Of a stretch of DNA of 64,000 bases, positions 1 through 64,000 are shown piece by piece. Within the stretch, counting starts at the first letter, position 1. Each line of letters opens with the position of its first letter. Source of the DNA: Sulfobacillus thermosulfidooxidans (GTDB lineage Bacteria > Bacillota > Sulfobacillia > Sulfobacillales > Sulfobacillaceae); assembly GCF_001280565.1 (NCBI RefSeq), contig NZ_LGRO01000001.1, positions 1,922,001 through 1,986,000 of the forward strand. Reading direction: 5' to 3'. The notes beneath the pieces are model-generated. The model searched no databases and was not told the origin of the DNA. It saw only the letters and a program-made list of their open reading frames with translations. The position numbers and the translations under genes are program-made.

Positions 1-2
1 AA

Positions 3-347
3 ATCTCAGCCCAATATCCAATCAAAAATCTCACGAAAAATATTGAAATAAGCAATGACAGCGTAAGCAACGAGCTTGATGTCGTGTTTTTATATCATAA
101 CAAACTTCATGTCATTGAGTGTAAGACCCGGCATTTTACGGCTGACGGAAAGATTAATCCGATGGAAACGATCTACAAAATCGATTCAGTAACAAACCGG
201 GTCGCAGGTATTAAAGGCAAGTCAATGTTCGCATCATACTATCCCTTGACTCAAGCGGCCAAAAAACGATGCTTGAACAACAGCATCTACGTCAGCGATC
301 AGCCGTCACAATTGCATCACCAATTAATAAAGTGGATTAATGCGTAA
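3..347 (+). CDS. Card1/Can2-like (DUF1887) CRISPR ancillary nuclease, C-terminal part
   Basis: The reading frame is open from the left edge, so only the last 114 residues are present. They carry a PD-(D/E)XK-type core: NELDVVFLY followed by HVIECKTR, giving the Asp and the Glu-x-Lys of the nuclease site. This spacing and wording match the C-terminal nuclease domain of DUF1887 proteins (Card1/Can2), which are switched on by cyclic oligoadenylate made by type III CRISPR complexes and then cut nucleic acids. The position directly before a CRISPR array supports the call. The N-terminal CARF domain would lie outside the window. No internal start is proposed; the GTG at 84 lies inside the nuclease core. 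Confidence 0.7.
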   Translation: MSAQYPIKNLTKNIEISNDSVSNELDVVFLYHNKLHVIECKTRHFTADGKINPMETIYKIDSVTNRVAGIKGKSMFASYYPLTQAAKKRCLNNSIYVSDQPSQLHHQLIKWINA

Positions 348-351
348 TTTT

Positions 352-395
352 GTCGTCGATCGTCAGTAGCGCAAAAACCCCCGGGGATCGACGAC
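352..395. repeat. Dyad in the CRISPR leader
   Basis: GTCGTCGATC (352-361) and its exact reverse complement GATCGACGAC (386-395) flank 24 bases containing an A run and CCCCCGGGG. It begins five bases after the nuclease stop codon and lies 119 bases before the first repeat. A symmetric element in this position could bind a protein or fold in RNA; its function is not known to me. Confidence 0.6.
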
Positions 396-403
396 ACCAC
401 GTG

Positions 404-444
404 AAATCCCGAAACGCTCGTCCTGAAAGGGTTTCGGGATTTTT
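404..444 (+). terminator. Rho-independent terminator after the Card1-like gene
   Basis: AAATCCCGAAAC (404-415) pairs perfectly over 12 bp with GTTTCGGGATTT (431-442), with a 15-base loop, and the 3' arm runs into TTTTT. It probably ends the nuclease transcript and insulates the array from it. Confidence 0.7.
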
Positions 445-513
445 ACGTTTGTTATTCCCAATATATTCCATAATATCTTTTATTGACAACCTTGTATTAG
501 AGCCGCAAAATGG
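445..513 (+). promoter_or_regulatory. AT-rich leader proximal to the CRISPR array
   Basis: This is an AT-rich stretch directly upstream of repeat 1, where the leader of an array transcribed on the plus strand is expected. It contains TTGACA at 483-488 but no good -10 at 17 bp (CAAAAT at 506-511 is the nearest), so the exact promoter is uncertain. Array orientation is supported by the degenerate repeat at the other end. Confidence 0.45.
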
Positions 514-1466
514 GTTCGTAGCCTACCTATGAGGAATTGAAACTTCCACTAAAGTGCCGAGAGCCGGAGCCCATGCGCGGTTCGTAGCCTACCTATGAGG
601 AATTGAAACAGGGTAGTCCTCAGTAACTTCGTAATAGTCACTAGTTCGTAGCCTACCTATGAGGAATTGAAACCCTATCTTATTTGAGATAGGTAAAATT
701 TAAAAAAATTCCTGCGTTCGTAGCCTACCTATGAGGAATTGAAACTGAAACTTGTTGGTTGAAACTTGTCAGGGTGCTGAGTTCGTAGCCTACCTATGAG
801 GAATTGAAACTCCTTCATTCTATACGCGAAAAAATGCCATGCGTATTTGTTCGTAGCCTACCTATGAGGAATTGAAACAACGCAACCACCAACCCAACAA
901 GCGCCATGGCCCAGTTCGTAGCCTACCTATGAGGAATTGAAACATAGAAAACATTTATTCTCTAAACGAGAATTGCAAGTTCGTAGCCTACCTATGAGGA
1001 ATTGAAACTCATAACCATACAGTTTAACGCGAAACTGTATGGAAGTTCGTAGCCTACCTATGAGGAATTGAAACTGCGTTCCAGGTTTCTGCGGCGGGTG
1101 ATGTTTCGATGTTCGTAGCCTACCTATGAGGAATTGAAACACAGCACCTTTTGGATAGCGGTGCTGAGATTCGTTCGTTCGTAGCCTACCTATGAGGAAT
1201 TGAAACATATAAATGGTAACCATCACGTCAACAGAAGGTTTAGTTCGTAGCCTACCTATGAGGAATTGAAACGGCACATAATGGGAGTGGGTACGACTAT
1301 ATTTATATGTTCGTAGCCTACCTATGAGGAATTGAAACCCGACGAGGAGATCCTTGCCGCGCTCGAATTTTTGACGTTCGTAGCCTACCTATGAGGAATT
1401 GAAACGCTATGGAAACTGTCCCAATTTTGTCCTGCGGAACAAGTTCGAAGCCTACCTATGAGGAAT
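514..1466 (+). CRISPR. CRISPR array, 15 repeats and 14 spacers
   Basis: A 30-bp repeat beginning GTTCGTAGCC and ending GAATTGAAAC occurs identically at 514, 580, 644, 716, 781, 849, 914, 979, 1045, 1111, 1177, 1243, 1309 and 1376. A fifteenth copy at 1443-1466 is degenerate: one T-to-A change, and the last six bases are lost. Spacers are 34-42 bp, mostly 35-37. The ATTGAAAC end is typical of repeats used by type I-B and type III systems, and the Card1-like gene upstream favours type III. The leader is on the left and the decayed repeat on the right, so pre-crRNA runs on the plus strand. No cas operon is in the window. Spacers at 674, 1009 and 1141 contain perfect inverted repeats. Confidence 0.97.
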
Positions 1467-1495
1467 AACCTGCTCACCGTCATCCGGTAGGTTTT
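1467..1495 (+). terminator. Possible terminator of the CRISPR transcript
   Basis: AACCT-gctc-ACCG (1467-1479) can pair with CGGT-AGGTT (1485-1493) with a four-base bulge, followed by TT. It starts directly after the degenerate last repeat. The helix is imperfect and the T run short. Confidence 0.35.
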
Positions 1496-1566
1496 CATTT
1501 ACCTCTCGCTTATCGAAAGCGGCAATCCGTTCTTACAGAATTAACACAACAGAAAAGACATGTAAA

Positions 1567-2037
1567 TTATTCATCTTGAATATCACTAATTTTATAGAGA
1601 ATTGCCGCTGGAACAACCTTTTCCATATGCCGACCACAATCGGCCAAAGGGGCAAATCCATAATGTTGGTAAAGCCCATGAGCATCACGCGTCACCAAAT
1701 AGAAACGTCTTAATCCTTGCAAATCCGGGTGATCCATAATCGATTCTATTAGCCATTTACCCAGTCCTTGACCTCTATATGGTGCTAAAACAAACACATC
1801 ACATAAATAAGCGAATGTCGCAAAATCTGAAATAACCCGTGCAAATCCCACTTGTTGACTATCCTGGTAAATACCAAAACATAAAGAATGCCGCAGGCTT
1901 TTCTCAAAAATATCCCGAGGCAATCCTACAGACCAATATGCTTCATTATGGAGATATGAAAATACGGTTTCTTTGTCCAACAAGGCTGGATCTGTTGATA
2001 TGATAAAAGGATTCTTCACCCGCGCAAATACTTTCAT
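1567..2037 (-). CDS. GNAT family N-acetyltransferase
   Basis: A 156-residue single-domain protein. The acetyl-CoA binding loop of the GNAT fold is visible as VFVLAPYRGQGLGKWLI (about residues 81-97, with the R/Q-x-x-G-x-G/A signature). Upstream strands (VGFARVISD, YLCDVF) and the C-terminal YQHYGF strand-helix fit the family. The small-molecule or protein substrate cannot be inferred. It ends about 70 bp after the CRISPR trailer, convergent with the array, and has no operon partner. The ribosome-binding site before the ATG is weak (AAAGGGG, 13 bases away). Confidence 0.8.
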   Translation of the reverse strand: MKVFARVKNPFIISTDPALLDKETVFSYLHNEAYWSVGLPRDIFEKSLRHSLCFGIYQDSQQVGFARVISDFATFAYLCDVFVLAPYRGQGLGKWLIESIMDHPDLQGLRRFYLVTRDAHGLYQHYGFAPLADCGRHMEKVVPAAILYKISDIQDE

Positions 2038-2518
2038 ATCGCCGTTTATACCCCTTTGTCATGGCGTGGTTTCTCTGCAGAATCTTTAAGTCTCTATGTC
2101 ATTCGTCAGATCTATCCATTCTTCCTGCTTTCTTCGAACAGTACCCAGTATCCAGCACGCCACGAGAGCCTACTCTGTTCTAACTGTTCTCCAAAATGAT
2201 TAGGGATGATATTTATACAATTTTTCTGGATTATTTTGTGAGAATACACAACGCCAAACTTCACATCGATTAGTATAATTTCTTACGTAGATGTTGTCTT
2301 TAATGTCATTTTAATATTACATATCGTGATATTTCTAACATTTTTCTGCCATAACTTCTTAGTTATTTGTTTTGTTTTAATCATTTTGCGTGAGATATGA
2401 TACGAAACCCATAAAGCCAACGACTGATAATTGATCAACTTGTTATTTTTCAACGCCTCGTCAATCCAAACACCATGAGTGATGTATGCACCTCATCAAC
2501 GTGAACAGGAGGAACTAT
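2038..2518. other. Intergenic region, AT-rich, upstream of the MBL gene
   Basis: This separates two divergent genes and becomes clearly AT-rich from about 2200. It must hold their promoters. TATAAT occurs at 2274-2279 without a convincing -35. No RNA gene, repeat or conserved leader was recognised. Confidence 0.5.
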
Positions 2519-3376
2519 GTGAAGCAAATCACAGATCATGTGTTCATATTTACCAGTGTGGTGCAACAACTTAATAGCGTTGTAATCATCGACGACGATT
2601 ATCTTGTGATCGTGGATCCAGGATTTTTTCCTGGTGAAATCGCATCTATTCGCAACTTTTTACAACCGTATGAAAATTCGTCGCGAAGTCGCCTCCTCAT
2701 TCTCACCCATTCCCATTTTGACCACATTGCCGGAGTTCCATATTTTCCGGGATATGCGGTCGTGACGTCTAGCATGTGGGACAAGAGCAATGAACAACGA
2801 GCTATCCGGCAACTTGAAAAGTTCGACACCGAATTCTATGTTGACAGGCCTTGGGAACAAGGAAAGTTTCCCGTCGTGAACACTCTCTACGCTATGCAGC
2901 ACCAAGAAACACTGGGTCCGTTTCACTTCTTCCATACTCCTGGGCACACCGATGACAGCATGAGCTTTATTTATAAGAACGTTCTGTGCGTTGGCGACTA
3001 TTTATCAAGCCTTGAATTCCCTTTTATTAATGCCTCAGTGTCAGATTACAACAAGACACTCCAGTTGATCACCGAATTAGTCCACGACTCGTCTATTACG
3101 ACCTTATTGTCCCAACATGGACCGCCGGCTTGTACAAACGAAATCTTGACACGAATTGATTCAGCGCATGCCTATATTGACGAGTTATTCCACCTTGTCG
3201 AAACAGCTCAGCACCAAGATGACATATGGTCCGATGTGCTAGCGGAAGCAAATTCCCTGTCCTATCAAGGTCGTCCTATACCGCTAGGACTCAAATCAGC
3301 ACATGAACGAAATCTCAAAACGATGTGGGCCGAATATCATCACTCTCTAAACCTGTCATCGATCCCCGAACGTTAG
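2519..3376 (+). CDS. Metallo-beta-lactamase-fold hydrolase
   Basis: A 285-residue MBL-fold protein. The metal site is visible as LTHSHFDHIAG (HxHxDH), FHTPGHTDD (third-ligand His) and CVGDYL (bridging Asp), and a late His (SQHGPP) supplies the last ligand. This is the glyoxalase II-like layout without a fused rhodanese. The substrate is unknown. The GTG at 2519 is chosen because AGGAGGA at 2507-2513 sits five bases upstream; an in-frame ATG at 2486 lies before that site. It is followed after 47 bp by the APC permease on the same strand with no terminator between, so the two are probably co-transcribed. Confidence 0.82.
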   Translation: MKQITDHVFIFTSVVQQLNSVVIIDDDYLVIVDPGFFPGEIASIRNFLQPYENSSRSRLLILTHSHFDHIAGVPYFPGYAVVTSSMWDKSNEQRAIRQLEKFDTEFYVDRPWEQGKFPVVNTLYAMQHQETLGPFHFFHTPGHTDDSMSFIYKNVLCVGDYLSSLEFPFINASVSDYNKTLQLITELVHDSSITTLLSQHGPPACTNEILTRIDSAHAYIDELFHLVETAQHQDDIWSDVLAEANSLSYQGRPIPLGLKSAHERNLKTMWAEYHHSLNLSSIPER

Positions 3377-3423
3377 AAAGATGGATTGGAAAACACTGAG
3401 TAAGCCATTAAGGAGGAATTTTT

Positions 3424-4890
3424 ATGACTCGTTCTGATCCCCACCCCTCTTCGTTACCGCGTAACGCGGTGAATTTTTGGCATGTCTTAGCACAAGGACT
3501 GATTTCAAATGGTCCCTTGGCCTCGATGGTTGCCGCTTTGACGGCCGCCGCAGGATATGCTTTAGGCGCTTTGCCGTTGGCTTATTTATTAGGTGGCCTC
3601 ATGGTGTTTTTGTGGATCAATACCCCCTATCAATTTTCCAAGAAACTCGCTGGCGCCGGAGGTATGGCATATTTCGTAGGCCGGAGTATGGGAGGGCGCT
3701 GGGGCTACTTGGCCGGTGTGGCCTATGTCGTCTATTATGCTGCGCTCTTGGCTACCAATATTGTCTTTTTCTCCTTATTAGTCCAGTCGGTAGGACCTCA
3801 ACTGGGTTGGAATATGCCTGCCGGCATGGCCTATGTCTTTACCATCTTGTTTGTCATACCTTCCACAGTTTTGACCTATCTCGGCGTCCGTTCATCCCTG
3901 AATTATGGCGTGATTACGGCCTTAGTGGAAATGGTCATGTTACTGATTTTAAGTGCGGTCATTATCTTTTCCCCGCACACCGTCAATACCGCAGCCGTTT
4001 ATCACCCAGCTCTGGCTGCTCATGGGATTAGTGGATTAGCAGTGGGCGCCCTCGTCGCATCCTTCGGCATGTCGGGTTCCACTGCCGCCGTCTATTTGGG
4101 AGCCGAAGCGAAAACGGCTCACCGAACCATTCGAGCCGCTTTGTACTTGGCTTCGGGCCTCGTTGTCTTGATGTTTATTATTGTCTCCTATTCTCTAACG
4201 GTCGGTTGGGGTTACTTGCACATGAGCCAATTTGCGCAATCCAGCATTCCGGGGCTTCTTATCGTCCAACATTATTTAGGATTAAAAGCTGAATTACTCT
4301 TTGTCCTTTTCGTTCTGAACAGTCTTATCGGGATGAATGTCGCCAGCACAATCGTTGTGACCCGCATCACCCTGACCTTTGCCCACAGTGATTTGTGGCC
4401 CAAGTTTCTTGGCCGAATCCATCCCAAATATCAAACGCCCTATGCAGCTGTATTAACCGTAGGCGCTGTGGCCGTTCTCGCAGGACTCTTAGCCGAGAGT
4501 ATTTTGGGACTCTCAAACGCCTTCTTGGTCTTAATCCTCATTGCTACGATGGGAGAGTTTCTCGGTCACGCGTTGGGCAATGTCGGTTTATTGAAATTCT
4601 ATGACCGTAGTGCCCGTTATCACGTCATCGCCTTTGGCATATTGCCCGCCCTCTCTTTAGTCTTAATCGCCTTCGGTGTATTCTTTACCTTCTATCCCCC
4701 CATTGTGCCGGCCGTGTACGCTCCCATTATCATGATTGGCTCTCTTGTTCTCGCCTATTTTCACTACGGATATCATTTGCGCAAACGGAGCCAGCCTTTA
4801 AGTGAAGCCGTCTTGCTTCACTTCAGCAGTGACCATCCGGAACCAGTGCCAGATTTTGAGGAGGAAAAAATCGAAGTCGAAGCGGAATAA
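3424..4890 (+). CDS. APC-superfamily amino acid permease
   Basis: A 488-residue integral membrane protein with about 12 hydrophobic segments. The first helices contain the glycine-rich turn typical of APC permeases (FSKKLAGAGGMAYFVGRS, about residues 75-92) and the family pattern continues through IHPKYQTPYAAVLT in the loop before a late helix. It is likely a proton- or sodium-coupled uptake carrier for an amino acid or amine; the substrate is unknown. A good AAGGAGG site precedes the ATG. The tail after the last helix is acidic. It lies between an MBL hydrolase and a desaturase on the same strand. Confidence 0.82.
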   Translation: MTRSDPHPSSLPRNAVNFWHVLAQGLISNGPLASMVAALTAAAGYALGALPLAYLLGGLMVFLWINTPYQFSKKLAGAGGMAYFVGRSMGGRWGYLAGVAYVVYYAALLATNIVFFSLLVQSVGPQLGWNMPAGMAYVFTILFVIPSTVLTYLGVRSSLNYGVITALVEMVMLLILSAVIIFSPHTVNTAAVYHPALAAHGISGLAVGALVASFGMSGSTAAVYLGAEAKTAHRTIRAALYLASGLVVLMFIIVSYSLTVGWGYLHMSQFAQSSIPGLLIVQHYLGLKAELLFVLFVLNSLIGMNVASTIVVTRITLTFAHSDLWPKFLGRIHPKYQTPYAAVLTVGAVAVLAGLLAESILGLSNAFLVLILIATMGEFLGHALGNVGLLKFYDRSARYHVIAFGILPALSLVLIAFGVFFTFYPPIVPAVYAPIIMIGSLVLAYFHYGYHLRKRSQPLSEAVLLHFSSDHPEPVPDFEEEKIEVEAE

Positions 4891-4912
4891 CAGGGAGTTT
4901 CCCTGTTATTCC
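4884..4912 (+). terminator. Perfect hairpin spanning the permease stop codon
   Basis: GGAATAACAGGGA (4884-4896) and TCCCTGTTATTCC (4900-4912) form a 13-bp perfect stem with a three-base loop. The permease stop codon is inside the 5' arm. There is no T run after it, so it may be a processing or stability element between the permease and desaturase cistrons rather than a classical terminator. Confidence 0.6.
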
Positions 4913-4960
4913 CTCACACATATTCTTTGCGGTGAATTGCGATTAAGGAGATAGACGCTC

Positions 4961-6001
4961 ATGGCATTTCCACAAACAAGTTCCCCATCCACAAAAATTC
5001 AGCTATTTGGGCCTTTTCATAAAGTTTTTCGCTATACTGACGGCATTGTCCCCAATGTGGCGGCCTTAATTTATATTTTTGCGGGCTACTTTGGTGGTTG
5101 GCTCTTCCTGTTTTCACGACACGTGGGACTCTTTATTCTGGGAATTTTGCTATTGGCCCACAGCATGATTATCTCCGCATATTTCTTTCACGAGTTGGTG
5201 CATCATACCATATTTCGCTCCCAATCCACGAACGCTCGCATGATGGCGATAATCAGTTGGATTAATGGCGGCTGCTTATCCTATCTTCCCCGGGCCGAAA
5301 AGAAACATCTGGCTCACCATTTTCAAAAAGCGGACGTCATCTCCTTTGATTTTCGCGCATGGCTCCAAAAACATTTGTGGCTTGCCAAGATGGTAATGTT
5401 GTTAGAATGGGCGTATTTTCCGGCCGTCGAGATGCTCATGCGCGCGGTTATGGTCATTCAACCATTTACACAGCGCTTGCCCCACCGCTACCGTGTATTA
5501 ACCACTCTCATAATCCGGGGAGGGTTGTGGTTTGGCGTTCTATGGTGGTATTGGCCCGCTGCTTTCGGTTATGTCCTCGCTACGCTCCTATTTATCACTG
5601 TGCTGCGCTTTATCGACGCATTTCAGCATACCTACGAACCCATTGTGGCGGCGCCGGGTACGCCCCCACCTGACATCCCTGCGCGCAGTAAAACCTACGA
5701 AGAAGAGAATACCTATACCAATTTGCTGTCACAAAAGTGGCCCGTTTTGAATCTGCTCGTACTAAATTTTGTTTACCATAATGTTCATCATGCCATGCCC
5801 AGTATGCCGTGGCACCGATTACGCCAATATCATGACCATCAGTATATGAAAGAGACAAAACCGTCCCAAATTCTCTCGTTCCGCCAACAGGTGATCTGGT
5901 ACCACCGCTACCGCGTCGCTCGCACCGTCACCTCTGATTACGGGAATTTGGAAACCGGATTTGTGGGGGCTGTGGGTGTCTCGTTTCTCACCGTGTTATA
6001 G
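4961..6001 (+). CDS. Membrane fatty-acid desaturase / hydroxylase family protein
   Basis: A 346-residue membrane protein with the three histidine boxes of the di-iron desaturase superfamily: HELVHH (about residues 85-90), HLAHH (about 111-115) and HNVHH (about 270-274). Hydrophobic helices surround the boxes, as in enzymes that introduce a double bond or hydroxyl into acyl chains or carotenoids using oxygen. This could tune membrane lipids under heat and acid, but the substrate is not shown by sequence. The start ATG has AAGGAG nine bases upstream. It follows the permease by 70 bp and is the last gene before a convergent hairpin. Confidence 0.82.
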   Translation: MAFPQTSSPSTKIQLFGPFHKVFRYTDGIVPNVAALIYIFAGYFGGWLFLFSRHVGLFILGILLLAHSMIISAYFFHELVHHTIFRSQSTNARMMAIISWINGGCLSYLPRAEKKHLAHHFQKADVISFDFRAWLQKHLWLAKMVMLLEWAYFPAVEMLMRAVMVIQPFTQRLPHRYRVLTTLIIRGGLWFGVLWWYWPAAFGYVLATLLFITVLRFIDAFQHTYEPIVAAPGTPPPDIPARSKTYEEENTYTNLLSQKWPVLNLLVLNFVYHNVHHAMPSMPWHRLRQYHDHQYMKETKPSQILSFRQQVIWYHRYRVARTVTSDYGNLETGFVGAVGVSFLTVL

Positions 6002-6049
6002 CTCTCTCGTCTTTGTATCCTGGATGCTTATCTCAGCATCATGCCGATG

Positions 6050-6079
6050 AAGGCGGTGGCAAATAGCGGCCACCGCCTT
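6050..6079. terminator. Hairpin between convergent genes
   Basis: AAGGCGGTGGC (6050-6060) and GCCACCGCCTT (6069-6079) form an 11-bp GC-rich stem with an 8-base loop. It lies between the desaturase and the convergent guanidine operon and could end both transcripts. There is no strong T run on either strand. Confidence 0.55.
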
Positions 6080-6196
6080 GATTGGTACAACAGGCTCCCA
6101 GGTTAAACCCCAACGGACCAGGAGAACGGCAAGCATGTGCTTCATGTGCTTTACGATTCCCTAACCTTTTACTCTCTTGGGTCCTTCCATTCTTTC

Positions 6197-6586
6197 CTAT
6201 TTATTACCCGTCTCCAAACGTTCCCGGTAGGCTCGCCATCCCCCATACGATGAAATATCTTGGTAACCTTCGCATAGTTCTCTCACCGACAAAATTCCGC
6301 GCATAGCATGACCATCACTGAGCCAAATCGGTCCGGGATATAGCCCAAGCTTCCGCTCATTAGCCAGGATTTGCGGCCACAGGGTATCTGGAATTTCATA
6401 AATTTCGCCAGGTACCGAGTAACCCTCTTCGAAAGGTTGGGCCATCACCATGGCGGGATATTGATCATCAATGGAAAATAACCGGTAAATAGGAGCGGTT
6501 AACGCATCTGTAATATAGTCTGCTCCTTGCATCATCTCATGCATGGAGAGACCGCGCATAAGCTCTCCATTGACGAAAATTTTCAT
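6197..6586 (-). CDS. Stand-alone allophanate hydrolase C-terminal domain protein
   Basis: A 129-residue protein that resembles the C-terminal (AH_C, gamma-glutamylcyclotransferase-like fold) domain of allophanate hydrolase AtzF: FVNGELMRG at the start, TAPIYRLFSI, then VPGEIYEIPD. In AtzF this domain finishes allophanate breakdown after the amidase domain has removed ammonia. No amidase domain is attached and none is encoded nearby. It is the last gene of the operon driven by the guanidine-I riboswitch, 68 bp after the carboxylase gene, so it most likely acts on the carboxylated nitrogen intermediates of that pathway. GGAGGA precedes the ATG. Confidence 0.7.
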   Translation of the reverse strand: MKIFVNGELMRGLSMHEMMQGADYITDALTAPIYRLFSIDDQYPAMVMAQPFEEGYSVPGEIYEIPDTLWPQILANERKLGLYPGPIWLSDGHAMRGILSVRELCEGYQDISSYGGWRAYRERLETGNK

Positions 6587-6654
6587 GGGGTTTTCCTCCT
6601 TCTGATCCGTTCATGTTGCGAATTTGTCGAATCTTTTCGGTCCTTTCTCGGGAT

Positions 6655-9600
6655 TCACTCGTCACTCACTAGGTCGACCAGTAATTGACCAGGCCGCACT
6701 TGTTCTCCGGGTTTCACACAAATCGCGGCCACGACCCCACGGTTCGGGGCGACAATGGCAAATTCCATTTTCATGCTTTCCAACACGACCAGCGTCTGTC
6801 CCTCACTAACCTCTTCATCCGCCTGAACCAAGACTTTCCACACACTGCCTGGCAAGGAGCTCGTAACAGGAGTTCCCTTGATCTGATATTCTGGTTCGAT
6901 GGACGGGGCTGCCGCATCTCCCGAGACATATTCGGCTAAGCCCAAGGCACCCCAACGTTCCCTTTCGGCTTGAAATGCCTGCTGTTGACAGCGTCGAAAC
7001 CGATCCACACTCATCTTGATATGCTCGAGTTCGTGCAAGTATCTGCCCAAGTCAAATACCGTGTCCTGGATTTCTACCTCAAACCGTCCCCGGAGAAAAT
7101 CCTGCCGCAGTTGCAGGAGTTCTTCGGCCGATACCGGATAAAATTGAATTTGATCGAAAAAGCGAAGCAACCACGGCTGGCCCGGTTGAAAACTTTGGGT
7201 GGTACGCCATTTATTCCACATTTGTACTGTCCGCCCAACAAATTGATAACCGCCAGGTCCCTCCATGCCATAGACACATAAATAGGCGCCCCCAATCCCT
7301 ACCGCATTTTCGGGTGTCCATGTGCGAGCCGGGTTGTATTTGGTGGTAATCAGGCGGTGTCGGGGATCTACCGGCGTTGCCACGGGTGCTCCGAGATAAA
7401 CGTCGCCCAGACCTAAAACCAGGTAGGTGGCTGAAAAGACAATGTTTTTGACATCGTCAATCGAGTCAAGACCGTTAATCCGGCGGATAAACTCCAAATT
7501 GCTCGGACACCAGGGGGCGTCTGGTCTCACATTCTGTTGGTAACGTTTTATGGCTAGTTGAGTTGCGGGATCGTCCCACGATAACGGTAAGCGAACAATG
7601 CGCGAGGGCACGGATATGGATTCCAACGGAGGCAGCTGGTCATTGACTTGACGTACACGATCCACCATTGTGCGAAGCGTGATTCGCCGGGGATCAAAAT
7701 GGATATGGAGTGAACGAATCCCAGGAGTCAGATCAATGATAGGCAAATCGTTCATGTTTTGCAGCGCCGTCATTAATGCATGAACCTGAAAGCGTAATCG
7801 TAAATCTAATTCCATGGGTCCATATTCGACTAAAAGATATTGATCACCATCCGCCCGAATCGTCACCGCAAAGGGTGAAGACATCGGACGGTGGTCAAGC
7901 AACGGGTAGTTGGGAATATTGGCTAAGTGCCCTGACTCAGCAAAAAGACAGGCGGGTAACTCCCCCTTATCATCTTCTAGGAGGTGGTGAAGAAATTCTT
8001 CTTGCTGCGCCAAGCACTGTTCCGCTTCTTCTATGCTTAAGAGCCGAAAGGAGACGGTGTCACCCGGACGCAGTTGCCCTATTTTCCATAATTCCGCCGT
8101 GGCCGTCGTCACGGGACAAACAAACCCGCCAAGACTCGGACCATCAGGTCCTAAAAGAATCGGCATATCGCCAGTCAGGTCCAATGTGCCAATGGCATAC
8201 GCGTTATCATGAATATTAGAGGGGTGAAGACCGGCGTCGCCGCCATCCTGGCGGGCCCACGACGGCGGCGGACCAATGAGGCGAACCCCTGTGCGGGAAC
8301 TGTTGAAATGCACTTCCCATGTCGTCTGCACAAGTTGAGGCAGGTAGCTGGGCTGAAGAAACTCGGTAGAACAATGGGGGCCGGGTATGACCCCAATCAT
8401 CCAATGATGGCTTATGGGGGGTTGTTTCGTAGAGGGCAGGGTGCCGCGAAAGGGCCGCGTCATAGCCGGGGAGCATATTCCAAGAACATCGCCGACTTGT
8501 AAAGCACGACCACTATGCCCGCCAAATCCTCCTAAAGTGAAGGTAGATCCGCTCCCTAAAGTTTTGGGGATATCGAATCCCCCTGCTACCGTAAGATAGG
8601 TCCGCATGCCTCTCGCCGCTTCTCCAAGCTGCAACACCTGTCCCCTTTTGGCCATAATGGGATGGTATAAGGGAATGGGCTGTCCATCAAGAACGGGATT
8701 CATGGGCGCGCCGGTGACACAAAACCAGATATCATCACGGAAGCGGTAAGTGCCGCCCCGTAAAGTCATTTCGAGCCCCAAAGCGCCCTCATCATTCCCC
8801 AACAACAAATTGCCCAAGCGAAAAGACAAGGCATCCATGGGACCACTGGGAGGGACTCCCACCTGCCAATATCCTAGACGCCCAGGCCAATCCTGAACCG
8901 TGGTTTGCAAACCGGGATCTAAGACCTCCAAAGCAGGTTCCGCCGGATTAAAATCTGCAAGAAACTGAGTAAACACATTTCCGTCAGTGACTGCAGTGTG
9001 TTCCAATAACGATCTTAAATAATGACGGTTTGTAGCGACCCCATAGAAACGCGTGTGGTCCAAGGCCATTCGCATTTTCTCAAGCGCTTCATCGCGAGTT
9101 TGGCCATGCACGATGATTTTCGCTAACATGGGATCATAATAGGGAGAAATCACTATGCCTTGGCGAACCCATGTCTCAATTCTGGCAAAATCCGGGAACG
9201 ACACGGTGTCTATTAGCCCTGTGCTGGGACGAAATTGATTGCCGGGATCTTCCGCGTAAATCCGGACTTCGAGACTATGACCCATGGGTGATAAATCTGA
9301 AGAGAATCCGTCAATCACTTCCCCCGCAGCTTCTCGCACCTGCCATTCCACTAAATCGATTCCAAAAATTTCTTCCGTAATCCCGTGTTCCACTTGAAGC
9401 CGAGTATTGACTTCTAGAAAATAGAACTGGGTTGAATTCACATCGTAAATGAATTCGACTGTTCCCGCATTGCGGTACTGGACGATTTCGGCTAACCGTT
9501 TGGCTGCGCGTTCCATCTTCTCACGTATTTCAGAAGACAAGCCAGGCGCAGGACTTTCTTCGACGACTTTTTGATTGCGGCGCTGCAGTGAACAGTCTCT

Positions 9601-10275
9601 TTGACCTAAAGTGAGAATCTCACCTGTTGCTTGCCCAAAAATTTGCACTTCAATATGACGTGCTTGGGGAATATATTTCTCCAGAAATACCCCGCCGTTG
9701 TGAAAGTGGAGGGCCGCAACCCGGCTAATCGACTCAAATGCCCCAGTGAGTTCTTGCTGATCGTGGCAGATCTGCATGCCAATACCGCCACCTCCGGCCG
9801 TTGCCTTTAACATCACCGGATATCCAATCCCCCGTGCCACTTCAAGTGCTTGGTCCAAGTTCTCTAATAATGCTGAACCGGGCACGGTAGGAACACCAGC
9901 TTGTTCGGCAATGGCCCGCGCCGTATGTTTTTGGCCAAACATGGCGATATGTTCCGGAGAGGGTCCAATAAAAGCAATGCCCTTCTCGAGACATTGTTGG
10001 GCAAACTCGGCATTTTCGCTAAGAAATCCGTATCCGGGATGCACGGCGTCCACACCCATGGACAGGGCTGTATCCAGAATTAAGCGCGCATTTAAATAAC
10101 TGTCCGGGGCCGGACCTTCGCCAATGCAAACCGCTTCATCCGCGGCATCGACGTGCAAACTGTCCTCATCAGCAGTGGTATACACGGCCACCGACAGGAT
10201 GCCCATCTTTTTCAATGTCCGGGCAATACGAACGGCAATGGCCCCACGGTTGGCAATAAGCACTTTGTTAAACAT
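6655..10275 (-). CDS. Biotin-dependent guanidine carboxylase (urea carboxylase family)
   Basis: About 1206 residues with all modules of urea carboxylase. An N-terminal biotin carboxylase comes first (FNKVLIANRGAIAVRI; ATP-grasp loop KATAGGGGIGMQ; RDCSLQRRNQKVVEE). KipA/KipI-type carboxyltransferase halves follow (LDPGLQTTVQDWPGRLGYWQ; YNPARTWTPENAVGIGG). A C-terminal biotinyl domain carries the acceptor lysine in VLESMKMEF. The family carboxylates urea or guanidine with ATP and bicarbonate. The riboswitch and the two DUF1989 neighbours favour guanidine. The ATG at 10275 is preferred over an upstream TTG at 10287 because GAGGGAG lies between them. Confidence 0.85.
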   Translation of the reverse strand: MFNKVLIANRGAIAVRIARTLKKMGILSVAVYTTADEDSLHVDAADEAVCIGEGPAPDSYLNARLILDTALSMGVDAVHPGYGFLSENAEFAQQCLEKGIAFIGPSPEHIAMFGQKHTARAIAEQAGVPTVPGSALLENLDQALEVARGIGYPVMLKATAGGGGIGMQICHDQQELTGAFESISRVAALHFHNGGVFLEKYIPQARHIEVQIFGQATGEILTLGQRDCSLQRRNQKVVEESPAPGLSSEIREKMERAAKRLAEIVQYRNAGTVEFIYDVNSTQFYFLEVNTRLQVEHGITEEIFGIDLVEWQVREAAGEVIDGFSSDLSPMGHSLEVRIYAEDPGNQFRPSTGLIDTVSFPDFARIETWVRQGIVISPYYDPMLAKIIVHGQTRDEALEKMRMALDHTRFYGVATNRHYLRSLLEHTAVTDGNVFTQFLADFNPAEPALEVLDPGLQTTVQDWPGRLGYWQVGVPPSGPMDALSFRLGNLLLGNDEGALGLEMTLRGGTYRFRDDIWFCVTGAPMNPVLDGQPIPLYHPIMAKRGQVLQLGEAARGMRTYLTVAGGFDIPKTLGSGSTFTLGGFGGHSGRALQVGDVLGICSPAMTRPFRGTLPSTKQPPISHHWMIGVIPGPHCSTEFLQPSYLPQLVQTTWEVHFNSSRTGVRLIGPPPSWARQDGGDAGLHPSNIHDNAYAIGTLDLTGDMPILLGPDGPSLGGFVCPVTTATAELWKIGQLRPGDTVSFRLLSIEEAEQCLAQQEEFLHHLLEDDKGELPACLFAESGHLANIPNYPLLDHRPMSSPFAVTIRADGDQYLLVEYGPMELDLRLRFQVHALMTALQNMNDLPIIDLTPGIRSLHIHFDPRRITLRTMVDRVRQVNDQLPPLESISVPSRIVRLPLSWDDPATQLAIKRYQQNVRPDAPWCPSNLEFIRRINGLDSIDDVKNIVFSATYLVLGLGDVYLGAPVATPVDPRHRLITTKYNPARTWTPENAVGIGGAYLCVYGMEGPGGYQFVGRTVQMWNKWRTTQSFQPGQPWLLRFFDQIQFYPVSAEELLQLRQDFLRGRFEVEIQDTVFDLGRYLHELEHIKMSVDRFRRCQQQAFQAERERWGALGLAEYVSGDAAAPSIEPEYQIKGTPVTSSLPGSVWKVLVQADEEVSEGQTLVVLESMKMEFAIVAPNRGVVAAICVKPGEQVRPGQLLVDLVSDE

Positions 10276-10293
10276 ACTCTCCCTCAATTCGAA

Positions 10294-10935
10294 TTAATTT
10301 TCCCAAATCACCAAACGAATTGGCGTGGGATTATACGCGTTGCAGGGATTATTCAGCTGAGGACAATTGCTGATTAAGACGAGGGTATGTGCAAGCGACT
10401 CCAGTTCCACATAACGGCCGGGGGCCGAAATGCCATCAGCAAATTCTAATGATCCGTCTGGGGCCACGGGAACATTCATGAAAAAGTTGATATTTGGCGC
10501 TAAATCACGTTTTTGTAAGCGGTCATCATAGCGCGATAGCTGCAACATAAAGGTATCTCGACAATTATGCATCCATTCGAGCGAACGATCATAACGCACC
10601 CCATTACTTTGAGCGGAACAGGCCCCACCGATCGTATCATGACGTCCGCAGGTATCCGCCACAATTCGCATAAGCGCCTTGCCCGACTCGGCACGAAGGA
10701 CTGTCCCTGTCGTCAGATACAAATTATGCTGACCGGTTATGGTAGCCACCGCGCTGTAATGATCTTCAAGATTGTCGGCATCATAAAACAAGGTATCGAC
10801 TGCTTGGTTTCCTTCCAAATCGATAATCCGTAAGACTTGCCCTGGCTGCAATTCGTAGGTCCATCCTTCTCCTGAAGGCAATAACCGGTCATAAATGGCG
10901 TCTTCCACTTTACGGGGACTTTCAATCAAAGACAT
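10294..10935 (-). CDS. DUF1989 protein, carboxyguanidine deiminase-type subunit (urea carboxylase-associated)
   Basis: A 213-residue DUF1989 protein. Visible family features are GNQAVDTLFYDADN (about residues 43-56), then MRIVADTCGRHDTIGGACS, with Cys and His residues suited to bind metal, and NINFFMNVPV. Members next to urea carboxylase were long called urea amidolyase-associated proteins. Published work assigns the pair as CgdAB, which deiminates carboxyguanidine to allophanate. The ATG at 10935 is chosen because AAAGG lies eight bases upstream; an ATG at 10944 abuts that site. It sits between its paralogue and the carboxylase gene with short gaps, so they form one operon. Confidence 0.8.
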   Translation of the reverse strand: MSLIESPRKVEDAIYDRLLPSGEGWTYELQPGQVLRIIDLEGNQAVDTLFYDADNLEDHYSAVATITGQHNLYLTTGTVLRAESGKALMRIVADTCGRHDTIGGACSAQSNGVRYDRSLEWMHNCRDTFMLQLSRYDDRLQKRDLAPNINFFMNVPVAPDGSLEFADGISAPGRYVELESLAHTLVLISNCPQLNNPCNAYNPTPIRLVIWEN

Positions 10936-10970
10936 CTCGCTCATCCTTTCCTCTTCGCAGACTTTTTTAT

Positions 10971-11690
10971 CTAGGAATTGCGTAGAGCATAATACTCCCA
11001 AGTATTTTCAAAAGCTCTTTGGTTTTCCGGACAATGCGTGACACAAATGTCATCCGGTTCTATAGGATTTGCTGGGAAAATGTCGAGTTGAATAGAGGTC
11101 GATGGGTAGATGGACCGGGGATCGAGAGGATTGGGCGTATTGGATAAAATGAGCAGTAAGTCCATATCGGTCCGTAAAGTCACTTGGCCCCCTTGGGGAC
11201 AATGGTTCTCATGAAATATCAACTGGCCATCATCATCCACCGAAACTTTGGCAAAAAGATTGACAGGTGGCACCAAGTCCCGTAATGTCAAACCATTTCG
11301 CACCAGTTCAACAGCAAAATTCTCTTGACCGCTGCGAAGCCAGTCATTACGTTGGTCTTGATAACGAGTAACACCATATTTCTGGTCGATATCCTGGCGC
11401 GAGGTATACCCACTAATCGTATCATGCCATCCTAGGCTATCAGCCACGATACTCGCCATCACCCGCCCATTATCACTCATAAGCACGTTTCCCATTGTCA
11501 AAAATGCGGTATGTTGAGCTTTTAATGTGTCTGGCATGTTGTAGCGTTCACAAGGATTCCAGGCATTATAGAGCAGCATCGAGAGATTAGCGCCAGGCTC
11601 CAGTGCGGTAAAGCGTAACAACCTGCCGCGCCCCACAATTCCCGACCATTTGCCCCCGGGTCGCAAGGTTTTACTCCAAATGATTTGCAT
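10971..11690 (-). CDS. DUF1989 protein, second carboxyguanidine deiminase-type subunit
   Basis: A 239-residue paralogue of the next gene and first gene of the operon. It shares the DUF1989 pattern ASIVADSLGWHDTISGYTS and PPVNLFAKVSVDDDG, but at the Cys of the partner (TCGRHDT) it has Leu-Gly (SLGWHDT). Its C-terminus is longer, with a His/Cys-containing tail (ICVTHCPENQ). The two proteins presumably form a heteromeric carboxyguanidine deiminase with one catalytic and one supporting subunit. Which should be CgdA or CgdB I cannot settle. GGAGG lies nine bases before the ATG. The guanidine-I riboswitch lies directly upstream. Confidence 0.8.
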   Translation of the reverse strand: MQIIWSKTLRPGGKWSGIVGRGRLLRFTALEPGANLSMLLYNAWNPCERYNMPDTLKAQHTAFLTMGNVLMSDNGRVMASIVADSLGWHDTISGYTSRQDIDQKYGVTRYQDQRNDWLRSGQENFAVELVRNGLTLRDLVPPVNLFAKVSVDDDGQLIFHENHCPQGGQVTLRTDMDLLLILSNTPNPLDPRSIYPSTSIQLDIFPANPIEPDDICVTHCPENQRAFENTWEYYALRNS

Positions 11691-11728
11691 TGCTAGATAC
11701 CTCCTGTGGTAAGATAATGGCCTTTTAC

Positions 11729-11780
11729 AAAAAAGCCTGGGAGACTCCCAAGACCGCTGTCTTGATGAAATCTCCCAGGC
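11729..11780 (-). terminator. Terminator of the guanidine riboswitch
   Basis: On the minus strand GCCTGGGAGA (11780-11771) pairs with TCTCCCAGGC (11744-11735), followed by six U (11734-11729). The 5' arm is also the 3' end of the aptamer core, so ligand-bound aptamer and terminator exclude each other. This predicts an ON switch by antitermination. Confidence 0.85.
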
Positions 11781-11860
11781 TTTTATCCTTCCGTGTAGCT
11801 CAACATCGAGCCGTTTGCTCTTGGACCTGTCCTAGTATTCCTAGCGGAACCCTAGCAAAC
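11771..11860 (-). ncRNA. Guanidine-I (ykkC) riboswitch
   Basis: Read on the minus strand, the conserved ykkC core appears in order: CTAGGGTTCCG (11855-11845), GGTCCAAGAGC (11827-11817), ACACGG (11796-11791) and AAAAGCCTGGGAGA (11784-11771). This is the class that binds guanidinium. It lies 15-25 bases downstream of a strong promoter and upstream of the DUF1989-carboxylase operon, whose products degrade guanidine. Terminator overlap is described separately. Confidence 0.93.
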
Positions 11861-11880
11861 CTTTGATGAAATTTGTGGTT

Positions 11881-11909
11881 ATGGTAGCATGCCCCTCATC
11901 CATTGTCAA
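11881..11909 (-). promoter_or_regulatory. Sigma-A promoter of the guanidine operon
   Basis: On the minus strand a perfect -35 TTGACA (11909-11904), a 17-bp spacer and -10 TACCAT (11886-11881). Transcription would begin near 11875, just before the riboswitch aptamer. Confidence 0.75.
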
Positions 11910-12408
11910 AATGTTTCCGCAATCTTTGGGTGGATGAACAAAAATCATGACAGGTTTTTTTGGCCAGTTATCACGAATGACTATTATCACGGGAAATCGA
12001 ATAACCTCAAGCCGTGTTGGTCACCCGTTGTGTGGAAAATGGCATCCCGGGACAGTATCTTCCCGGCCTTGCAAGCATTACTTCGGAGTGGAATAATTGT
12101 GCGGGTAATTCACGGGTTACGACACCGATATCGATAGCGAAAACCACTGACTTTACAACACACTTTTTTCTAAACGGAAATTTGACTCCTGTCGAATCTA
12201 ATTCAAGGCGATAGAAAAACCGTCCCGAAACAATGTGTGCGCCCTCCAACACCCGGTCGCTGTCGACAACAGCATAACAACCCATTCTCAACGACAGAGC
12301 TTTCTACCAGGAGCGACACACAGTGCAAGCCGAATAATGCCGTGAAATCATATCAACCTGCAGCAAGTATATTTCCGTGGACCTTATACCAGGGGAATTG
12401 AACACATC
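11910..12408. other. Intergenic region without supported gene
   Basis: About 500 bp between the guanidine operon promoter and the 3' end of the TDT transporter gene. Open frames exist on both strands but none has a ribosome-binding site, a recognisable domain or clean coding character. No RNA element was recognised. Confidence 0.5.
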
Positions 12409-13500
12409 CTACCCTTGGCGAAACAACCGCCCCGTCAAAGCCGCGGCCACAGTATTCAATAGCACAATGGCAAAGAAGAGATAGAGTAAAGCCGAAAATA
12501 TATCACCATAGTTTACTAGCCAACCAACATGGATAGCTGTTGCGATAGACCGTGAATCCAGTACATAAGCGCTGACCGGAAAAACAAAAGCCCACCATGA
12601 CAATGTAAAAGGCAATTTTTTCTGTATCCATACCCGAAACGCCATGACAAATCCCAACAAGAAACTCCAGCCTGCTAGACCCCACAAGGCTACTGCAAGA
12701 AACACGGCAAACGATGAACCCGGCAATTCTTTCACAAGCGTGCTGTCACGAGCAACTCCCAAGATACTTAAACTTAATACAGCAGCAGCCCCGAGTAATA
12801 GCCACGACGTCGGGGTCCCTGGGGCAGGAGGTGCAGGCGCACTAAAATAACGTCCCAATAGATATGCCGCGAAGAATATAAAGAGAAATAACCCCATTCC
12901 CACAAACGCCATATCTGTGACATTGACAAACCTCGTCCACAGAGGATACAAGTGCCACTGCATGGCGACAATAATGTTCCCCAATAACGGAAACAGCGCC
13001 GTCGATACGGAACCTAAAAGCCAGGCAAAACTTACCTGAGCAGTATTATGTGCAGTCTGCCGCATCTGCGCCTCCGTGATGACGATGCTAATGAAAAGTC
13101 CCAGAGAAATACTCAGCAGCCAAAAGATATTCATAATCCGGTTAATGGCCAACTGTCCGACGGCCCCACTCATTAATGACCAATTCATCCCCATAATTGT
13201 CATGGCAATGGGGATTAAAGCAAAAAAATGTCCCATCACCGGATGCATCATTTCTTGCCACATTTTGCTTGGGGTGACCAGCCAGCGAATAAGCCAGATC
13301 ACGATTAGAAAAGCAAAGATTCCGGTATTAATCCACACGCCACCACTAATCCATTGCCCACTCGAACCCGTAACACCCCACAACTGTGCACTCACGTTCA
13401 AAACACCCCCGAAGCCCATCACAATAACAAACCAATTCGAGTTGAACGTCGAAAGGCTCCAAGTAGAGGGTGTTAAGGCCTTATTAGAAATGTTTTCCAT
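12409..13500 (-). CDS. TDT/SLAC1-family transporter (tellurite resistance TehA / C4-dicarboxylate type)
   Basis: A 363-residue membrane protein with about ten hydrophobic helices and almost no soluble part. It opens with NWFVIVMGFGGVLN, the helix-1 pattern of the TDT/SLAC1 channel family (TehA, Mae1, SLAC1), and later has the helix-end HPVMGHFFALIPIAM. These proteins pass anions such as malate, sulfite or chloride. Which one is moved here cannot be told. It appears monocistronic, with the guanidine operon behind it in the same orientation but 500 bp and a promoter apart. Confidence 0.75.
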   Translation of the reverse strand: MENISNKALTPSTWSLSTFNSNWFVIVMGFGGVLNVSAQLWGVTGSSGQWISGGVWINTGIFAFLIVIWLIRWLVTPSKMWQEMMHPVMGHFFALIPIAMTIMGMNWSLMSGAVGQLAINRIMNIFWLLSISLGLFISIVITEAQMRQTAHNTAQVSFAWLLGSVSTALFPLLGNIIVAMQWHLYPLWTRFVNVTDMAFVGMGLFLFIFFAAYLLGRYFSAPAPPAPGTPTSWLLLGAAAVLSLSILGVARDSTLVKELPGSSFAVFLAVALWGLAGWSFLLGFVMAFRVWIQKKLPFTLSWWAFVFPVSAYVLDSRSIATAIHVGWLVNYGDIFSALLYLFFAIVLLNTVAAALTGRLFRQG

Positions 13501-13718
13501 TTTGTAAACTCCTTCTCACACATGCTAGACGCATTGTACCCTGAAAGCGTTTGGTGCACTCCTCATAGAAGGTTTTGGACAGATGAGACAGCCTCCATAT
13601 TGTCACTGATTCCCATGCCCTCACCTTAAGCTTAGGACTTTACTATAATTCTTACTAATAGATTGATCAATCTATTTCTGGCAAAATTCTCCCTGCCCGT
13701 CCACTGCAGGAAATTTGG

Positions 13719-14429
13719 TTACAGGGAAGCCACATGCACCAACTGTCCCACCAAAGCCGTAATAAGCATCGCTGCTCCTCCCCCTAAAAATAGCCGCAAT
13801 GCTGGTCTCAAAGGCGGCGTGCCCGACAGCCGCGCACTGAAAATCCCCGACCCTATTAACCCGATTAAGGTCACCGCGACAATCAAAATCACTCGGCTAG
13901 ATGCCGATGTTCCCAGCATTCCCAAAAAAGGAACGAGTCCGCCCACAAAGAAACTGGTTGCCGATGCAATCCCGGCTTGTAAAGGATGCGCCGCGGTATC
14001 AGGCCGCTGCCCAATTTCATCACGCAAATGGGCTTCTAAGGGACCTGCTGCATGAAGGGCCACTGCCACTTGTTCGGCCAGTTCCCGGGATAAACCGCGT
14101 GATTGATATATAGCCGTCAATTCGCGCAACTCGCCTTCAGGATCTTCTTCTTGTTCTTCTTCTTCCCGGCGCCTGTCGGCCAATTCCACATCACGTTGGG
14201 AACTCACCGACACATATTCGCCGGCCGCCATGGACATCGCACCCGCCACTAATCCGGCAAGTCCTGCCGTCATAATCGCTCCCGGACCCGCGCCACTCGC
14301 TGCGACTCCCATCATCAAACTTGATACCGAGACCAATCCATCGTCCGCGCCCAAGACGGCTGCACGTAGCCATCCGGCTCGCCCAGCCAAATGTTCCTCT
14401 TTACGTTTCTTGCTGGCTTTTTGATGCAT
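13719..14429 (-). CDS. VIT1/CCC1-family iron/manganese transporter
   Basis: About 236 residues. The first membrane segment carries AAVLGADDGLVSVSSLMMGV and the second GAMSMAAGEYVSVSSQRD. A charged cytosolic metal-binding region rich in Glu follows (RRREEEEQEEDPEGELREL), then three further helices. This is the VIT1/CCC1 architecture, which moves Fe2+ or Mn2+ out of the cytosol. It would suit life in iron-rich acid. The start is uncertain: ATG at 14429 is proposed, GGAGGG at 14448-14453 lies rather far from it, and an in-frame GTG at 14483 is possible. Confidence 0.85.
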   Translation of the reverse strand: MHQKASKKRKEEHLAGRAGWLRAAVLGADDGLVSVSSLMMGVAASGAGPGAIMTAGLAGLVAGAMSMAAGEYVSVSSQRDVELADRRREEEEQEEDPEGELRELTAIYQSRGLSRELAEQVAVALHAAGPLEAHLRDEIGQRPDTAAHPLQAGIASATSFFVGGLVPFLGMLGTSASSRVILIVAVTLIGLIGSGIFSARLSGTPPLRPALRLFLGGGAAMLITALVGQLVHVASL

Positions 14430-14525
14430 TCGCTGACTAATGGTAGACCCTCCTAATCGGTTTCGTTTCTTTAGTGTGAACACCCCTAATCAAAGCTACT
14501 CGCGAGTTCAAATGATTAACGTGTT

Positions 14526-14956
14526 TTAGCCTGTGACGCACAAGATTTGTTTTAGTTTGACCACCAGTTCAATTAAATCGGATACGGCCGCCATTACCGC
14601 ATCCACATCTTTGTAAGCAGCAGGGATTTCATCAAGGACCGCCTCGTCTTTTCGGCTCTCGACGCCACTAGTTTGAGCAATCCAATCGTCGATGGTACAT
14701 TGTTTTTTCGCCTGGTTGCGATTCATACGTCGTCTTGCTCCATGGGAACAAGAATAATAGGATTTGGGATGATCTTTGCTGCGCACGATGTAGCTCGCTG
14801 GGCCATACTACCGGGAATAATGCCGGCCTCCCCATTTTTGGCTGATACCACGCCTTTATGGGTTAACCCGTAGGCGTAATTTAACATTACGCATGAACCG
14901 CTCATTCCAAGCATTTCAATAGAAAAACCGTTGGGGTAACATTTAACCTCTTTCAC
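14526..14956 (-). pseudogene. rtcB: Decayed rtcB (RNA 3'-phosphate ligase) 3' fragment
   Basis: The C-terminal third of RtcB is readable in two frames. The first part reads LNYAYGLTHKG...GEAGIIPGSM. After a one-base shift near 14800 the frame continues as SYIVRSKDHPKSYYSCSHG, then the family ending ESRKDEAVLDEIPAAYKDVDAV. Intact RtcB (RNA splicing/repair ligase, GTP- and Mn-dependent) has about 390-480 residues. Here the N-terminal two thirds are absent, and the conserved His-Asn and HRKG region is altered (THKG, missing the Arg). It is a pseudogene with no neighbouring archease or rtcA. Confidence 0.8.
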
Positions 14957-15034
14957 AGCATGCCTTGAAATTTCCGCATCTCCTGTTCATGATAGCATGT
15001 TCTCAACCAATAATTGGTAAGAAAATCCCGGCGG

Positions 15035-15892
15035 TTAAATCGGAAAGACAATGGTGCGGTTCCCGTATACCAACACTCGATCCGACACATGCCATTTCAC
15101 AGCACGAGCCAAAACAATCCGCTCGACCTGGCGGCCAATGCGTTTAAAGTCATCGAGCTGATGACGGTGATCGACCCGGTGCACATCTTGCTCAATAATT
15201 GGTCCGGCATCGAGTTCTGCTGTGACATAGTGAGCAGTCGCCCCAATTAACTTCACTCCACGCTGATAGGCTTGATGATAAGGTTTGGGACCCACAAAAG
15301 CTGGCAAAAACGAATGATGGATATTAATAATCCGCGCTGGATAGTGCGAGACAAATTCTGGAGTCAAGATCTGCATATATCGGGCTAAAACCAGCGTGTC
15401 AATACGGTAATCACGGACGAGCTGATGCACTTTTTCCTCACTTTGCGCTTTCTGGCCAGGATCGACCGGAATATGATAAAAAGGAATTCGAAAATGCTCA
15501 GCAAGTTCTCGCAAGTCCCCATGATTACTAATTATGACCCGAATTTCAGCACGAATATCGCCCTGTTCCGTTTGCCACAGCAATTCATTCAAACAGTGAT
15601 CTTCACGCGATACCAATACTGCCAGATGATGTGCCCGGTCTCTTTCTGTAAGTCGCCACTGCATATGATATTCAATAGCTAAACGGTCAAATTCCTTTCC
15701 GAGAACCTCATGACCCTTCTCACCATTCGCCATCAGGTCAAACTCTGCCCGCATAAAAAATAATCCGTCAGGTCCTTCAGAATACTGGTCAAAAGATGTA
15801 ATGTTGCACCCATTACGGGCTAATACATGGGAAATGGCCGCAATAATGCCGGGTTGATCAGGACAAGCCACCAATAAACGATAACCTTTCAC
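15035..15892 (-). CDS. purU: Formyltetrahydrofolate deformylase
   Basis: A 285-residue protein of full family length. An N-terminal ACT domain (LLVACPDQPGIIAAISHVLA) precedes a formyltransferase-fold hydrolase domain with the active-site stretch NIHHSFLPAFVGPKPYHQAY and GATAHYVTAELDAGPIIEQD. PurU hydrolyses 10-formyl-THF to formate and THF, supplying formate for PurT or balancing one-carbon pools. It appears monocistronic. A GGAGG site precedes the ATG at 15892. Confidence 0.95.
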   Translation of the reverse strand: MKGYRLLVACPDQPGIIAAISHVLARNGCNITSFDQYSEGPDGLFFMRAEFDLMANGEKGHEVLGKEFDRLAIEYHMQWRLTERDRAHHLAVLVSREDHCLNELLWQTEQGDIRAEIRVIISNHGDLRELAEHFRIPFYHIPVDPGQKAQSEEKVHQLVRDYRIDTLVLARYMQILTPEFVSHYPARIINIHHSFLPAFVGPKPYHQAYQRGVKLIGATAHYVTAELDAGPIIEQDVHRVDHRHQLDDFKRIGRQVERIVLARAVKWHVSDRVLVYGNRTIVFPI

Positions 15893-16393
15893 ACTTTTCC
15901 TCCTTGAAACATACAGTATGCAATAAGGACTGTGGTCTTACCGAATTCTCAGTCCCTGCCTCGAAAAACTCCGATGATTATGTAGTCCCGATAGATCCTT
16001 ATAGAGTGATACAAAGTTCGAAAAAGACACGCCTGCCGCTCTTAACCCACAATGCAGATATGACGAGTCGGTCATGCGCAAGAGACATTCTGAAATCCTT
16101 GATAGAAGATCATACCAAGATTCATGATGTGCTCTATCATATCATTAATTTAATAATCAGAAGATGACGTCCTTCTCCCAATCACCTAAGATGCGCAAAC
16201 ATTGCCATCTCAACCCATGGCGAAATATCAAGAGCACTGTGGGGTCATGATCCTCAAAATCCACACAATCGATGTCGACCTCTCACGTTGGCGACTTCTA
16301 CATCGTCTCGCTCTCATATTCTTGTCCTTAAAGCCGTAGTGAGGATGACATAAGGGCCTTTGTCGTTGAAGTATTTGTCTAGCGTCTATCCAT
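15893..16393. other. Intergenic region without supported gene
   Basis: About 500 bp between purU and the end of the signalling gene. One plus-strand frame of 87 codons (15904-16167) has no ribosome-binding site and no recognisable similarity. No riboswitch, tRNA or clear terminator was recognised. Confidence 0.5.
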
Positions 16394-17812
16394 CTATGAA
16401 CGGGGAAGAATCTCAATATCCCCCGTGTAAATAGATAATTGATAGCGACGATCGTAGCGAGGATCCTTGTTTTGTTCATCGATTGTGAGCACACTTCCTG
16501 CTAACGTCATCGGCGCAATCTGTGCATTACGGCGGGTAATGGCAGCGGAGAGACCATCAACCAATTGAAAAATGCGCAACATGGGTTTCAGCGCCGAGGG
16601 AAAATCCCCAGGCAAATCGGATTCACGGGTATGATGATAGCGAACAATCCATTCGACATCAGACGAAACATGATAATCCTTGCGAGCCCAGTCGGCACTC
16701 CGACCCGCATGAAGAAATCCTGGCTCAAAAGCGTCTTGAGGGACAAAGATTTGGCCAACTTGCAACCTGGGTTGGGCTTTGCCCACATCGTGGAAGATAA
16801 AGGCTTGCACCAGCGTATCCTTATCAATCCCGACTAATTGAAATACGCCTATAGTTTTGAGCTCAGCCATAATCCGCAGACCATTAATCACGTGCCTATA
16901 GGTTCCATCGGGAATAACCTGGGTCACGCGGGCCTTCTTCGTGTTAGGATCATAGACATCTTGATATTCGGGTGAGGATTTCAATTTTGCTTCCACCTTG
17001 CTATTAGGTAAGGTTAAGGCAAAAGCCATTTCCAATTCTTGTTGTTGATGTTGAGCCACCGCTTCCGCATGCTTTTGGGCCGTAATATCCATAAACGTCA
17101 CTAAAATCGCTTGCAATGCGCCTTCCGCGTTGTGAATGGTTCCAAACTTAAATAAGACATCGCGGCCATTAGGCAAGCGCAATTGGCGTTCTCCACGCGT
17201 CGCCGCCCCCATCAACGCTAAAGGAATGGCACTGATTTTCAAATAATCGGTGACATGGGAAAACATATATTGCGCCAGTTCTTCATAGGGCTTTCCAACC
17301 ACAGTAGCCGGGTCCACCTCTAAAATTTCAGCCCCTGCCGGATTTAGTATGCGGGTCATCCCATGATGGTCCACAACGATCAGCCCTGTATACATAGCAT
17401 CGAACACTTGCTGCTGAAATTGTTCGAGAGACCGAGGGTGCCAGTCTTCATGGGTGGTGCCGTGAGCAAAGATATTCCATTCCCGAGGGACAACACCGAC
17501 AAGTCGCCCCTTATCGACCACGGGAATCGAAGACCAATCCGGATGATTGTCAAATAAAGGACCTAAGAAATCAGTCGGATCATCCGGGCTTACCACCGTC
17601 GTCTCGGAGAGTGGGACCATAATCTCCTCTAATGTTTCGCCCGTTACGTTTTGAATATCTTGAAGACGGATAAACCCCACCAAAGTTCCTTCAGAGGTGG
17701 TAACATAAAGCATCTTGTGCGGACTGGTTTTGATGAGCCATTGCGTCACTAAAACGGGATCGGTCGGCTGACCGCTCAAATAATCCCGGTCCATGATAAA
17801 TCTAATTTTCAT
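16394..17812 (-). CDS. CBS-PAS-HD domain signalling protein
   Basis: About 472 residues. The first 120 form a CBS-domain pair (LYVTTSEGTLVGFIRLQDI, IPVVDKGRLVGVVP). Residues about 130-255 form a PAS domain (MYTGLIVVDHHGMTRILNPA, ending in a PAC-like FMDITAQKH). The rest contains an HD phosphohydrolase-like domain with FIFHDVGKAQPRL and a later YHHTRE, where metal ligands are expected. It probably senses a nucleotide or redox/ligand cue and hydrolyses a phosphorylated substrate or binds partners. The ATG at 17812 has a G-rich site upstream and is preferred to the GTG at 17830. It is monocistronic. Confidence 0.7.
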   Translation of the reverse strand: MKIRFIMDRDYLSGQPTDPVLVTQWLIKTSPHKMLYVTTSEGTLVGFIRLQDIQNVTGETLEEIMVPLSETTVVSPDDPTDFLGPLFDNHPDWSSIPVVDKGRLVGVVPREWNIFAHGTTHEDWHPRSLEQFQQQVFDAMYTGLIVVDHHGMTRILNPAGAEILEVDPATVVGKPYEELAQYMFSHVTDYLKISAIPLALMGAATRGERQLRLPNGRDVLFKFGTIHNAEGALQAILVTFMDITAQKHAEAVAQHQQQELEMAFALTLPNSKVEAKLKSSPEYQDVYDPNTKKARVTQVIPDGTYRHVINGLRIMAELKTIGVFQLVGIDKDTLVQAFIFHDVGKAQPRLQVGQIFVPQDAFEPGFLHAGRSADWARKDYHVSSDVEWIVRYHHTRESDLPGDFPSALKPMLRIFQLVDGLSAAITRRNAQIAPMTLAGSVLTIDEQNKDPRYDRRYQLSIYTGDIEILPRS

Positions 17813-17830
17813 GCCCTTATCCCCCTTCAC

Positions 17831-18853
17831 ACACTCTATGGGATATGAATATTATGGTAGACATAAAATGGTTCCATAGGAAATATTTAGCCCGTTTTCA
17901 CCCAGGTATCTGAAGCCATAGGATTATTGATGATGATATTGATATCTTCTTGAGTCCAAAAAGGTCTAAATATGTCAGATGAGTATGAATCGGAATGATG
18001 ACAACTAACACCCGCTAGACTCTGTCTTTTTCTCAACACCAAAATTAAGGCGAATCGGGTTCTAATAATCACACATCGCGGACCCGTGTGACCTCATATT
18101 TGCTACAGACTTCTTGGCTAGGGGTGTCGACGCAGAGTGCTGTTTGAATGCCCGCAATCGAGCTTTCGGATTTGATGGCGTTTAAGATAAGCAACGCGTG
18201 TTATCTGGATAAAACGCTGGCGCATTTGCTTTTGAATCACGACGTCCTAAGGACCCCGGCACCATCATTGCATGGAGTTGCTAGCCCGCGCTGCCGACTT
18301 CCAAGAAATGGCCGGGAGATGACGGCTTTAATGAACATACACGAGCGGAGCGTGCGCGCGATGACCTTTACCTGCAGATGAGATTTTCGCGAGCAGCGGC
18401 TCTACTCCATATACCGAATTGTCCACTAAAAACATGTGCACGGGTGAATCCAGGATAATGACCGAAATATCCATAGTTTCCAACTAAAAAATCCCTTCGC
18501 TGGATGCTGTAGGATTCAGGATAGAAGAAATTGCGTCGAATTCTTCCCCTCTCATTGGTGAGCGACCATGGCTTGTTAATCGCCAAAACATCATACCCTG
18601 ACACAACATAAGCGGGACCAGTTGCCCCAGCTGTGACCAGTAGCCTACACAAACCTGCGAGGTGGCCTTGAGCTTGATTCAAACTGCCGGGTCTACTCCA
18701 CTCTTTATTTAAACAATTGCGGCACCGTGATATGCCCAATACCTTAAGGGGGACTCATGTCGTGCCGCGTTGCGCACGTCAAAGCCCTGTCTTCATCCTC
18801 TTCAACCTGCAAACGATCCGTCTGCAAGATGGAGTTTTTGACTGACTGTTACC
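17831..18853. other. Gene-poor kilobase
   Basis: About 1.0 kb with no gene I can support. Several short frames exist on both strands (for example 18148-18381 plus and 18368-18739 minus), but none shows a ribosome-binding site with a recognisable domain. It may hold decayed genes or be a former insertion site. No repeat, tRNA or riboswitch was recognised. Confidence 0.45.
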
Positions 18854-19249
18854 TTAAAACAACAAATAGATGCTAATGACCAAACTAAAAAAAACCATAA
18901 TAATGCCCAAAACCATTGGCGTGTGGGCCCCAATAAGATTAAGACCCTTGTGGAACCCGTCAAAAATGCGGCGGTAGCGAACAATAGCCACCCCTTGCAC
19001 CATCACCGCGAAGAACGACAAGGTCGCCCCTAAATAGGGACCAATGCGAATATGCCGGGGTAAATACGCGCGGAATTGTGGCGCCACTAAATATTCCAAC
19101 AGGCCGAATTTGGTAATCACAAACCCAAAAGTGACAAGCGCTATGCCTGTACGAATCCAGGATAATAACGTGCGTTCATTCGCTTGCAGGACACGGGGAT
19201 CCGTATACATCGCAATTTTTTGCGCCTGATCTTCGCTGTGTAGCGCCAT
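18854..19249 (-). CDS. DUF202 (YidH-like) small membrane protein
   Basis: A 131-residue protein with the DUF202 opening [20 protein letters not shown] followed by three hydrophobic helices (about residues 32-50, 72-92, 108-130). The family is of unknown function. It lies 47 bp behind a paralogue of the same orientation, and the two share the pattern DPRVL-ANER-LLSW. They are probably one operon from a tandem duplication with large divergence. Confidence 0.85.
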
Positions 19250-19296
19250 TCCTATCTTCCTCCAACATCACTATGTTATCTATCCTCGAATTTGCA

Positions 19297-19677
19297 CTAA
19301 GACAGAAGATAAATCGCTAGTAATACAACCCAAACCAGTATAATGGACCCAAAAAAGGTTGGAGCCTTAGAACCTCGACCATCTTCGGCCCGGTGCCACC
19401 GTGTCATATTGCGGTAATAGCGCACTAATGCCACGACCTCAAGAAACGTTGCCATTAATGACAACATCCCGCCCACCATATGGCCGAAACGGACCATGGG
19501 TAACAATTGAATCTGATGGCCAGGATCCAGCACTTTATCGATAACAGCAGCTTTACTCAATAAAAATGCAAATCCCATGAGATACAAAGCCATGCGCATC
19601 CAACTTAATAAACTGCGCTCATTAGCTAATAAAACCCGGGGATCTGTGTAATATAACCGGCGGTCATCTTGAGTCAA
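19297..19677 (-). CDS. DUF202 small membrane protein, paralogue
   Basis: A 126-residue protein with YTDPRVLLANERSLLSWMRM at the N-terminus and three membrane helices, the same layout as the next gene. Upstream AGGAG precedes the start. It is first in the two-gene unit. The conserved charged Asn-Glu-Arg before helix 1 is kept in both copies. The function is unknown; the pair may work as a heteromer. Confidence 0.85.
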   Translation of the reverse strand: MTQDDRRLYYTDPRVLLANERSLLSWMRMALYLMGFAFLLSKAAVIDKVLDPGHQIQLLPMVRFGHMVGGMLSLMATFLEVVALVRYYRNMTRWHRAEDGRGSKAPTFFGSIILVWVVLLAIYLLS

Positions 19678-20221
19678 CGCTCACAATTCTCCTTAACCAA
19701 CCTTATCGATGCAAGAATAGATGCAAGAATCTTCCCTGATTGTACGCGACAACAAGATTTTCGCATAGATTCGCGCAATTCCATTTGCTTATACCCGATA
19801 ATCCCGAAAGGATAACAAGGATTTTAAACAAATCCTTGTTAGAGGAATGATCATAAGAAATCGTCCCCCAGCCATTTGCGGACGATTTGATCTCAAAAGT
19901 AAGAATATCATGGGAAACCATCTCTCCAAGAACTTCGTGGGTTCATCTCAACTCATCGTAATTTTCTCCCGGATGAATCCAAAATGCGCACGATATTGTC
20001 GCATTCATTTCCAAACTAAATGTTGTCGGTTCCGGCGATCGCCCAATGAGAATATATTTCACTCACTGTTCCAAACAGGCATTCGCGTGGTGTCTATCGC
20101 ACCTGAATCCAGCGTTCCCATCACCTATAGAGGGATATGGATACAGTAGACGAATTTCTCGTAGAAGGGCACCACCATATCCCTGAAGTTAATCAGTCAT
20201 TTAAGTCCAAGCTTATTCTGC
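19678..20221. other. Intergenic region with an isolated hairpin
   Basis: About 540 bp upstream of the DUF202 pair. Apart from the perfect dyad at 19813-19841, nothing was recognised; the open frame on the plus strand (19847-20149) lacks coding character. Confidence 0.45.
19813..19841. repeat. Perfect 12-bp inverted repeat
   Basis: TAACAAGGATTT (19813-19824) and AAATCCTTGTTA (19830-19841) with a 5-base spacer. No T run follows on either strand, and it is about 135 bp upstream of the DUF202 start, so it may be an operator rather than a terminator. Confidence 0.5.
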
Positions 20222-20377
20222 TCATTTTCGCAGTGCCATTCGATTTGCTTCGACATGTGCTAAATGATTAAAAACCATTAATAACGCACCGTTCATCCCT
20301 ATCTCATAAGCCCCGGCTTTAAATTTCCCCTCAATGCCTAAAGGCAAGGTACGCGAAGGAAGGCCGAAGTCTCCCAT
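20222..20377 (-). CDS. Probable 51-residue protein downstream of the GGDEF-EAL gene
   Basis: A clean frame from ATG at 20377 to TGA at 20224-20222, 27 bp after the end of the cyclic-di-GMP gene and on the same strand. The product begins MGDFGLPSRTLPLG and ends with an amphipathic stretch (LMVFNHLAHVEANRMALRK). AAGGGA lies about 12 bases before the ATG, which is weak. No family was recognised. The operon position and the normal-looking amino acid composition are the only support. Confidence 0.4.
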   Translation of the reverse strand: MGDFGLPSRTLPLGIEGKFKAGAYEIGMNGALLMVFNHLAHVEANRMALRK

Positions 20378-20404
20378 GGATTATCGGTCCCTTAGCTATT
20401 TGCA

Positions 20405-22225
20405 TCATTTATCTGGCATCAAATCGTCAAAATGAGGTTGCCAGGAGGCAACGTCACGAGATGGCAAAGGATAACTAATCGCATATCCCTGCCACGCTGT
20501 CACTCCCCAGCGTGCTAGAGCATTGCGCTGTTCCAAATTCTCCACCCCTTCAGCGACGGTCGGCACATTCAAAGTCTTAGCAAATGCCAGGATGGCTTGA
20601 AGCAGGCGGCGCCCCGGTTCAGTCGACCAATTTGCTACAAACTGAATATCAATTTTGATTTGACGGATAGGTAACTCACGGAGATGAACCAGCGAACTAA
20701 AGCCGGTGCCGAAATCATCCAAGGCAAAATGATAGCCTCGTTGATCAAGTTCAGCTACCGTTTGTTTGATGGGATCCATATCGACCAGTAACGCGGACTC
20801 CAAAATTTCAAAGGTAAGTGCATGAGGTTTGACGGATGGCCATTGACGATGGTATGACTCCAGTAACGCCAAAAGATTGGGATCACGCAAATCCATATAA
20901 CTCAAGTTGACGGCCACATGTCCTTTCCAGCCGTGTTGGTGCCACTCGCTCATATCCTGAAAAACGAGGCGCATAACCCGGTCATCCAGTTGTCGTAGCA
21001 AATGATGTTGGGCAATAGCCGGCAAAAAATCTTTAGGAGCATATAGCACACCATCTGCGCCTTCGATACGCACTAAAGCTTCCCATTCCCATATCGTGCG
21101 GGATTTCGCCTTAATAATCGGTTGATAGAAAACACGCACCCTATCTTGTCGTAAGGCCTCATCCACGAAAGCAATCCCATCGGCCGCTTTAGATCGCTCC
21201 GGATGAATAGGATTGAGCAACCATGATTGCCTTGCACGCTTCGCCGCATAGAGTGCTTGATCCGCCACCTGCAACAGGGTATCGACATCCTGCCCGTCTT
21301 GGGGATAATGAGCCCATCCAAAACTAGCCGAGACGCTCAAGGGATGCCCAGGTATTACAGCAATAGGTACCGTCAAGGCATCCCGCAATTGTGCGACCAG
21401 TTCACTGACAGAAACCCTCTGGTCTCGGCACACGATGAGGAATTCATCACCGCCCCATCGTCCAATCCAATCGGACTCATGAAGACGCCAGCGCCAGCGC
21501 CGTGCCACCATTTGCAGAACCTTGTCCCCAGTCCCATGCCCATATTGATCGTTAATCGGCTTAAACCCATTGAGATCAGCAAAAATGACCGTAAAAGGTT
21601 TGCCTTCGCTCATCCAATCCTGAATACGCTCTTCCGTAAAATCGCGATTGGGTAACTGCGTCAATCCATCATGCCGAGATGTAAAGGCCACCTGCGTTGC
21701 AGTCATCACAAACATTTCGATGACCATGCGTCGGAATATGGCATCATCTTGTTCGGACCATGTCGTATACGTGCTGCCTTGCCTGGATGCATTTAAGATT
21801 TCACTCATTAACAAGGCATAGGCCGCTTGAAACTGGGGCCCATAAATGCCCCGGGCCAGATGTCTTAGGCTCACGGTTTCGGCATAGGTGATGGCCTTGA
21901 GATCATGAGGATCGTCACGTAAACGTTCTAAATGTTCCCCCAATAGAACTTGCATCCGGTCATAGGTTGTCCGCTCCCGGATTAACCGGTCGAGTTCAGG
22001 GATTTGCTGAATTCGGGCATAGAACCGCTCAACCGCCTCCTGAGCAATTGTCTCCCACGGTAAGGCACTAAATACCTGCTGATAACGTGGGTTCCAGCCG
22101 AGCAGGTCAGCAAATACCCGTACATCATCAACCACCCCAAACAATTGTGGATCCCAGCGCAGGGGATATTCATGATTGGCATTGTGATCATCCCAAGCAT
22201 CCTTGATTGACCATCCTTGTCCCAT
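20405..22225 (-). CDS. Globin-coupled sensor GGDEF-EAL protein
   Basis: About 606 residues. An all-helical N-terminal domain (about residues 25-195) resembles the globin-coupled sensor/protoglobin domain, with a candidate haem-proximal His in SLRHLARGIYGPQFQAAY. A diguanylate cyclase domain with intact GRWGGDEFLIV follows, then an EAL phosphodiesterase domain with WEALVRIE, FEILESALL, LDDFGTGFSSL and VAEGVENLEQ. Both catalytic signatures are intact, so it may make or break cyclic-di-GMP under oxygen or redox control. ATG at 22225 is chosen for the GGAAAGG upstream; an in-frame TTG at 22276 has no good site. Confidence 0.82.
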   Translation of the reverse strand: MGQGWSIKDAWDDHNANHEYPLRWDPQLFGVVDDVRVFADLLGWNPRYQQVFSALPWETIAQEAVERFYARIQQIPELDRLIRERTTYDRMQVLLGEHLERLRDDPHDLKAITYAETVSLRHLARGIYGPQFQAAYALLMSEILNASRQGSTYTTWSEQDDAIFRRMVIEMFVMTATQVAFTSRHDGLTQLPNRDFTEERIQDWMSEGKPFTVIFADLNGFKPINDQYGHGTGDKVLQMVARRWRWRLHESDWIGRWGGDEFLIVCRDQRVSVSELVAQLRDALTVPIAVIPGHPLSVSASFGWAHYPQDGQDVDTLLQVADQALYAAKRARQSWLLNPIHPERSKAADGIAFVDEALRQDRVRVFYQPIIKAKSRTIWEWEALVRIEGADGVLYAPKDFLPAIAQHHLLRQLDDRVMRLVFQDMSEWHQHGWKGHVAVNLSYMDLRDPNLLALLESYHRQWPSVKPHALTFEILESALLVDMDPIKQTVAELDQRGYHFALDDFGTGFSSLVHLRELPIRQIKIDIQFVANWSTEPGRRLLQAILAFAKTLNVPTVAEGVENLEQRNALARWGVTAWQGYAISYPLPSRDVASWQPHFDDLMPDK

Positions 22226-22460
22226 CTCATTGGCATCCTTTCCTTCGACATCCCCGTCACATCGATTTGATGGCAATTCCTCTGGCGTCTAGCCCCCTGT
22301 GAAATAGATGTTAATAAATGTAGGCAAATTGATGACAATTCGGTAGGGCCATATGGCCTGTCCCTGTGGACTATTTGTTGGATTTTGACGAATGCTGTCA
22401 GGATAAATGAGTTTGAACTATGGTGAAATTCGGTAAGGCCAGCTCATGCAGAGGTTGTAA

Positions 22461-22506
22461 ATAATAAAAAGCGTCCCGGCAGCGAGAACGCTATGACTAA
22501 GGACGC
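22461..22506 (-). terminator. Terminator of the SCO-propeller cassette
   Basis: On the minus strand GCGTCC (22506-22501) pairs with GGACGC (22476-22471) around an inner AGCG/CGCT stem, followed by TTTTTATTATT. It lies just after the stop codon at 22514. Confidence 0.65.
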
Positions 22507-22513
22507 GTTGTCT

Positions 22514-23059
22514 TTAGCACCATCCATGACGGCTTAACACGTTAGCCACCACACCATAAGACATCAGCACGGTCACGATAAGACCTAACCATGCCCATTT
22601 CTTCCACAGAAGGCGCCAGGCTACGCCGCCTAATAAACCCATCACCAAAATCGACAGATCGGTTTCCACATATAGAGGCTTATGCGCGTCAATAAACTCA
22701 TTCAAGAAGGGATTCGTCCAAATTAGTCCGACTAAGGCATTCCCCACTAAAATCGCCATCGCCCCATATTGGGCCACTTTTTGGTGGACGTCCACCGACT
22801 TGTGAGGTAAAAAGATACCGACAAGCCTCTCAACCCATTCATCAGCCTGAACGAAAATGGCAAGCGTGGCAATCATGCCTAATAGTGTTAATCCCCATGT
22901 CAGAAGAAGATGCCAGCCGATACATCCCTTATTATCCGCCGCCTGAATAATCTCAAACATCGGATTGGACATCATTCCCAGATAAATGGCGACTAAAATG
23001 ACAATGACGGGCCAGCGAAACCACGACACACGGGATTTCTCAGAACCTCGTTCCATCAT
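22514..23059 (-). CDS. Unknown membrane protein of the SCO-propeller cassette
   Basis: A 181-residue protein with about five hydrophobic helices (near residues 15-33, 48-67, 94-112, 130-146, 154-172). No family was recognised. It overlaps the preceding gene by four bases (ATGA), so it is translationally coupled and is the last gene of the cassette, followed by a terminator. A single Cys-Ile-Gly-Trp-His stretch (KGCIGWH) sits at the start of helix 2 and could be a ligand site; this is only a suggestion. Confidence 0.65.
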   Translation of the reverse strand: MMERGSEKSRVSWFRWPVIVILVAIYLGMMSNPMFEIIQAADNKGCIGWHLLLTWGLTLLGMIATLAIFVQADEWVERLVGIFLPHKSVDVHQKVAQYGAMAILVGNALVGLIWTNPFLNEFIDAHKPLYVETDLSILVMGLLGGVAWRLLWKKWAWLGLIVTVLMSYGVVANVLSRHGWC

Positions 23060-23982
23060 GATGATGTCACCTTCGGTCTTTGGTGAAGATGCGGGTTCTG
23101 GATGAGATCAGCCCGGGCAATGGCCATGAAGATGAGAAAAGGAATAATCATCCCGGGAGTGGGGGCGAGTCCGGTCCATATGCCGCCACACGCCTCGGGT
23201 ACGACCCAAATGATGGTCGTTACCGCCACAGATAGACCAAAGGCATAACGCCACCGTCTTAACCAGGCTATGCCCACTGCCAACATGATTAACACCAGAA
23301 ACAAATTGGTCATTAGCGGGTGGTGAAAACTCAGCATAACGCCATCATTGATACTTTGTTGGAGCCATGACGGTTCGGAGCCATCCATAGTCACTAAACC
23401 AAACACTTCGGCTAGACGCGGACCATGCCAAAAACCCGATCCCGGCAATCCTTGGAGTCCTGCCATCATAATCCAGAGCCACCCGAGCCCTTGCCGCAAG
23501 CGGTAAACGAGTTGGTGATTTTCCCACCAAAGCATGGGCAGAATCACCAAAAGTGTGGCGACCCCATACAGCAGTGCTGTGCCTGGCGTTCCGGTCAGCA
23601 TGCTTCCGGTCCCATTAAACAAGTTACCAAAGCCTTCTGCCACGCCCCAGAGAACAATAGACCAAGCAATTAACACATAGGCGGCGACAGTACGAGCCCT
23701 GGGGTTTCCCCATGTGATAATCAACGCACCTCCAACCTCCAGTGCGGCAATGAGATAGGGCCATAAAGAAGGAGCCGCAAGCCAGAGGGTATCGGCCGCT
23801 TGCAAGAGTTTTTGGACTCCCAAGGGCTGCCACGCTTCAGCTGGCGGCGCCAAAATATCACTGACGAACAAGGGACTGTGAATTTTCGGTTGCAGCATCA
23901 TTATCCCAGAAATTGCCCACATGATACCGACCGCAATCCGGGTCTTAGTGCGTAAAGATACCGACGAGGACGCGCTAGCCAT
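23056..23982 (-). CDS. Membrane protein related to the first gene of the cassette
   Basis: About 308 residues with eight or nine hydrophobic helices. It shares a pattern with the protein at 25688-26761: a helix followed by LLYGVATLLVILPMLWW against ILYVLLAILLLLPSRFW, a GxxxGNLF-type turn before a Gly-Thr/Ser-Pro-Gly motif, and PGSGFWHG against PASGFWQG. The function is not known to me. ATG at 23982 has GGAGG eight bases upstream. It overlaps the next gene by four bases. The two relatives flank a SCO-like redox protein, so they may hold or receive its product in the membrane. Confidence 0.65.
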   Translation of the reverse strand: MASASSSVSLRTKTRIAVGIMWAISGIMMLQPKIHSPLFVSDILAPPAEAWQPLGVQKLLQAADTLWLAAPSLWPYLIAALEVGGALIITWGNPRARTVAAYVLIAWSIVLWGVAEGFGNLFNGTGSMLTGTPGTALLYGVATLLVILPMLWWENHQLVYRLRQGLGWLWIMMAGLQGLPGSGFWHGPRLAEVFGLVTMDGSEPSWLQQSINDGVMLSFHHPLMTNLFLVLIMLAVGIAWLRRWRYAFGLSVAVTTIIWVVPEACGGIWTGLAPTPGMIIPFLIFMAIARADLIQNPHLHQRPKVTSS

Positions 23983-24002
23983 CTTACGATACCTCCCACG
24001 CG

Positions 24003-25691
24003 TTAAGGTAAATGATGCGGCACCCATGTCGTGCCATGGTTTTGACTGACCCAAAGTATGGTCATTTGGTCTTGGCGCGTCATCACCATGACATTGCCAT
24101 TATTCGCGACATCTAGCGCCACAGGAGTTCCAGTTGGTAGATGCGCAATCCCCTCATGCCATGTGTTTTGGTTCCAAGTCCAAGTATCAATATGATGAGA
24201 CGCCGTTAATACATAGCCAGCATTCCCATTGATGCTGAGAGCAGCATAAGGATTGCCCTCAATCTGTAAGGGGGCCGTAGCTCTTGTCCAGGTTTTCCCG
24301 CCATTGCTTGTCCTATCCCACATTAGCCATTCTTGGCCATGATCTGTCCGCACAATCGCCGTTTCCCCCTGGCTGGCACTTTGCCATGTAGGCGCCATAA
24401 CTAATAGGTTCTGATTCTCCCAAGATTTGGGTACAGGCAATGGCGCCCGGGTAAAGGCGTTTTTGTTCCACGACCATAAATAGGCCATGGAACCGCTGTG
24501 AATCTCTCCGCCCAGCCAAAGATTTTGATGGGGTTGTAGACTTATCGAAGTTTCCGGCATCCAGGGCGCATTATGGGCCACGGCAACCCATTTTTGACCA
24601 CCCGTAGTCGTATTTAACAGTTCATGGTCACTAATCACCCACGCCGTATTTTGCGATGTCGCCACCAATGGATGAAGAGCATGAGGCGGTAAAGGGCCAG
24701 GAATTATCAGAGGTGCACTCCATGTTTGACCCCCGTTGTTCGTGGTTCGAAGGACAGGATCCACCTGATATCCATAAGCTCCGACTAAGGCCCATGCTGA
24801 GTTGACACCGGTCGGTGCGACCTCAATACCTCCTCGTTGAGTCATGGCTTCGGGGGTCACGATTTGCCAGGTACTTCCTCCTGTCAGCGATCGCTCTACG
24901 GTCCGGTACCCCTGGTAGGGACTAATCGACCACGAGGTGAGTCCATTGCCAACTAACGCATAAGAGGGTCCAATCGGTTGCCAGACTCCTTGGCCCAGGT
25001 TATTGCCTGGGCTTGATAATTCAGGCAATGGTTGATGAAGCATTTTGGCCACATAGGTGGCCAACAATTGTGCGGTTCCACCAATATATTTGGTTTGAGC
25101 GGTGGGGTTACTCAACCAGACTTCGCGCCCTTTGGGACTAATCAACCAAAAAACGTCCGCATGTTGGACCATGCCATATTTTGGAACATGCACATATTCA
25201 TAATAATTGTGCCACACCCGAGACAAGGTGGAGACTGAAGGCGAGGTCAGATATGTGAAGTTGGGCACCGAATTCAGCCCATGTTCGGTATCAAAAGCCT
25301 GGATATCCTTTAAACTGTGAAACTCTGGATTAGCATCCACCGCAATAATTTGTACATGCGAAGCTAAAGGACCTAGGACATGGTTCATGTCCACTAATTC
25401 TTGTGCTTCCAGCGGGCAATCCCACCAACAGACGGGATCAAAAAATGTCAGGACAACAACTTTTCCCCGGTACTGGGTCAAACTAATGGGTTGTCCCTTG
25501 GCATTTAACAATTGAAAATTAGGAGCCGGCTTATTCACATAAGTCATACCATCGGCCGCCAGGGCTTCTGTCGCCGCTGCTGTCAACTGGGTACTGGGTG
25601 CATTATGATAAATCCGGGACAGCCCCCATCCTGCAAAGGCCGCTACAGGCAATAATCCGAACAAGACCCATTTTTGGTACGATTTCTTCAT
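24003..25691 (-). CDS. SCO-like thioredoxin domain fused to an Asp-box (BNR) beta-propeller
   Basis: 562 residues. A signal-anchor (about 8-26) places the rest outside the membrane. Residues about 50-215 are a SCO/TlpA-type thioredoxin fold: FQLLNAKGQPISLTQYRGKV, then DPVCWWDCPLEAQEL with the CxxxCP copper/redox motif of SCO proteins, and VQHADVFWLI giving the distal His. Residues about 225-562 hold at least five Asp-box/BNR-like turns of the form GG-x-x-W (TNNGGQTW, TTGGQKW, SNGGKTW, SQNHGTTW, LTGGSTW), a beta-propeller. SCO proteins deliver copper to cytochrome oxidase. The propeller fusion is unusual. The stop of the upstream gene overlaps the ATG by four bases. Confidence 0.8.
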   Translation of the reverse strand: MKKSYQKWVLFGLLPVAAFAGWGLSRIYHNAPSTQLTAAATEALAADGMTYVNKPAPNFQLLNAKGQPISLTQYRGKVVVLTFFDPVCWWDCPLEAQELVDMNHVLGPLASHVQIIAVDANPEFHSLKDIQAFDTEHGLNSVPNFTYLTSPSVSTLSRVWHNYYEYVHVPKYGMVQHADVFWLISPKGREVWLSNPTAQTKYIGGTAQLLATYVAKMLHQPLPELSSPGNNLGQGVWQPIGPSYALVGNGLTSWSISPYQGYRTVERSLTGGSTWQIVTPEAMTQRGGIEVAPTGVNSAWALVGAYGYQVDPVLRTTNNGGQTWSAPLIIPGPLPPHALHPLVATSQNTAWVISDHELLNTTTGGQKWVAVAHNAPWMPETSISLQPHQNLWLGGEIHSGSMAYLWSWNKNAFTRAPLPVPKSWENQNLLVMAPTWQSASQGETAIVRTDHGQEWLMWDRTSNGGKTWTRATAPLQIEGNPYAALSINGNAGYVLTASHHIDTWTWNQNTWHEGIAHLPTGTPVALDVANNGNVMVMTRQDQMTILWVSQNHGTTWVPHHLP

Positions 25692-26761
25692 GACAATGTT
25701 CGCCCTTTCGCCGGTGTCGAATCCATGAAAAGATTTCGACCGAAAATGGGCAACGTGGCAAGGCGAGCATAAACACCCAAAGACAATAATACTAGCACGC
25801 CGCTATTGGGATCGGTTCCCATTCCCCCTAAAACGCCGAAATCTTGCCCAAGCCACCATGTGGCAAAGGTTACACCAAAAGTCACCCACCACGTGAAAAC
25901 CGATTTCGGCAAGGTGATCCACAAAATGGCCAAAACACTAAAGATGATAACGAGAACAGCATTCCAAAGAGCTGGATGAGCCGCTAAGGAGTTTGCCCAT
26001 AGATAGAGTGGTTCTGAAAAGATTCCGGGTTGTGGCATTTCCGCCATACTCAAGACGTAAGCGGACACACTTTGGCCTTGCCAAAATCCCGATGCAGGCC
26101 ATGCTTGCAATAACGCGGATAAGCCCCATAATCCGGCCAAACCATATTGAAAGATCTTAGTGGGACCGGAAGATTGCCAAAATCTTGACGGGAGCAAAAG
26201 CAAGATAGCCAATAACACATATAAAATGACCGATCCTGGGCTGCCGCTTAACCACGAACCTCCACTAAAGAGACTCCCCATAGCTTCCCCGCCAATCCAC
26301 ACCACTAGACCCCAAGCGATAGAAAGCCATAAGCCTGCACGCCGCCAGGTGTTTATACTTCCCAAAAGAATCAATAATCCGATATCGATTTGTATCCACG
26401 TCGCAAATTCATTCCACATGACCGGGTTAATACCCCATAGACGGACGCCAATCTCGATAAGACTGCGCAATAAAGCCGGTTGTCCTTGGATTAAGGGTGC
26501 TAAAAAGCCCCCAATAAACCGGGTGATCATGAGCGGTTGAGCTTGTAATAAACCATCTAAGAGCCACAAGGCGCCAAGTCCCCGGGCCAACCATTCGTAC
26601 GCCACAGGGTAAGGCGGAGTCACATCTTGTTCATGATGAAGGCGAAGACGTCGCAATAGTGTCACGACAACAATAGCCAATGTGATGATTGCAAGAATCC
26701 AGAATAACCGATAAAAATCTGCCTCCGCCACCGGCGGGGGTAGTGGATTGCCCATATTCAC
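25688..26761 (-). CDS. Membrane protein, first gene of the SCO-propeller cassette
   Basis: 357 residues with about nine hydrophobic helices. It seems internally duplicated: ALWLLDGLLQAQPLM near the N-terminus and GLWGLSALLQAWPASGFW in the second half. It is a distant relative of the protein at 23056-23982. GTG at 26761 has AGGGG eight bases upstream. No known family was recognised with confidence; some DoxX-like quinone-linked proteins have comparable short helices. Its four-base overlap with the SCO-propeller gene indicates coupled expression. Confidence 0.65.
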   Translation of the reverse strand: MNMGNPLPPPVAEADFYRLFWILAIITLAIVVVTLLRRLRLHHEQDVTPPYPVAYEWLARGLGALWLLDGLLQAQPLMITRFIGGFLAPLIQGQPALLRSLIEIGVRLWGINPVMWNEFATWIQIDIGLLILLGSINTWRRAGLWLSIAWGLVVWIGGEAMGSLFSGGSWLSGSPGSVILYVLLAILLLLPSRFWQSSGPTKIFQYGLAGLWGLSALLQAWPASGFWQGQSVSAYVLSMAEMPQPGIFSEPLYLWANSLAAHPALWNAVLVIIFSVLAILWITLPKSVFTWWVTFGVTFATWWLGQDFGVLGGMGTDPNSGVLVLLSLGVYARLATLPIFGRNLFMDSTPAKGRTLS

Positions 26762-27101
26762 CGTTCAATCCCCTCCCAATTTCCTGTATAAAGGGATGCA
26801 TGGGCTTTAAGAACCCATCTTTCCCTGCTAGACTATTCACCCTAAGTCCTATAAACATGAGTATGATTTCTGGTTCAAAAGTTTAGCACTAAATCGAGTC
26901 AGATCACATCACATGAGAAATATCGCAAAACTCACGATACCTATCCTCATGACGAGAATAAGCCGTGGAAATATAGTCCGAAAAAGAACTGTCAATCTGT
27001 TGGCAGGATCCTTTCCTGAGAGCTCTCATGATGCTTAAAATCAACATCCTGGTATCTGCCATCCTGTATATTCTCAATAGAGTCGGCCAATACTTTAACG
27101 A

Positions 27102-27137
27102 GCAAAAACCAAGAATCAGCCGTCATTGGCTGATTCT
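27102..27137 (-). terminator. Terminator downstream of tnpB
   Basis: AGAATCAGCC (27112-27121) and GGCTGATTCT (27128-27137) form a 10-bp stem with a six-base loop. On the minus strand TTGGTTTTT follows, fitting termination of the tnpB transcript. Confidence 0.6.
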
Positions 27138-27139
27138 CT

Positions 27140-27222
27140 GGAAATACTTTTAATTGTTAGCGAAAAATACCTGACCACTCTTTATTGAGGGTACTGTTCC
27201 GTTCTTTCAAACTTACTCAAAT
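27140..27222 (-). ncRNA. Candidate right end / omega-RNA region of the TnpB element
   Basis: TnpB elements usually encode a guide RNA that overlaps the 3' end of tnpB and runs to the right end of the element. The stretch after the tnpB stop (minus strand, containing GAAAGAACGGAACAGTACC) ends before a terminator and is where that RNA would lie. This rests on position; the exact element end and guide boundary are not identified. Confidence 0.3.
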
Positions 27223-28371
27223 CTACGCATAGGTAGCTTTGACGTTAAATTCCTGCTTCGTTGAGGCGGCCTCTGCAATAGCAGGTCTTACGTCCTCTCT
27301 ACAGGCTGTCACCGTGGAACTCACGGCCCATTTCATCAGATTCCTTGCAGCATTCACGTCTCGATCATGATGGGTTCCACACTCCGGGCATGTCCACTCG
27401 CGTATCGACAGTGGCATATTTTTTTGTTTCGTCCCACACTCTGAACATATTTTACTGGAGGCAAACCAGCGATCCACAATGATGAGTTGTCCACCACGCA
27501 TTGCTGTCTTATACGCTAACTGCCTACGCAACTCATGAAAGCCCCTGTCTCCCACAGCTCTTGCCAAACGATGATTCGCCATCATTCCTTTGACGTTCAA
27601 ATCTTCGACGACAATCACGCCGTATTGATTCACTAAGCAGGTAGTGAGCTTATGCAGTGCGTCGTGGCGGATATTGGCGATCTTTGCGTGGAGCTTCGCG
27701 AATTTGAGTTGGGCTTTTGCTCTGTTTTTCGAGCCTTTTTGCTTGCGAGATAGCGAACGGGACAATCGACGTAAACGATTCAAAAGGGCCTTGTGAGGCT
27801 TTGCGCCTGTCACAAAGGTTCCGTCAGACAACGTAGCCAATCGGTTGACCCCCAAATCCACGCCGACTATCGCTTGGTTTTCGCACATCGCCGGCGTCTC
27901 TTCCGTGTCTACCGTGATACTGACATACCATTTGTCTGCTTTTCGGGAAATGGTGGCAGACATGATCGTGCCAGAGAACCGCAAGGTTTCTCGCATTCGT
28001 CCCCATCCGAGATGGGGAATACGTATACGCTTGTCACTGACGGCAACCTGATCATTCGTGAGCGTGAAACTGTCATGAACGCCTTTCTGTTTGAAGGTTG
28101 GAGACTTCGCATCCCCTCGAAAAAACCGTTGGAACGCATTACCGAGGTGAATCAAAGCCATTTGTGGCGCGTTTTTCGTGACTTCGAGCATCCACGGGAA
28201 CTGTTCACGCTTGATGGCATTCAGTTGCCGACGAAGGGAAGCTTGCGTGGGTTTTTCACCGGCCTCATATTGGCGCTTCCACTGTGCAAGCCCCCAGTTG
28301 TAGGCAAACCGAGCTACGCCACAGGCTTTGGCAAAATAGGTAGCGTGTTTGTTATTACTCCTCTTCCGCAC
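27223..28371 (-). CDS. tnpB: TnpB-type RNA-guided nuclease of an IS200/IS605-family element, 5' end damaged
   Basis: 382 residues by the GTG at 28371. RuvC-like catalytic parts are intact: GVDLGVNRLATLSDG (Asp), VVEDLNVKGMM (Glu) and the final Asp in HDRDVNAARN. The zinc-ribbon CSECG...CPECG is complete. The N-terminal pattern AKACGVARFAYNWGLA is normal. However, the reading frame continues upstream (INSTAFTHHVRKR) in the way family N-termini do, yet no ATG or ribosome-binding site is present, and only 23 bp separate it from the transposase fragment's stop. The element seems to have lost its start. No tnpA is beside it. Confidence 0.85.
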   Translation of the reverse strand: MRKRSNNKHATYFAKACGVARFAYNWGLAQWKRQYEAGEKPTQASLRRQLNAIKREQFPWMLEVTKNAPQMALIHLGNAFQRFFRGDAKSPTFKQKGVHDSFTLTNDQVAVSDKRIRIPHLGWGRMRETLRFSGTIMSATISRKADKWYVSITVDTEETPAMCENQAIVGVDLGVNRLATLSDGTFVTGAKPHKALLNRLRRLSRSLSRKQKGSKNRAKAQLKFAKLHAKIANIRHDALHKLTTCLVNQYGVIVVEDLNVKGMMANHRLARAVGDRGFHELRRQLAYKTAMRGGQLIIVDRWFASSKICSECGTKQKNMPLSIREWTCPECGTHHDRDVNAARNLMKWAVSSTVTACREDVRPAIAEAASTKQEFNVKATYA

Positions 28372-28394
28372 GTGATGGGTGAAAGCCGTGGAAT

Positions 28395-28944
28395 TTATCC
28401 CGAGGGTCTAGGGGGCACCTGCGTGTAAATCGTGTCCGTAAAACCTAATGCGGCCAAAATGGCCGCCACCGATTGGGTATGAACCGCCGGAACAAAGAGT
28501 TGACGGGTCTGGGCATCCAGCGGCACGACAATCAGTCCGCGCAGATGATGTAACACCTCCTGCCCGGTGGGCCGCGCCAACAGACCGCGAGTCGGCGTGG
28601 GAAGGGGCGGGGCCTGCCGGGCCCGACGTTCGATGAGACTGAGCACCAACGCGGCGAGCAAGAGCACATAACCTAGGGCTTCCACCCGTTCCGGCTTGTG
28701 CACATAGAGCGCATCCACAAAGGCCGGGTCTTTTACAAAGCGAAAACGGTGTTCGATGACCGTCTGGCCTTTGTATTCTTCGAGTAATCGGCGGGCATCA
28801 AAGGAGGAGGCCGGCAGATTGGTGATTAAGACAAACGTCGCCGCCCGGTCCTGTGCCGCCTGCACGCGTTGCGCATCGACTGCCCCAATGGTGGGATGGA
28901 CCCGGTATACCGTGGTGGTAGCCGGTTCGGGGGCATCGTGGCGG
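28395..28944 (-). pseudogene. IS1634-type transposase, C-terminal fragment
   Basis: A readable frame of about 180 codons with the C-terminal part of an IS4-superfamily (IS1634-like) DDE transposase: NLPASSFDARRLLEEYKGQ, TVIEHRFRFVKDP with the catalytic Glu region, and LGYVLLLAALVLSLIERR. The first two thirds are missing. Upstream the frame runs straight into 16S rRNA sequence at about 28945. It is higher in GC than its neighbours. It is inactive as it stands. Confidence 0.75.
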
Positions 28945-29481
<537 letters not shown>

Positions 29482-29606
29482 TCGTTTATCTGCTGACATC
29501 ATTGATACCGTCTAATCTCATCTTCACCATGACGATATAGTTTTCAAGGACCGACTACCCGAGGTCTTCACCTCGTGGCCGTGCTGCCCTGTCGGACAGC
29601 TTTGAT
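29482..29606 (-). promoter_or_regulatory. rRNA leader with antitermination-like signals
   Basis: Between the promoter and the 16S start, minus-strand sequence contains a hairpin CGAGGT-gaag-ACCTCG and then GGTCCTTGAAAACT, like the boxA (Nus) region of Gram-positive rrn leaders. Confidence 0.55.
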
Positions 29607-29635
29607 ATAATACCATGGCCTTATGCGAAAAACAA
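29607..29635 (-). promoter_or_regulatory. Promoter of the rrn operon
   Basis: On the minus strand -35 TTGTTT (29635-29630), a 17-bp spacer and -10 TATTAT (29612-29607). It faces the truncated 16S gene. Confidence 0.6.
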
Positions 29636-29655
29636 GAGGATCCTGACACTTTTTA

Positions 29656-30795
29656 TCATTGCAAAAAGTCCCAGATCTTGGGATCTTCAATACCTAAGCG
29701 CCACAGAGCAATACCACGCAATTCGTATCCCGAAACCAACTGGATTTTCGATAGCAAACTTTGCGTATCCTCGAACCAAACCGAATGAACTGCGCCATTT
29801 TGCACATAAACAAAATGATTTTTCCCTGTTTCATGGGTATATTGTTGTTCCAATGATTGGGCTTGCCCATAAGATAACGCAATCGCGCCGGAATTACTCC
29901 AATCGTATCCGTACCCGGGAATCCCTAAAATCACTTTACTTGGAGGAACCACCGATATTGTGTAATTCAAGACAGCTTTAACCCATGACGGGGACGCAAT
30001 AGGCCCAGGACTACCTCCTGCCCAATGTTCGTCATAAGCCATAATCATTAACAAATCTGCACTTTTGGCTAAAGCGGGGTAATTATAGGCTCCCGTCCAA
30101 GAGCTCGTGGGTTGGTAACTGGTCTCTGCGGGCAAACTGAGTGTGACATAATACCCATGACGATGGAAGACTTGCGACAAATGCGCAACAAATTGAGTAA
30201 AATCCTCTTGCTCCGAAGGAGCCATCCCTTCCCAATCCAAATTCACCCCATCATAACCATTATCTTCAACGAGTGTTAACATATTCTCAATAGCTCTTTG
30301 ACTCGCCACCGGATTACTCAACAAGGGTCCAAACACAGATTGCCCAGCCATATTTTCAACTAACGCAAATGTCCACAAGTGATGTTGGCGTGCTATTTGC
30401 AAGACCGCCGGATTGGTTTGACCACTAATATACCCATTCGCATTAATCGTATACCAAAATGGAATAATACCCGTTAAAAACGGGAGATAATGCTGAAGCA
30501 TGGCGGTCGCATTCCCCTGGTTTCCCGGATCATAAAAATATCCTAAAACCATTCCTGGAGGCAGTCCATCCGAAGGTCCTGAATTTTGAGTGGTTTTCTG
30601 AGGCCTGGGACCCGTTGTCGTCAATGCTATAGAAGCTTCGGCGGGATGTAGCAAAAGGCGATCCCAGCTTGCTATGACGCGACTGTTTTGGCCATAAATC
30701 AATCCCCCAATCAAAGCAATGACGAGAAATATCGCTGTCACCACAACCAAGGGGCGTCGGTTATAGGCATGTCGAATTCCTTTATCGCGAATCAT
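29656..30795 (-). CDS. Membrane-anchored glycoside hydrolase family 18 protein (YaaH-like)
   Basis: 379 residues. An N-terminal membrane anchor (about 16-34) is followed by a low-complexity linker and a GH18 barrel (about 80-379). The catalytic strand reads GYDGVNLDWEGM, with the Asp and the acid Glu of the DxxDxDxE region partly kept (N replaces one Asp). MIMAYDEHWAGG is the usual GH18 strand-6 pattern found in spore and cell-wall lytic YaaH/SleL-type enzymes. It may trim peptidoglycan. It points towards the rrn leader and has no partner gene. Confidence 0.83.
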   Translation of the reverse strand: MIRDKGIRHAYNRRPLVVVTAIFLVIALIGGLIYGQNSRVIASWDRLLLHPAEASIALTTTGPRPQKTTQNSGPSDGLPPGMVLGYFYDPGNQGNATAMLQHYLPFLTGIIPFWYTINANGYISGQTNPAVLQIARQHHLWTFALVENMAGQSVFGPLLSNPVASQRAIENMLTLVEDNGYDGVNLDWEGMAPSEQEDFTQFVAHLSQVFHRHGYYVTLSLPAETSYQPTSSWTGAYNYPALAKSADLLMIMAYDEHWAGGSPGPIASPSWVKAVLNYTISVVPPSKVILGIPGYGYDWSNSGAIALSYGQAQSLEQQYTHETGKNHFVYVQNGAVHSVWFEDTQSLLSKIQLVSGYELRGIALWRLGIEDPKIWDFLQ

Positions 30796-30878
30796 AGAAG
30801 ATCCTCCCCCACCATCGTACGTAATACCTATGCCACAAGCTCCCGAAATAGACAGGTATTTCGTTATAATAAACTTAA

Positions 30879-30942
30879 AAGCCGTGCCTCCCCTTTGAAC
30901 GCATCTTTATAAAGGCACTCGCCCTGTCAACGGACACGGCTT
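30879..30942 (+). promoter_or_regulatory. Leader with alternative pairings before the response regulator
   Basis: AAGCCGTG (30879-30886) can pair with CACGGCTT (30935-30942), or its last part, as GTGCCT (30884-30889), with AGGCAC (30913-30918). The two folds share bases, so they exclude each other. A TATAAT occurs at 30865-30870, so this stretch may be transcribed as 5' leader. Confidence 0.3.
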
Positions 30943-30966
30943 GAGATAGGAAAGGATGGGAATGGA

Positions 30967-31650
30967 TTGCACACCTTGCTCATCGAAGATGACGACCGCG
31001 TTGCCCGTCTTATTACATTAGAACTTCGTCATGCCGGATGGGATGTTCACTGGTGCAATAAAGGCCGTGATGGACTATCTGAAGCCATTGGAGGGAATTA
31101 TGACGTCGTGATTTTAGACTTAATGCTTCCCGATATTGATGGTATCAAAGTGTGTCAATCTCTTCGTCAAGTGTCAGATACCCCGATATTAATTTTAACG
31201 GCGCGCGATGCAGTCGTTGACCGTGTTCGGGGGCTAGATGCCGGTGCCGATGATTATCTGGTGAAACCCTTTGCGACCATGGAATTATTAGCGCGCATGC
31301 GCGCCCTCACCCGAAGACCTGCAAACGTTTTTCATCAAGATGATACCCTTAAAGTCGGACCGCTTGAGCTGTATCCGATGCGGCACGAGGTCCGCTTGAA
31401 CAATAATCCCATTGAACTCACGCGGCGAGAATTTGACCTCTTACAGTACTTTATGCAAAATGTGGGTATCACTCTAACCCGGGATATGATTCTTGATCGC
31501 GTCTGGGGATGGGGATATTCCGGAGCCTCAAATATTGTGGATGTCTATGTCGGGTATCTCCGGCAGAAAATCGGATTACCCACCGATGAACTCAATTTAG
31601 TGACAATTCGTGGAGTGGGTTATGTCTTGAAATACGAGAATCCGTCGTGA
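30967..31650 (+). CDS. OmpR-family response regulator
   Basis: 227 residues. Receiver domain: LLIEDDDRVA (acidic pocket), VVILDLMLPDIDG with the phospho-Asp, ILTARD and DDYLVKPF with the conserved Lys. A C-terminal winged helix follows (ELTRREFDLLQYFM, VDVYVGYLRQKI, IRGVGYVLK). The start is TTG at 30967, as the nearby ATGs are in another frame; GGGA lies five bases upstream. It overlaps the histidine kinase gene by four bases. Confidence 0.95.
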   Translation: MHTLLIEDDDRVARLITLELRHAGWDVHWCNKGRDGLSEAIGGNYDVVILDLMLPDIDGIKVCQSLRQVSDTPILILTARDAVVDRVRGLDAGADDYLVKPFATMELLARMRALTRRPANVFHQDDTLKVGPLELYPMRHEVRLNNNPIELTRREFDLLQYFMQNVGITLTRDMILDRVWGWGYSGASNIVDVYVGYLRQKIGLPTDELNLVTIRGVGYVLKYENPS

Positions 31651-32963
31651 ATTTCCCACGTAGTCTTCGCACCCGTTTTACCATCCAAACCGGAGGGGCC
31701 ATCGTCAGCCTAGTGGTTGTCTTTGCTGTCATCACCATTTTGGCAGTCAGCTTTCACTTATATGATGCGGCCGCCTCGGACGCTTTGAGCGTATATGCTG
31801 GTCTCAAACAGGCCCACGGCAATACGCTAAGTGTAATTGTGCATGAATATACCCGATCGGTCGATCCACATATTTGGATCCTGCAGCATGGTCATGTGAT
31901 CTTGCGCTCTCCTAACACGGCTCCTCGTCCCATTGGGCCCTTAATAGGAGGCTTAGCTCGTGAACCCATATCGCTGCGTTTAGTTGAATATCACGCACAT
32001 CTCACTTATGTCATTGATTGGCCATTGAAACCTGACTTGGATTTATTGGGCGATCTCATTCTGGTGATGACAATAGTCGGCATTGCTGCCGCCGCGGGAG
32101 GTGTCTTGCTAGGACGATGGACAACGCACCGGGTGTTGGAGCCGGTCAAACGCATGACCCGTTCCGTAGAACACATGTTATCCACAAATCAATTTCTTCC
32201 TGTCGAGAATCCGTCCCGAACCGATGACGAGTTTAGTCAGCTCGCACGGTTGTTATCGGAGCTGGTGCAAACCTTGGAAGCTCGTTGGCAAAGAGACCGC
32301 ACTTTGCTAGCCGATGCTGCCCATCAATTGCGAACGCCCCTCGAAGTTATTCGAGGTAATCTCGATATTTTACGCAACTGGGATAGTATTGACCGGGCCA
32401 CGGAAGAGGACAGCCTAACCGCTATGGATCGGGCCGTCTCCGAAATGATTACCCTCGTGGGCGATCTCTTAACCTTAGAACACGTGCGCAACGAAGGGCC
32501 AGCTCAATTACAACCGCATTCTCTTCGCACCTTATTGGAAGATGCCAGTGAAGATGCACGGGCCTTGAATCCGAGTTTGCACATCCTCCTTCACGATCCT
32601 GGACAAGCGGCCGTCTTGATTCATGAACCCTTCGCTAGACGAGCCTTGTGGGCGGTTCTTGAAAACGCCGTCAAGTACAGCCCAGATGGAGGGACCATCG
32701 AGATTACGGTTTTACCGCAAGGAGAACGCTACGGGATTGCTATACGCGATCATGGTCCTGGCATTCCTGAAGAAGACATCCCGCACATTTTCACCCGCTT
32801 TTACCGCGGCCAAAATGGCCGGGGAAAGAGCGGCACGGGTCTTGGTTTAAGTATTGCCGAAGCCTTGATGCGCTCACAAAAAGGATATATTACCTTGGAA
32901 ACAGGAGAAGAGGGCACCACATTTACTCTATGGTTTCTTCGCGCACCCGCTTCATCGGCTTAG
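31647..32963 (+). CDS. Sensor histidine kinase
   Basis: 438 residues. Two membrane helices (about 15-37 and 132-153) bound a short extracellular sensor region, then HAMP, a HisKA dimerisation domain with the phospho-acceptor His in DAAHQLRTPLEVIRG, and an ATPase domain with N (VLENAVKYSPDGG), G1 (DHGPGIP), F (FTRFYRG) and G2 (GTGLGLSIAE) boxes. The ligand is unknown. It pairs with the regulator upstream. Its 3' end overlaps the convergent APC permease gene by 41 bp. Confidence 0.95.
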   Translation: MNFPRSLRTRFTIQTGGAIVSLVVVFAVITILAVSFHLYDAAASDALSVYAGLKQAHGNTLSVIVHEYTRSVDPHIWILQHGHVILRSPNTAPRPIGPLIGGLAREPISLRLVEYHAHLTYVIDWPLKPDLDLLGDLILVMTIVGIAAAAGGVLLGRWTTHRVLEPVKRMTRSVEHMLSTNQFLPVENPSRTDDEFSQLARLLSELVQTLEARWQRDRTLLADAAHQLRTPLEVIRGNLDILRNWDSIDRATEEDSLTAMDRAVSEMITLVGDLLTLEHVRNEGPAQLQPHSLRTLLEDASEDARALNPSLHILLHDPGQAAVLIHEPFARRALWAVLENAVKYSPDGGTIEITVLPQGERYGIAIRDHGPGIPEEDIPHIFTRFYRGQNGRGKSGTGLGLSIAEALMRSQKGYITLETGEEGTTFTLWFLRAPASSA

Positions 32964-34266
32964 CAGGGTTTTTCGTTTTTAATTGCGGAACCACCCTATA
33001 AACATAAAGGGAAGTCAGAATCACCAGCAGGCCGACAAACACTAAAGGCCAAGGAACCTGTGAAGATGACGTCATAAGGGCTCCCACCCCGAGGAACAAA
33101 AAGACGACTCCCACGGCAGCGGTTAGCCAAGGCACCCCAAGTGCGTGAAACGGGCGCACACGAGTAGGCTCTTTATGCCGCAACCGTATAACCAACAACG
33201 CCGATAGTGCATAAATCAGTCCTTCGACACCTGCTCCCGCGTTAATCAATATGGTGTATTGTCCCGTAGCAAAAATCACCAAAGCCAGCACGAGGGATAA
33301 ACCGGCCAAAGTCATCAACGCATAAGACGGAACCCAACGATCGTTTAAATGCGCAAAGACTTTGGGCAGGGACTTCTCTCGCGCCAAAGCGTACACAAAG
33401 CGGGATGCTGTGAATAGACCCCCATTAAATGTGGTCATCGCTGTCGTCATAGTGACAAAAAGCATCCACCAAAATCCGATAGCTCCCAGTGCCTTCTGCC
33501 CCGCCAACAATTGAGGAATCACTGTGGTCTTTAGTTGTTCAGTTCTCGGAAAAATTATTGTTAACGCCACAGTAAACAAGGCGAACGCTATGGCAATCAA
33601 GCCCAAAGCGATATACATGCCACGCGGTATCGCCCGTGCATCAGAAAATTCCTCGGCTAACGGGGTGACCCATTCAAAACCCACATAAATAAACACACCC
33701 AAAGCAATACTTTGAAAAATTCCCGGGCCCACGTGCAAAAACTTTGATACAGGAGGCAAGGGCACTTTATCTAAAATCACAATACTGATGATGCTCAAGG
33801 TCGCCAACAACAACAGCGCGTTGGCATCTTGAATACGGCCTGCAATCTGGATTCCGCGTAAGTTGGCCATTACGATTACCAACAGCAAGACGACAATCCA
33901 TAACCATCCGGGAATCTGGGGAATACCCGCATGAAAGGCGTTAGCTAGCACAAAGGCATCGGCGGCAATAACGAAAATCACAGTTAGGGCATAGACCAAC
34001 GAGATAATCAATGATAACGAATCATTAAGTCCACGCCGGGTCCATACCCGAATCGCGGCGGCCGAAGGATAAAGACCACTTAATTCTGCGAAATTGCTGG
34101 CAGAAAAAACAATCAGGGCTCCGGCCACCAATAAGGCGATCCATGCCGAAGGTCCGCCCGCATATTCCGCAACTTCCACGCAGGCAAGGAAATTGATTGC
34201 CGCAGACGCAAGACCCGCACTGGTCGAGACCGCTGTCCGTAAGGGCAGCACCTGGCGCCTGGCCAT
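32923..34266 (-). CDS. APC-superfamily amino acid permease
   Basis: About 447 residues with twelve hydrophobic helices. The N-terminal half has AAINFLACVEVAEYAGGPSAW and the unwound-helix turn typical of APC carriers, then AELSGLYPSAAAIRVWTRRG. It lacks any soluble domain. Substrate unknown. ATG at 34266 is two bases after the stop of the SCP2-like gene, with GGGGGAG five bases upstream, so it is co-translated with it. This is the second APC permease in the window and is not a close copy of that at 3424. Confidence 0.82.
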   Translation of the reverse strand: MARRQVLPLRTAVSTSAGLASAAINFLACVEVAEYAGGPSAWIALLVAGALIVFSASNFAELSGLYPSAAAIRVWTRRGLNDSLSLIISLVYALTVIFVIAADAFVLANAFHAGIPQIPGWLWIVVLLLVIVMANLRGIQIAGRIQDANALLLLATLSIISIVILDKVPLPPVSKFLHVGPGIFQSIALGVFIYVGFEWVTPLAEEFSDARAIPRGMYIALGLIAIAFALFTVALTIIFPRTEQLKTTVIPQLLAGQKALGAIGFWWMLFVTMTTAMTTFNGGLFTASRFVYALAREKSLPKVFAHLNDRWVPSYALMTLAGLSLVLALVIFATGQYTILINAGAGVEGLIYALSALLVIRLRHKEPTRVRPFHALGVPWLTAAVGVVFLFLGVGALMTSSSQVPWPLVFVGLLVILTSLYVYRVVPQLKTKNPAKPMKRVREETIE

Positions 34267-34268
34267 TG

Positions 34269-34610
34269 TTACTCCCCCCAAATTAATAACGTAATAATAT
34301 CAAGACGCATCAGGTCATCTTGATGGCCCTTAACTAATAAATCTCCGGCATTATACGGTTCGGTCGGACTCATCTGGCCCGAAAATACGGCCTGAATAAT
34401 GTCCTCGGTCCCTTCGATATGCATGTCGGCATCGGGAATATCACCTTCCCCAGCTTCAATGACACCCTTTTGACTTCTAAGCCAATACAACTGTTGACTA
34501 TCCGTCGTCTCAATAACAATCGTCCGGCTCCAGTCTCGGTTCATTTGCCTTAACCGTTCATTTTCGTTACATGCACGCGCAAAGTCTTCGAAAGTCGTTA
34601 GCATACTCAT
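34269..34610 (-). CDS. SCP2-like sterol/lipid carrier domain protein
   Basis: About 113 residues. The ending NAGDLLVKGHQDDLMRLDIITLLIWGE matches the C-terminal strand-helix of SCP2-like small proteins that bind hydrophobic ligands or act as a cofactor of partner enzymes. ATG at 34610 has GGGAG eight bases upstream. It stands between the quinate 5-dehydrogenase-type gene and a permease, with tight spacing, so it probably handles the same compound. Confidence 0.72.
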   Translation of the reverse strand: MSMLTTFEDFARACNENERLRQMNRDWSRTIVIETTDSQQLYWLRSQKGVIEAGEGDIPDADMHIEGTEDIIQAVFSGQMSPTEPYNAGDLLVKGHQDDLMRLDIITLLIWGE

Positions 34611-34662
34611 TGTTTCTACTCCCTTGCATATTGTCGCCACAATGCGTCGTTGTCACGAACTG

Positions 34663-35559
34663 CTAATCGAACCGTGTGAAGTCATACCGTAATCCGGCAT
34701 CGAGGATCGTTTTGGCCCATTCGCTGTCTTCAGGATGTACTCCAGTCACGGCGACAATGGCTGCTTCAATCACATTGGTGCCAAAACTTCTGCCGTATAA
34801 CACCGGCGTGGTCGTGATAAGTGCCTTAAGACTGCGTTCTTTTAATAAATCACGGTCTTGGCTCGTGGTCGTGTTTGTTATCATTAGCTTGCCCGAAAGA
34901 TTTTGTGGCAAGTGACGGCGAATAAAGTGAAAATCCCCAGCAATAATATCGGCATCCGCAAAATAATGGTGGTAGGTGCTATCCCCAGAAATTTGCTCTT
35001 GTTCCCGTCCAGTGGGGTAAAGCATAGAAAAGGGCATCTTTGTCAAATCTGGTAAAAGGCGTCGGGCAAATTTCTCTAGTTCGGCTAAGGAACGAATAGG
35101 GTAGTCAATATGACTCGCAAAGATAAAATCGCCCGCAACCGTCTCAAACCCATTTTCGTAAAATGCTCGCGCCATACCAAAACGGTCCAGAGCGGAGACT
35201 AATAGAACCTTCATTGGCGGATGGATTATCTGATGCTGAGTGAGTTGATTGATAACATCATATTCCCATATTGCCTTCACTCCGCTGCCATCCACCACTG
35301 GGGTTGCCTGGGCTACGGATGCTAAACGTTTAGCATCTTCAATCTCATAGCGTTGCCCGTTAACCACTAAATAGCGATCAATGCCGCCTAATCCAATAGC
35401 ATCCACATGATTGTCGAGTTCATGGATCATTTCCCGGGCACGCTCGAGATCGCCATTGGTTCCACGCCGACTGACATGAACCTTTTCGCCAAAAATTTCA
35501 AGTTCGGTGTCATGATCACGCGCCGCACTACCAAGGCTCACACTTACCACGTGTTTCAT
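34663..35559 (-). CDS. Protein of the family annotated 'quinate 5-dehydrogenase'
   Basis: 298 residues starting MKHVVSVSLGSAARDHD, a start shared with Firmicute proteins that databases call quinate 5-dehydrogenase. Conserved stretches are AIGLGGIDRYLVVNG and TPVVDGSGVKAIWEY, and a late segment KLMITNTTTSQDRDLLKER. No classical Rossmann GxGxxG for NAD is plain, so the name should be treated with care. ATG at 35559 has GGGAGGG five bases upstream. It heads an operon with the SCP2-like protein and a permease, and the lysS terminator lies directly before it. Confidence 0.6.
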   Translation of the reverse strand: MKHVVSVSLGSAARDHDTELEIFGEKVHVSRRGTNGDLERAREMIHELDNHVDAIGLGGIDRYLVVNGQRYEIEDAKRLASVAQATPVVDGSGVKAIWEYDVINQLTQHQIIHPPMKVLLVSALDRFGMARAFYENGFETVAGDFIFASHIDYPIRSLAELEKFARRLLPDLTKMPFSMLYPTGREQEQISGDSTYHHYFADADIIAGDFHFIRRHLPQNLSGKLMITNTTTSQDRDLLKERSLKALITTTPVLYGRSFGTNVIEAAIVAVTGVHPEDSEWAKTILDAGLRYDFTRFD

Positions 35560-35570
35560 CCGAACCCTCC

Positions 35571-35607
35571 CAAAAAAATAGCTGTGCACAAATTTGTACA
35601 CAGCTAT
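35571..35607 (-). terminator. Terminator after lysS
   Basis: On the minus strand ATAGCTGTG (35607-35599) pairs with CACAGCTAT (35586-35578), extended by ACAAA/TTTGT, followed by seven T (35578-35572 complement). It lies 30 bp after the lysS stop and immediately before the next gene's ribosome-binding site. Confidence 0.8.
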
Positions 35608-35636
35608 CTTATCGTCTTTTGCCGATGATTCCTAGC

Positions 35637-37124
35637 CTAAGGTTCTGGCATAGAGCCCGGCGTTAATGGACGCATGGTGGGAAAAAGAATGACATCACGA
35701 ATGGATGGACTGTCTGTTAATAACATCACCAGCCGATCAATTCCGATTCCCAATCCCCCCGTAGGCGGCATCCCATGTTCCAAAGCATTCAGGAAATCTT
35801 CGTCTAAGGGAGGGACTTCATCATTCCCTTGCCGTCGTTGTTCTTGTTGCCGCATAAACCGTTCACGCTGATCTAAGGGATCATTCAACTCTGAAAAAGC
35901 ATTGGCGAGTTCACGACCTGCCACAAATAGTTCAAAACGCTCCGTCAGCAATGGATTTTTTGGATCCCGTTTCGCTAATGGCGAAATATCGACGGGATGG
36001 TGCCATAAAAATGTTGGTTGGATCAAATCGGGCTCGACAACTTGTCCAACAATCTTGTCCATAACCTGAGAACGATCAAAGCGGGGATCAACAGCAATCC
36101 CTAGCTTTTTCGCAAATTGGTGAGCATCTTCCGTACTGACAATACTCTCCCAACGCACACCAGTTTTTTCGTACAGACGCTCAACCATGTCGACACGAGC
36201 AAACGGCGGCGTAAAATCAAGCTGTTGTCCTTGATATTCGATGACGGCTTGTCCCTTAATTCTTGTAACTAAATAGGACAAAAGCGATTCAACCAATTCC
36301 ATAATGCCTTGATAATCGGTATAGGCTTGATACAATTCCAGCATGGTAAACTCTGGATTGTGTTTCGTTGAAATGCCTTCATTGCGAAACACCCGGCCGA
36401 TTTCATAGACCCGGTCAAATCCGCCGACAATGAGCCGTTTGAGATGAAGTTCCAAGGCAATGCGCAAATATAACGTCATATCCAAGGCATTGTGATGGGT
36501 CACAAAAGGGCGAGCTTCGGTACCGCCTGCTATGGGCAATAAGACGGGGGTCTCCACTTCGACAAAATCCCGCTCCGCCAAAAATTGGCGAATATAGGTG
36601 ATCGTTTTGCTGCGAATGTTGAAGACTTCGCGCACTTCAGGATTCACCAGTAAATCCACATAACGCTGACGGTATCTCAAGTCAACATTGGTCAAACCAT
36701 GGCGTTTGTCCGGAAGATCGAGCAAACTTTTACTTAAAAATTGATATTGACGAACTTCAATGGTCACCTCGCCCCGGCGGGTCTTAAAGACCGTTCCTTC
36801 CACCCCGACGATGTCGCCAAGATCCATAAATTCCGTTAACGCAAATGCGTTTTCCCCAACAATATCTTCTCGCAAATGACATTGTATTTTGCCTTGTTGA
36901 TCAACCAAATCTAAGAACATTGCTCGACCGTGGGTACGGATTGCCATGATCCGTCCTGCTACCCGTACGCGTTGACCTTCCCACTGTTCATAATGTTCTT
37001 TGATCTCTTGGCTGAAGGCTGTGGCATCAAAGCGAGTCGGCTCATAGGGATTCACTCCCCGCGCCTTAAGCGCTTCTAGTTTGCTAATTCGAACGGCGCG
37101 GGGATCAAAACTATCTTCTGCCAA
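35637..37124 (-). CDS. lysS: Lysyl-tRNA synthetase, class II
   Basis: 495 residues, normal length. An OB-fold anticodon-binding domain (about 55-160; GQRVRVAGRIMAIRTHGRA) precedes the class II catalytic core with motif 2 (YEIGRVFRNEG) and motif 3 (GLGIGIDRLVMLLTD). It charges tRNA-Lys. The start is TTG, with GGAGG seven bases upstream. It follows greA by 19 bp and is probably co-transcribed with it. Confidence 0.97.
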   Translation of the reverse strand: MAEDSFDPRAVRISKLEALKARGVNPYEPTRFDATAFSQEIKEHYEQWEGQRVRVAGRIMAIRTHGRAMFLDLVDQQGKIQCHLREDIVGENAFALTEFMDLGDIVGVEGTVFKTRRGEVTIEVRQYQFLSKSLLDLPDKRHGLTNVDLRYRQRYVDLLVNPEVREVFNIRSKTITYIRQFLAERDFVEVETPVLLPIAGGTEARPFVTHHNALDMTLYLRIALELHLKRLIVGGFDRVYEIGRVFRNEGISTKHNPEFTMLELYQAYTDYQGIMELVESLLSYLVTRIKGQAVIEYQGQQLDFTPPFARVDMVERLYEKTGVRWESIVSTEDAHQFAKKLGIAVDPRFDRSQVMDKIVGQVVEPDLIQPTFLWHHPVDISPLAKRDPKNPLLTERFELFVAGRELANAFSELNDPLDQRERFMRQQEQRRQGNDEVPPLDEDFLNALEHGMPPTGGLGIGIDRLVMLLTDSPSIRDVILFPTMRPLTPGSMPEP

Positions 37125-37143
37125 AATATAACCTCCACAGCTC

Positions 37144-37617
37144 TTACGATATCTTCATAACCTGCATACGAATTTTTCCAACAGGTGCACTCACTTCAAC
37201 AATCTGTCCGACCTTGGCGCCCATCAAGGCTTTCCCCACGGGGGATTCATTGGAAATGTGGTTTTTATTCGGATCAGCTTCTGCTGCCCCTACAACTGTA
37301 TACTCCTCTTCAAAATCTTCTTCCAAATCTTTGACCGTCACCACAGACCCAATGTGTACCGCCGTTGGATCCGCATTATCGCTATTGACCACTTTGGCTT
37401 GGCGAAGCATTTTCTCAATGGTTTGAATTCGTCCTTCTACAAAAGCCTGCTCATTTTTGGCGTCCTCATACTCGGAATTCTCCGAGATATCGCCAAATTC
37501 GCGAGCCGTCTTGATACGCTCCGAAATTTCATGGCGCCGTACCGTTTTGAGATACTCCAGCTCGCTTTCTAATTTTTTCAGTCCTTCTTCAGATACTAGC
37601 AACTCTTTATCGCTCAA
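37144..37617 (-). CDS. greA: Transcription elongation factor GreA
   Basis: 157 residues. An N-terminal coiled coil with the acidic tip (FGDISENSEYEDAKNEQAF) and a C-terminal FKBP-like domain (ESPVGKALMGAKVGQ). GreA lets stalled RNA polymerase cleave back-tracked RNA. The start is TTG with GGGGA upstream. A promoter lies at 37698-37725. The greA-lysS order next to dusB is common in Firmicutes. Confidence 0.97.
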   Translation of the reverse strand: MSDKELLVSEEGLKKLESELEYLKTVRRHEISERIKTAREFGDISENSEYEDAKNEQAFVEGRIQTIEKMLRQAKVVNSDNADPTAVHIGSVVTVKDLEEDFEEEYTVVGAAEADPNKNHISNESPVGKALMGAKVGQIVEVSAPVGKIRMQVMKIS

Positions 37618-37697
37618 AACGATTCCCCGCTTTCTTCTAATAAGAGCTTGCTATTGAATCCTACGACAGAAATTGGCTATCTATGCTATGTGGACCT

Positions 37698-37725
37698 ATT
37701 ATATACATTTATCAGTCGAGCGCAA
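37698..37725 (-). promoter_or_regulatory. Promoter of greA-lysS
   Basis: On the minus strand -35 TTGCGC (37725-37720), a 16-bp spacer and a perfect -10 TATAAT (37703-37698), about 80 bp before the greA start. Confidence 0.65.
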
Positions 37726-37737
37726 TGGTTATAGCCC

Positions 37738-38283
37738 TCATTTTTTATTCTCCGGCGAATCGATCACTGTCAGAATCGTTCGTTTGAGTGCAGCAATATC
37801 CACAACCACATCGGTACTGAGAGGGGTTTCTCCTAAGACCAAGGGAATCACAGTGCGACTATCCAATAGGGCAGCCATCAACCGAACCCGGGCATTGGAC
37901 GCCAATAAAATCACCACGTCAAATTGACGAAATCTATTGGCTAAATCCATAATTTCATTTACAAGTTCGATCCCATTACGACTTTGCGCATATTCCCAGC
38001 GTTCTTGATTAGTCATGACCCAACATAATTCTACCCCTAATTCCTGGCATAATGCCCGAACTTCGTCGGGGTTCGCAATGGGAAAACCAATAACCGCAAT
38101 AGACCGTCCCTTGCGTAATTCCCCCAATGTTTCAAGGCGGGAGACAAAGGAACGGTCAACAGCAAATTTTTTGGCCACATCCTGTTGCGACATGCCTTGG
38201 GACCTGGCCAAAAGAATTTGCTCCGTAACATTGGCTATTCGTGATAAGCTAATCACTTTATCGCCCACACGGATCAAATCCAC
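37738..38283 (-). CDS. Helix-turn-helix transcriptional regulator of the dusB-greA cluster
   Basis: 181 residues. A helix-turn-helix is visible at about 30-52 (GMSQQDVAKKFAVDRSFVSRL). The remaining domain (IAVIGFPIANPDEVRALCQE, DVVILLASNARVR) looks like an alpha/beta ligand-binding domain. Similar proteins sit next to dusB or greA in other Clostridia-like genomes and have no assigned role. The start is GTG with GAGGA six bases upstream. It overlaps the end of dusB by 10 bp, so it is coupled to it. Confidence 0.75.
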   Translation of the reverse strand: MDLIRVGDKVISLSRIANVTEQILLARSQGMSQQDVAKKFAVDRSFVSRLETLGELRKGRSIAVIGFPIANPDEVRALCQELGVELCWVMTNQERWEYAQSRNGIELVNEIMDLANRFRQFDVVILLASNARVRLMAALLDSRTVIPLVLGETPLSTDVVVDIAALKRTILTVIDSPENKK

Positions 38284-39260
38284 GAAAGATCCTCATTTCT
38301 GGCGTGATCCAACCACTCGTTTATGAGGTTTTCAGCGTCTTCCAACGTATTGAGCGCATAACACCGGTTGCGGTAGGCACTCGACCCGGGCGTGCCATGG
38401 AGATACCAAGTTAATTGTTTACGCATCTCCCGAATTCCCACACTTTCCCCTTTAATCTCCACCATCCGACGCACATGGTACAACGCCATTTCAGCGCGTT
38501 CTTCCGCACTGGGAGGTTCTAAATGATGACCCGTACGCACATATTCGGTAATGCGCTTGAAAATCCACGGATCTCCAAACGAGGCTCGTCCGATCATGAC
38601 TCCATCGGCTCCCGTAAGCTCCATCATCCGCACGGCATCTTCCGGTGTTCGAATATCACCATTGCCAATGACAGGTATACTGACTCGTTCTTTCACTTGC
38701 CGAATAAAATCCCAGTTAGCCGGGCGCACATACAAATCGTCCCGGGTCCGGGCATGAATTGCTATCGCTTTAGCGCCGACGCGTTCAAATTCCTCGGCTA
38801 ATGACGGGGCCGTGATTGTGTTATGGTCCCATCCCGCACGCATTTTTACGGTAACGGGAATATGAACCGCGGATACGACCTCACGAACAACAGCCACAGC
38901 GTTCGGGGCATCATTTAACAACGCAGACCCGTCACCATTTTTGACAACCTTTGGTGCGGGGCAACCCATATTAATATCGATCAAATCACAACCCTGCTGT
39001 TCAGCTTGACGTGCAGCTTCCGCCATTAATTCAGGATCGGATCCTGCGATTTGAATGCCCACAGGGCTTTCTCCGGGATCCATTTCCATGAGCCAAAAAC
39101 TTTTAGCACTTTTATGCAGTAGGGCATTGGCATTGACCATTTCAGTGATACACAATGTCGCCCCCTGCTTGCGTGCAATGGCCCGGTAAGAACGGTTTGA
39201 TACTCCCGCCATCGGAGCAAGCAGCACCGGAGGATCAATGGTCATTGTTCCGATTTGCAC
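38274..39260 (-). CDS. dusB: tRNA-dihydrouridine synthase B
   Basis: 328 residues, FMN-binding TIM-barrel. Seen: PPVLLAPMAGVSNRSYR, DINMGCPAPKVVKNGDGSAL with the catalytic Cys, KMRAGWD, AIHARTRDD, PVIGNGDI and GADGVMIGRASFGDPW (phosphate binding). It reduces uridines in the D-loop of tRNA. GTG start with AGGTG upstream. It leads the small operon with the regulator. Confidence 0.96.
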   Translation of the reverse strand: MQIGTMTIDPPVLLAPMAGVSNRSYRAIARKQGATLCITEMVNANALLHKSAKSFWLMEMDPGESPVGIQIAGSDPELMAEAARQAEQQGCDLIDINMGCPAPKVVKNGDGSALLNDAPNAVAVVREVVSAVHIPVTVKMRAGWDHNTITAPSLAEEFERVGAKAIAIHARTRDDLYVRPANWDFIRQVKERVSIPVIGNGDIRTPEDAVRMMELTGADGVMIGRASFGDPWIFKRITEYVRTGHHLEPPSAEERAEMALYHVRRMVEIKGESVGIREMRKQLTWYLHGTPGSSAYRNRCYALNTLEDAENLINEWLDHARNEDLSWI

Positions 39261-39316
39261 CGTGTATCACCTCTCTTTAAAAATTGCCCAATTATTATAC
39301 CACAAGATATTATCCC

Positions 39317-40147
39317 TTATGTCTTGCTGTCTCTCTGTTCTACCGTCTGACTCTTTGGGCCATCAATGGAAGATTCTCCCGTTTTGATGTCGGTCAAAGG
39401 TATGTAGGGTGTCCCCTTAAAAATTGGTGCCATGGGCGGCAATCCCATATCCCGATACAAATCCCCGGGCACGCCAATATCCGACAAATACAGAGCACCC
39501 ACATATTCTTGAGCCCACGGCATAACTAATCCTTTTTTCGGTAGGGCCAAAGTCAAGGTGGCACTCGCTTTAATGATGACCCCGTTGAGAATTTCTCCAT
39601 CGCTCGATAAGCCCGATGGGACGTCCAAGGATATGACGGGGTGATTAACTGTTCCCACTGCATTGACCATCTCCGCCACAACGCCGGTCAGTGGTCCCTT
39701 AAGACCATATCCGACTAACGCGTCAATCACCAAATCCGCTCCGGTAATTGCTTGCCGACTTTGCTCATCGACACACGAAATGTGACTCACAGGCACCCCC
39801 ATATTCTCAAGCAGTCGCCATTGGTGCAATGTTACAGGTTTTAAGGTCCCGTCCGGTACAAGGACTGCGATATCCGCACCATAAATATGAAGACGCCGGG
39901 CCGCAACCATCCCTCCTCCACCATTGTGTCCATGGCCACACAGAACGACAATCTTTTTTCCTGCGAGATTTTCCGCCATGTAATGAGCTGCCACAGATGC
40001 CATAGCAGCCCCCGCATTTTCCATTAATTGTCGCAAATCATACCCCATTTCAAAGAGCGCATCATCAACATATTTCATTTCAGTGCTCGTAATCGCAGGA
40101 ACCCACTGCGTCACGGCCCATGTGTAAAATCGCGTGCCTTCATCCAT
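39317..40147 (-). CDS. nnrE: NAD(P)H-hydrate epimerase (YjeF N-terminal domain)
   Basis: 276 residues with only the epimerase domain of the NnrDE repair enzyme: MENAGAAMASVAAHY, VLCGHGHNGGGGMVAARRL, ADLVIDALVGYGLKG and SLDVPSGLSSDG. The usual C-terminal ADP/ATP-dependent dehydratase domain is absent; the tail after about 235 is short and polar. It would interconvert the S and R forms of NAD(P)HX. AGGAGG lies ten bases before the ATG. The dehydratase may be encoded elsewhere. Confidence 0.85.
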   Translation of the reverse strand: MDEGTRFYTWAVTQWVPAITSTEMKYVDDALFEMGYDLRQLMENAGAAMASVAAHYMAENLAGKKIVVLCGHGHNGGGGMVAARRLHIYGADIAVLVPDGTLKPVTLHQWRLLENMGVPVSHISCVDEQSRQAITGADLVIDALVGYGLKGPLTGVVAEMVNAVGTVNHPVISLDVPSGLSSDGEILNGVIIKASATLTLALPKKGLVMPWAQEYVGALYLSDIGVPGDLYRDMGLPPMAPIFKGTPYIPLTDIKTGESSIDGPKSQTVEQRDSKT

Positions 40148-40486
40148 GATGTGTAATCCTCCTGTCGGTAGTGATGTTCAGGAGTTTTCCGTATTCTGTG
40201 GCGAATCTGCCAGGTATGATCCGATGATATCCTCTGGCGTAAATCATGAATAGAACCACCCCAATCGAAGTAATAAACTCTCGATTTCATCAGGACTATT
40301 GTGCACCCGGCAACCCCAATCTCTTTGTGAAGTAGATTGCAGATGGCAAAGTCCGTCCGTGATATGGTCAATTCCAACGAGGTCATAGCGCGTCTGGAAT
40401 AATGTTCTTCTCACATTTCAAACGACCTCAAAACATGTGCAAGAAATCCTTAGGAGAATTTTAGGGTGAGGAAGGAGCTATTCATT
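40148..40486. other. Divergent intergenic region
   Basis: About 340 bp between the divergent epimerase and oxidoreductase genes. It must contain both promoters, but no convincing -35/-10 pair, riboswitch or repeat was seen. Confidence 0.45.
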
Positions 40487-41845
40487 GTGACACAACGATT
40501 TGATTTGTTCGTTATCGGAACGGGGTCTGCGGGGACAACGGTCGCGGAACAGTGTCGCCAGGCAGGTTGGACCGTCGGCATCGCCGATGAACTGCCTTTT
40601 GGCGGAACCTGTGCTCAGCGAGGATGCGATCCTAAAAAGGTTCTCGTGGGTGCAGCTGAGGTCGCAGAGATTTCGCGCAGATTTTTCACTAAGCATATGC
40701 TGGATGCAGCCGGGCAAATAAATTGGGCACAACTGATAGATTTTAAACGAACATTTACTGATCCAGTTCCCCAGCACATTGAAACTTGGTTACACTCTAT
40801 TGGCATTACCTCATATCAAGGCTCGGTGCGGTTTACAGGAGAACAATCACTGGTGATTGGTAAAACTGAAGTGGAAGCCGAACATATTCTGATTGCAACA
40901 GGATCTATACCTGCCCCGCTAAATATGCCGATTTCAGGAAAAATCCATACCAGTGATGAGTTCTTAAATTGGGACGTTCTGCCTAAACGTTTAATTTTCA
41001 TTGGTGGCGGTTATATTTCCCTAGAATTTGCCCATATTGCCCGCAGTGCGGGATCACAGGTGACCATTTTACACCGCGGACCGCAAATCTTGCCGGGATT
41101 TGATCCCCAAATGGTGGAACAATTACAGCGGCATTCGCTGGCTAAAGGCATCGACATTCACTTGAACACAGAAGTCACATCCATCGAAGGGGTGTCCGGA
41201 CAACAAATTGTACACACACTCGATACATTTCACAATGTCCAATCATCATTTACCGCCGACCGCGTCGTACATGGGGCGGGACGGATACCCCATTTATCGC
41301 ACCTCCATCTAGAACGTGCTCATGTTCCCGTGACCTTACGCGGTGTAGCTGTGAATACGGAATTGCAAAGTGTTGGCAATGCACATGTTTATGCTGCTGG
41401 AGATGCTGCAGACACCCCAGGTCTGCCACTGACTCCCGTCGCCGTGATGGAGGGCAACTTTTTGGCTGCCCACCTCTTAGGTAACCATGTGGCACCGTTA
41501 GATTACTTTGCAATTCCCACGATTGTTTACACCAATCCTGCACTGGCGCGGGTCGGAATGCTCGAAGAAGAGGCCCGGGCCAAAGGATATGCATTGCAGG
41601 TGCTGACGGCCGATACCACCTCTTGGTTCTCGTCTAAGCGGATTCTCAGTCCCCTCTCGGCCTTTAAAGTGCTCATTGATAGCGATACCGACAAAATTAT
41701 CGGTGCCCATGTATTAGGCCCCCATGCAGAAGAACTCATTAATATTTTCGCACTGGCGATGAGAAGCGGCATCACCCGGACTGAACTTCGCCACATGCCC
41801 TTCGCGTATCCCACAGGAGCATCCGATATTCCCTATATGGTGTAA
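40487..41845 (+). CDS. FAD-dependent pyridine nucleotide-disulfide oxidoreductase
   Basis: 452 residues in the glutathione reductase/lipoamide dehydrogenase/MerA family. FAD-binding GTGSAGTTVAEQC, redox-active disulfide in GGTCAQRGCDPKK, NAD(P)-binding GGGYISLEFAHIARSAGSQV and second FAD motif YAAGDAADT are all present. At the C-terminus the usual catalytic His-Pro...Glu is replaced by FAYPTGASDI, so the proton-relay His is missing; this subgroup's substrate is unknown. The GTG at 40487 has AAGGAG nine bases upstream. There is no MerP/MerT or heavy-metal gene nearby. Confidence 0.85.
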   Translation: MTQRFDLFVIGTGSAGTTVAEQCRQAGWTVGIADELPFGGTCAQRGCDPKKVLVGAAEVAEISRRFFTKHMLDAAGQINWAQLIDFKRTFTDPVPQHIETWLHSIGITSYQGSVRFTGEQSLVIGKTEVEAEHILIATGSIPAPLNMPISGKIHTSDEFLNWDVLPKRLIFIGGGYISLEFAHIARSAGSQVTILHRGPQILPGFDPQMVEQLQRHSLAKGIDIHLNTEVTSIEGVSGQQIVHTLDTFHNVQSSFTADRVVHGAGRIPHLSHLHLERAHVPVTLRGVAVNTELQSVGNAHVYAAGDAADTPGLPLTPVAVMEGNFLAAHLLGNHVAPLDYFAIPTIVYTNPALARVGMLEEEARAKGYALQVLTADTTSWFSSKRILSPLSAFKVLIDSDTDKIIGAHVLGPHAEELINIFALAMRSGITRTELRHMPFAYPTGASDIPYMV

Positions 41846-41894
41846 GCTCGCTACACCCATAATATGTTACATATCGTGGTCACACCGTGTTCCC

Positions 41895-42980
41895 TCATCT
41901 ATTTCTTTCATCTATTTCTTTCTTAGGACGAACTGGCAGCTCAGATTTGTGATCATTCCATAGTCCTTGTAACCGTTTACTCAAGATCTTCGTGTCGGGT
42001 TCCAATCCATAGCGAATTCCTTCATAAATCTGGGCAATTTCATCGGCCACTTCCCGGTTATTCAATTCTTTCCTGATCCATTGGCGGAATGTCATTCCCT
42101 GGGGCTTTGCACGTCCGTGATGTTGCGCTTTTTTAAGTTGACGTCTGACGAATAATCGGACTGGGGTCAAAGATTCTCTCTGCCATAAAGATTTTTTGGG
42201 CACATGGATATTTTCCAGTTTCACCGTAATCGCCTCATCACGACGCGATAATGTGCCCATCTCATAGTGCCTGCGGCGTAAAACCCACAACACAATCATA
42301 ATGATGCCAAATCCGATTAATGCCATCAACACATCGGATCCCATCGCACTATGCCCTTTGAGATGCGCATGGAGGTTATGCAATCCTTGCATGGTCGAAG
42401 AGGTGTTCGCTTTATGCCGCAATTTAAGTTTGGGCATGATGGTTAAAAGCAATGCCACAATGATGCCGCCAATGGCCCCAACGACGTGAGAAACCACATA
42501 GTCCCACGGAATTAACCACAACAGGATAGCAATAATTAAGGCCCCAACGAGAGCAATGCCCAGAATTGCCATGGTTGTGGTCTCCGTATCTTTCCGCCAA
42601 TCACCAATAATGAGTCCACCAATGGCCATCACCAGAAGAAGATAGGGAAAAAACTGATCATGAGGTTCCGCCACAATGAAAATGGTCCACGCTACCAACC
42701 CTAAAATATAGGCGTAACGGCGGTTGTGAGGATCATGATGTTGCAAGGAGACGAGGCCTACGGTAATCAACCCCAAAATCACCCCCAACACGGAACCGAA
42801 GGCGGCAGCAATCCCTAAGAAGACGATAACGGCGAGTCGTTGGCGATTACCTGGCGGAACTACGCGCATAACAAGATAAAGGCCCACTAATGCGGTCATT
42901 GCAAAGACGTTGTGATTCACGAGCCACTGAGCCGTTAAAATCCAGGTTAAATCAAATAACGCGGGCCATATGTTGAGCAT
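41895..42980 (-). CDS. Multi-helix membrane protein of the MoxR-DUF58 operon
   Basis: About 361 residues. Roughly seven or eight membrane helices fill residues 1-240; the C-terminal 110 residues are soluble and charged, with PQGMTFRQWIRKELNNREV and EIAQIYEGIRYG, reminiscent of the DUF4129 tail found in transglutaminase-like proteins of MoxR operons. No transglutaminase core is present. ATG at 42980 has GGGAG four bases upstream and overlaps the DUF58 gene end by 29 bp. Function unknown, probably membrane assembly together with the two genes before it. Confidence 0.65.
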   Translation of the reverse strand: MLNIWPALFDLTWILTAQWLVNHNVFAMTALVGLYLVMRVVPPGNRQRLAVIVFLGIAAAFGSVLGVILGLITVGLVSLQHHDPHNRRYAYILGLVAWTIFIVAEPHDQFFPYLLLVMAIGGLIIGDWRKDTETTTMAILGIALVGALIIAILLWLIPWDYVVSHVVGAIGGIIVALLLTIMPKLKLRHKANTSSTMQGLHNLHAHLKGHSAMGSDVLMALIGFGIIMIVLWVLRRRHYEMGTLSRRDEAITVKLENIHVPKKSLWQRESLTPVRLFVRRQLKKAQHHGRAKPQGMTFRQWIRKELNNREVADEIAQIYEGIRYGLEPDTKILSKRLQGLWNDHKSELPVRPKKEIDERNR

Positions 42981-44157
42981 AAATCTCCCGTCCTTTTTTC
43001 CATTGCCACCGGATATCCACATCGTAATCACAATGAGCCTCGGAGCTGGTTGTCAGCCATCCAATGACATAGCCCTTTTCCGCCAAAAGTCGTAAATAGG
43101 GTGACAACACGGGATCCCATAACGGAGATACGACAACAATCAATCCGGGCAGATCATTGCGCAAGATAATTTGGTTCATTAACATTTCCAAATTCGACGA
43201 CAACGATCCTGAGGGTATCGCCCATGCCAAATTTGTCAGGTATTCCGCTATGACACTCTGGCCGATTACGGGTGGAAGAGATACTCCATGCCCATAACCC
43301 GGTAATGGACACGAAATCGTTAAACCACAAGCAAAGTCCTGATTCAAAGCCGATTCCACCGCGCTTGCCGCCAAAACAAAACAATCTTCCACGGCCTCCC
43401 GGTCAATCCCATACCACGACTGTAAATGACTTAACGGGTGACAGATAACTTCCACGTGAAATGAACGTGTATGGTCAATTTCTTTAATCATAATTTCTCG
43501 CATCCGCATTGACGCGTATGGGTGAACCCATTTCAGCGGATCCCCAGGCTGGTATCGGCGAATTCCTACATATAAAGATGGATCAGGTTCATCCCAGCGT
43601 TGCCCTTTAATATCGCCCATGGCACGGGCCGATCGCCAAAAGTCCGCTGGCAAGGTAATCCGTTTAGGCCACACCGTTACCATCACCGGTGACGTCTTTT
43701 GTGTAGCAATATCCGTCCATCCTAGTAAATCCGTTTGATAAAAATCCATCGGTGGAAAAATCCAACGGCCCCGATTTTCAGACACGAGCACCATGTCCAC
43801 ACGGGCCTGCTGATGAGGTCCTAAGACGAATTCAGCTTTCAATTCGGGGGCAGATTGACTAAACCCAGTGGGAATATCTTGCCGTAACTGAATGCGCCCG
43901 GCAGCAATATTCAAAGGATTGGCAATGACTGCAGACCAATGGAAGGTCTCGCCACTTTCCACAGTAATGTGCTGTCTGTCACTAGATATATGCAAATGTC
44001 TAAACGCTTGGAGAGCCATATAGTTGGCTAAAAACAAAGCAATCAAGATAAATATGGCGGTGGTGACAATCAGAAACTCCTGTGTGAGCACTCCAGCGAG
44101 AAAAAGTATGACGGCGATAATCTGAATTCCTCGAGACGACCACGTTGTCCAAATCAT
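42952..44157 (-). CDS. DUF58 domain protein
   Basis: 401 residues. Two N-terminal hydrophobic helices (about 11-49), a beta-rich region, and the DUF58 signature DPSLYVGIRRYQPGDPLKWVHPY (about residues 200-222, shown in part). The vWA-like C-terminal half includes LPGLIVVVSPLWDPVL. DUF58 proteins work with MoxR ATPases, perhaps as metal-ion or complex insertases. The ATG overlaps the MoxR stop by four bases. Confidence 0.87.
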   Translation of the reverse strand: MIWTTWSSRGIQIIAVILFLAGVLTQEFLIVTTAIFILIALFLANYMALQAFRHLHISSDRQHITVESGETFHWSAVIANPLNIAAGRIQLRQDIPTGFSQSAPELKAEFVLGPHQQARVDMVLVSENRGRWIFPPMDFYQTDLLGWTDIATQKTSPVMVTVWPKRITLPADFWRSARAMGDIKGQRWDEPDPSLYVGIRRYQPGDPLKWVHPYASMRMREIMIKEIDHTRSFHVEVICHPLSHLQSWYGIDREAVEDCFVLAASAVESALNQDFACGLTISCPLPGYGHGVSLPPVIGQSVIAEYLTNLAWAIPSGSLSSNLEMLMNQIILRNDLPGLIVVVSPLWDPVLSPYLRLLAEKGYVIGWLTTSSEAHCDYDVDIRWQWKKGREIYAQHMARVI

Positions 44158-45101
44158 GACAGGCTTTCAACCGGTACAACTACACTGTCTTGAATTTCCT
44201 TTAAAATCTCACGCATTACGCGTTGCCGCTCATCGAACACATTTTGTCTAGGTCCTCCTTGGATAATCAGACGGTGCCCTAATATGACCGGCATTAAGGC
44301 TTGCACGTCATCCGGCGTACAAAAGGTTTGTCCCTTTATCCAGGCATAAGCCTTCAAGGCCCGAATCCATTGCACCACAGCGCGAGGCGATGCTCCAAGC
44401 AATATTTGAGGATGGCTTCTTGTTGCCCGAACTAATCCCACAATGTAATCATTAATGGGACGGCTCACCTGCACGGAATCAGCCTCTTGGCGCCAAGCCA
44501 GAACATCATCCGCAGAGATGTCCGGAACAAGATTATTGAGCGGATCAGCGTGTGATAATTGGTAAGCCATTTGCTGTTCTTCTTCCAAGGTTGGATAACC
44601 CATGGCAAATGAGAGTAAAAACCGGTCTTTTTGCGCCTCAGGCAAAGGAAACGTGCCCGCCATTTCCACCGGATTGGCTGTCGCCACGAGCATAAAGGGC
44701 TCGGGCAATGGATAGGTCGTCCCGTCTACACTCACTTGCGATTCTTCCATGCTTTCAAGTAGCGCAGATTGTGAGCGTGGCGTAGCCCGATTAATTTCAT
44801 CGACGAGAACCATCTGATGAAAGATGGGCCCTGGCCTAAACTGTAAGCTTTGGATAGAGGGTTCGTATACCATAGCCCCCGTAATATCCGAAGGTAACAA
44901 ATCAGGGGTCGCCTGAATGCGGGAAAACGACAACCGAAGCAATTGGGCCAACGCTTTCACCAAGCGGGTTTTCGCAACACCCGGAACATCTTCGATAAGA
45001 ACGTGACCTCCAGCGACAAGCGCAACGAGTAGCCACAACGCTTGTTGGCGCTTGCCAATGACGACCTCTTCCAACGTGTCCAATAAATTCGCCGGGGTCA
45101 T
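44154..45101 (-). CDS. MoxR-family AAA+ ATPase
   Basis: About 315 residues. Walker A in GHVLIEDVPGVAKTRLVKA, Walker B in MVLVDEINRATPRSQSALLE, sensor 1 in FMLVATANPVEMAG, and arginine/sensor 2 region LGASPRAVVQWIRA. MoxR ATPases act as chaperones for the maturation of partner complexes. ATG at 45101 has AAGGAG nine bases upstream. First gene of the three-gene operon. Confidence 0.93.
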   Translation of the reverse strand: MTPANLLDTLEEVVIGKRQQALWLLVALVAGGHVLIEDVPGVAKTRLVKALAQLLRLSFSRIQATPDLLPSDITGAMVYEPSIQSLQFRPGPIFHQMVLVDEINRATPRSQSALLESMEESQVSVDGTTYPLPEPFMLVATANPVEMAGTFPLPEAQKDRFLLSFAMGYPTLEEEQQMAYQLSHADPLNNLVPDISADDVLAWRQEADSVQVSRPINDYIVGLVRATRSHPQILLGASPRAVVQWIRALKAYAWIKGQTFCTPDDVQALMPVILGHRLIIQGGPRQNVFDERQRVMREILKEIQDSVVVPVESLS

Positions 45102-45382
45102 AGAATTCTTCTCCTTATTTGTCAATTCCGACTTATTTTACCATGACCGTTCTGGACTCGGACAGGCTTTATCAGAATGCACCGCAAATCTCTGTCGTTC
45201 CCGCGTCTTATTCTGAAAGAGAGTTGAGGAGTATACGCTGAATCTCTTTCCTTCGGCTACACGATTCTGGAAGGGATAAAACCGGAGAATTCATCCAAGG
45301 ATCCATTCCTGGGGCCTATCTCAGTGCTTCTCCCGCAATCTCTGGCCTTTAGTCCCTTCGCTTGGACTTCACCTGAAGAAAT

Positions 45383-46699
45383 CTAAGGCAAAAGATAATC
45401 AATAGGGCCCCGGGCAAATCCCGCCCACTCATACCCCATCCCCTTGCTCTCTTCTAAAATGTGCTCCGCCAAATCATGGACCACTAAGAAGTGACTGGGA
45501 TCAGTCTTTAACCGAAGGACCCACGCGGTAGCCCGGTCATCGCCTAAAAGGGATTTCAGCCATTCCTGGGCTCTCTTTGGTTCGGCCCCTTCTAGCCACA
45601 TCCATGCATCCGCCAGAGCTAGGGCATCGACCAGATTTCGCCACCTTTGCTTCCATAGACTCAAAGCTTTAGAAGTCTCCTCAGGAAGATAGGTTACCAA
45701 AACATAGAGGACACTTTCAAAAATTGGTGACGGCGTTAAAACGAAGCTAACGCGATCGTACCGATATTGCTGAACCCACCGTAAATATAATTGACTTAAA
45801 ATAATTGAGCCTTGGGCATTAGGTCCAAAAAACACGGTAGGCTCTGGCGTGAACCGAACCCAACTGGAACGATCTAAAGCAGGAACCAGGACATATTGTG
45901 GAATCCGTTCATTCGTGTCTGCTGGAAAGATTGCCGAAGGAAAATGCTCTGTTAGCCATTTTATTGACATGACCGGAACAGGAGTAAAACCAGGAATTTC
46001 ATAAAGTATTCTCCGGTTATGCCATTCCCATGCATTGACATGCGCACTGGTCGCCCAGGGAACATCAACCGGACACATATCCCGTTGATCAATTTGAGCC
46101 ACATAATCGTCTACGGCTGCCGCAAGCGACGCGACCACTTGACCGACTCCATCTTGAGTTGCCGCGACCATCCCAAGCCAGCGTTGGAAATCATCCGCTT
46201 CACCGCGAAGTTGCGCCCGGGCAAAAACATCGCCTCCGCGTTGCTCTGTCAAGCTGTGAAGCCAATCTGCCGCGTGAGAGCATACCCGCTCCCACGCAAT
46301 ATCTTGACCTTGAATATCTAATAGCCATAATGTGAAAAACGCCGAACGCAAGGTATGCCAGGGAGCTAGAGGGGATTGCCACGCTCCTTGGGCAATCCGA
46401 TTCGCCGCCAGACGTGCAAAACGCCCCCAGTGCCTTACTTCCGCATCATCACTGGTCATCGTTAATTGAGAGAGGGCCAACCACTCTTTTCGTTCTTTGG
46501 AAAATGCATTTTGGGACCATTCGGGCCATTGAAAACTGTGATGAGGTGCAAGATCATGCCAAATCATTGCGGCTGGGGCACGTTCCGCCAGAAGTTTTAC
46601 AAAAGCTTGCTTAATGGTGTCTTTTTTCGCTGTCACATCGCCAAGCTGATCGTCTTGGGACGGCTGAAGACGTTTTCGTCGTCCAACATACCGCTTCAT
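45383..46699 (-). CDS. Unknown 438-residue protein
   Basis: No family was recognised. It is soluble, alpha-rich and unusually rich in Trp (for example LQRW-, WEWHNRR, MWLEGAEP). The start is a basic stretch (KRYVGRRKRLQ). A block of about residues 240-330 has a more beta-like pattern (YVLVPALDRSSWVRF, TPEPTVFFGPNAQ). GAGGAG lies eight bases before the ATG. It lies between coaX and the MoxR operon on the same strand but with a 280-bp gap before MoxR, so it is not clearly part of either. Confidence 0.6.
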   Translation of the reverse strand: MKRYVGRRKRLQPSQDDQLGDVTAKKDTIKQAFVKLLAERAPAAMIWHDLAPHHSFQWPEWSQNAFSKERKEWLALSQLTMTSDDAEVRHWGRFARLAANRIAQGAWQSPLAPWHTLRSAFFTLWLLDIQGQDIAWERVCSHAADWLHSLTEQRGGDVFARAQLRGEADDFQRWLGMVAATQDGVGQVVASLAAAVDDYVAQIDQRDMCPVDVPWATSAHVNAWEWHNRRILYEIPGFTPVPVMSIKWLTEHFPSAIFPADTNERIPQYVLVPALDRSSWVRFTPEPTVFFGPNAQGSIILSQLYLRWVQQYRYDRVSFVLTPSPIFESVLYVLVTYLPEETSKALSLWKQRWRNLVDALALADAWMWLEGAEPKRAQEWLKSLLGDDRATAWVLRLKTDPSHFLVVHDLAEHILEESKGMGYEWAGFARGPIDYLLP

Positions 46700-46782
46700 G
46701 GCATCATCTCCTCATGGCCCATCTTATGTTGACCACGACCAAGACGATACAACTCTTTCCCGCTCTAAGTCTTCTTCCATAA

Positions 46783-47574
46783 CTAGCTGCGCTGAAAATG
46801 ATACTCCGCCGCATAACGCAAGCCATCTAAAGTCAGCATCGGTTCATACTTTGCTTCGCAGGGCAAATGGCTCATAATCCGGTTGGCCCATCCTCCGGTC
46901 AAAATAACGGGAGCTTTCTCACCTAATACCTGCCATGTGCGGATAATCAATTCATTAACCATCCCAATAAATCCATGCCCGACTCCAATGGCAATGGCTT
47001 CCTGGGTATTTTGGCCCAACAGTTTGTCGGGAATCGCTGGGGGAATTAGCGGTAAGCGAGCAGTGCCTTGGGCTAATGCCTGAGCTAAAAAATGAGGTCC
47101 CGGTGCTATAGTTCCCCCGAGAAAGACCCCATCATGGGAGACCGCATCCACTGTTGCGGTCGTGCCGACATCAACGACTACCAAATTCATGCGATATTTG
47201 CGCCAGGCGCCTAATGCGTTGACAAAGCGGTCTGCCCCTAGAGAATCGGGTGGTGTATACTGAACTTTTAATCCATAACCTGGAGGAGTCACATCTAAGG
47301 GTGGAGCGTCTGATAAACTGCGAGCAACCCGGTGGAACACAGGCGTTAATAACGGCACGACCGAAGCCATCACCACTTGATCGACTTGTTCCACCAAAAC
47401 ATCTTGCAAGAAACTCTTTAAAGGAATGCGATATTCATCGGCTGTGCGTTTGGGATCTGTTGATAAACGCCACTCTTCCTGCCATTGACCATGATGATAT
47501 AATCCCACTTTGATGTGGGTATTGCCGATGTCAATGGCTAATAAATAGTCCACAAATCGTCTAGGCGAATCCAC
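46783..47574 (-). CDS. coaX: Type III pantothenate kinase
   Basis: 263 residues of normal length. The ASKHA-fold motifs are visible: LLAIDIGNTHIKVGLY (phosphate 1), PPDSLGADRFVNALGAW and VVDVGTTATVDAVSHDG (with conserved Asp), then GGTIAPG. It phosphorylates pantothenate in coenzyme A synthesis; CoaX enzymes resist feedback by CoA. GTG start with AAGGAG nine bases upstream; an in-frame GTG eight codons on is possible. Confidence 0.95.
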   Translation of the reverse strand: MDSPRRFVDYLLAIDIGNTHIKVGLYHHGQWQEEWRLSTDPKRTADEYRIPLKSFLQDVLVEQVDQVVMASVVPLLTPVFHRVARSLSDAPPLDVTPPGYGLKVQYTPPDSLGADRFVNALGAWRKYRMNLVVVDVGTTATVDAVSHDGVFLGGTIAPGPHFLAQALAQGTARLPLIPPAIPDKLLGQNTQEAIAIGVGHGFIGMVNELIIRTWQVLGEKAPVILTGGWANRIMSHLPCEAKYEPMLTLDGLRYAAEYHFQRS

Positions 47575-47651
47575 CCTGATCCGCTCCTTCCCGCGACTTA
47601 TTTCCTTCCGATGACAATACCATCCTCATCTACACTTGTACAGAATAATGC

Positions 47652-47679
47652 TTGGAAAACAAAAGCAGTTTGCTACAAT
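47652..47679 (+). promoter_or_regulatory. Promoter upstream of moeA
   Basis: -35 TTGGAA (47652-47657), a 16-bp spacer, -10 TACAAT (47674-47679). Start of transcription near 47686, about 107 bases before moeA. Confidence 0.5.
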
Positions 47680-47685
47680 GAGGCT

Positions 47686-47757
47686 AAATATCAATGAGCC
47701 CCGTTCATGATATGAACGTTTGCTGTGAGATGGCGATAAAGATCTCAGGAGCCTCAT
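47686..47757 (+). promoter_or_regulatory. Structured 5' leader of moeA
   Basis: Two perfect hairpins follow each other: CGTTCAT-gat-ATGAACG (47702-47718) and TGAGAT-(10)-ATCTCA (47726-47747). They are enclosed by ATGAGGCT (47678-47685) and AGCCTCAT (47750-47757), which pair over 8 bp. The outer 5' arm overlaps the -10 hexamer, so either the promoter or the outer helix is misread. It does not match the Moco or other riboswitches I can recall. Confidence 0.4.
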
Positions 47758-47792
47758 CAGACTTAACCCAAGAGGAAGGATGAAAATACTTT

Positions 47793-49013
47793 ATGCTAAT
47801 GACGGTTGAAGAAGCCCAACAACGGATATTGTCGCATCTCCCTCCTGTAATGCCCACAGAACGTGTGCCATTGCTTCAGGCATTAGGACGAGTATTAGCC
47901 GAAGAAATTCGGAGCGACGAAGATATCCCAGGCTTCACCAACAGTTCGATGGATGGATATGCGATTTTGTCACAGGATGTCCAAAATGCGCACGCTAATA
48001 ATCCCATCGCCCTCACAGTCAAAGGAACGATCGCAGCCGGTCATCCATCCTATCAGCCCGTGAACCACGGCGAGGCCTATAAAATCATGACGGGAGCCCC
48101 ATTACCTCCGGGTGCGGATGCCGTTATCCAAGTGGAATGGACCAAGAAGTTGTCGGATAATCAGATATTCGCTTTAGCACCTGTGCGTTCCGGTCAAAAT
48201 GTCCGACCTCAAGGACAAGATATTCGCCGAGGCGACATCGTCCTTCATGCTGGTCAGCCGATAAAACCTCCCATTATTGGTATTCTGGCGACCTTAGGGA
48301 TCGCCACGGTCCGCGTTTATCAACGACCCACGGTCGCGATCGTTTCTACTGGCGATGAGTTAATCGAACCAGGTTCTCCTCTAGGGCCCGGGCAAATCCG
48401 CAATTCGAACAGTTATGCGCTGGCCGCCGCCGTTCTCGCGGCCGGAGGAGAACCTTTGGTGCTCTCCCCAGCCAAAGATACCAAAGAGTCTATCCGAGCG
48501 AAGTTTCTCGAAGCAGCCGCACAAGATATCATTCTGAGTTCGGGAGGTGTCTCTGTAGGTGATTTTGATTGGGTTAAGGATGTCTTATCGGAAGAAGGCT
48601 CCTTAGATTTGTGGCGCGTAAATATGAAACCGGGGAAACCCGTCACGTTTGGTCATCTTCATGGTCATCCCTTTTTCGGATTGCCGGGCAATCCAGTGTC
48701 AGCACTCGTCACATTTGAGCTTTTCGTGCGTCCGGTCATCCGCGAAATGATGAACGTGCATCAGTGGCAGCGCACGGTTCTATCCCTCCCGTTGTATGAG
48801 TCCTTTACGGAGATTCACGATCGTCGTCATTATGTTCGGAGCCGCCTGGTGCAAAAGGGAGACCAAGTTTACGTATGGCCTTACAGCAAACAAGATTCTG
48901 CAGTACAAACTTCTTGGATTGGCGTTGAAGCACTCATGATCGTCGCTGAAAATTCAGGGCCATACCAAGCTGGTGACAAACTCCCGGTGATGTTAATTCC
49001 TGCTGATGCATAG
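47793..49013 (+). CDS. moeA: Molybdopterin molybdenumtransferase MoeA
   Basis: 406 residues. Domain landmarks of MoeA are clear: DIPGFTNSSMDGYAI, MTGAPLPPGADAVIQVE, VSTGDELIEPGSPLGPGQIR, SSGGVSVGDFDWVKD and FFGLPGNPVSALVTFELF. It inserts molybdate into adenylylated molybdopterin. No other Moco gene is nearby. The ATG at 47793 has GGAAGG 14 bases upstream, rather far. Confidence 0.96.
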   Translation: MLMTVEEAQQRILSHLPPVMPTERVPLLQALGRVLAEEIRSDEDIPGFTNSSMDGYAILSQDVQNAHANNPIALTVKGTIAAGHPSYQPVNHGEAYKIMTGAPLPPGADAVIQVEWTKKLSDNQIFALAPVRSGQNVRPQGQDIRRGDIVLHAGQPIKPPIIGILATLGIATVRVYQRPTVAIVSTGDELIEPGSPLGPGQIRNSNSYALAAAVLAAGGEPLVLSPAKDTKESIRAKFLEAAAQDIILSSGGVSVGDFDWVKDVLSEEGSLDLWRVNMKPGKPVTFGHLHGHPFFGLPGNPVSALVTFELFVRPVIREMMNVHQWQRTVLSLPLYESFTEIHDRRHYVRSRLVQKGDQVYVWPYSKQDSAVQTSWIGVEALMIVAENSGPYQAGDKLPVMLIPADA

Positions 49014-49079
49014 CCCACAACCTTCTGAACACTATGGTATAGTGCAAAATATTTAAATGAATCATAAACGAGGTGAATC

Positions 49080-49145
49080 ATGTCTCTCCCTTTGACAATT
49101 GCCCAACGTCCTCCTGGGGAGAGATCTGTCCAAAACTCGTTCTAA
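49080..49145 (+). CDS. Predicted leader peptide (21 residues) of the MFS transporter
   Basis: A short frame begins with ATG at 49080 after GAGGTG (four bases away) and ends with TAA at 49143-49145; it starts MSLPLTIAQRPPGE. Codons 2-4 form the left arm of a hairpin (49083-49090 with 49117-49124), and a terminator follows at 49164-49199. This is the layout of ribosome-stalling leaders. A two-proline PPG sequence (residues 11-13) is the kind of site that slows ribosomes. Confidence 0.5.
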   Translation: MSLPLTIAQRPPGERSVQNSF

Positions 49146-49163
49146 GAGAATTAGCCATATCCT

Positions 49164-49199
49164 CCCTTTTCGGTCATTTATCCGAAGGGGGTCTTTTTT
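49164..49199 (+). terminator. Attenuator before the MFS transporter
   Basis: CCCTTTTCGG (49164-49173) pairs with CCGAAGGGGG (49182-49191) over 10 bp with two G-U pairs, then TTTTTT (49194-49199) ends right at the ATG of the transporter (49200). The 3' arm also holds the only ribosome-binding site (AAGGGGG), so the hairpin can block both elongation and translation. Confidence 0.75.
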
Positions 49200-50387
49200 A
49201 TGCCGCAATCTCCATCTCACACATCCGTCAATCGAGACCAGTTGTGGTTACTGGCAGATAATGCCAGTGTTAGCTTAGGAGCACATTTTCGGGAAATTGC
49301 TTTGGGCCTTTTTCTTACCCACCTCAATTCCTCGCCTAAAACCTATGCCGGGTATTTCCTGTTAGGGTCTTTGCCTGGTCTCTTTATGCCCTACCTGTAT
49401 AAAAAAATCGGTCGGATGTACTCAGCAAAATCCGTTATGGCGTTCACCTATGTAATTCGCTTAATAGCCGCTATGAGCCTTTGGAGGGTCAATCATTTTA
49501 TTCTGGCCATGGCACTGCTATTTGTTTTCTCTGTCAACCGCAGCCTATATCAAGCTGCCCATGCTTCGTATTTGGCGCAATCTCATGACACGACTTCTAC
49601 TCGGCACCTCATCTCATGGCTTCGACAAACTGAGAGTCTTATTGACCTTTTCGGTCCTTTATTTGCGGGATGGCTTCTTTGGTTATGGGGTTATCGCCAG
49701 GGTTTTCTGATTAATGCGGCTTTCTATCTCATCGCCTTATTTTTCGTTGGTCAGCTCTCAAGAATTTCATCCTCAACGAATAATAGCTTAAAAGCTCAGG
49801 AGCCAATTGCCCCACGATTAGGGATGCCGCTATTTGTGATTTTGGGCGTGAGTTTTCTCGTATGGATAGGCAATGTCATGTCGATGGCCTATTTATTCCA
49901 TATTCTCCATAAAGGGCCTTTAAGTTATGGATTGATTATGACACTTTGGGGTGGATCCGGGATTTTCAGCGGTCTTTTTCTTAGGCGAATCCCTCATAGC
50001 GGGCTGCCAAGATTCCTGGCCATGTGGTTTGCAGTATTGGCTGTTGCATGGTTTATGATTTCGCACGATATTGGCTATGCATTGTTTTGTGGTGCGACAG
50101 TTCTGATTGGAATGGGTTGGTGGATAATCCAGGACAGTCTCACGACGATGGTTTTAACGTCTCAATCCGGGCTATCGGCAGCCTTATCGCGGACTCGACT
50201 GCAAGCATTCGATGAGATGGGGTCAATCCTTGGCATGCTGGTAATCGTGCTTTTTCCATCTCGGGCACTTCATATCCAGCTGATTTTTCACATTCTCGCA
50301 CTATGCGCGTTTGTTTTGGCTGGAGCATTACTCATCTATGCGGTCATAATCCCCAGGCACGGACCTTCACCGGATTTAGGACACTAA
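49200..50387 (+). CDS. MFS transporter, probable drug exporter
   Basis: 395 residues with about twelve hydrophobic helices and the MFS layout: LYKKIGRMYSAKS in the loop after helix 2, and ISRI..NN central loop. Its N-terminus resembles the MFS group of small drug exporters, but no drug can be named. The gene starts immediately after an attenuator hairpin and a leader peptide (separate entries), which suggests induction by a ribosome-targeting or translation-stalling agent. It is followed by the riboflavin operon's promoter on the same strand. Confidence 0.75.
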   Translation: MPQSPSHTSVNRDQLWLLADNASVSLGAHFREIALGLFLTHLNSSPKTYAGYFLLGSLPGLFMPYLYKKIGRMYSAKSVMAFTYVIRLIAAMSLWRVNHFILAMALLFVFSVNRSLYQAAHASYLAQSHDTTSTRHLISWLRQTESLIDLFGPLFAGWLLWLWGYRQGFLINAAFYLIALFFVGQLSRISSSTNNSLKAQEPIAPRLGMPLFVILGVSFLVWIGNVMSMAYLFHILHKGPLSYGLIMTLWGGSGIFSGLFLRRIPHSGLPRFLAMWFAVLAVAWFMISHDIGYALFCGATVLIGMGWWIIQDSLTTMVLTSQSGLSAALSRTRLQAFDEMGSILGMLVIVLFPSRALHIQLIFHILALCAFVLAGALLIYAVIIPRHGPSPDLGH

Positions 50388-50532
50388 CCACTTCACATGA
50401 TGGCTATTGGTCATGCCAATCCAATCAGTCCTGACTGAACAGTCCTATGAATAGGGAACATATCAGAGTTTTTGCTCTTAAAGGAATCTGCAATCCCCAT
50501 CCCTGCAAGACCCGGGAAAAATTGTAGCCCAT

Positions 50533-50561
50533 TTGATTTTTTCTGACAAAAGCCATAAGAT
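50533..50561 (+). promoter_or_regulatory. Promoter of the riboflavin operon
   Basis: -35 TTGATT (50533-50538), a 17-bp spacer, -10 TAAGAT (50556-50561). Transcription would start near 50568, about ten bases before the FMN aptamer. Confidence 0.7.
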
Positions 50562-50578
50562 AAGAATGTCATAAAACC

Positions 50579-50711
50579 TTCGGGGCGTGGTGAGAGGTTA
50601 TTCCTCAATTCCCGACCGGCGGTGATCTCACCAATGTGAGTAGCCCGCGAGCCGCAAGGCAGGAGACCGGTGTGAATCCGGCGCCGACAGTACAGTCTGG
50701 ATGGGAGAAGG
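50579..50711 (+). ncRNA. FMN riboswitch (RFN element)
   Basis: The conserved RFN core is readable: GGGGCGTGGTGAGAGG, ATTCCCGACCGGCGGTGA, AGCCCGCGAGCC, GGAGACCGGTG and GCGCCGACAGTACAGTCTGG ending in GGGAGAAGG. Terminator and ribD follow. FMN binding should stop transcription of the riboflavin genes. Confidence 0.97.
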
Positions 50712-50742
50712 TTAAGCCTATTTTGGCTTATACAATTTTTCC

Positions 50743-50768
50743 ATCCCCCGAATTTGGGGGATTTTTTT
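50743..50768 (+). terminator. Terminator of the FMN riboswitch
   Basis: ATCCCCC (50743-50749) pairs with GGGGGAT (50756-50762) with a six-base loop, then a run of T to 50768. The ribD ribosome-binding site (GGGGGGA) follows at once, so only read-through transcripts can be translated. Confidence 0.88.
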
Positions 50769-50783
50769 ATGGGGGGAAGACGG

Positions 50784-51929
50784 ATGGAGAGTCAGGTAAT
50801 GCAGCGGGCGTTATCCCTCGCACGCAGGGGTCGGTATACGACATCGCCCAATCCGATGGTGGGCGCCGTTATTTTGGATTCCCATGGGCAAATTGTCGGT
50901 GAAGGCTATCACAAGCGCCCAGGTGGTCCTCATGCGGAGATTGTGGCATTGCGTCAAGCAGGAGAAAAGGCTCAAGGAGGCACATTATACGTTACTCTAG
51001 AGCCATGCAATCATGTTGGTCGCACGCCGCCATGCACAGAAGCCATCATTGACGCGGGGATTAGCCATGTCGTCGTCGCCATGACTGACCCCAATCCAGA
51101 GGTCAAAGGAGGCGGGATACAACGCCTCAAACAAGCCGGGATCACCGTAGAGGTTGGTGATGGCGAAACGGCAGCTCGCGCGTTAAATCATGCATTCATA
51201 ACCTGGAGTCAAAAACGTCGACCCTATATAACCCTAAAATCTGCCATGAGTCTTGACGGCAAGGTTGCCACCAAAACCGGAGACTCCCGCTATATTACCC
51301 ATGCAAAATCCCTTGCAAAAGTTCATGAATTACGCCGGTTGCATGACGCAATTTTAGTGGGCGTGGGCACCATCTTGGCTGATGATCCCTCGTTAACCTA
51401 CCGGGGTCCGAAACCACAACGAGATCCTATTCGGGTCATATTAGATACGCACGGCCGCACTCCCGCCTCGGCGCGGATATTCCAACAAAATTCCTTGGCA
51501 CCGACCTTGATTTTCACCACGTCACAATCATCGATTGATTGGCAACGAGACATTTTCTCCGCGGGCGGCGAAGTCATTGAAGTGTCACAAGATTCATCTG
51601 GCGTCGTGAACTTACACGAGGTTTTGACCGAGTTGGCTTCGCGCCATGTCCTCTCGGTATTGGTGGAAGGAGGTCCACGCATTCATGCCAGTTTCATTGC
51701 GCAACAGCTGGCGGATGAATGGTACAGTTTTATTTCGCCCATCATTATCGGAGGCGCCGCTCCCACGCCGGTCATGGGAGAAGGCATTTCGCGCTTAGCG
51801 GATGCTTATCCATTAGCAACTATCGATGTTCACAAGCTTGGAGAAGATGTGATGATTCATGGATTGTTTCGCCCCGAGAACATGTATTCGTCCCATCACA
51901 TCCAAACACAGGAGGGCCTTCATGTTTAG
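50784..51929 (+). CDS. ribD: Bifunctional pyrimidine deaminase/reductase RibD
   Basis: 381 residues. An N-terminal deaminase with the zinc site in PHAEIVALR and EPCNHVGRTPPC is followed by a reductase domain (LKSAMSLDGKVATKTGDSRY, LVEGGPRIHASFI). It performs the second and third steps of riboflavin synthesis. The ATG at 50784 has GGGGGGA six bases upstream; two earlier in-frame starts overlap the terminator. Overlaps ribE by 8 bp. Confidence 0.97.
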   Translation: MESQVMQRALSLARRGRYTTSPNPMVGAVILDSHGQIVGEGYHKRPGGPHAEIVALRQAGEKAQGGTLYVTLEPCNHVGRTPPCTEAIIDAGISHVVVAMTDPNPEVKGGGIQRLKQAGITVEVGDGETAARALNHAFITWSQKRRPYITLKSAMSLDGKVATKTGDSRYITHAKSLAKVHELRRLHDAILVGVGTILADDPSLTYRGPKPQRDPIRVILDTHGRTPASARIFQQNSLAPTLIFTTSQSSIDWQRDIFSAGGEVIEVSQDSSGVVNLHEVLTELASRHVLSVLVEGGPRIHASFIAQQLADEWYSFISPIIIGGAAPTPVMGEGISRLADAYPLATIDVHKLGEDVMIHGLFRPENMYSSHHIQTQEGLHV

Positions 51930-52551
51930 TGGGTTAGTCGAACACGTGGGACAACTGTTAGCCGTGGATACAGCTAAAGATGCCCATTCCCGCATTTTGA
52001 CCATTGGCTATGACGAATCCGGCTCGCTCGAAGAGGGCGAATCCATCGCGGTTAATGGTGTCTGCCTGACTGTCATTCATCATCAATCTGAATCTTTTCA
52101 GGTGGAATGTTCTCCCACAACCTTGTCTATCACAACGTTAGGACACCTTAAGACGGGTCAGGCGCTGAACTTGGAGCGTGCTGTGACGCCTACTACCCGT
52201 CTTGGCGGACACTGGGTGCAAGGACATGTCGATACACAAGGCCACGTCGATCGAATTGTCCCAGAAGGCGAAGCACGGCATGTCTTTTTCCGGTTTCCTT
52301 CACCCTACCGAGTGCTGATTGTTCCTTTTGGATCCATTACGGTTGATGGAGTGAGTCTCACGGTAGTCTCCGTGGATGAGACAACGTTTCAAGTGACTCT
52401 CATCCCGTATACCCTGTCACACACCAATTTGGGAGAACTTGAAATCAATCAAGCCGTCAACCTCGAATTCGATGTGCTAGGAAAATATGTTCAACAATTA
52501 TGTGCTCCCTATTTAGGACACGAACAGAAGGTGGTCAGTTATGGAGAATGA
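51922..52551 (+). CDS. ribE: Riboflavin synthase alpha subunit
   Basis: 209 residues starting [10 protein letters not shown], the invariant start of the family. Two lumazine-binding repeats follow, with [12 protein letters not shown] in the first half and [12 protein letters not shown] in the second. It dismutates two lumazine molecules to riboflavin. GGAGGG precedes the ATG by five bases. It overlaps ribBA by 11 bp. Confidence 0.96.
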
Positions 52552-53758
52552 AGAAAATCTCTTGGAGTTCAATACGATTGAAGAGGCTCTTGATGCCTTA
52601 AAACAAGGCGAGATGATTGTCGTAGTCGATGACGAAGACCGTGAAAATGAAGGCGACTTAGTCATGGCTGCCGATTTTGTAACGCCTGAGGCGATCAATT
52701 TCATGGCGCAATGGGGCCGGGGTTTAATCTGTGTGCCAATGACATCAGAGCGCCTGCGCGAATTAGCTATTCCCTCCATGGTCGACGCCCCAGATGAGTC
52801 TATGAGTACTGCGTTTACCGTTTCTGTCGATGCCCGCTATACGACCACCACAGGCATTTCAGCCCATGACCGGGCGGCGACTATTAAAGCCTTGATTGAC
52901 CCCCATAGCCGCCCCGAGGATTTTGTGCGTCCCGGTCATATTTTCCCGCTGCGCGCTAAAGACGAAGGCGTCTTAAGGCGGCCGGGACATACTGAAGCCA
53001 GTGTCGACTTGATGCGGCTTGCTGGACTAACACCGGCCGCAGTGATCTGTGAAATAATGGACACCAACGGGACAATGGCACGCTTGCCACAATTGCAGGC
53101 CTTTCGCAAAAAATTTGGTTTGAAACTCATTACTATCGCCGACCTCATCCGTTACCGGCGTCAACGCGAAACCTTGTTTGTGCGAGAGGGTCGAGCCCAG
53201 CTCCCGACACGTTATGGAACATTTACCGCCATTGCCTATACAGAAAAAGAAACCAAAGATACCCATTTGGCATTGGTGATGGGAGATGTCACAGATGGCC
53301 AGCCAGTTTTGGTCCGTGTTCACTCCGAATGTCTCACGGGGGATGTGTTTGGTTCCAAACGCTGCGACTGCGGCGACCAATTAGACATGGCTTTAAGGAA
53401 AATTGCCGATGAGGGCCGGGGAGTGCTCCTTTATATGCGGCAAGAAGGGCGCGGTATTGGTCTGGCGAATAAGATTAAGGCGTATGCACTGCAAGAAGCG
53501 GGCTATGATACGGTATCAGCCAATCAAGCTTTAGGGTTCCCACCCGATTCGCGGGACTATGGAGTTGGAGCACAAATTCTTGCCGATTTAGGGATTCACG
53601 AAATTCGTTTGTTAACGAATAACCCCAAGAAATATTATGCCTTGGAAGGCTATGGCATTAAAATTGTGGAACGGGTCCCTATTCAAAGTGAACCCCGTGA
53701 AGAAAATGCCTTCTATTTAGAAACAAAGAAGGTCAAAATGGGCCACTGGATGGATTAA
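52541..53758 (+). CDS. ribBA: 3,4-dihydroxy-2-butanone-4-phosphate synthase / GTP cyclohydrolase II
   Basis: 405 residues, two enzymes. The RibB half (about 1-205) has [15 protein letters not shown], with the metal-binding Glu, and [10 protein letters not shown] and [13 protein letters not shown]. The RibA half (about 206-405) has the zinc cysteines in [18 protein letters not shown] and the GTP site in [16 protein letters not shown]. It supplies both precursors of riboflavin. Overlaps ribE. Confidence 0.97.
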
Positions 53759-53796
53759 CGTGGCGACATGAGATCAATAAATTTTGGATAAAGAGA

Positions 53797-54288
53797 GTGG
53801 GGTTTGTAGATACTGTGGCCGAACATCAAGGTTTTCTTATGACGCATCCCGGGCAACGCTGGGCAATTGTCGTCAGCCGATTTAACCAGCGCGTCACCGA
53901 CCGCCTTCTTGAAGGTGCGGTCGATACCTTAATTCGTCACGGCGTTCCTGCCGACGCGGTGGATGTATTTTGGACTCCTGGAGCTTTTGAAATTCCCAAC
54001 CTGGTCCATTATTTATTAAATAGCAATAAAAAATATGCCGCGGTCATTACCTTAGGTGCTATCGTACGTGGAGAAACCCCGCATTTTGACTTTATTGCCT
54101 CTAGTACCTCTTCAGCCTTGGCAGACTTAAATCGTCATAGCAATATTCCCGTCATCTTTGGCATTCTCACGTGTGATACCATGGCTCAGGCCGAAGACCG
54201 GGCCGATGGCAAAGCTGGCAACAAAGGCGCCGAAGCCGCTTTAGCGGCGATCGAAATGGCGGATTTACATTATCGTCTTAGGGACTAG
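53797..54288 (+). CDS. ribH: 6,7-dimethyl-8-ribityllumazine synthase
   Basis: 163 residues. Active-site landmarks: VVSRFNQRVTDRLLEGAV, TPGAFEIPNLVHYLL, LGAIVRGETPHFDFIAS with the catalytic His, and the C-terminal KAGNKGAEAALAAIEM. Last gene of the operon. GTG start at 53797 with only a weak AAAGAGA upstream; another GTG lies six codons further. It overlaps the convergent birA gene by four bases. Confidence 0.96.
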   Translation: MGFVDTVAEHQGFLMTHPGQRWAIVVSRFNQRVTDRLLEGAVDTLIRHGVPADAVDVFWTPGAFEIPNLVHYLLNSNKKYAAVITLGAIVRGETPHFDFIASSTSSALADLNRHSNIPVIFGILTCDTMAQAEDRADGKAGNKGAEAALAAIEMADLHYRLRD

Positions 54289-55097
54289 CCAGCATCGGAA
54301 GACGGGGTATACGAACCATCCGGAGCCCGCACGCTGACTTCTCCGCTGGATACAGGAATCAGGCTGGAGCCGTGACGAATTAATAATCGTCCCTCTTCGT
54401 CGACATCTTCAGCCCTTCCTGTAATTTGGCCAAAAGGCCCCTGAGCCAAAACTATCTGTCCTAAGGTCACACTATAATTCCGCCACGCGTCAATGATCAC
54501 CGCGTTGCCTTCTATGAGCCAGCTTTCATAACGGGTTTCTAAATCGTGAGCCAACGCCTGCCACAATGATTCTAATGTGAGATTTTCAGCTCCCGCTTGC
54601 TCCAAGGTGATAGCGTGCGCAATCTCCTCAGGCACCTGGCCTGTGACATTAATCCCCATGCCGATAATAGCCCAGGAAATCGGTGCCGTCCCGGCTTCAA
54701 CCAAAATGCCGGCATATTTTTTTCCCTGAATCATGCCGTCATTCGGCCATTTTATTCCCGCCGCGAAGCCTGTAACCCGTCTCACCGTATCGGTTAAAGC
54801 AACCGCGGCGAGCAAGCTCAAAATGCCTGCGTGCTGCAGTCTTGGAGGATATACCAGCGTGGATACGTAAAGCCCGCGTCCGGGGGGCGACCACCAGCTG
54901 CGTCCTAACCGGCCCCGTCCTTGAGTTTGTTCCAGGGCAATGATAGTGGCCCCTGGCGGCACATTCTCTTCCTTGAGGCGTTCCCGCAAGACCTGGTTGG
55001 TGGACCCGACCGTAGGAAAAACCCGCAAATCTTGTCCCAACCAGCCCGGTTCATCCCGTGTAAATTTTTCATCCATAAAATTAAAATTTTCCCTCAA
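54285..55097 (-). CDS. birA: Biotin-protein ligase without DNA-binding domain
   Basis: 270 residues. The ligase core is complete: biotinyl-AMP loop TQGRGRLGRSWWSPPGRGLY, KWPNDGMIQGKKYAGILVE, and a C-terminal SH3-like domain (AQGPFGQITGRAEDVDEEGRL). There is no N-terminal helix-turn-helix, so it is not a repressor like E. coli BirA. It would biotinylate carboxylases such as the guanidine carboxylase of this window. The start is TTG with AAGGAG seven bases upstream. It follows folK by 12 bp. Confidence 0.93.
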   Translation of the reverse strand: MRENFNFMDEKFTRDEPGWLGQDLRVFPTVGSTNQVLRERLKEENVPPGATIIALEQTQGRGRLGRSWWSPPGRGLYVSTLVYPPRLQHAGILSLLAAVALTDTVRRVTGFAAGIKWPNDGMIQGKKYAGILVEAGTAPISWAIIGMGINVTGQVPEEIAHAITLEQAGAENLTLESLWQALAHDLETRYESWLIEGNAVIIDAWRNYSVTLGQIVLAQGPFGQITGRAEDVDEEGRLLIRHGSSLIPVSSGEVSVRAPDGSYTPSSDAG

Positions 55098-55109
55098 ACT
55101 CTCGCTCCT

Positions 55110-55604
55110 TTAATGTGTACTCGGCCAATCTTGAACCCGTATTACGCGCTGTGCAATAACATTTTGCAATAAGGACTGTACGGGTCCCTTAGAGGGAATC
55201 ACCATACTGGGAGCAATTTCCCATAAGGGTTCCAGAACAAAACGGCGCATATGCAAACGCGGGTGGGGAATGATTAAATTTTCGCTTTCGATAATAACGT
55301 CGTCATATAACAAAATGTCAATGTCCAACGTTCTAGGTCCAAACCGTTCCGTCCGAACACGGCCACAACGGTGCTCGGTCTTTAGTGCGCGTTCCAAAAT
55401 ATCCTGACAAGACCACGATGTTTCGAGCCAAAATACGGCATTCAAATAATCCGGTTGCGGCGGACCTCCTTGCGGAGCCGTTTGATAAATTCCTGAACAG
55501 CGCTTGATTGTGCCAATTTGACTAAACGTTTCCCGAGCTAGCAAAAAGCACTGTAAAGGATCTCCCTGATTTCCGCCTAAAGCCACAAAAACATTATGCA
55601 TCAC
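55110..55604 (-). CDS. folK: 2-amino-4-hydroxy-6-hydroxymethyldihydropteridine pyrophosphokinase
   Basis: 164 residues. Family signature FVALGGNQGDPLQCF at the N-terminus, the substrate loop TAPQGGPPQPDYLNAVFWLET, and TLDIDILLYDDVIIESENL then IIPHPRLHMRRFVLEPL. It transfers pyrophosphate to the pterin in folate synthesis. It overlaps the end of folB by 11 bp. Confidence 0.96.
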   Translation of the reverse strand: MMHNVFVALGGNQGDPLQCFLLARETFSQIGTIKRCSGIYQTAPQGGPPQPDYLNAVFWLETSWSCQDILERALKTEHRCGRVRTERFGPRTLDIDILLYDDVIIESENLIIPHPRLHMRRFVLEPLWEIAPSMVIPSKGPVQSLLQNVIAQRVIRVQDWPSTH

Positions 55605-55953
55605 GCCAAATCTCCACTTCCGCGTATCCCATGACGGAAGACACGGGCGGCATCATCTTTTTCACCCGCACTCCCACTTTGCCGACATAGGGAAAGGTTA
55701 ACACCACATCCGCGATGCGTTGTGCTATGGTTTCGATCAAGTTAATGGGAGGGCCTTGCATAATCGTGCTGACCCGGTTAACCACTTCGGCATAATTGAC
55801 AGTCAGTTCTAAAGCGTCATGCGCTGCAGCTTGACGCGTATCCAAACCAATTTCGATGTCAACGCGAAATTCTTGCGGTATCACATGCTCATGGGGCAGC
55901 GCGCCATGACAGCTTTGATAGCGTAAGTCATAAAGTCGAATCCAATCATACAT
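55594..55953 (-). CDS. folB: Dihydroneopterin aldolase
   Basis: 119 residues beginning MYDWIRLYDLRYQ. Seen: EFRVDIEIGLDTRQAAAHDAL, VNYAEVVNRVSTIM and LIETIAQRIADVVL with the catalytic Glu, and VKKMMPP. The ATG at 55953 overlaps the folP stop (55946-55948) by eight bases; an upstream in-frame start exists but its product would begin inside folP. It makes the pterin aldehyde precursor used by FolK. Confidence 0.94.
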   Translation of the reverse strand: MYDWIRLYDLRYQSCHGALPHEHVIPQEFRVDIEIGLDTRQAAAHDALELTVNYAEVVNRVSTIMQGPPINLIETIAQRIADVVLTFPYVGKVGVRVKKMMPPVSSVMGYAEVEIWRDA

Positions 55954-56785
55954 CGCGGTACCACTTATCAGCCACACGCAAGGCATCGCGGGTGGTCTTA
56001 ACATTGTGAACGCGCAACACATCCACATGATAGGGCACTGCCAATGCTGCCACCGCGGCCGTGGCTACATCGCGCTCCCTAGGCGGTTTATCCGTAACGC
56101 TGCCAAGAAATCGTTTGCGACTCGGTCCCAACAAAAGACCGGCCCCATAGCCGACAAACTCCTCTAAATGGCGTAGAACTATCCAGTTGTCGTCAACACC
56201 ATAACCAAAACCTAAACCGGGATCAATTAAAATATGGTCTTCTGAAATTCCCTGATGGCGGGCAAAATCCAGTTGCTGGCGAAAAAAATCGACCATGACG
56301 CCAATATCAATAGTGCCAGGTGCCCATGGGCTGACCCGGTTAAACATCATCACCAGTCCCGCCTGATGCTGAGAGACAACCTGGGCCATATCGGGATCAC
56401 CGGCCAGTCCCCATATATCATTGACGATATCGACGCCCGCTTTGACAGCCCGGTCAGCCACCCAGGCTTTTTGCGTGTCAACGGAAAGACATAGATCAGG
56501 CCACTGAGAACGGATCGCCAGGATTGGTTTCTCAAGCCGTTGCCACTCGACTTCCTTAGCGACGGGTTCATAACCGGGGCGTGTAGATTCGGCTCCAATA
56601 TCAATAATATCTGCCCCGTCTTGCACCAGCTGCTCAACATGTTCCAAAATTCGGTTCAACTCGACATATTGTCCGCCATCCGAAAACGAATCGGGTGTGA
56701 CATTCACGATTCCCATGATTTTCGTATTCTCTCCCAACAAGAGGGCGCGTTTGTGACACTGAAATACCCGGCTCACCGACTTCAT
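55946..56785 (-). CDS. folP: Dihydropteroate synthase
   Basis: 279 residues. TIM-barrel landmarks: KIMGIVNVTPDSFSDGG, IIDIGAESTRPGYEPV, LCLSVDTQKAWVA and ILIDPGLGFGYGVDDN, LGPSRKRFLG. It joins the pterin to p-aminobenzoate. The ATG at 56785 overlaps the stop of the amidohydrolase gene by four bases; a GTG three codons later has a better-spaced site. Order folP-folB-folK-birA. Confidence 0.96.
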   Translation of the reverse strand: MKSVSRVFQCHKRALLLGENTKIMGIVNVTPDSFSDGGQYVELNRILEHVEQLVQDGADIIDIGAESTRPGYEPVAKEVEWQRLEKPILAIRSQWPDLCLSVDTQKAWVADRAVKAGVDIVNDIWGLAGDPDMAQVVSQHQAGLVMMFNRVSPWAPGTIDIGVMVDFFRQQLDFARHQGISEDHILIDPGLGFGYGVDDNWIVLRHLEEFVGYGAGLLLGPSRKRFLGSVTDKPPRERDVATAAVAALAVPYHVDVLRVHNVKTTRDALRVADKWYRDV

Positions 56786-57948
56786 TCCTCCAATTTGCTC
56801 TTATTGCGATCGTAAACAACCTGCCCGCCAATAATGGTTTTATCCACGTGACTACGCCAATCAAAAGGATGGCCTGTCCAAATCACAATGTCGCCATCCT
56901 TACCTGGTTCGATTGACCCAATGCGGTCAGCCACTCCACAAATTTCTGCAGCGTTCAGGGTTATCGCCCGTAAAGCCGTTTGCTCATCCAGCCCTTCTCG
57001 TACCGCTAAAGCCGCTGAAACCACTAAGTATTGCACTGGGACGACAGGATGATCGGTGATAAGGGAAAATTTCACGCCATGTTTCGCTAAAATAGCGGGC
57101 GTGTGAAATCCGCGAGCCCGCACTTCCGGTTTCACCCGAGCCACTAAAGCCGGCCCTAAAGATACCGGGACCTGGTATTTGACTAATTGATCAATGACCT
57201 TAAAGGCTTCCGTCCCATGTTCGATCACTTGTCTCACGCCAAATTCTCGCCCGATGCGGAGTGCCGTCTCAATATCATCGGCTCGGTGAGCATGCGTACG
57301 CAGCGGAATCGCGCCATCAATCACCATGAGCAACGCTTCATGATCTAAATTGCGGGGACTGCTGGGATCTTTTTCCTGTTGCTGACGGTAGTTTAGAGCT
57401 GCCACAAACGCCTCCCGCAACGCTTTGGCCACGCCCATTCGCGTCATCGGAAATTTCTTGTCGGTGCCGTACACCCTTTTGGGATTTTCTCCCATGGCAC
57501 TTTTCATACCGGACGGTGCCTTTAATATCATGTCCTCTAGATGTTGCCCATAAAGGCGTAAGGTCGCACCTTGTCCGCCAATGACATTGCCGCTGCCAGG
57601 AGTCACCCAAGCCGCCGTGATCCCCCCTTGGATCGCGTCCATTAACGCCACATCAGCTGGATTGAAGCCATCGATGGCGCGAATTGCAGGCGTCAGGGGA
57701 TTGGTCATTTCATTTCCGTCGGCGCCTTCTTTTCCTTCACCGTCATTAAACACTCCGAGGTGGGTATGAGAATCAATAAATCCCGGCAAAACATACTGTC
57801 CATGAGCGTCAATGATGTCAGCGTCTTCTGAAATCAAAATATCGGAGCCTACTGCAAGAATTTGTCCATCATCATCAATTAAGACCGTGGCCGACTCCAT
57901 GGCTCCATGACTAATCGTTTCGACTCGTCCCCCAATTATCGCAAGCAT
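56782..57948 (-). CDS. Amidohydrolase (imidazolonepropionase-like / dihydroorotase-like)
   Basis: 388 residues of the metal-dependent amidohydrolase superfamily. The HxH is in PGFIDSHTHLGVF (residues ~55-68), later metal ligands in LRTHAHRADDI and VIEHGTEAF, and the catalytic Asp in LITDHPVVPV. A composite beta-sandwich forms from the ends (ILAVGSDI, DGDIVIWTGHPFD). Substrate unknown. The stop overlaps the folP start, so it is in the folate operon, although no folate-specific role is known to me. Confidence 0.85.
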   Translation of the reverse strand: MLAIIGGRVETISHGAMESATVLIDDDGQILAVGSDILISEDADIIDAHGQYVLPGFIDSHTHLGVFNDGEGKEGADGNEMTNPLTPAIRAIDGFNPADVALMDAIQGGITAAWVTPGSGNVIGGQGATLRLYGQHLEDMILKAPSGMKSAMGENPKRVYGTDKKFPMTRMGVAKALREAFVAALNYRQQQEKDPSSPRNLDHEALLMVIDGAIPLRTHAHRADDIETALRIGREFGVRQVIEHGTEAFKVIDQLVKYQVPVSLGPALVARVKPEVRARGFHTPAILAKHGVKFSLITDHPVVPVQYLVVSAALAVREGLDEQTALRAITLNAAEICGVADRIGSIEPGKDGDIVIWTGHPFDWRSHVDKTIIGGQVVYDRNKSKLEE

Positions 57949-58065
57949 ACGCCCTTTCCCTCCATAATCATATTGTTTAGCATTTTTAATTCGGAAGTTC
58001 TTGGTGCTTGCGCCCTATTCCTAGCAGCACGCGCACAATCTTCCGGCATCGCTCAAATTCCCCAC

Positions 58066-59115
58066 TTAAATGACCTGCCCGTTCCACGTCCAGCGTTCTG
58101 ATGGTACCAGTGCCCATTTGACTATACAATACTCCTTTGCTGTACTCTGCAAAAGATACAAAGACCCGTTGGGCTCAACAGTCCCGTACACCACACTTCC
58201 AACAGGAACGCTTCGCACTTTCATCATCATAGTGCGCCCCTTGGGCGTTAAGATTTCCACTAGGGCCTTGCCGGGTTCGGTTAAATTAATCCCTAAATAA
58301 ATCCATCCCATGTTATTGACCCCTAAGAGCTGGCTGTGAACAATCGCTTCCGGCGAGACAAATTGCGTCTGCCGAATCAGGCGATTATGCACATTATAAA
58401 GCTGGATTAGGCGTTCATAAGGATTATCACCGGCCACTTCAATCACCAATTGGCGATTGGGAGCCACGACAAAAGAACGCACCACGACACCAATGGGGTA
58501 CTGGCTATTGACTTCAAAGGGATTATTCCACCGGGTTTTAGCGACATTGAGGGTTTGCACCAATTGACCATTCGGTTTATATTGGCGTAACCAGGTTTCA
58601 TACTGTCCTTGTCCTAGTTTTACGCCTTCTAATAGTAAATGCTGGCCATCTTGAGCCATGTGCCAGATGGCTTCGCTTTGTCCTGGCGAAGGATGTAATT
58701 GAATAATTTTTACGGGTTTACCATGTTCAATCCGGTAAACGGCCAATGTGTGATTATCCACAAAATACAGGGAGTTCCCCATATGCACCAAATCTTCCAC
58801 TAATAATTCAGGCGTTGCAATAATATGCCAGGGATGGGTGCTAATAATAATCCGGTGTTGATAACTATCGGCAATAATTGGATGGTTGTGCCAGATCACA
58901 AAAGCTAACGGGCCATAAATTTGGCCATCTAAACCTTTCGCTAACGCCAACGAATCCATGCGGTGCCCAAAGGGCTCACTCCATACCACGATCGGATGAG
59001 TGGTGAAATGCCATATTTGCCGCCTGGCCAAATGCTGGCGCACGAAAATCCCTAAGACGCCCATGGCTATGAGCAAGGCGATAATCCACGGTCTTTTCCG
59101 TATCCAAGACATCAT
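58066..59115 (-). CDS. Unknown membrane-anchored protein, propeller-like repeats
   Basis: 349 residues. An N-terminal anchor (about 9-26) precedes an extracellular domain of beta-rich repeats (IIADSYQHRIIISTHPWHII, SLYFVDNHTLAVYRIEHG, LLGVNNMGWIYLGINL), suggestive of a six- or seven-bladed propeller, but no named family was recognised. It lies between the amidohydrolase and the AddA-like helicase on the same strand. Gaps of 57 and 117 bp leave an operon open. Confidence 0.55.
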   Translation of the reverse strand: MMSWIRKRPWIIALLIAMGVLGIFVRQHLARRQIWHFTTHPIVVWSEPFGHRMDSLALAKGLDGQIYGPLAFVIWHNHPIIADSYQHRIIISTHPWHIIATPELLVEDLVHMGNSLYFVDNHTLAVYRIEHGKPVKIIQLHPSPGQSEAIWHMAQDGQHLLLEGVKLGQGQYETWLRQYKPNGQLVQTLNVAKTRWNNPFEVNSQYPIGVVVRSFVVAPNRQLVIEVAGDNPYERLIQLYNVHNRLIRQTQFVSPEAIVHSQLLGVNNMGWIYLGINLTEPGKALVEILTPKGRTMMMKVRSVPVGSVVYGTVEPNGSLYLLQSTAKEYCIVKWALVPSERWTWNGQVI

Positions 59116-59171
59116 GCCTATCTCCCCCTTGCTCCACGCTATGCATAAGGGAAAAGGGACAGACCTAATGA

Positions 59172-61646
59172 CTATACCTCCTTCTCACTTTTACGGGTCC
59201 GTTGATATAAACTCCACGCCGCGCGATATCCGTCATCTTCGTCTGAAAAGGTATCAATCACCACAAGGTAATCGCGCGCCCGGGTTAAGGCTACATAATA
59301 AAGCCGTTCCTGTTCCGCCCGGGTTCTATGTTGATCTTCCTCCGCAAGTTCATCCCACCACCGGCTGTGCAAATCGCCTAAGGCTAAGGCCATGCGGTCA
59401 GAAACAATCCGCACCCCTGGGTGTTTGGCGACCACATCCCATTGCCAATTGGCCACCACCACTAACGGCCACTCCAGCCCTTTACTTTTGTGTACGGTGA
59501 CAATATGCACTGCATCTTGGGCTTTGGGCAGCGGTCCTTCTTCTTCTTTGTCTTGATGACTGACTTTTCGTTGCAGCCATAGACAAAATTCATCATTGCC
59601 CCACCGGTCACCCAAATCCCGCGATAAATCGGCCATCTTGGCTAGATTCGACAAGCTGGCCACGTCCTGCCGCTCCGATAGCACGCCAGATAACGCACTC
59701 CACTCGTACAAGGCCCAGAAAAAGTCTTCAATGCGCCATTCCCACCATTTCTGGTGCCAAATCTTTAGCATCTGCAAAGCTGTTGTCACCACTTGATGTC
59801 CTTGGTTGACAGTAGCAGCCAGATAATTTAAAGTGCCTCCTTGTGCTTTGTGTTGGGCGAGATCTTGCACAGACATCCCCACCCACGGAGATAATAGCCA
59901 GCCCGCCGTGTATACCTCTTCGTAGGGATTGCGTAAGGCAGATAAAAATTGTTGGAATCCCCGGATTTCATCGCGTTCGAAAAAACGGATTCCACCTTCG
60001 GGAGCGACCATGATACCTTCTTGTCGCAAAATTTCCTGGTAAATATGTATACCCGTGCGATGAGGCATTAATAGAGCTACATCACCTAGGCGAATAGGAC
60101 GCCTCCCACCCTCTTTTTCGTCGCGCACCCATAAACGATCCTCCAACACCATTTTTCGTAAATGGCGAGCAATAAGATGCGCTTCCAATGCACGCTGGGT
60201 ATAAGCTCCTCGTGAGGTGGGGCCCCCATCCACTATCAACCGGGTTTCTTGACTGGAGGGGTAAAACGGCATTAAAGGACTATAAGGCGACACATAGGGC
60301 CGCAATGGATCAAACACCGGGGGCCAATTCGCCGCAAACAACTGGTTAACAGGTTCCAGAATTTCCGGAGGGGTTCGGAAATTTTGCACAATGGATAAAA
60401 GAATACCCCCTTCCTGTTCAATTTTTTGACGTATTCGCTGGTAGATCTCCACGTCAGCACCGCGGAATCGATAAATTGACTGTTTGGGATCCCCCACAAC
60501 AAACAATTTGCCTTGGGGAATCCGCGCCTCGAGCCAGTTGCTCGTGGGTTCCTCAGCCAACATGCGAACGATGATTTCCGCCTGCAGCGCATCGGTATCT
60601 TGAAATTCATCAACCATAATTAAGTCATAACGGTCTTTGACACCATACTGCCGCAAAAAATCCCGGGTTTCCCATAACAAATCATCAAAAGTCAATAATC
60701 CTAACTTCCACCGCCTATCCTTCCAAAACGGCAAAAAATCTTCAACAACGAGCGCTCGCACTTCACTTAAGAGGTAATCCGCCAGTTGTTCCTTAAATGA
60801 GTCTAATCGTTCTTTTAATCCGGCAATAAAGGCTTTCTGTTCGGTTAAACGGTCGGGATCCTGCCAGTTCTTTTTGGCACCTTTGCCAGCACTCACCTGC
60901 CAGGTGGCTAAGGCTTTTATCCGTTGAGAAGGATCTAAACGCACGAAATTCCGGCAAAACTGGGCAATATCCTGAATTTGCCGTAACCCCTGGTCAGAAG
61001 GACTCGCGTATCGTCGTGCGATGTCCTCCAATTCTTGAACTTCTCGACTAACATCATCCATAAAATCGGTAGAGGGTTTAGTGGCAGAATACAAAGGAAT
61101 GTCACTTTGTGTGCTAAGATACTGGGCCATTTCCATAAAACGCTCAAAAGGTAGTCCCCAATTGAACAGATCGGCAAGGCGCCGAGCGCGAAACGGGTCA
61201 CTTTCGCTCCAGTCATAGAATGCCTCTTGAAACAACTGCTCGCTTTGATAGCTATCCATCACGCGAAAGGATAAGGGGACAGGCGCATGGTGACCCTGAG
61301 ACTGCAAAAATCGCAAGGCAAATCCATGAATCGTCGTCACTTGGGAAATAGGCAACTGATGTAAAGCCTGTTGCACCCGTTTCCTATAAACGGTATCAAG
61401 AGTGCCACTGGCTAATAACTCCTCAAGCCGCCTACGAACGCGCAGTTTAATTTCTGTTGCCGCTTTTTCCATAAAAGTGATAAGCGCCATCCGTTCTAGG
61501 CTCATGCCGTGTTCAACGATGGCATAAATCGTGCGCTCCACAAGTAAGGTGGTTTTCCCCGTTCCCGCCCCGGCTTCGACCAAAATGTTATGATAAAAAT
61601 CTTGAATGATTTGATCGCGAACGTGTTGATCCACAATCTCCGGCAT
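59172..61646 (-). CDS. UvrD/AddA-like superfamily 1 helicase without C-terminal nuclease
   Basis: About 824 residues. Helicase motifs: I in VEAGAGTGKTTLLVERT, Ia in LITFMEKAATEIK, II in MVDEFQDTDALQAEI, III in VGDPKQSIYRFRGADV, V/VI in VHKSKGLEWPLVVV and YVALTRARDYLV. This is the AddA/RecB layout, but AddA of Firmicutes is about 1200 residues with a C-terminal RecB-family nuclease; here the protein stops soon after motif VI. ATG at 61646 follows GGAGG by ten bases, six bases after the partner's stop. Confidence 0.85.
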   Translation of the reverse strand: MPEIVDQHVRDQIIQDFYHNILVEAGAGTGKTTLLVERTIYAIVEHGMSLERMALITFMEKAATEIKLRVRRRLEELLASGTLDTVYRKRVQQALHQLPISQVTTIHGFALRFLQSQGHHAPVPLSFRVMDSYQSEQLFQEAFYDWSESDPFRARRLADLFNWGLPFERFMEMAQYLSTQSDIPLYSATKPSTDFMDDVSREVQELEDIARRYASPSDQGLRQIQDIAQFCRNFVRLDPSQRIKALATWQVSAGKGAKKNWQDPDRLTEQKAFIAGLKERLDSFKEQLADYLLSEVRALVVEDFLPFWKDRRWKLGLLTFDDLLWETRDFLRQYGVKDRYDLIMVDEFQDTDALQAEIIVRMLAEEPTSNWLEARIPQGKLFVVGDPKQSIYRFRGADVEIYQRIRQKIEQEGGILLSIVQNFRTPPEILEPVNQLFAANWPPVFDPLRPYVSPYSPLMPFYPSSQETRLIVDGGPTSRGAYTQRALEAHLIARHLRKMVLEDRLWVRDEKEGGRRPIRLGDVALLMPHRTGIHIYQEILRQEGIMVAPEGGIRFFERDEIRGFQQFLSALRNPYEEVYTAGWLLSPWVGMSVQDLAQHKAQGGTLNYLAATVNQGHQVVTTALQMLKIWHQKWWEWRIEDFFWALYEWSALSGVLSERQDVASLSNLAKMADLSRDLGDRWGNDEFCLWLQRKVSHQDKEEEGPLPKAQDAVHIVTVHKSKGLEWPLVVVANWQWDVVAKHPGVRIVSDRMALALGDLHSRWWDELAEEDQHRTRAEQERLYYVALTRARDYLVVIDTFSDEDDGYRAAWSLYQRTRKSEKEV

Positions 61647-61651
61647 CGCTT

Positions 61652-64000
61652 CTAATCCTCCCATAATTGCCAGTACTCATCGCGCGGAGCTTTTTTACGC
61701 CGCCGAATCCCTTTAATATCCGCCGAGCATAGTTGGACAAAGGAACAAATCCGGCATGGGTCATCCTGAAGGCGCGGCAAGGGAAAAAATTCGCCGTGTT
61801 TGACGCGCAAGGCGATTTCATTCACCAGTTGCAAAGCCCTATCATCTTGTGCCTCATCCAAAGACAGAAGACGCCGAACAAATTGATTTTTGGCTGATAC
61901 GCCCTGCACTTGCGCCACTATCGCGCCCTGAGGAACATGTTGCCGCATACCCTCGTAATATAACGGCAACTGTAAATTGTTGGCTGCAATCTTATCGGGA
62001 TTCTTCAGAATTCCTGTCTTATAGTCGGTAATCGTGACGGTCCCATCTTTTGCATAATCAACCCGGTCGAGCCGACCTTTGACCTGCCAGCTTCCTCCCT
62101 CGGTGTGTAGCGTCCATTTGAGAGGGTATTCGGTATCGACCCTATCCGCGGGCGATGGCGCAATGAGTGGCCATACCTGCAACAAATCGCGCACAACATC
62201 ATCTTTGACATGGCTCAGAACGGATTGCAGCACCCGGTTTCCGGGCGGAATCCGTAAGGCAATCTCTTCGACAAATTGACGCAGAACTTTTACGGTAAGG
62301 GGTTGTTCGGACTTCACCGCAAGTTCGAGCACTTTGTGCATCCATTGTCCTTTCACGGAAGGAGAAATCGTATATAAATCGTCGTCCGAGGGTGCTTTTA
62401 GCTCTAAAACCTGTTCATAGAAAAAAGCTAACGGACATGTTCCGTACTGCTCGAGTGCCGTCGGTGTCACCTCATGGGGCCACAACGCTTCTGCCAGTTC
62501 TTGTCCAATCATCCCTTGATAGGCATCTAAGACCTCACTCTCATAATGACTCCTATACCAGTCCCGGATTTTCTCCATATTTCTGGTAGCAAAAGAGATG
62601 GGGACTTGCTCTAGCCCATCCCATTCATCATCCGGTGCCAATCCTTCCGGCCACCACAATTTTTCGTCGTCGTGTTGAGGCACAACCCAACAAATTTCCT
62701 GATCGGCTGATTCGATGAGCACATGCAGCAAATGTAGATCTTGCTGGTGCGCATGATCTGGTCCCGGCAACCCATAGAGCTGGGCAAGTTCCGGAATCCA
62801 TAAAGAATCGAAGACGACACCCCTCGGAAAAGTTCCTTCATGGATGGCGGCCACAATAATGGTCTGTGCGGTTAACATGCGTGCATTAAGCCCCTCGGCC
62901 CAAAGGATTCCTCTTCGGCCTCCATAGGATTTTTTAAAGGGTAACAGTTGCCATAATTCCTCGATGAGATCCATCCGCGGAGCAATGTGCCACTGATCGT
63001 AAATCACCCAGTCCCGACAAGCCGTGAGGGTGCGGCTTAAATCATCGATATCATGGAAACGGATTGCATCATCGACAAGCTCAACCAGTTCTTGCCACGA
63101 ATGAATTTGTCGCAACTGTTCTCCCCAAAAGTGCACGAACAACACCGCGTCAGAAGCACTGTGCCCGTGTTCTTGCATCACTTCGAGCCAAAGACGTTTT
63201 GTGGCCTCATCTGCTTTTTTTTGAGCCAACCGCCAAAAAGCCGTCCACACATTCTTGGCGTGATAGAGAACCGGATTCTTTTCGCTGAAGATCACTCCCC
63301 GTCTTTGCGCCAGACGAATTAACGAAGTGGAATCCATGCCGCCCAATACCAGCAGGACATTTTCTCCCTGGCGGCTAGCAACCTGGTCGGTGATACTGTG
63401 TAACATTAACGTGCCAGGTCTCACATAAATGGCCGATTGACGTGGTTTCTTAGCTTTCTCTGGCAACGTTTCAAAGATTGCCCCTTGCTCTCGCCATTTT
63501 TTAATCCAATCTTCGGCCAAGCTATTATCATAATGCGTCAGCCAAGGCGTGTAGACGATGATAGAATAATGGTGCGACAAGGCATGAAGCAGTTGCCACT
63601 GCGATGTATGCGCTTCCACATAGCCATATATCGCCAGTGGTGAAATATCCTCTGTCACCAATGGGGCCTGACTCGCATATTGATAAACTCGAAACTCATC
63701 GTAGAGGGATTCGGGCCAAATATCTTCAAGCCAGCGTAATATCAGGGGCCAGGGAATACCATCAAAAGGTGGGAGGACAATTTGTCGCCTGCGCAGTTCT
63801 AAGACATGCCGGATAATATTAAGATAAATACCCGGGACTTGATGAGGCAGTTCCTGGTGTAAATCCCGAGCAAGGAGTGAGGCCAACGCCTTTTCCATGC
63901 CGATGGGCGCAATTTTTGCCCCCTGTGGCAACAGAGAACGGGCAAAGTCCCACAAACTTTCAATCCGTGGCATCTGGGGGATTGAGGTCTTGAGCAGTCC
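61652..64000 (-). CDS. AddB-like PD-(D/E)XK nuclease with Fe-S cluster, N-terminus outside window
   Basis: At least 782 residues; the frame stays open to the right edge, so the start is missing (the ATG at 63973 is internal, preceded in frame by GLLKTSIPQ). The C-terminal nuclease has GRLDRVD and TITDYKTG, the Asp and Asp-x-Lys of RecB-family nucleases. Four Cys (YGTCPLAFFYEQ and DDPCRICSFVQLC) are placed as in AddB and Cas4 to bind a 4Fe-4S cluster. Together with the helicase next to it, it should resect double-strand ends for recombination. With AddA lacking its nuclease, this subunit would hold the only one. Confidence 0.82.
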   Translation of the reverse strand, partial: GLLKTSIPQMPRIESLWDFARSLLPQGAKIAPIGMEKALASLLARDLHQELPHQVPGIYLNIIRHVLELRRRQIVLPPFDGIPWPLILRWLEDIWPESLYDEFRVYQYASQAPLVTEDISPLAIYGYVEAHTSQWQLLHALSHHYSIIVYTPWLTHYDNSLAEDWIKKWREQGAIFETLPEKAKKPRQSAIYVRPGTLMLHSITDQVASRQGENVLLVLGGMDSTSLIRLAQRRGVIFSEKNPVLYHAKNVWTAFWRLAQKKADEATKRLWLEVMQEHGHSASDAVLFVHFWGEQLRQIHSWQELVELVDDAIRFHDIDDLSRTLTACRDWVIYDQWHIAPRMDLIEELWQLLPFKKSYGGRRGILWAEGLNARMLTAQTIIVAAIHEGTFPRGVVFDSLWIPELAQLYGLPGPDHAHQQDLHLLHVLIESADQEICWVVPQHDDEKLWWPEGLAPDDEWDGLEQVPISFATRNMEKIRDWYRSHYESEVLDAYQGMIGQELAEALWPHEVTPTALEQYGTCPLAFFYEQVLELKAPSDDDLYTISPSVKGQWMHKVLELAVKSEQPLTVKVLRQFVEEIALRIPPGNRVLQSVLSHVKDDVVRDLLQVWPLIAPSPADRVDTEYPLKWTLHTEGGSWQVKGRLDRVDYAKDGTVTITDYKTGILKNPDKIAANNLQLPLYYEGMRQHVPQGAIVAQVQGVSAKNQFVRRLLSLDEAQDDRALQLVNEIALRVKHGEFFPLPRLQDDPCRICSFVQLCSADIKGIRRRKKAPRDEYWQLWED

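Follow-up and report, generated by a model that had tools for sequence, protein, structure and literature searches.

What is the function of a SCO protein fused to a β-propeller when its gene is flanked by those of two large membrane proteins? This arrangement occupies part of a 64,000-nucleotide stretch of DNA (the window; G000:C1:1922001-1986000) inside a 3.83 Mb Sulfobacillus genome (G000, the own genome below). A first-pass annotation had described four genes, with four-base overlaps joining the first and last pairs and a terminator at the end, and all of these elements are found on the minus strand in the order MA-SP-MB-SM (Table 1). MA and SP share bases 25688–25691, MB and SM share bases 23056–23059, and SP is separated from MB by ∼20 bases holding a GGGAGG site. 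The longest open frame of MB starts at TTG 24054; however, ATG 23982 is the likely start, because GGGAGG lies upstream of it and the orthologue in G215 (locus L059), which begins 21 nt past SP, is likewise 308 aa long.

Table 1. Elements of the cassette in cassette order; positions are those of the window.
Feature	Position	Strand	Description
MA	25688..26761	-	357 aa, GTG start, polytopic membrane protein, 9 predicted TM
SP	24003..25691	-	562 aa, SCO domain and Ycf48-type propeller
MB	23056..23982	-	308 aa from ATG 23982, 8 TM, MA paralogue without the N-terminal helix
SM	22514..23059	-	181 aa, small membrane protein
Terminator	22470..22492	-	intrinsic-terminator-like hairpin and T tail, just 3′ of SM

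The next minus-strand gene, directly 3′ of the cassette, encodes a Protoglobin-GGDEF-EAL protein (window 20405–22276), so that a haem-sensor c-di-GMP enzyme adjoins these putative oxidase-assembly genes; a gene from the same GGDEF/EAL cluster also lies 3′ of the cassette in G215. A tandem pair of DUF202 membrane proteins is encoded at 18854–19249 and 19297–19677 (minus strand). Immediately upstream of MA are an IS605-type OrfB (TnpB-like) gene and a DDE transposase fragment (27223–28371 and 28395–28865, minus strand).

The central protein, SP, combines a membrane-anchored SCO domain (residues ∼50–205) with a C-terminal propeller (∼225–562). The SCO domain matches SCO1-SenC (PF02630) in Pfam at 39.1 bits against a gathering cut-off of 22.8. 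Its CxxxCP motif reads CWWDCP, and C88, C92, P93, and H177 do not vary across 19 SCO relatives, in agreement with the copper/redox-type protein placed between the two membrane proteins at first pass. The top Foldseek matches of this part are 4hde (B. anthracis Sco) and 1xzo (BsSco, a cytochrome c oxidase assembly protein), with a TMt of about 0.8. The propeller is of the Ycf48 type, with Asp-box repeats TNNGGQTW, TSNGGKTW, and SQNHGTTW. It resembles Ycf48 by sequence (E 6e-6), and the leading structure matches of its model are Ycf48-D1 complexes (E 1e-7). SP scores below the PSII_BNR (PF14870) cut-off, and a stand-alone propeller in L097 scores 34.2 against a cut-off of 27. The model is weak over residues 225–330 (pLDDT under 50), a span that takes in the initial blades of the propeller, so we give no blade number. 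The L002 locus (880–2076, minus strand) encodes a tandem SCO and thioredoxin protein whose SCO domain has lost the CxxxC motif.

The two large membrane proteins are kin, as had been proposed: MB is a divergent paralogue of MA (24% identity, phmmer 1e-20 to 1e-23). The structure model of MA is confident (pLDDT 92.4) and comprises one extra N-terminal helix followed by two four-helix units. These halves are homologous but diverged (N-half against C-half profiles, probability 98.6, E 7e-16), which bears out the internal repetition noted earlier. The MA/MB family (up to 85 members) has no match above noise in Pfam, NCBIfam, or the PDB sequences. Across 85 members, 20 loop residues are kept in at least 85% of sequences, and 18 of these fall in loops 2-3, 4-5, 6-7, and 8-9. 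The positive-inside pattern suggests that these four loops lie outside the cell, where SCO works, and the same predicted topology would put the conserved residues M78, E159, and D317 of MA on the extracytoplasmic side. No Cys or His is conserved among the 85 members; purely redox membrane proteins, one half of the earlier reading, are not favored.

By VIA-align, the nearest fold to MA is the membrane domain of the vitamin K-dependent carboxylase (GGCX; Z 11.3, model residues 48–350), and the C-terminal half is closest to NACHO/TMEM35A (Z 9.2, 123 of 133 residues), both values lying in the range, Z under about 13, that is unsafe for helical bundles. The matched GGCX structures are complexes with menaquinone-4 epoxide or vitamin K hydroquinone. 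The N-terminal half also gives a faint hint of DoxX (profile probability 24, P 8e-4; controls 0.037 or weaker), and in TQO, DoxD operates with quinone. These likenesses lead to the main rival to a copper platform, in which MA and MB would be quinone-binding oxidoreductases and the quinol pool would keep the cysteines of SCO and apo-COX2 reduced, as a thiol-reductase arm of oxidase assembly. Such an arm would meet the requirement of CuA assembly for cysteines in the reduced state (PMC6696091). We nevertheless consider it unlikely, given the unsafe Z values, the lack of a conserved Cys or His in MA, and the result that none of the 85 family members has a Pfam match to DoxX, DoxD, or MauE at E 0.1. 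Profiles of DoxD and MauE against the 4-TM half of MA gave a probability of about 1 or less, from small sets in which some rows are misread frames. A DoxD/TQO reading was rejected, the true DoxD genes sitting elsewhere in the own genome.

The small protein SM has no family match in Pfam or NCBIfam, and no profile link to MA, CtaM, CtaG, or DoxX was found. Against the CtaM (DUF420) profile, MA or SM reached a probability of 0.2 or less, and against CtaG (Caa3_CtaG) 1.4 or less. Two SM histidines, H126 and H178, are invariant across seven aligned sequences, and SM relatives occur in the oxidase region of Sulfoacidibacillus.

Of the two findings that the first-pass annotation named as refuting its reading, neither was obtained: the membrane proteins belong to no Pfam or NCBIfam family, and relatives keep the order of the genes. 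The complete MA-SP-MB-SM cassette is present in four genomes (the own genome, G215, G214, and S. thermotolerans Kr1), a shared order far beyond chance; elsewhere it has shrunk to MA-SP (G210 and G199) or has decayed (G212). A second locus of the own genome pairs a propeller-less SCO gene with an MB-type gene, and this pairing is kept in two further genomes (L018, L071, L073). Within the MB-type clade, 9 of 10 genes adjoin a SCO gene.

A scan of 84,980 species genomes with an MA-only alignment returned 179 relatives, of which 80 were kept; the genomes compared are partly MAGs. MA relatives are found in Sulfobacillaceae, Sulfoacidibacillus, Acidimicrobiia, Streptosporangiaceae, Dormibacterota, and one Thermoplasmata contig. 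At 15 loci, MA continues across an additional hydrophobic segment into a SCO domain that has CxxxCP; the hosts are Acidimicrobiia, Streptosporangiaceae, Dormibacterota, other Actinomycetota, and Sulfoacidibacillus; L133 is cut by a contig end. The tree needs five label changes, so this fusion was gained or lost repeatedly. In many fusion loci from several lineages, a stand-alone propeller gene comes next after MA-SCO, and in L125, L129, L138, and L149 the two genes share four bases. CtaG often accompanies this arrangement in Acidimicrobiia, Streptosporangiaceae, and Dormibacterota. Since SCO is joined to the propeller in Sulfobacillus and to MA in Actinobacteria and Dormibacterota, MA, SCO, and propeller behave as three variously joined parts.

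MA is also fused to a sulfocyanin-type SoxE domain in Sulfobacillus loci L019 (7678–9366) and L118 (1314–2999), in both cases without the usual copper ligands. The usual His/Cys ligands are missing as well from the separate SoxE proteins L211, L209, and L207 of the own genome and from that of L111 (1–448), L210 being the sole SoxE with the full set. L211 lies ∼2 kb from COX2, and the L111 protein is encoded beside COX2.

The neighborhoods of the family point toward terminal oxidases. CtaG is found within 6 kb of 13 of 74 MA-family loci, against about 0.25–0.75 expected, and the excess persists after collapse to about seven lineages (rough P 2e-8). In L111 (Sulfoacidibacillus thermotolerans Y002) the order is SoxE-unassigned frame-COX2-COX1-COX3-two unknowns-CtaG-MA-MA:SCO, with CtaG, a copper ATPase, DsbD_2, SM, and a YtkA-like gene on the opposite strand. 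L150 (Acidimicrobiaceae) carries MA:SCO-propeller-CtaG-short unassigned frame-COX2-COX1 on one strand, and L089 reads MA-SP-CtaG. The own genome has five COX2 genes, all with a CuA motif. Co-expression with sulfur-oxidation genes had been raised at first pass, and this link finds no support, as a sulfur-oxidation gene is absent among the annotated neighbors. The acidophile setting and the faint DoxX hint would also suit a redox system on the sulfur side, akin to thiosulfate:quinone oxidoreductase (DoxDA) and with no part in supplying copper to oxidases, but with COX, CtaG, and copper-ATPase genes adjoining the relatives and the SCO copper ligands intact, we regard it as highly improbable.

Some planctomycetes carry CtaM (DUF420) as a fusion with Sco, and CtaM has been proposed to feed copper to Sco (PMC13344008). 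By the same fusion logic, MA and MB might carry copper across the membrane and pass it to SCO, a role with which the conserved M78, E159, and D317 and the copper ATPase near 7 of the 74 loci would be compatible. This is a rather improbable alternative: similarity to the DUF420 profile and a conserved ligand path through the membrane are both absent, and CtaM already occurs in 30 of the 34 family genomes, among them the own genome. The same count rules out MA as a substitute for a missing CtaM.

Considered together, gene linkage and fusion strongly support a functional association among these proteins. We think it probable that the cassette is a membrane metallochaperone module loading copper into CuA-type terminal oxidases, with MA and MB as the SCO platform. 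In B. subtilis, the caa3 oxidase is supported by CtaG, Sco, and CtaK, and Sco is postulated to assemble CuA (PMC13344008). In the proposed model, SP would tether its SCO domain on the outer side of the membrane, and this domain would bind copper through CxxxCP and His and hand it to the CuA site in oxidase subunit II. MA and MB would serve as the platform on which SCO is held in the membrane, and their conserved extracytoplasmic loops could offer it copper or the apo-subunit; in Actinobacteria, platform and SCO would reside in one polypeptide. By analogy with Ycf48 on D1, the propeller may dock on the nascent oxidase subunit, and SM may be an accessory membrane protein, perhaps a donor of copper ligands. 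Observed directly are the order and domains of the genes, the ligands of SCO, the fusions, the linkage to CtaG, a copper ATPase, and COX1/2/3, and the CuA motif in five COX2 proteins of the own genome; that SCO binds copper, where the metal goes, and what MA/MB, the propeller, and SM do are inferences. It is thus the copper-delivery half of the first-pass proposal, a “membrane redox or copper-delivery complex of acidophiles”, that gains from the ligands, the MA-SCO fusions, and the linkage.

Several observations count against the module. MA and MB conserve no Cys or His. There is no oxidase gene next to the cassette in the own genome. In G217, SP stands alone, without MA beside it. In the S. 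benefaciens AMDSBA1 MAG (L079, 6513–7526), the gene directly upstream of MA-SP encodes subunit II of cytochrome bd, an oxidase that needs no copper. Finally, 38 of the 74 MA-family loci have no SCO, propeller, CtaG, COX2, ATPase, or SM neighbor, which leaves room for broader functions of the family; no common theme was seen among the inspected neighbors of these orphan loci. We note that gene calls in the high-GC contigs are mechanical (longest frames), so companions may have been missed and some starts may be wrong.

More tentatively, MA and MB could represent a new class of Sco membrane partner, a twofold 4-TM protein (DoxX/GGCX-like), quinone-linked or copper-passing, within an undescribed CuA-oxidase metallation complex of acid-habitat bacteria that also contains SCO and a Ycf48-like docking propeller. 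If true, this would take the assembly-propeller principle of photosystem II into respiration. Sco-type oxidase assembly is already known; the novelty is the undescribed membrane family, conserved, nameless, and physically joined to Sco in several lineages, together with the link between a photosystem-assembly type of propeller and oxidase assembly. Among open-access papers, none was found that links Sulfobacillus to SCO1 together with cytochrome oxidase, and none that connects Ycf48 to both SCO1 and cytochrome c oxidase. At stake is how Gram-positive bacteria and actinobacteria get copper to Sco and to CuA, in hosts used for bioleaching at high copper.

Known systems resemble the cassette in parts. 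With the membrane domains of DoxX/DoxD, NACHO, and GGCX, MA may share a 4-TM unit, doubled in both MA and GGCX, although it falls below every family threshold and the helical-bundle Z is not decisive. The Bacillus caa3 set of Sco, CtaG, CtaK, and CtaM is matched insofar as CtaG, SCO, and YtkA-type genes likewise co-occur with the module in relatives, but the set has no named counterpart of MA, MB, SM, or the propeller. Like the Sco proteins (BsSco/YpmQ and human SCO1/2; PF02630), SP has a membrane-anchored SCO domain with CxxxCP and His and the 1xzo/4hde fold; unlike them, it is fused to a Ycf48-type propeller and is operonic with an undescribed polytopic family, to which SCO is itself fused elsewhere. 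Ycf48/HCF136 (PSII_BNR, PF14870) shares with SP the Asp-box propeller, and Ycf48-D1 complexes are the leading fold matches of that part. In contrast, SP falls short of the PSII_BNR cut-off, its setting is respiratory, and the propeller is fused or linked to SCO.

Follow-up and report, generated by a model that had tools for sequence, protein, structure and literature searches.

In Sulfobacillus thermosulfidooxidans, the gene of an MFS exporter is preceded by what is probably a ribosome-mediated transcription attenuator that at the same time sequesters the ribosome-binding site of the exporter, as can be judged from the sequence elements, their conservation, the coding signature of the leader and the folding outcome. 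The element looks like a new attenuator of the known antibiotic-responsive kind (mefE, vmlR, bmrB). It lies in a window of 64,000 nucleotides, the whole stretch of DNA analysed here (contig NZ_LGRO01000001.1), and all coordinates below refer to this window, in which the locus is organized as follows.

49020-49200, plus strand: intergenic region between moeA (47793-49013) and the MFS gene (49200-50387), all on the same strand
49035-49043, plus strand: probable extended -10 promoter box, TGGTATAGT, recognised by eye
49070-49075, plus strand: leader ribosome-binding site GAGGTG, from the sequence
49080-49145, plus strand: leader ORF MSLPLTIAQRPPGERSVQNSF, 21 codons and a stop (ATG at 49080, TAA at 49143-49145)
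49082-49091, plus strand: element 1, the 5' arm of hairpin 1 (anti-antiterminator), from folding, retained in part of the homologues only
49110-49115, plus strand: Pro-Pro codons of the leader; 20 of the 22 copies have an in-frame Pro just before element 2
49116-49128, plus strand: element 2, GGGGAGAGATCTG, the 3' arm of hairpin 1 and the 5' arm of the antiterminator, near-invariant
49159-49167, plus strand: element 3, ATCCTCCCT, the antiterminator's 3' arm, which shares bases with the 5' arm of the terminator, from folding and alignment
49164-49199, plus strand: intrinsic terminator, stem 49164-49173/49182-49191, U-run 49194-49199
49185-49191, plus strand: AAGGGGG, the MFS ribosome-binding site within the 3' arm of the terminator (element 4), from the sequence
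49200-50387, plus strand: MFS transporter gene, 395 aa, from Pfam MFS_1 and an AlphaFold model

The leader starts 66 bases after the end of moeA on the same strand, and the 21-codon frame with a good ribosome-binding site that a preliminary description had reported is indeed found, its ATG at 49080 standing behind GAGGTG and its TAA at 49143-49145. Homologues carry a GGTG, GGCG or GGAGG-type ribosome-binding site at the same position. The box at 49035-49043 is absent among the sigma-70 matches of a promoter scan; -10-like boxes occur about 25-32 nt 5' of the leader start in homologues and are clearest in L006, L008, L010 and L023. At the other end of the region, the U-run abuts the MFS ATG directly, and AAGGGGG, 8 bases 5' of this ATG, is the sole candidate ribosome-binding site visible there. 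The terminator thus buries the MFS ribosome-binding site in its 3' arm, as had been noted before, and the homologues of the window's own family (f1) have an identical layout, with the ribosome-binding site in arm 4.

Two mutually exclusive sets of pairings can be drawn, namely 1:2 together with 3:4 (hairpin 1 and the terminator) or 2:3 (the antiterminator). Hairpin 1, previously placed at 49083-49090/49117-49124, is present and slightly longer, with 10 pairs (49082-49091/49116-49125) and -17.0 kcal/mol, a stability reached by 2 of 200 shuffles. The terminator with six T (49164-49191; 10 pairs, -15.6 kcal/mol) is confirmed both by folding, with none of 200 shuffles as stable, and by a terminator scan. 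The alternative pairing of GGGAG (49117-49121) with CTCCC (49162-49166) also exists as described, and extends to 49116-49125/49159-49167 with -14.3 kcal/mol; by itself it is ordinary (38 of 200 shuffles as stable, z -0.95). For the whole 156-nt region, z is -3.8 and no shuffle out of 200 is as stable. Conservation in 22 homologous copies is, nevertheless, stronger support than these folding statistics.

The homologues were collected by searching 61 whole genomes (the organism's own and 60 relatives) with the MFS protein, which was matched in 27 of them, and by reading the upstream regions, where 21 loci share the layout in front of MFS orthologues. An RNA model (R1), built from 16 of these 21 loci, added L047 (genome G019), which gives 22 copies in total: 18 of f1, the copy in the window included, and four divergent ones of a sister family (f2: L017, L018, L020, L021), which were recognised by eye and are not reached by R1. 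L047 joined after the ribosome-position folds and partner swaps, and takes part only in the terminator-probability and upstream-sequence analyses. In all 22 cases the gene that immediately follows is the same MFS gene; its product is 69% identical to that of the window in the nearest homologue and 26-27% in the f2 genes with the element. Among the 34 genomes of the family, R1 matches 18, once per genome and each time at the MFS gene, while in the class it matches 20 of 154 genomes, the two extra matches (L049 and L050, E 0.002-0.007) being weak and located before another gene, an ABC-F gene; we treat these two as similar in design to the MFS attenuator. A U-run of at least 5 T follows the stem in 18 of 18 f1 copies, and L018 of f2 keeps the hairpin with no proper U-run.

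Several MFS matches have no copy. These are the genes of G017 (a fragment with a stop) and G028 (where the contig ends within the gene), the distant matches in G044 and G053, and the genes of G036 and G037, which are present with the upstream element absent. By locus, the complete MFS relatives with no such element upstream are L019 and L022. In G001, the leader and the MFS gene are both broken. A scan of named genomes with the single MFS protein found no match, and with alignment A2 it found 21 loci; the group falls in Sulfobacillus (S. harzensis, S. benefaciens and S. acidophilus bins) and in Bacillota bins. Since the upstream neighbour genes vary from genome to genome and the element and the MFS gene remain together, the element travels with the MFS gene.

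A known RNA family or riboswitch was also sought in Rfam, and nothing convincing was found. Rfam 15 gave no match at the gathering cut-off for 49050-49200, and at E up to 1 eight homologous loci gave sub-threshold matches only, besides one FMN riboswitch; one of the sub-threshold matches, RF02837 (E 0.18), overlaps the element in L014. Elsewhere in the window, an FMN riboswitch lies before a ribD-like gene (50572-50771), and the terminator-like stem at 50743-50762 has a T-run leading straight into an ATG, a fused terminator and start like that of the MFS leader. The window also contains a Guanidine-I riboswitch (11770-11866, minus strand), a CRISPR array of 14 repeats of the CRISPR-DR2 type (514-1405) and a truncated 16S rRNA gene (28908-29481, minus strand) that consists of the first ~530 bases followed by unrelated sequence.

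The leader looks translated, to judge from the retained ribosome-binding site and start codon, with ATG, GTG and TTG interchanging among the copies, and from an excess of third-position variation. Conservation of the leader codons in relatives had been proposed as a check: in codons 2-12 the third position varies by 0.61 versus 0.39 and 0.39 (within-codon permutation p 0.004), and in codons 13-20 the values are 0.31 versus 0.31 and 0.26 (p 0.36). Of the 10 copies with a 37-nt spacing between start and GGGAG, 9 entered this test, other spacings not being codon-alignable; L002 was left out as near-identical to L001, and the trend is the same with L002 included. Because the third-position excess is confined to codons 2-12, these codons appear to behave as coding sequence and codons 13-20 as RNA. 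The varied frames and stops at element 2 fit such RNA-like behaviour: the frame through element 2 is that of the window in 13 of the 22 copies, the leader stops at the edge of element 2 in L007, L011 and L013 and within it in L017, and L009, L014, L021 and L047 are in another frame there. The leader of L025 is broken at codon 5, and the MFS gene of that genome is broken as well. A further regularity is that 20 of 22 copies (all but L021 and L025) have an in-frame Pro among the three codons preceding GGGAG, with Pro-Pro in 13 of 22, and that the Pro codon remains in frame despite the altered spacing in L009, L011, L014 and L047. The leaders contain xPP, APP or similar motifs; the RAPP/RAPG arrest peptides are known to carry an Arg-Ala-Pro-Pro/Gly motif and to arrest without a drug.

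Element 2 hardly changes between copies, most of which have GGGAGMGATCTGYCY, and because of this low variation, covariation counts on the 16-row alignment A1 were not above those of shuffles. A partner-swap test was used instead on 21 copies, with swaps that ignore relatedness, and here the cognate partners beat swapped ones for 1:2 (mean -12.0 versus -10.6, p 0.0004) as well as for 2:3 (mean -13.9 versus -12.8, p 0.010). Furthermore, the diverged element 2 of L010 and L012 has kept good pairing with each of its two partner strands. Hairpin 1 has a z below -1 in 12 of 21 copies and shows no excess in L003, L013, L014, L020, L021 and L023; the window copy has a strong one, many others a weak one or none. 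In many copies (e.g. L005, L010, L012, L018), a GTTTAA-like string is kept about 20-25 nt after GGGAG, in the antiterminator loop, even where it is not the leader's stop codon, a constraint that the two pairings of element 2 do not account for.

The effect of a translating ribosome was modelled by folding each copy with everything removed up to 15 bases past the first base of the P-site codon. With the transcript extending to element 3, the probability of 2:3 in the window copy is 0.00 without a ribosome, 1.00 with the P site at codons 1-8, 0.19 at codon 9 and 0.00 from codon 10 onwards. In such pre-terminator transcripts of the f1 copies, 2:3 reaches at least 0.9 at every codon 1-6 in 14 of 17 (the exceptions are L008, L013 and L023), and is 0.00 from codon 10 in 17 of 17, which holds by construction because element 2 is then covered, so that the informative results are those of the early codons and of the ribosome-free state. 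In the latter, 11 of the 17 have a 2:3 probability of 0.5 or more. When full transcripts are folded to equilibrium, 11 of 17 f1 copies favour 2:3 at codons 1-4 (not L008, L010, L013, L015, L023 and L025). The probability of the terminator in the window copy is 0.77 without a ribosome, 0.09 at codons 1-6 and 0.77 at codons 10-13. In the f2 copies, 2:3 rises to 0.4-0.6 while element 4 is still to be transcribed, and for the most part yields to the terminator at full length, where all four form the terminator in nearly every state. The prediction of the ribosome-position rule is therefore robust in pre-terminator transcripts and less secure at equilibrium. The attenuation logic set out in the preliminary description gains from these results an exclusive choice between 2:3 and 3:4 that is kept in homologues, together with a rule of ribosome position; of the role that it had given to hairpin 1, what stands is a strong hairpin in the window copy, while its part as a general OFF device is not fully borne out, since 11 of 17 f1 copies form 2:3 with no ribosome present.

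Combined, these elements suggest the following mechanism. RNA polymerase would start near 49050, and an undelayed ribosome on the leader would reach codons 10-12 and may lose speed there at Pro, in the window copy at Pro-Pro. When the Pro codon 49110-49112 occupies the A site, the ribosome extends to 49122 and only just covers GGGAG. At codons 10-12 it would cover GGGAGAGATC (element 2), leaving element 3 free for element 4, so that the 3:4 terminator could form and the transcript would presumably end in vivo immediately 5' of the MFS start codon. If the ribosome is instead detained at codons 1-8, it would cover or melt element 1 and leave element 2 free, and the 2:3 pairing would then block the terminator and allow the exporter to be transcribed. 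In the window copy, a lack of translation would also mean OFF, because hairpin 1 holds element 2. Many copies have only a weak hairpin 1 or none, so that a ribosome at codons 10-12, parked by the in-frame Pro, is a likelier candidate than hairpin 1 for the OFF signal that is conserved, and we propose that the Pro pause sets the OFF state.

Control might also be mainly translational, with 3:4 hiding the MFS ribosome-binding site and termination being secondary, a reading to which we give a limited chance. No MFS ribosome-binding site other than that in arm 4 is visible in the f1 copies, and L018 keeps the hairpin without the U-run, as expected of such control, but the U-run of all 18 f1 copies speaks for termination, and in the ON fold of the window copy the freed arm 4 pairs elsewhere, leaving the ribosome-binding site still paired at 0.97. 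The frequency of Pro and Pro-Pro before element 2 could, furthermore, be taken to mean that these codons are themselves the sensor, of proline, charged tRNA-Pro or EF-P, as in the leaders of amino-acid operons. This is quite improbable: a ribosome held at Pro covers element 2 and yields the terminator, so starvation would turn the gene off, the opposite of an amino-acid attenuator, and an MFS exporter has no evident link to proline.

It is improbable, too, that the near-invariant element 2 and the GTTTAA loop form a riboswitch aptamer that binds a ligand, the ORF being incidental. Element 2 and the loop are indeed kept in the eight copies with an early stop or another frame (L007, L009, L011, L013, L014, L017, L021, L047), and codons 13-20 lack a coding signature; however, codons 2-12 have one, the start codon and ribosome-binding site are kept, Rfam offers no match, and the two pairings largely explain the constrained strand, the GTTTAA loop excepted. 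The nearness of moeA, on the same strand and 66 bases upstream of the leader, would fit a plain terminator of the moeA transcript with a chance ORF, but there is hardly any room for this reading, which is already contradicted by conservation: the copies of other genomes follow other genes, the element goes with the MFS gene and not with moeA, and promoter-like boxes lie between moeA and the leader. Transcription attenuation by the ribosome, combined with sequestration of the MFS ribosome-binding site, remains our preferred reading.

Under this preferred reading, the inducers would most likely be compounds that delay the ribosome at initiation or over the first codons, and the output would most likely be an efflux pump for them. 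By analogy to mefE, vmlR and bmrB, induction by drugs is likely, and the MFS protein would by the same analogy pump ribosome-targeting drugs. In all 18 f1 copies, codon 2 or 3 encodes Ala, Ser or Thr, and chloramphenicol and linezolid stall ribosomes best after a penultimate Ala, Ser or Thr, Ala most of all, according to the excerpted account (PMC8987054). The bases of codons 2-3 also pair in hairpin 1, so these residues may be a by-product, and a phenicol-type specificity of the leader is a guess. A combined scheme, in which the Pro pause is the OFF device, a delay before codon 9 turns the exporter ON and Ala/Ser/Thr provide phenicol- or oxazolidinone-like sensing, is put forward tentatively and is rather doubtful as a whole; if true, the leader would sense phenicol- or oxazolidinone-like compounds in acidophilic mineral-leaching bacteria.

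For the protein itself, MFS_1 is the only Pfam family to pass its cut-off (42.2 bits over 33.4), the NCBIfam search left the protein below cut-off, and it is not a member of TIGR00900 (2A0121, H+ antiporter; 24.4 bits versus a cut-off of 319.6), the group to which Mef pumps presumably belong. A sequence search of the PDB found no match. The AlphaFold model (pLDDT 84) has NorA, VMAT2 and MdfA among its nearest solved folds, which are general MFS transporters, and the modelled likeness to them does not name a substrate.

Short leader ORFs were also observed before ABC-F genes in the sister family and in some f1 genomes (L051-L056, L061, L063, L064, L077). These leaders (e.g. MVRELG, MVVRALA, MAVRQLP) lie behind a strong ribosome-binding site, the genes are ribosomal-protection-like and under NCBIfam cut-offs, and in L051 and L052 the ABC-F start follows both a hairpin that competes and a GC stem carrying a T-run; the window genome's own ABC-F gene (L075) shows no such leader by eye. 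ABC-F leaders of like logic in the sister family suggest that resistance in these bacteria relies more widely on leaders that sense the ribosome.

Searches of a literature collection on attenuation and leader peptides in Sulfobacillus found no report of leader-peptide control, those on Sulfobacillus with efflux, antibiotics and MFS gave four papers, by title none on such an attenuator, and those on proline leaders and MFS leaders found no match to the design in the search listing. The element would represent a conserved, apparently undescribed attenuator family in Sulfobacillus and relatives (acidophiles), point to one MFS family as a pump that antibiotics are likely to induce, and offer a testable rule for the way in which a pause at particular codons could establish the OFF state.

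As for what makes an attenuator, a translated short ORF upstream is indicated by sequence signs only, an exclusive antiterminator and terminator that share a strand are present, and dependence on ribosome position is found in silico only (codons 1-8 versus 10 onward in the window copy). Among known systems, lmo0919 of Listeria is a drug-inducible uORF attenuator of an ABC-F gene, and Mef is an MFS exporter, a gene type in common with the present locus. The mef(E)/mel operon of Streptococcus pneumoniae likewise has a short leader ORF and an intrinsic terminator, and a stalled ribosome breaks its first stem-loop and frees the antiterminator, as far as the excerpted report describes it (PMC4335068). 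According to the same excerpts, its leader peptide is MTASMRLR, its leader region has 327 nt and its distal repeats are A/U-rich (PMC4335068), whereas the leader RNA here is about 150 nt, encodes another peptide and ends in a terminator that bears the exporter's ribosome-binding site; as MSLPLTIAQRPPGERSVQNSF does not match MTASMRLR (PMC4335068), the leader is not in the mef(E) leader family. The bmrB-bmrCD system of Bacillus subtilis shares the exporter, leader peptide, terminator and anti-terminator, and is a drug exporter induced by lincomycin, erythromycin or chloramphenicol, but its exporter is of the ABC type and its 53-aa leader has the terminator inside the coding region, in the passages available (PMC4191407). 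Closely similar in its parts is vmlR of B. subtilis, for which the excerpted description (PMC9226507) gives a translated uORF, an anti-antiterminator, an antiterminator, an intrinsic terminator and a hairpin over the gene's ribosome-binding site. It differs in controlling an ABC-F gene and in its uORF, Met-Ile-Asn, and the hairpin over its ribosome-binding site is, in that description (PMC9226507), separate from the terminator, whereas in Sulfobacillus the two are one and the same.
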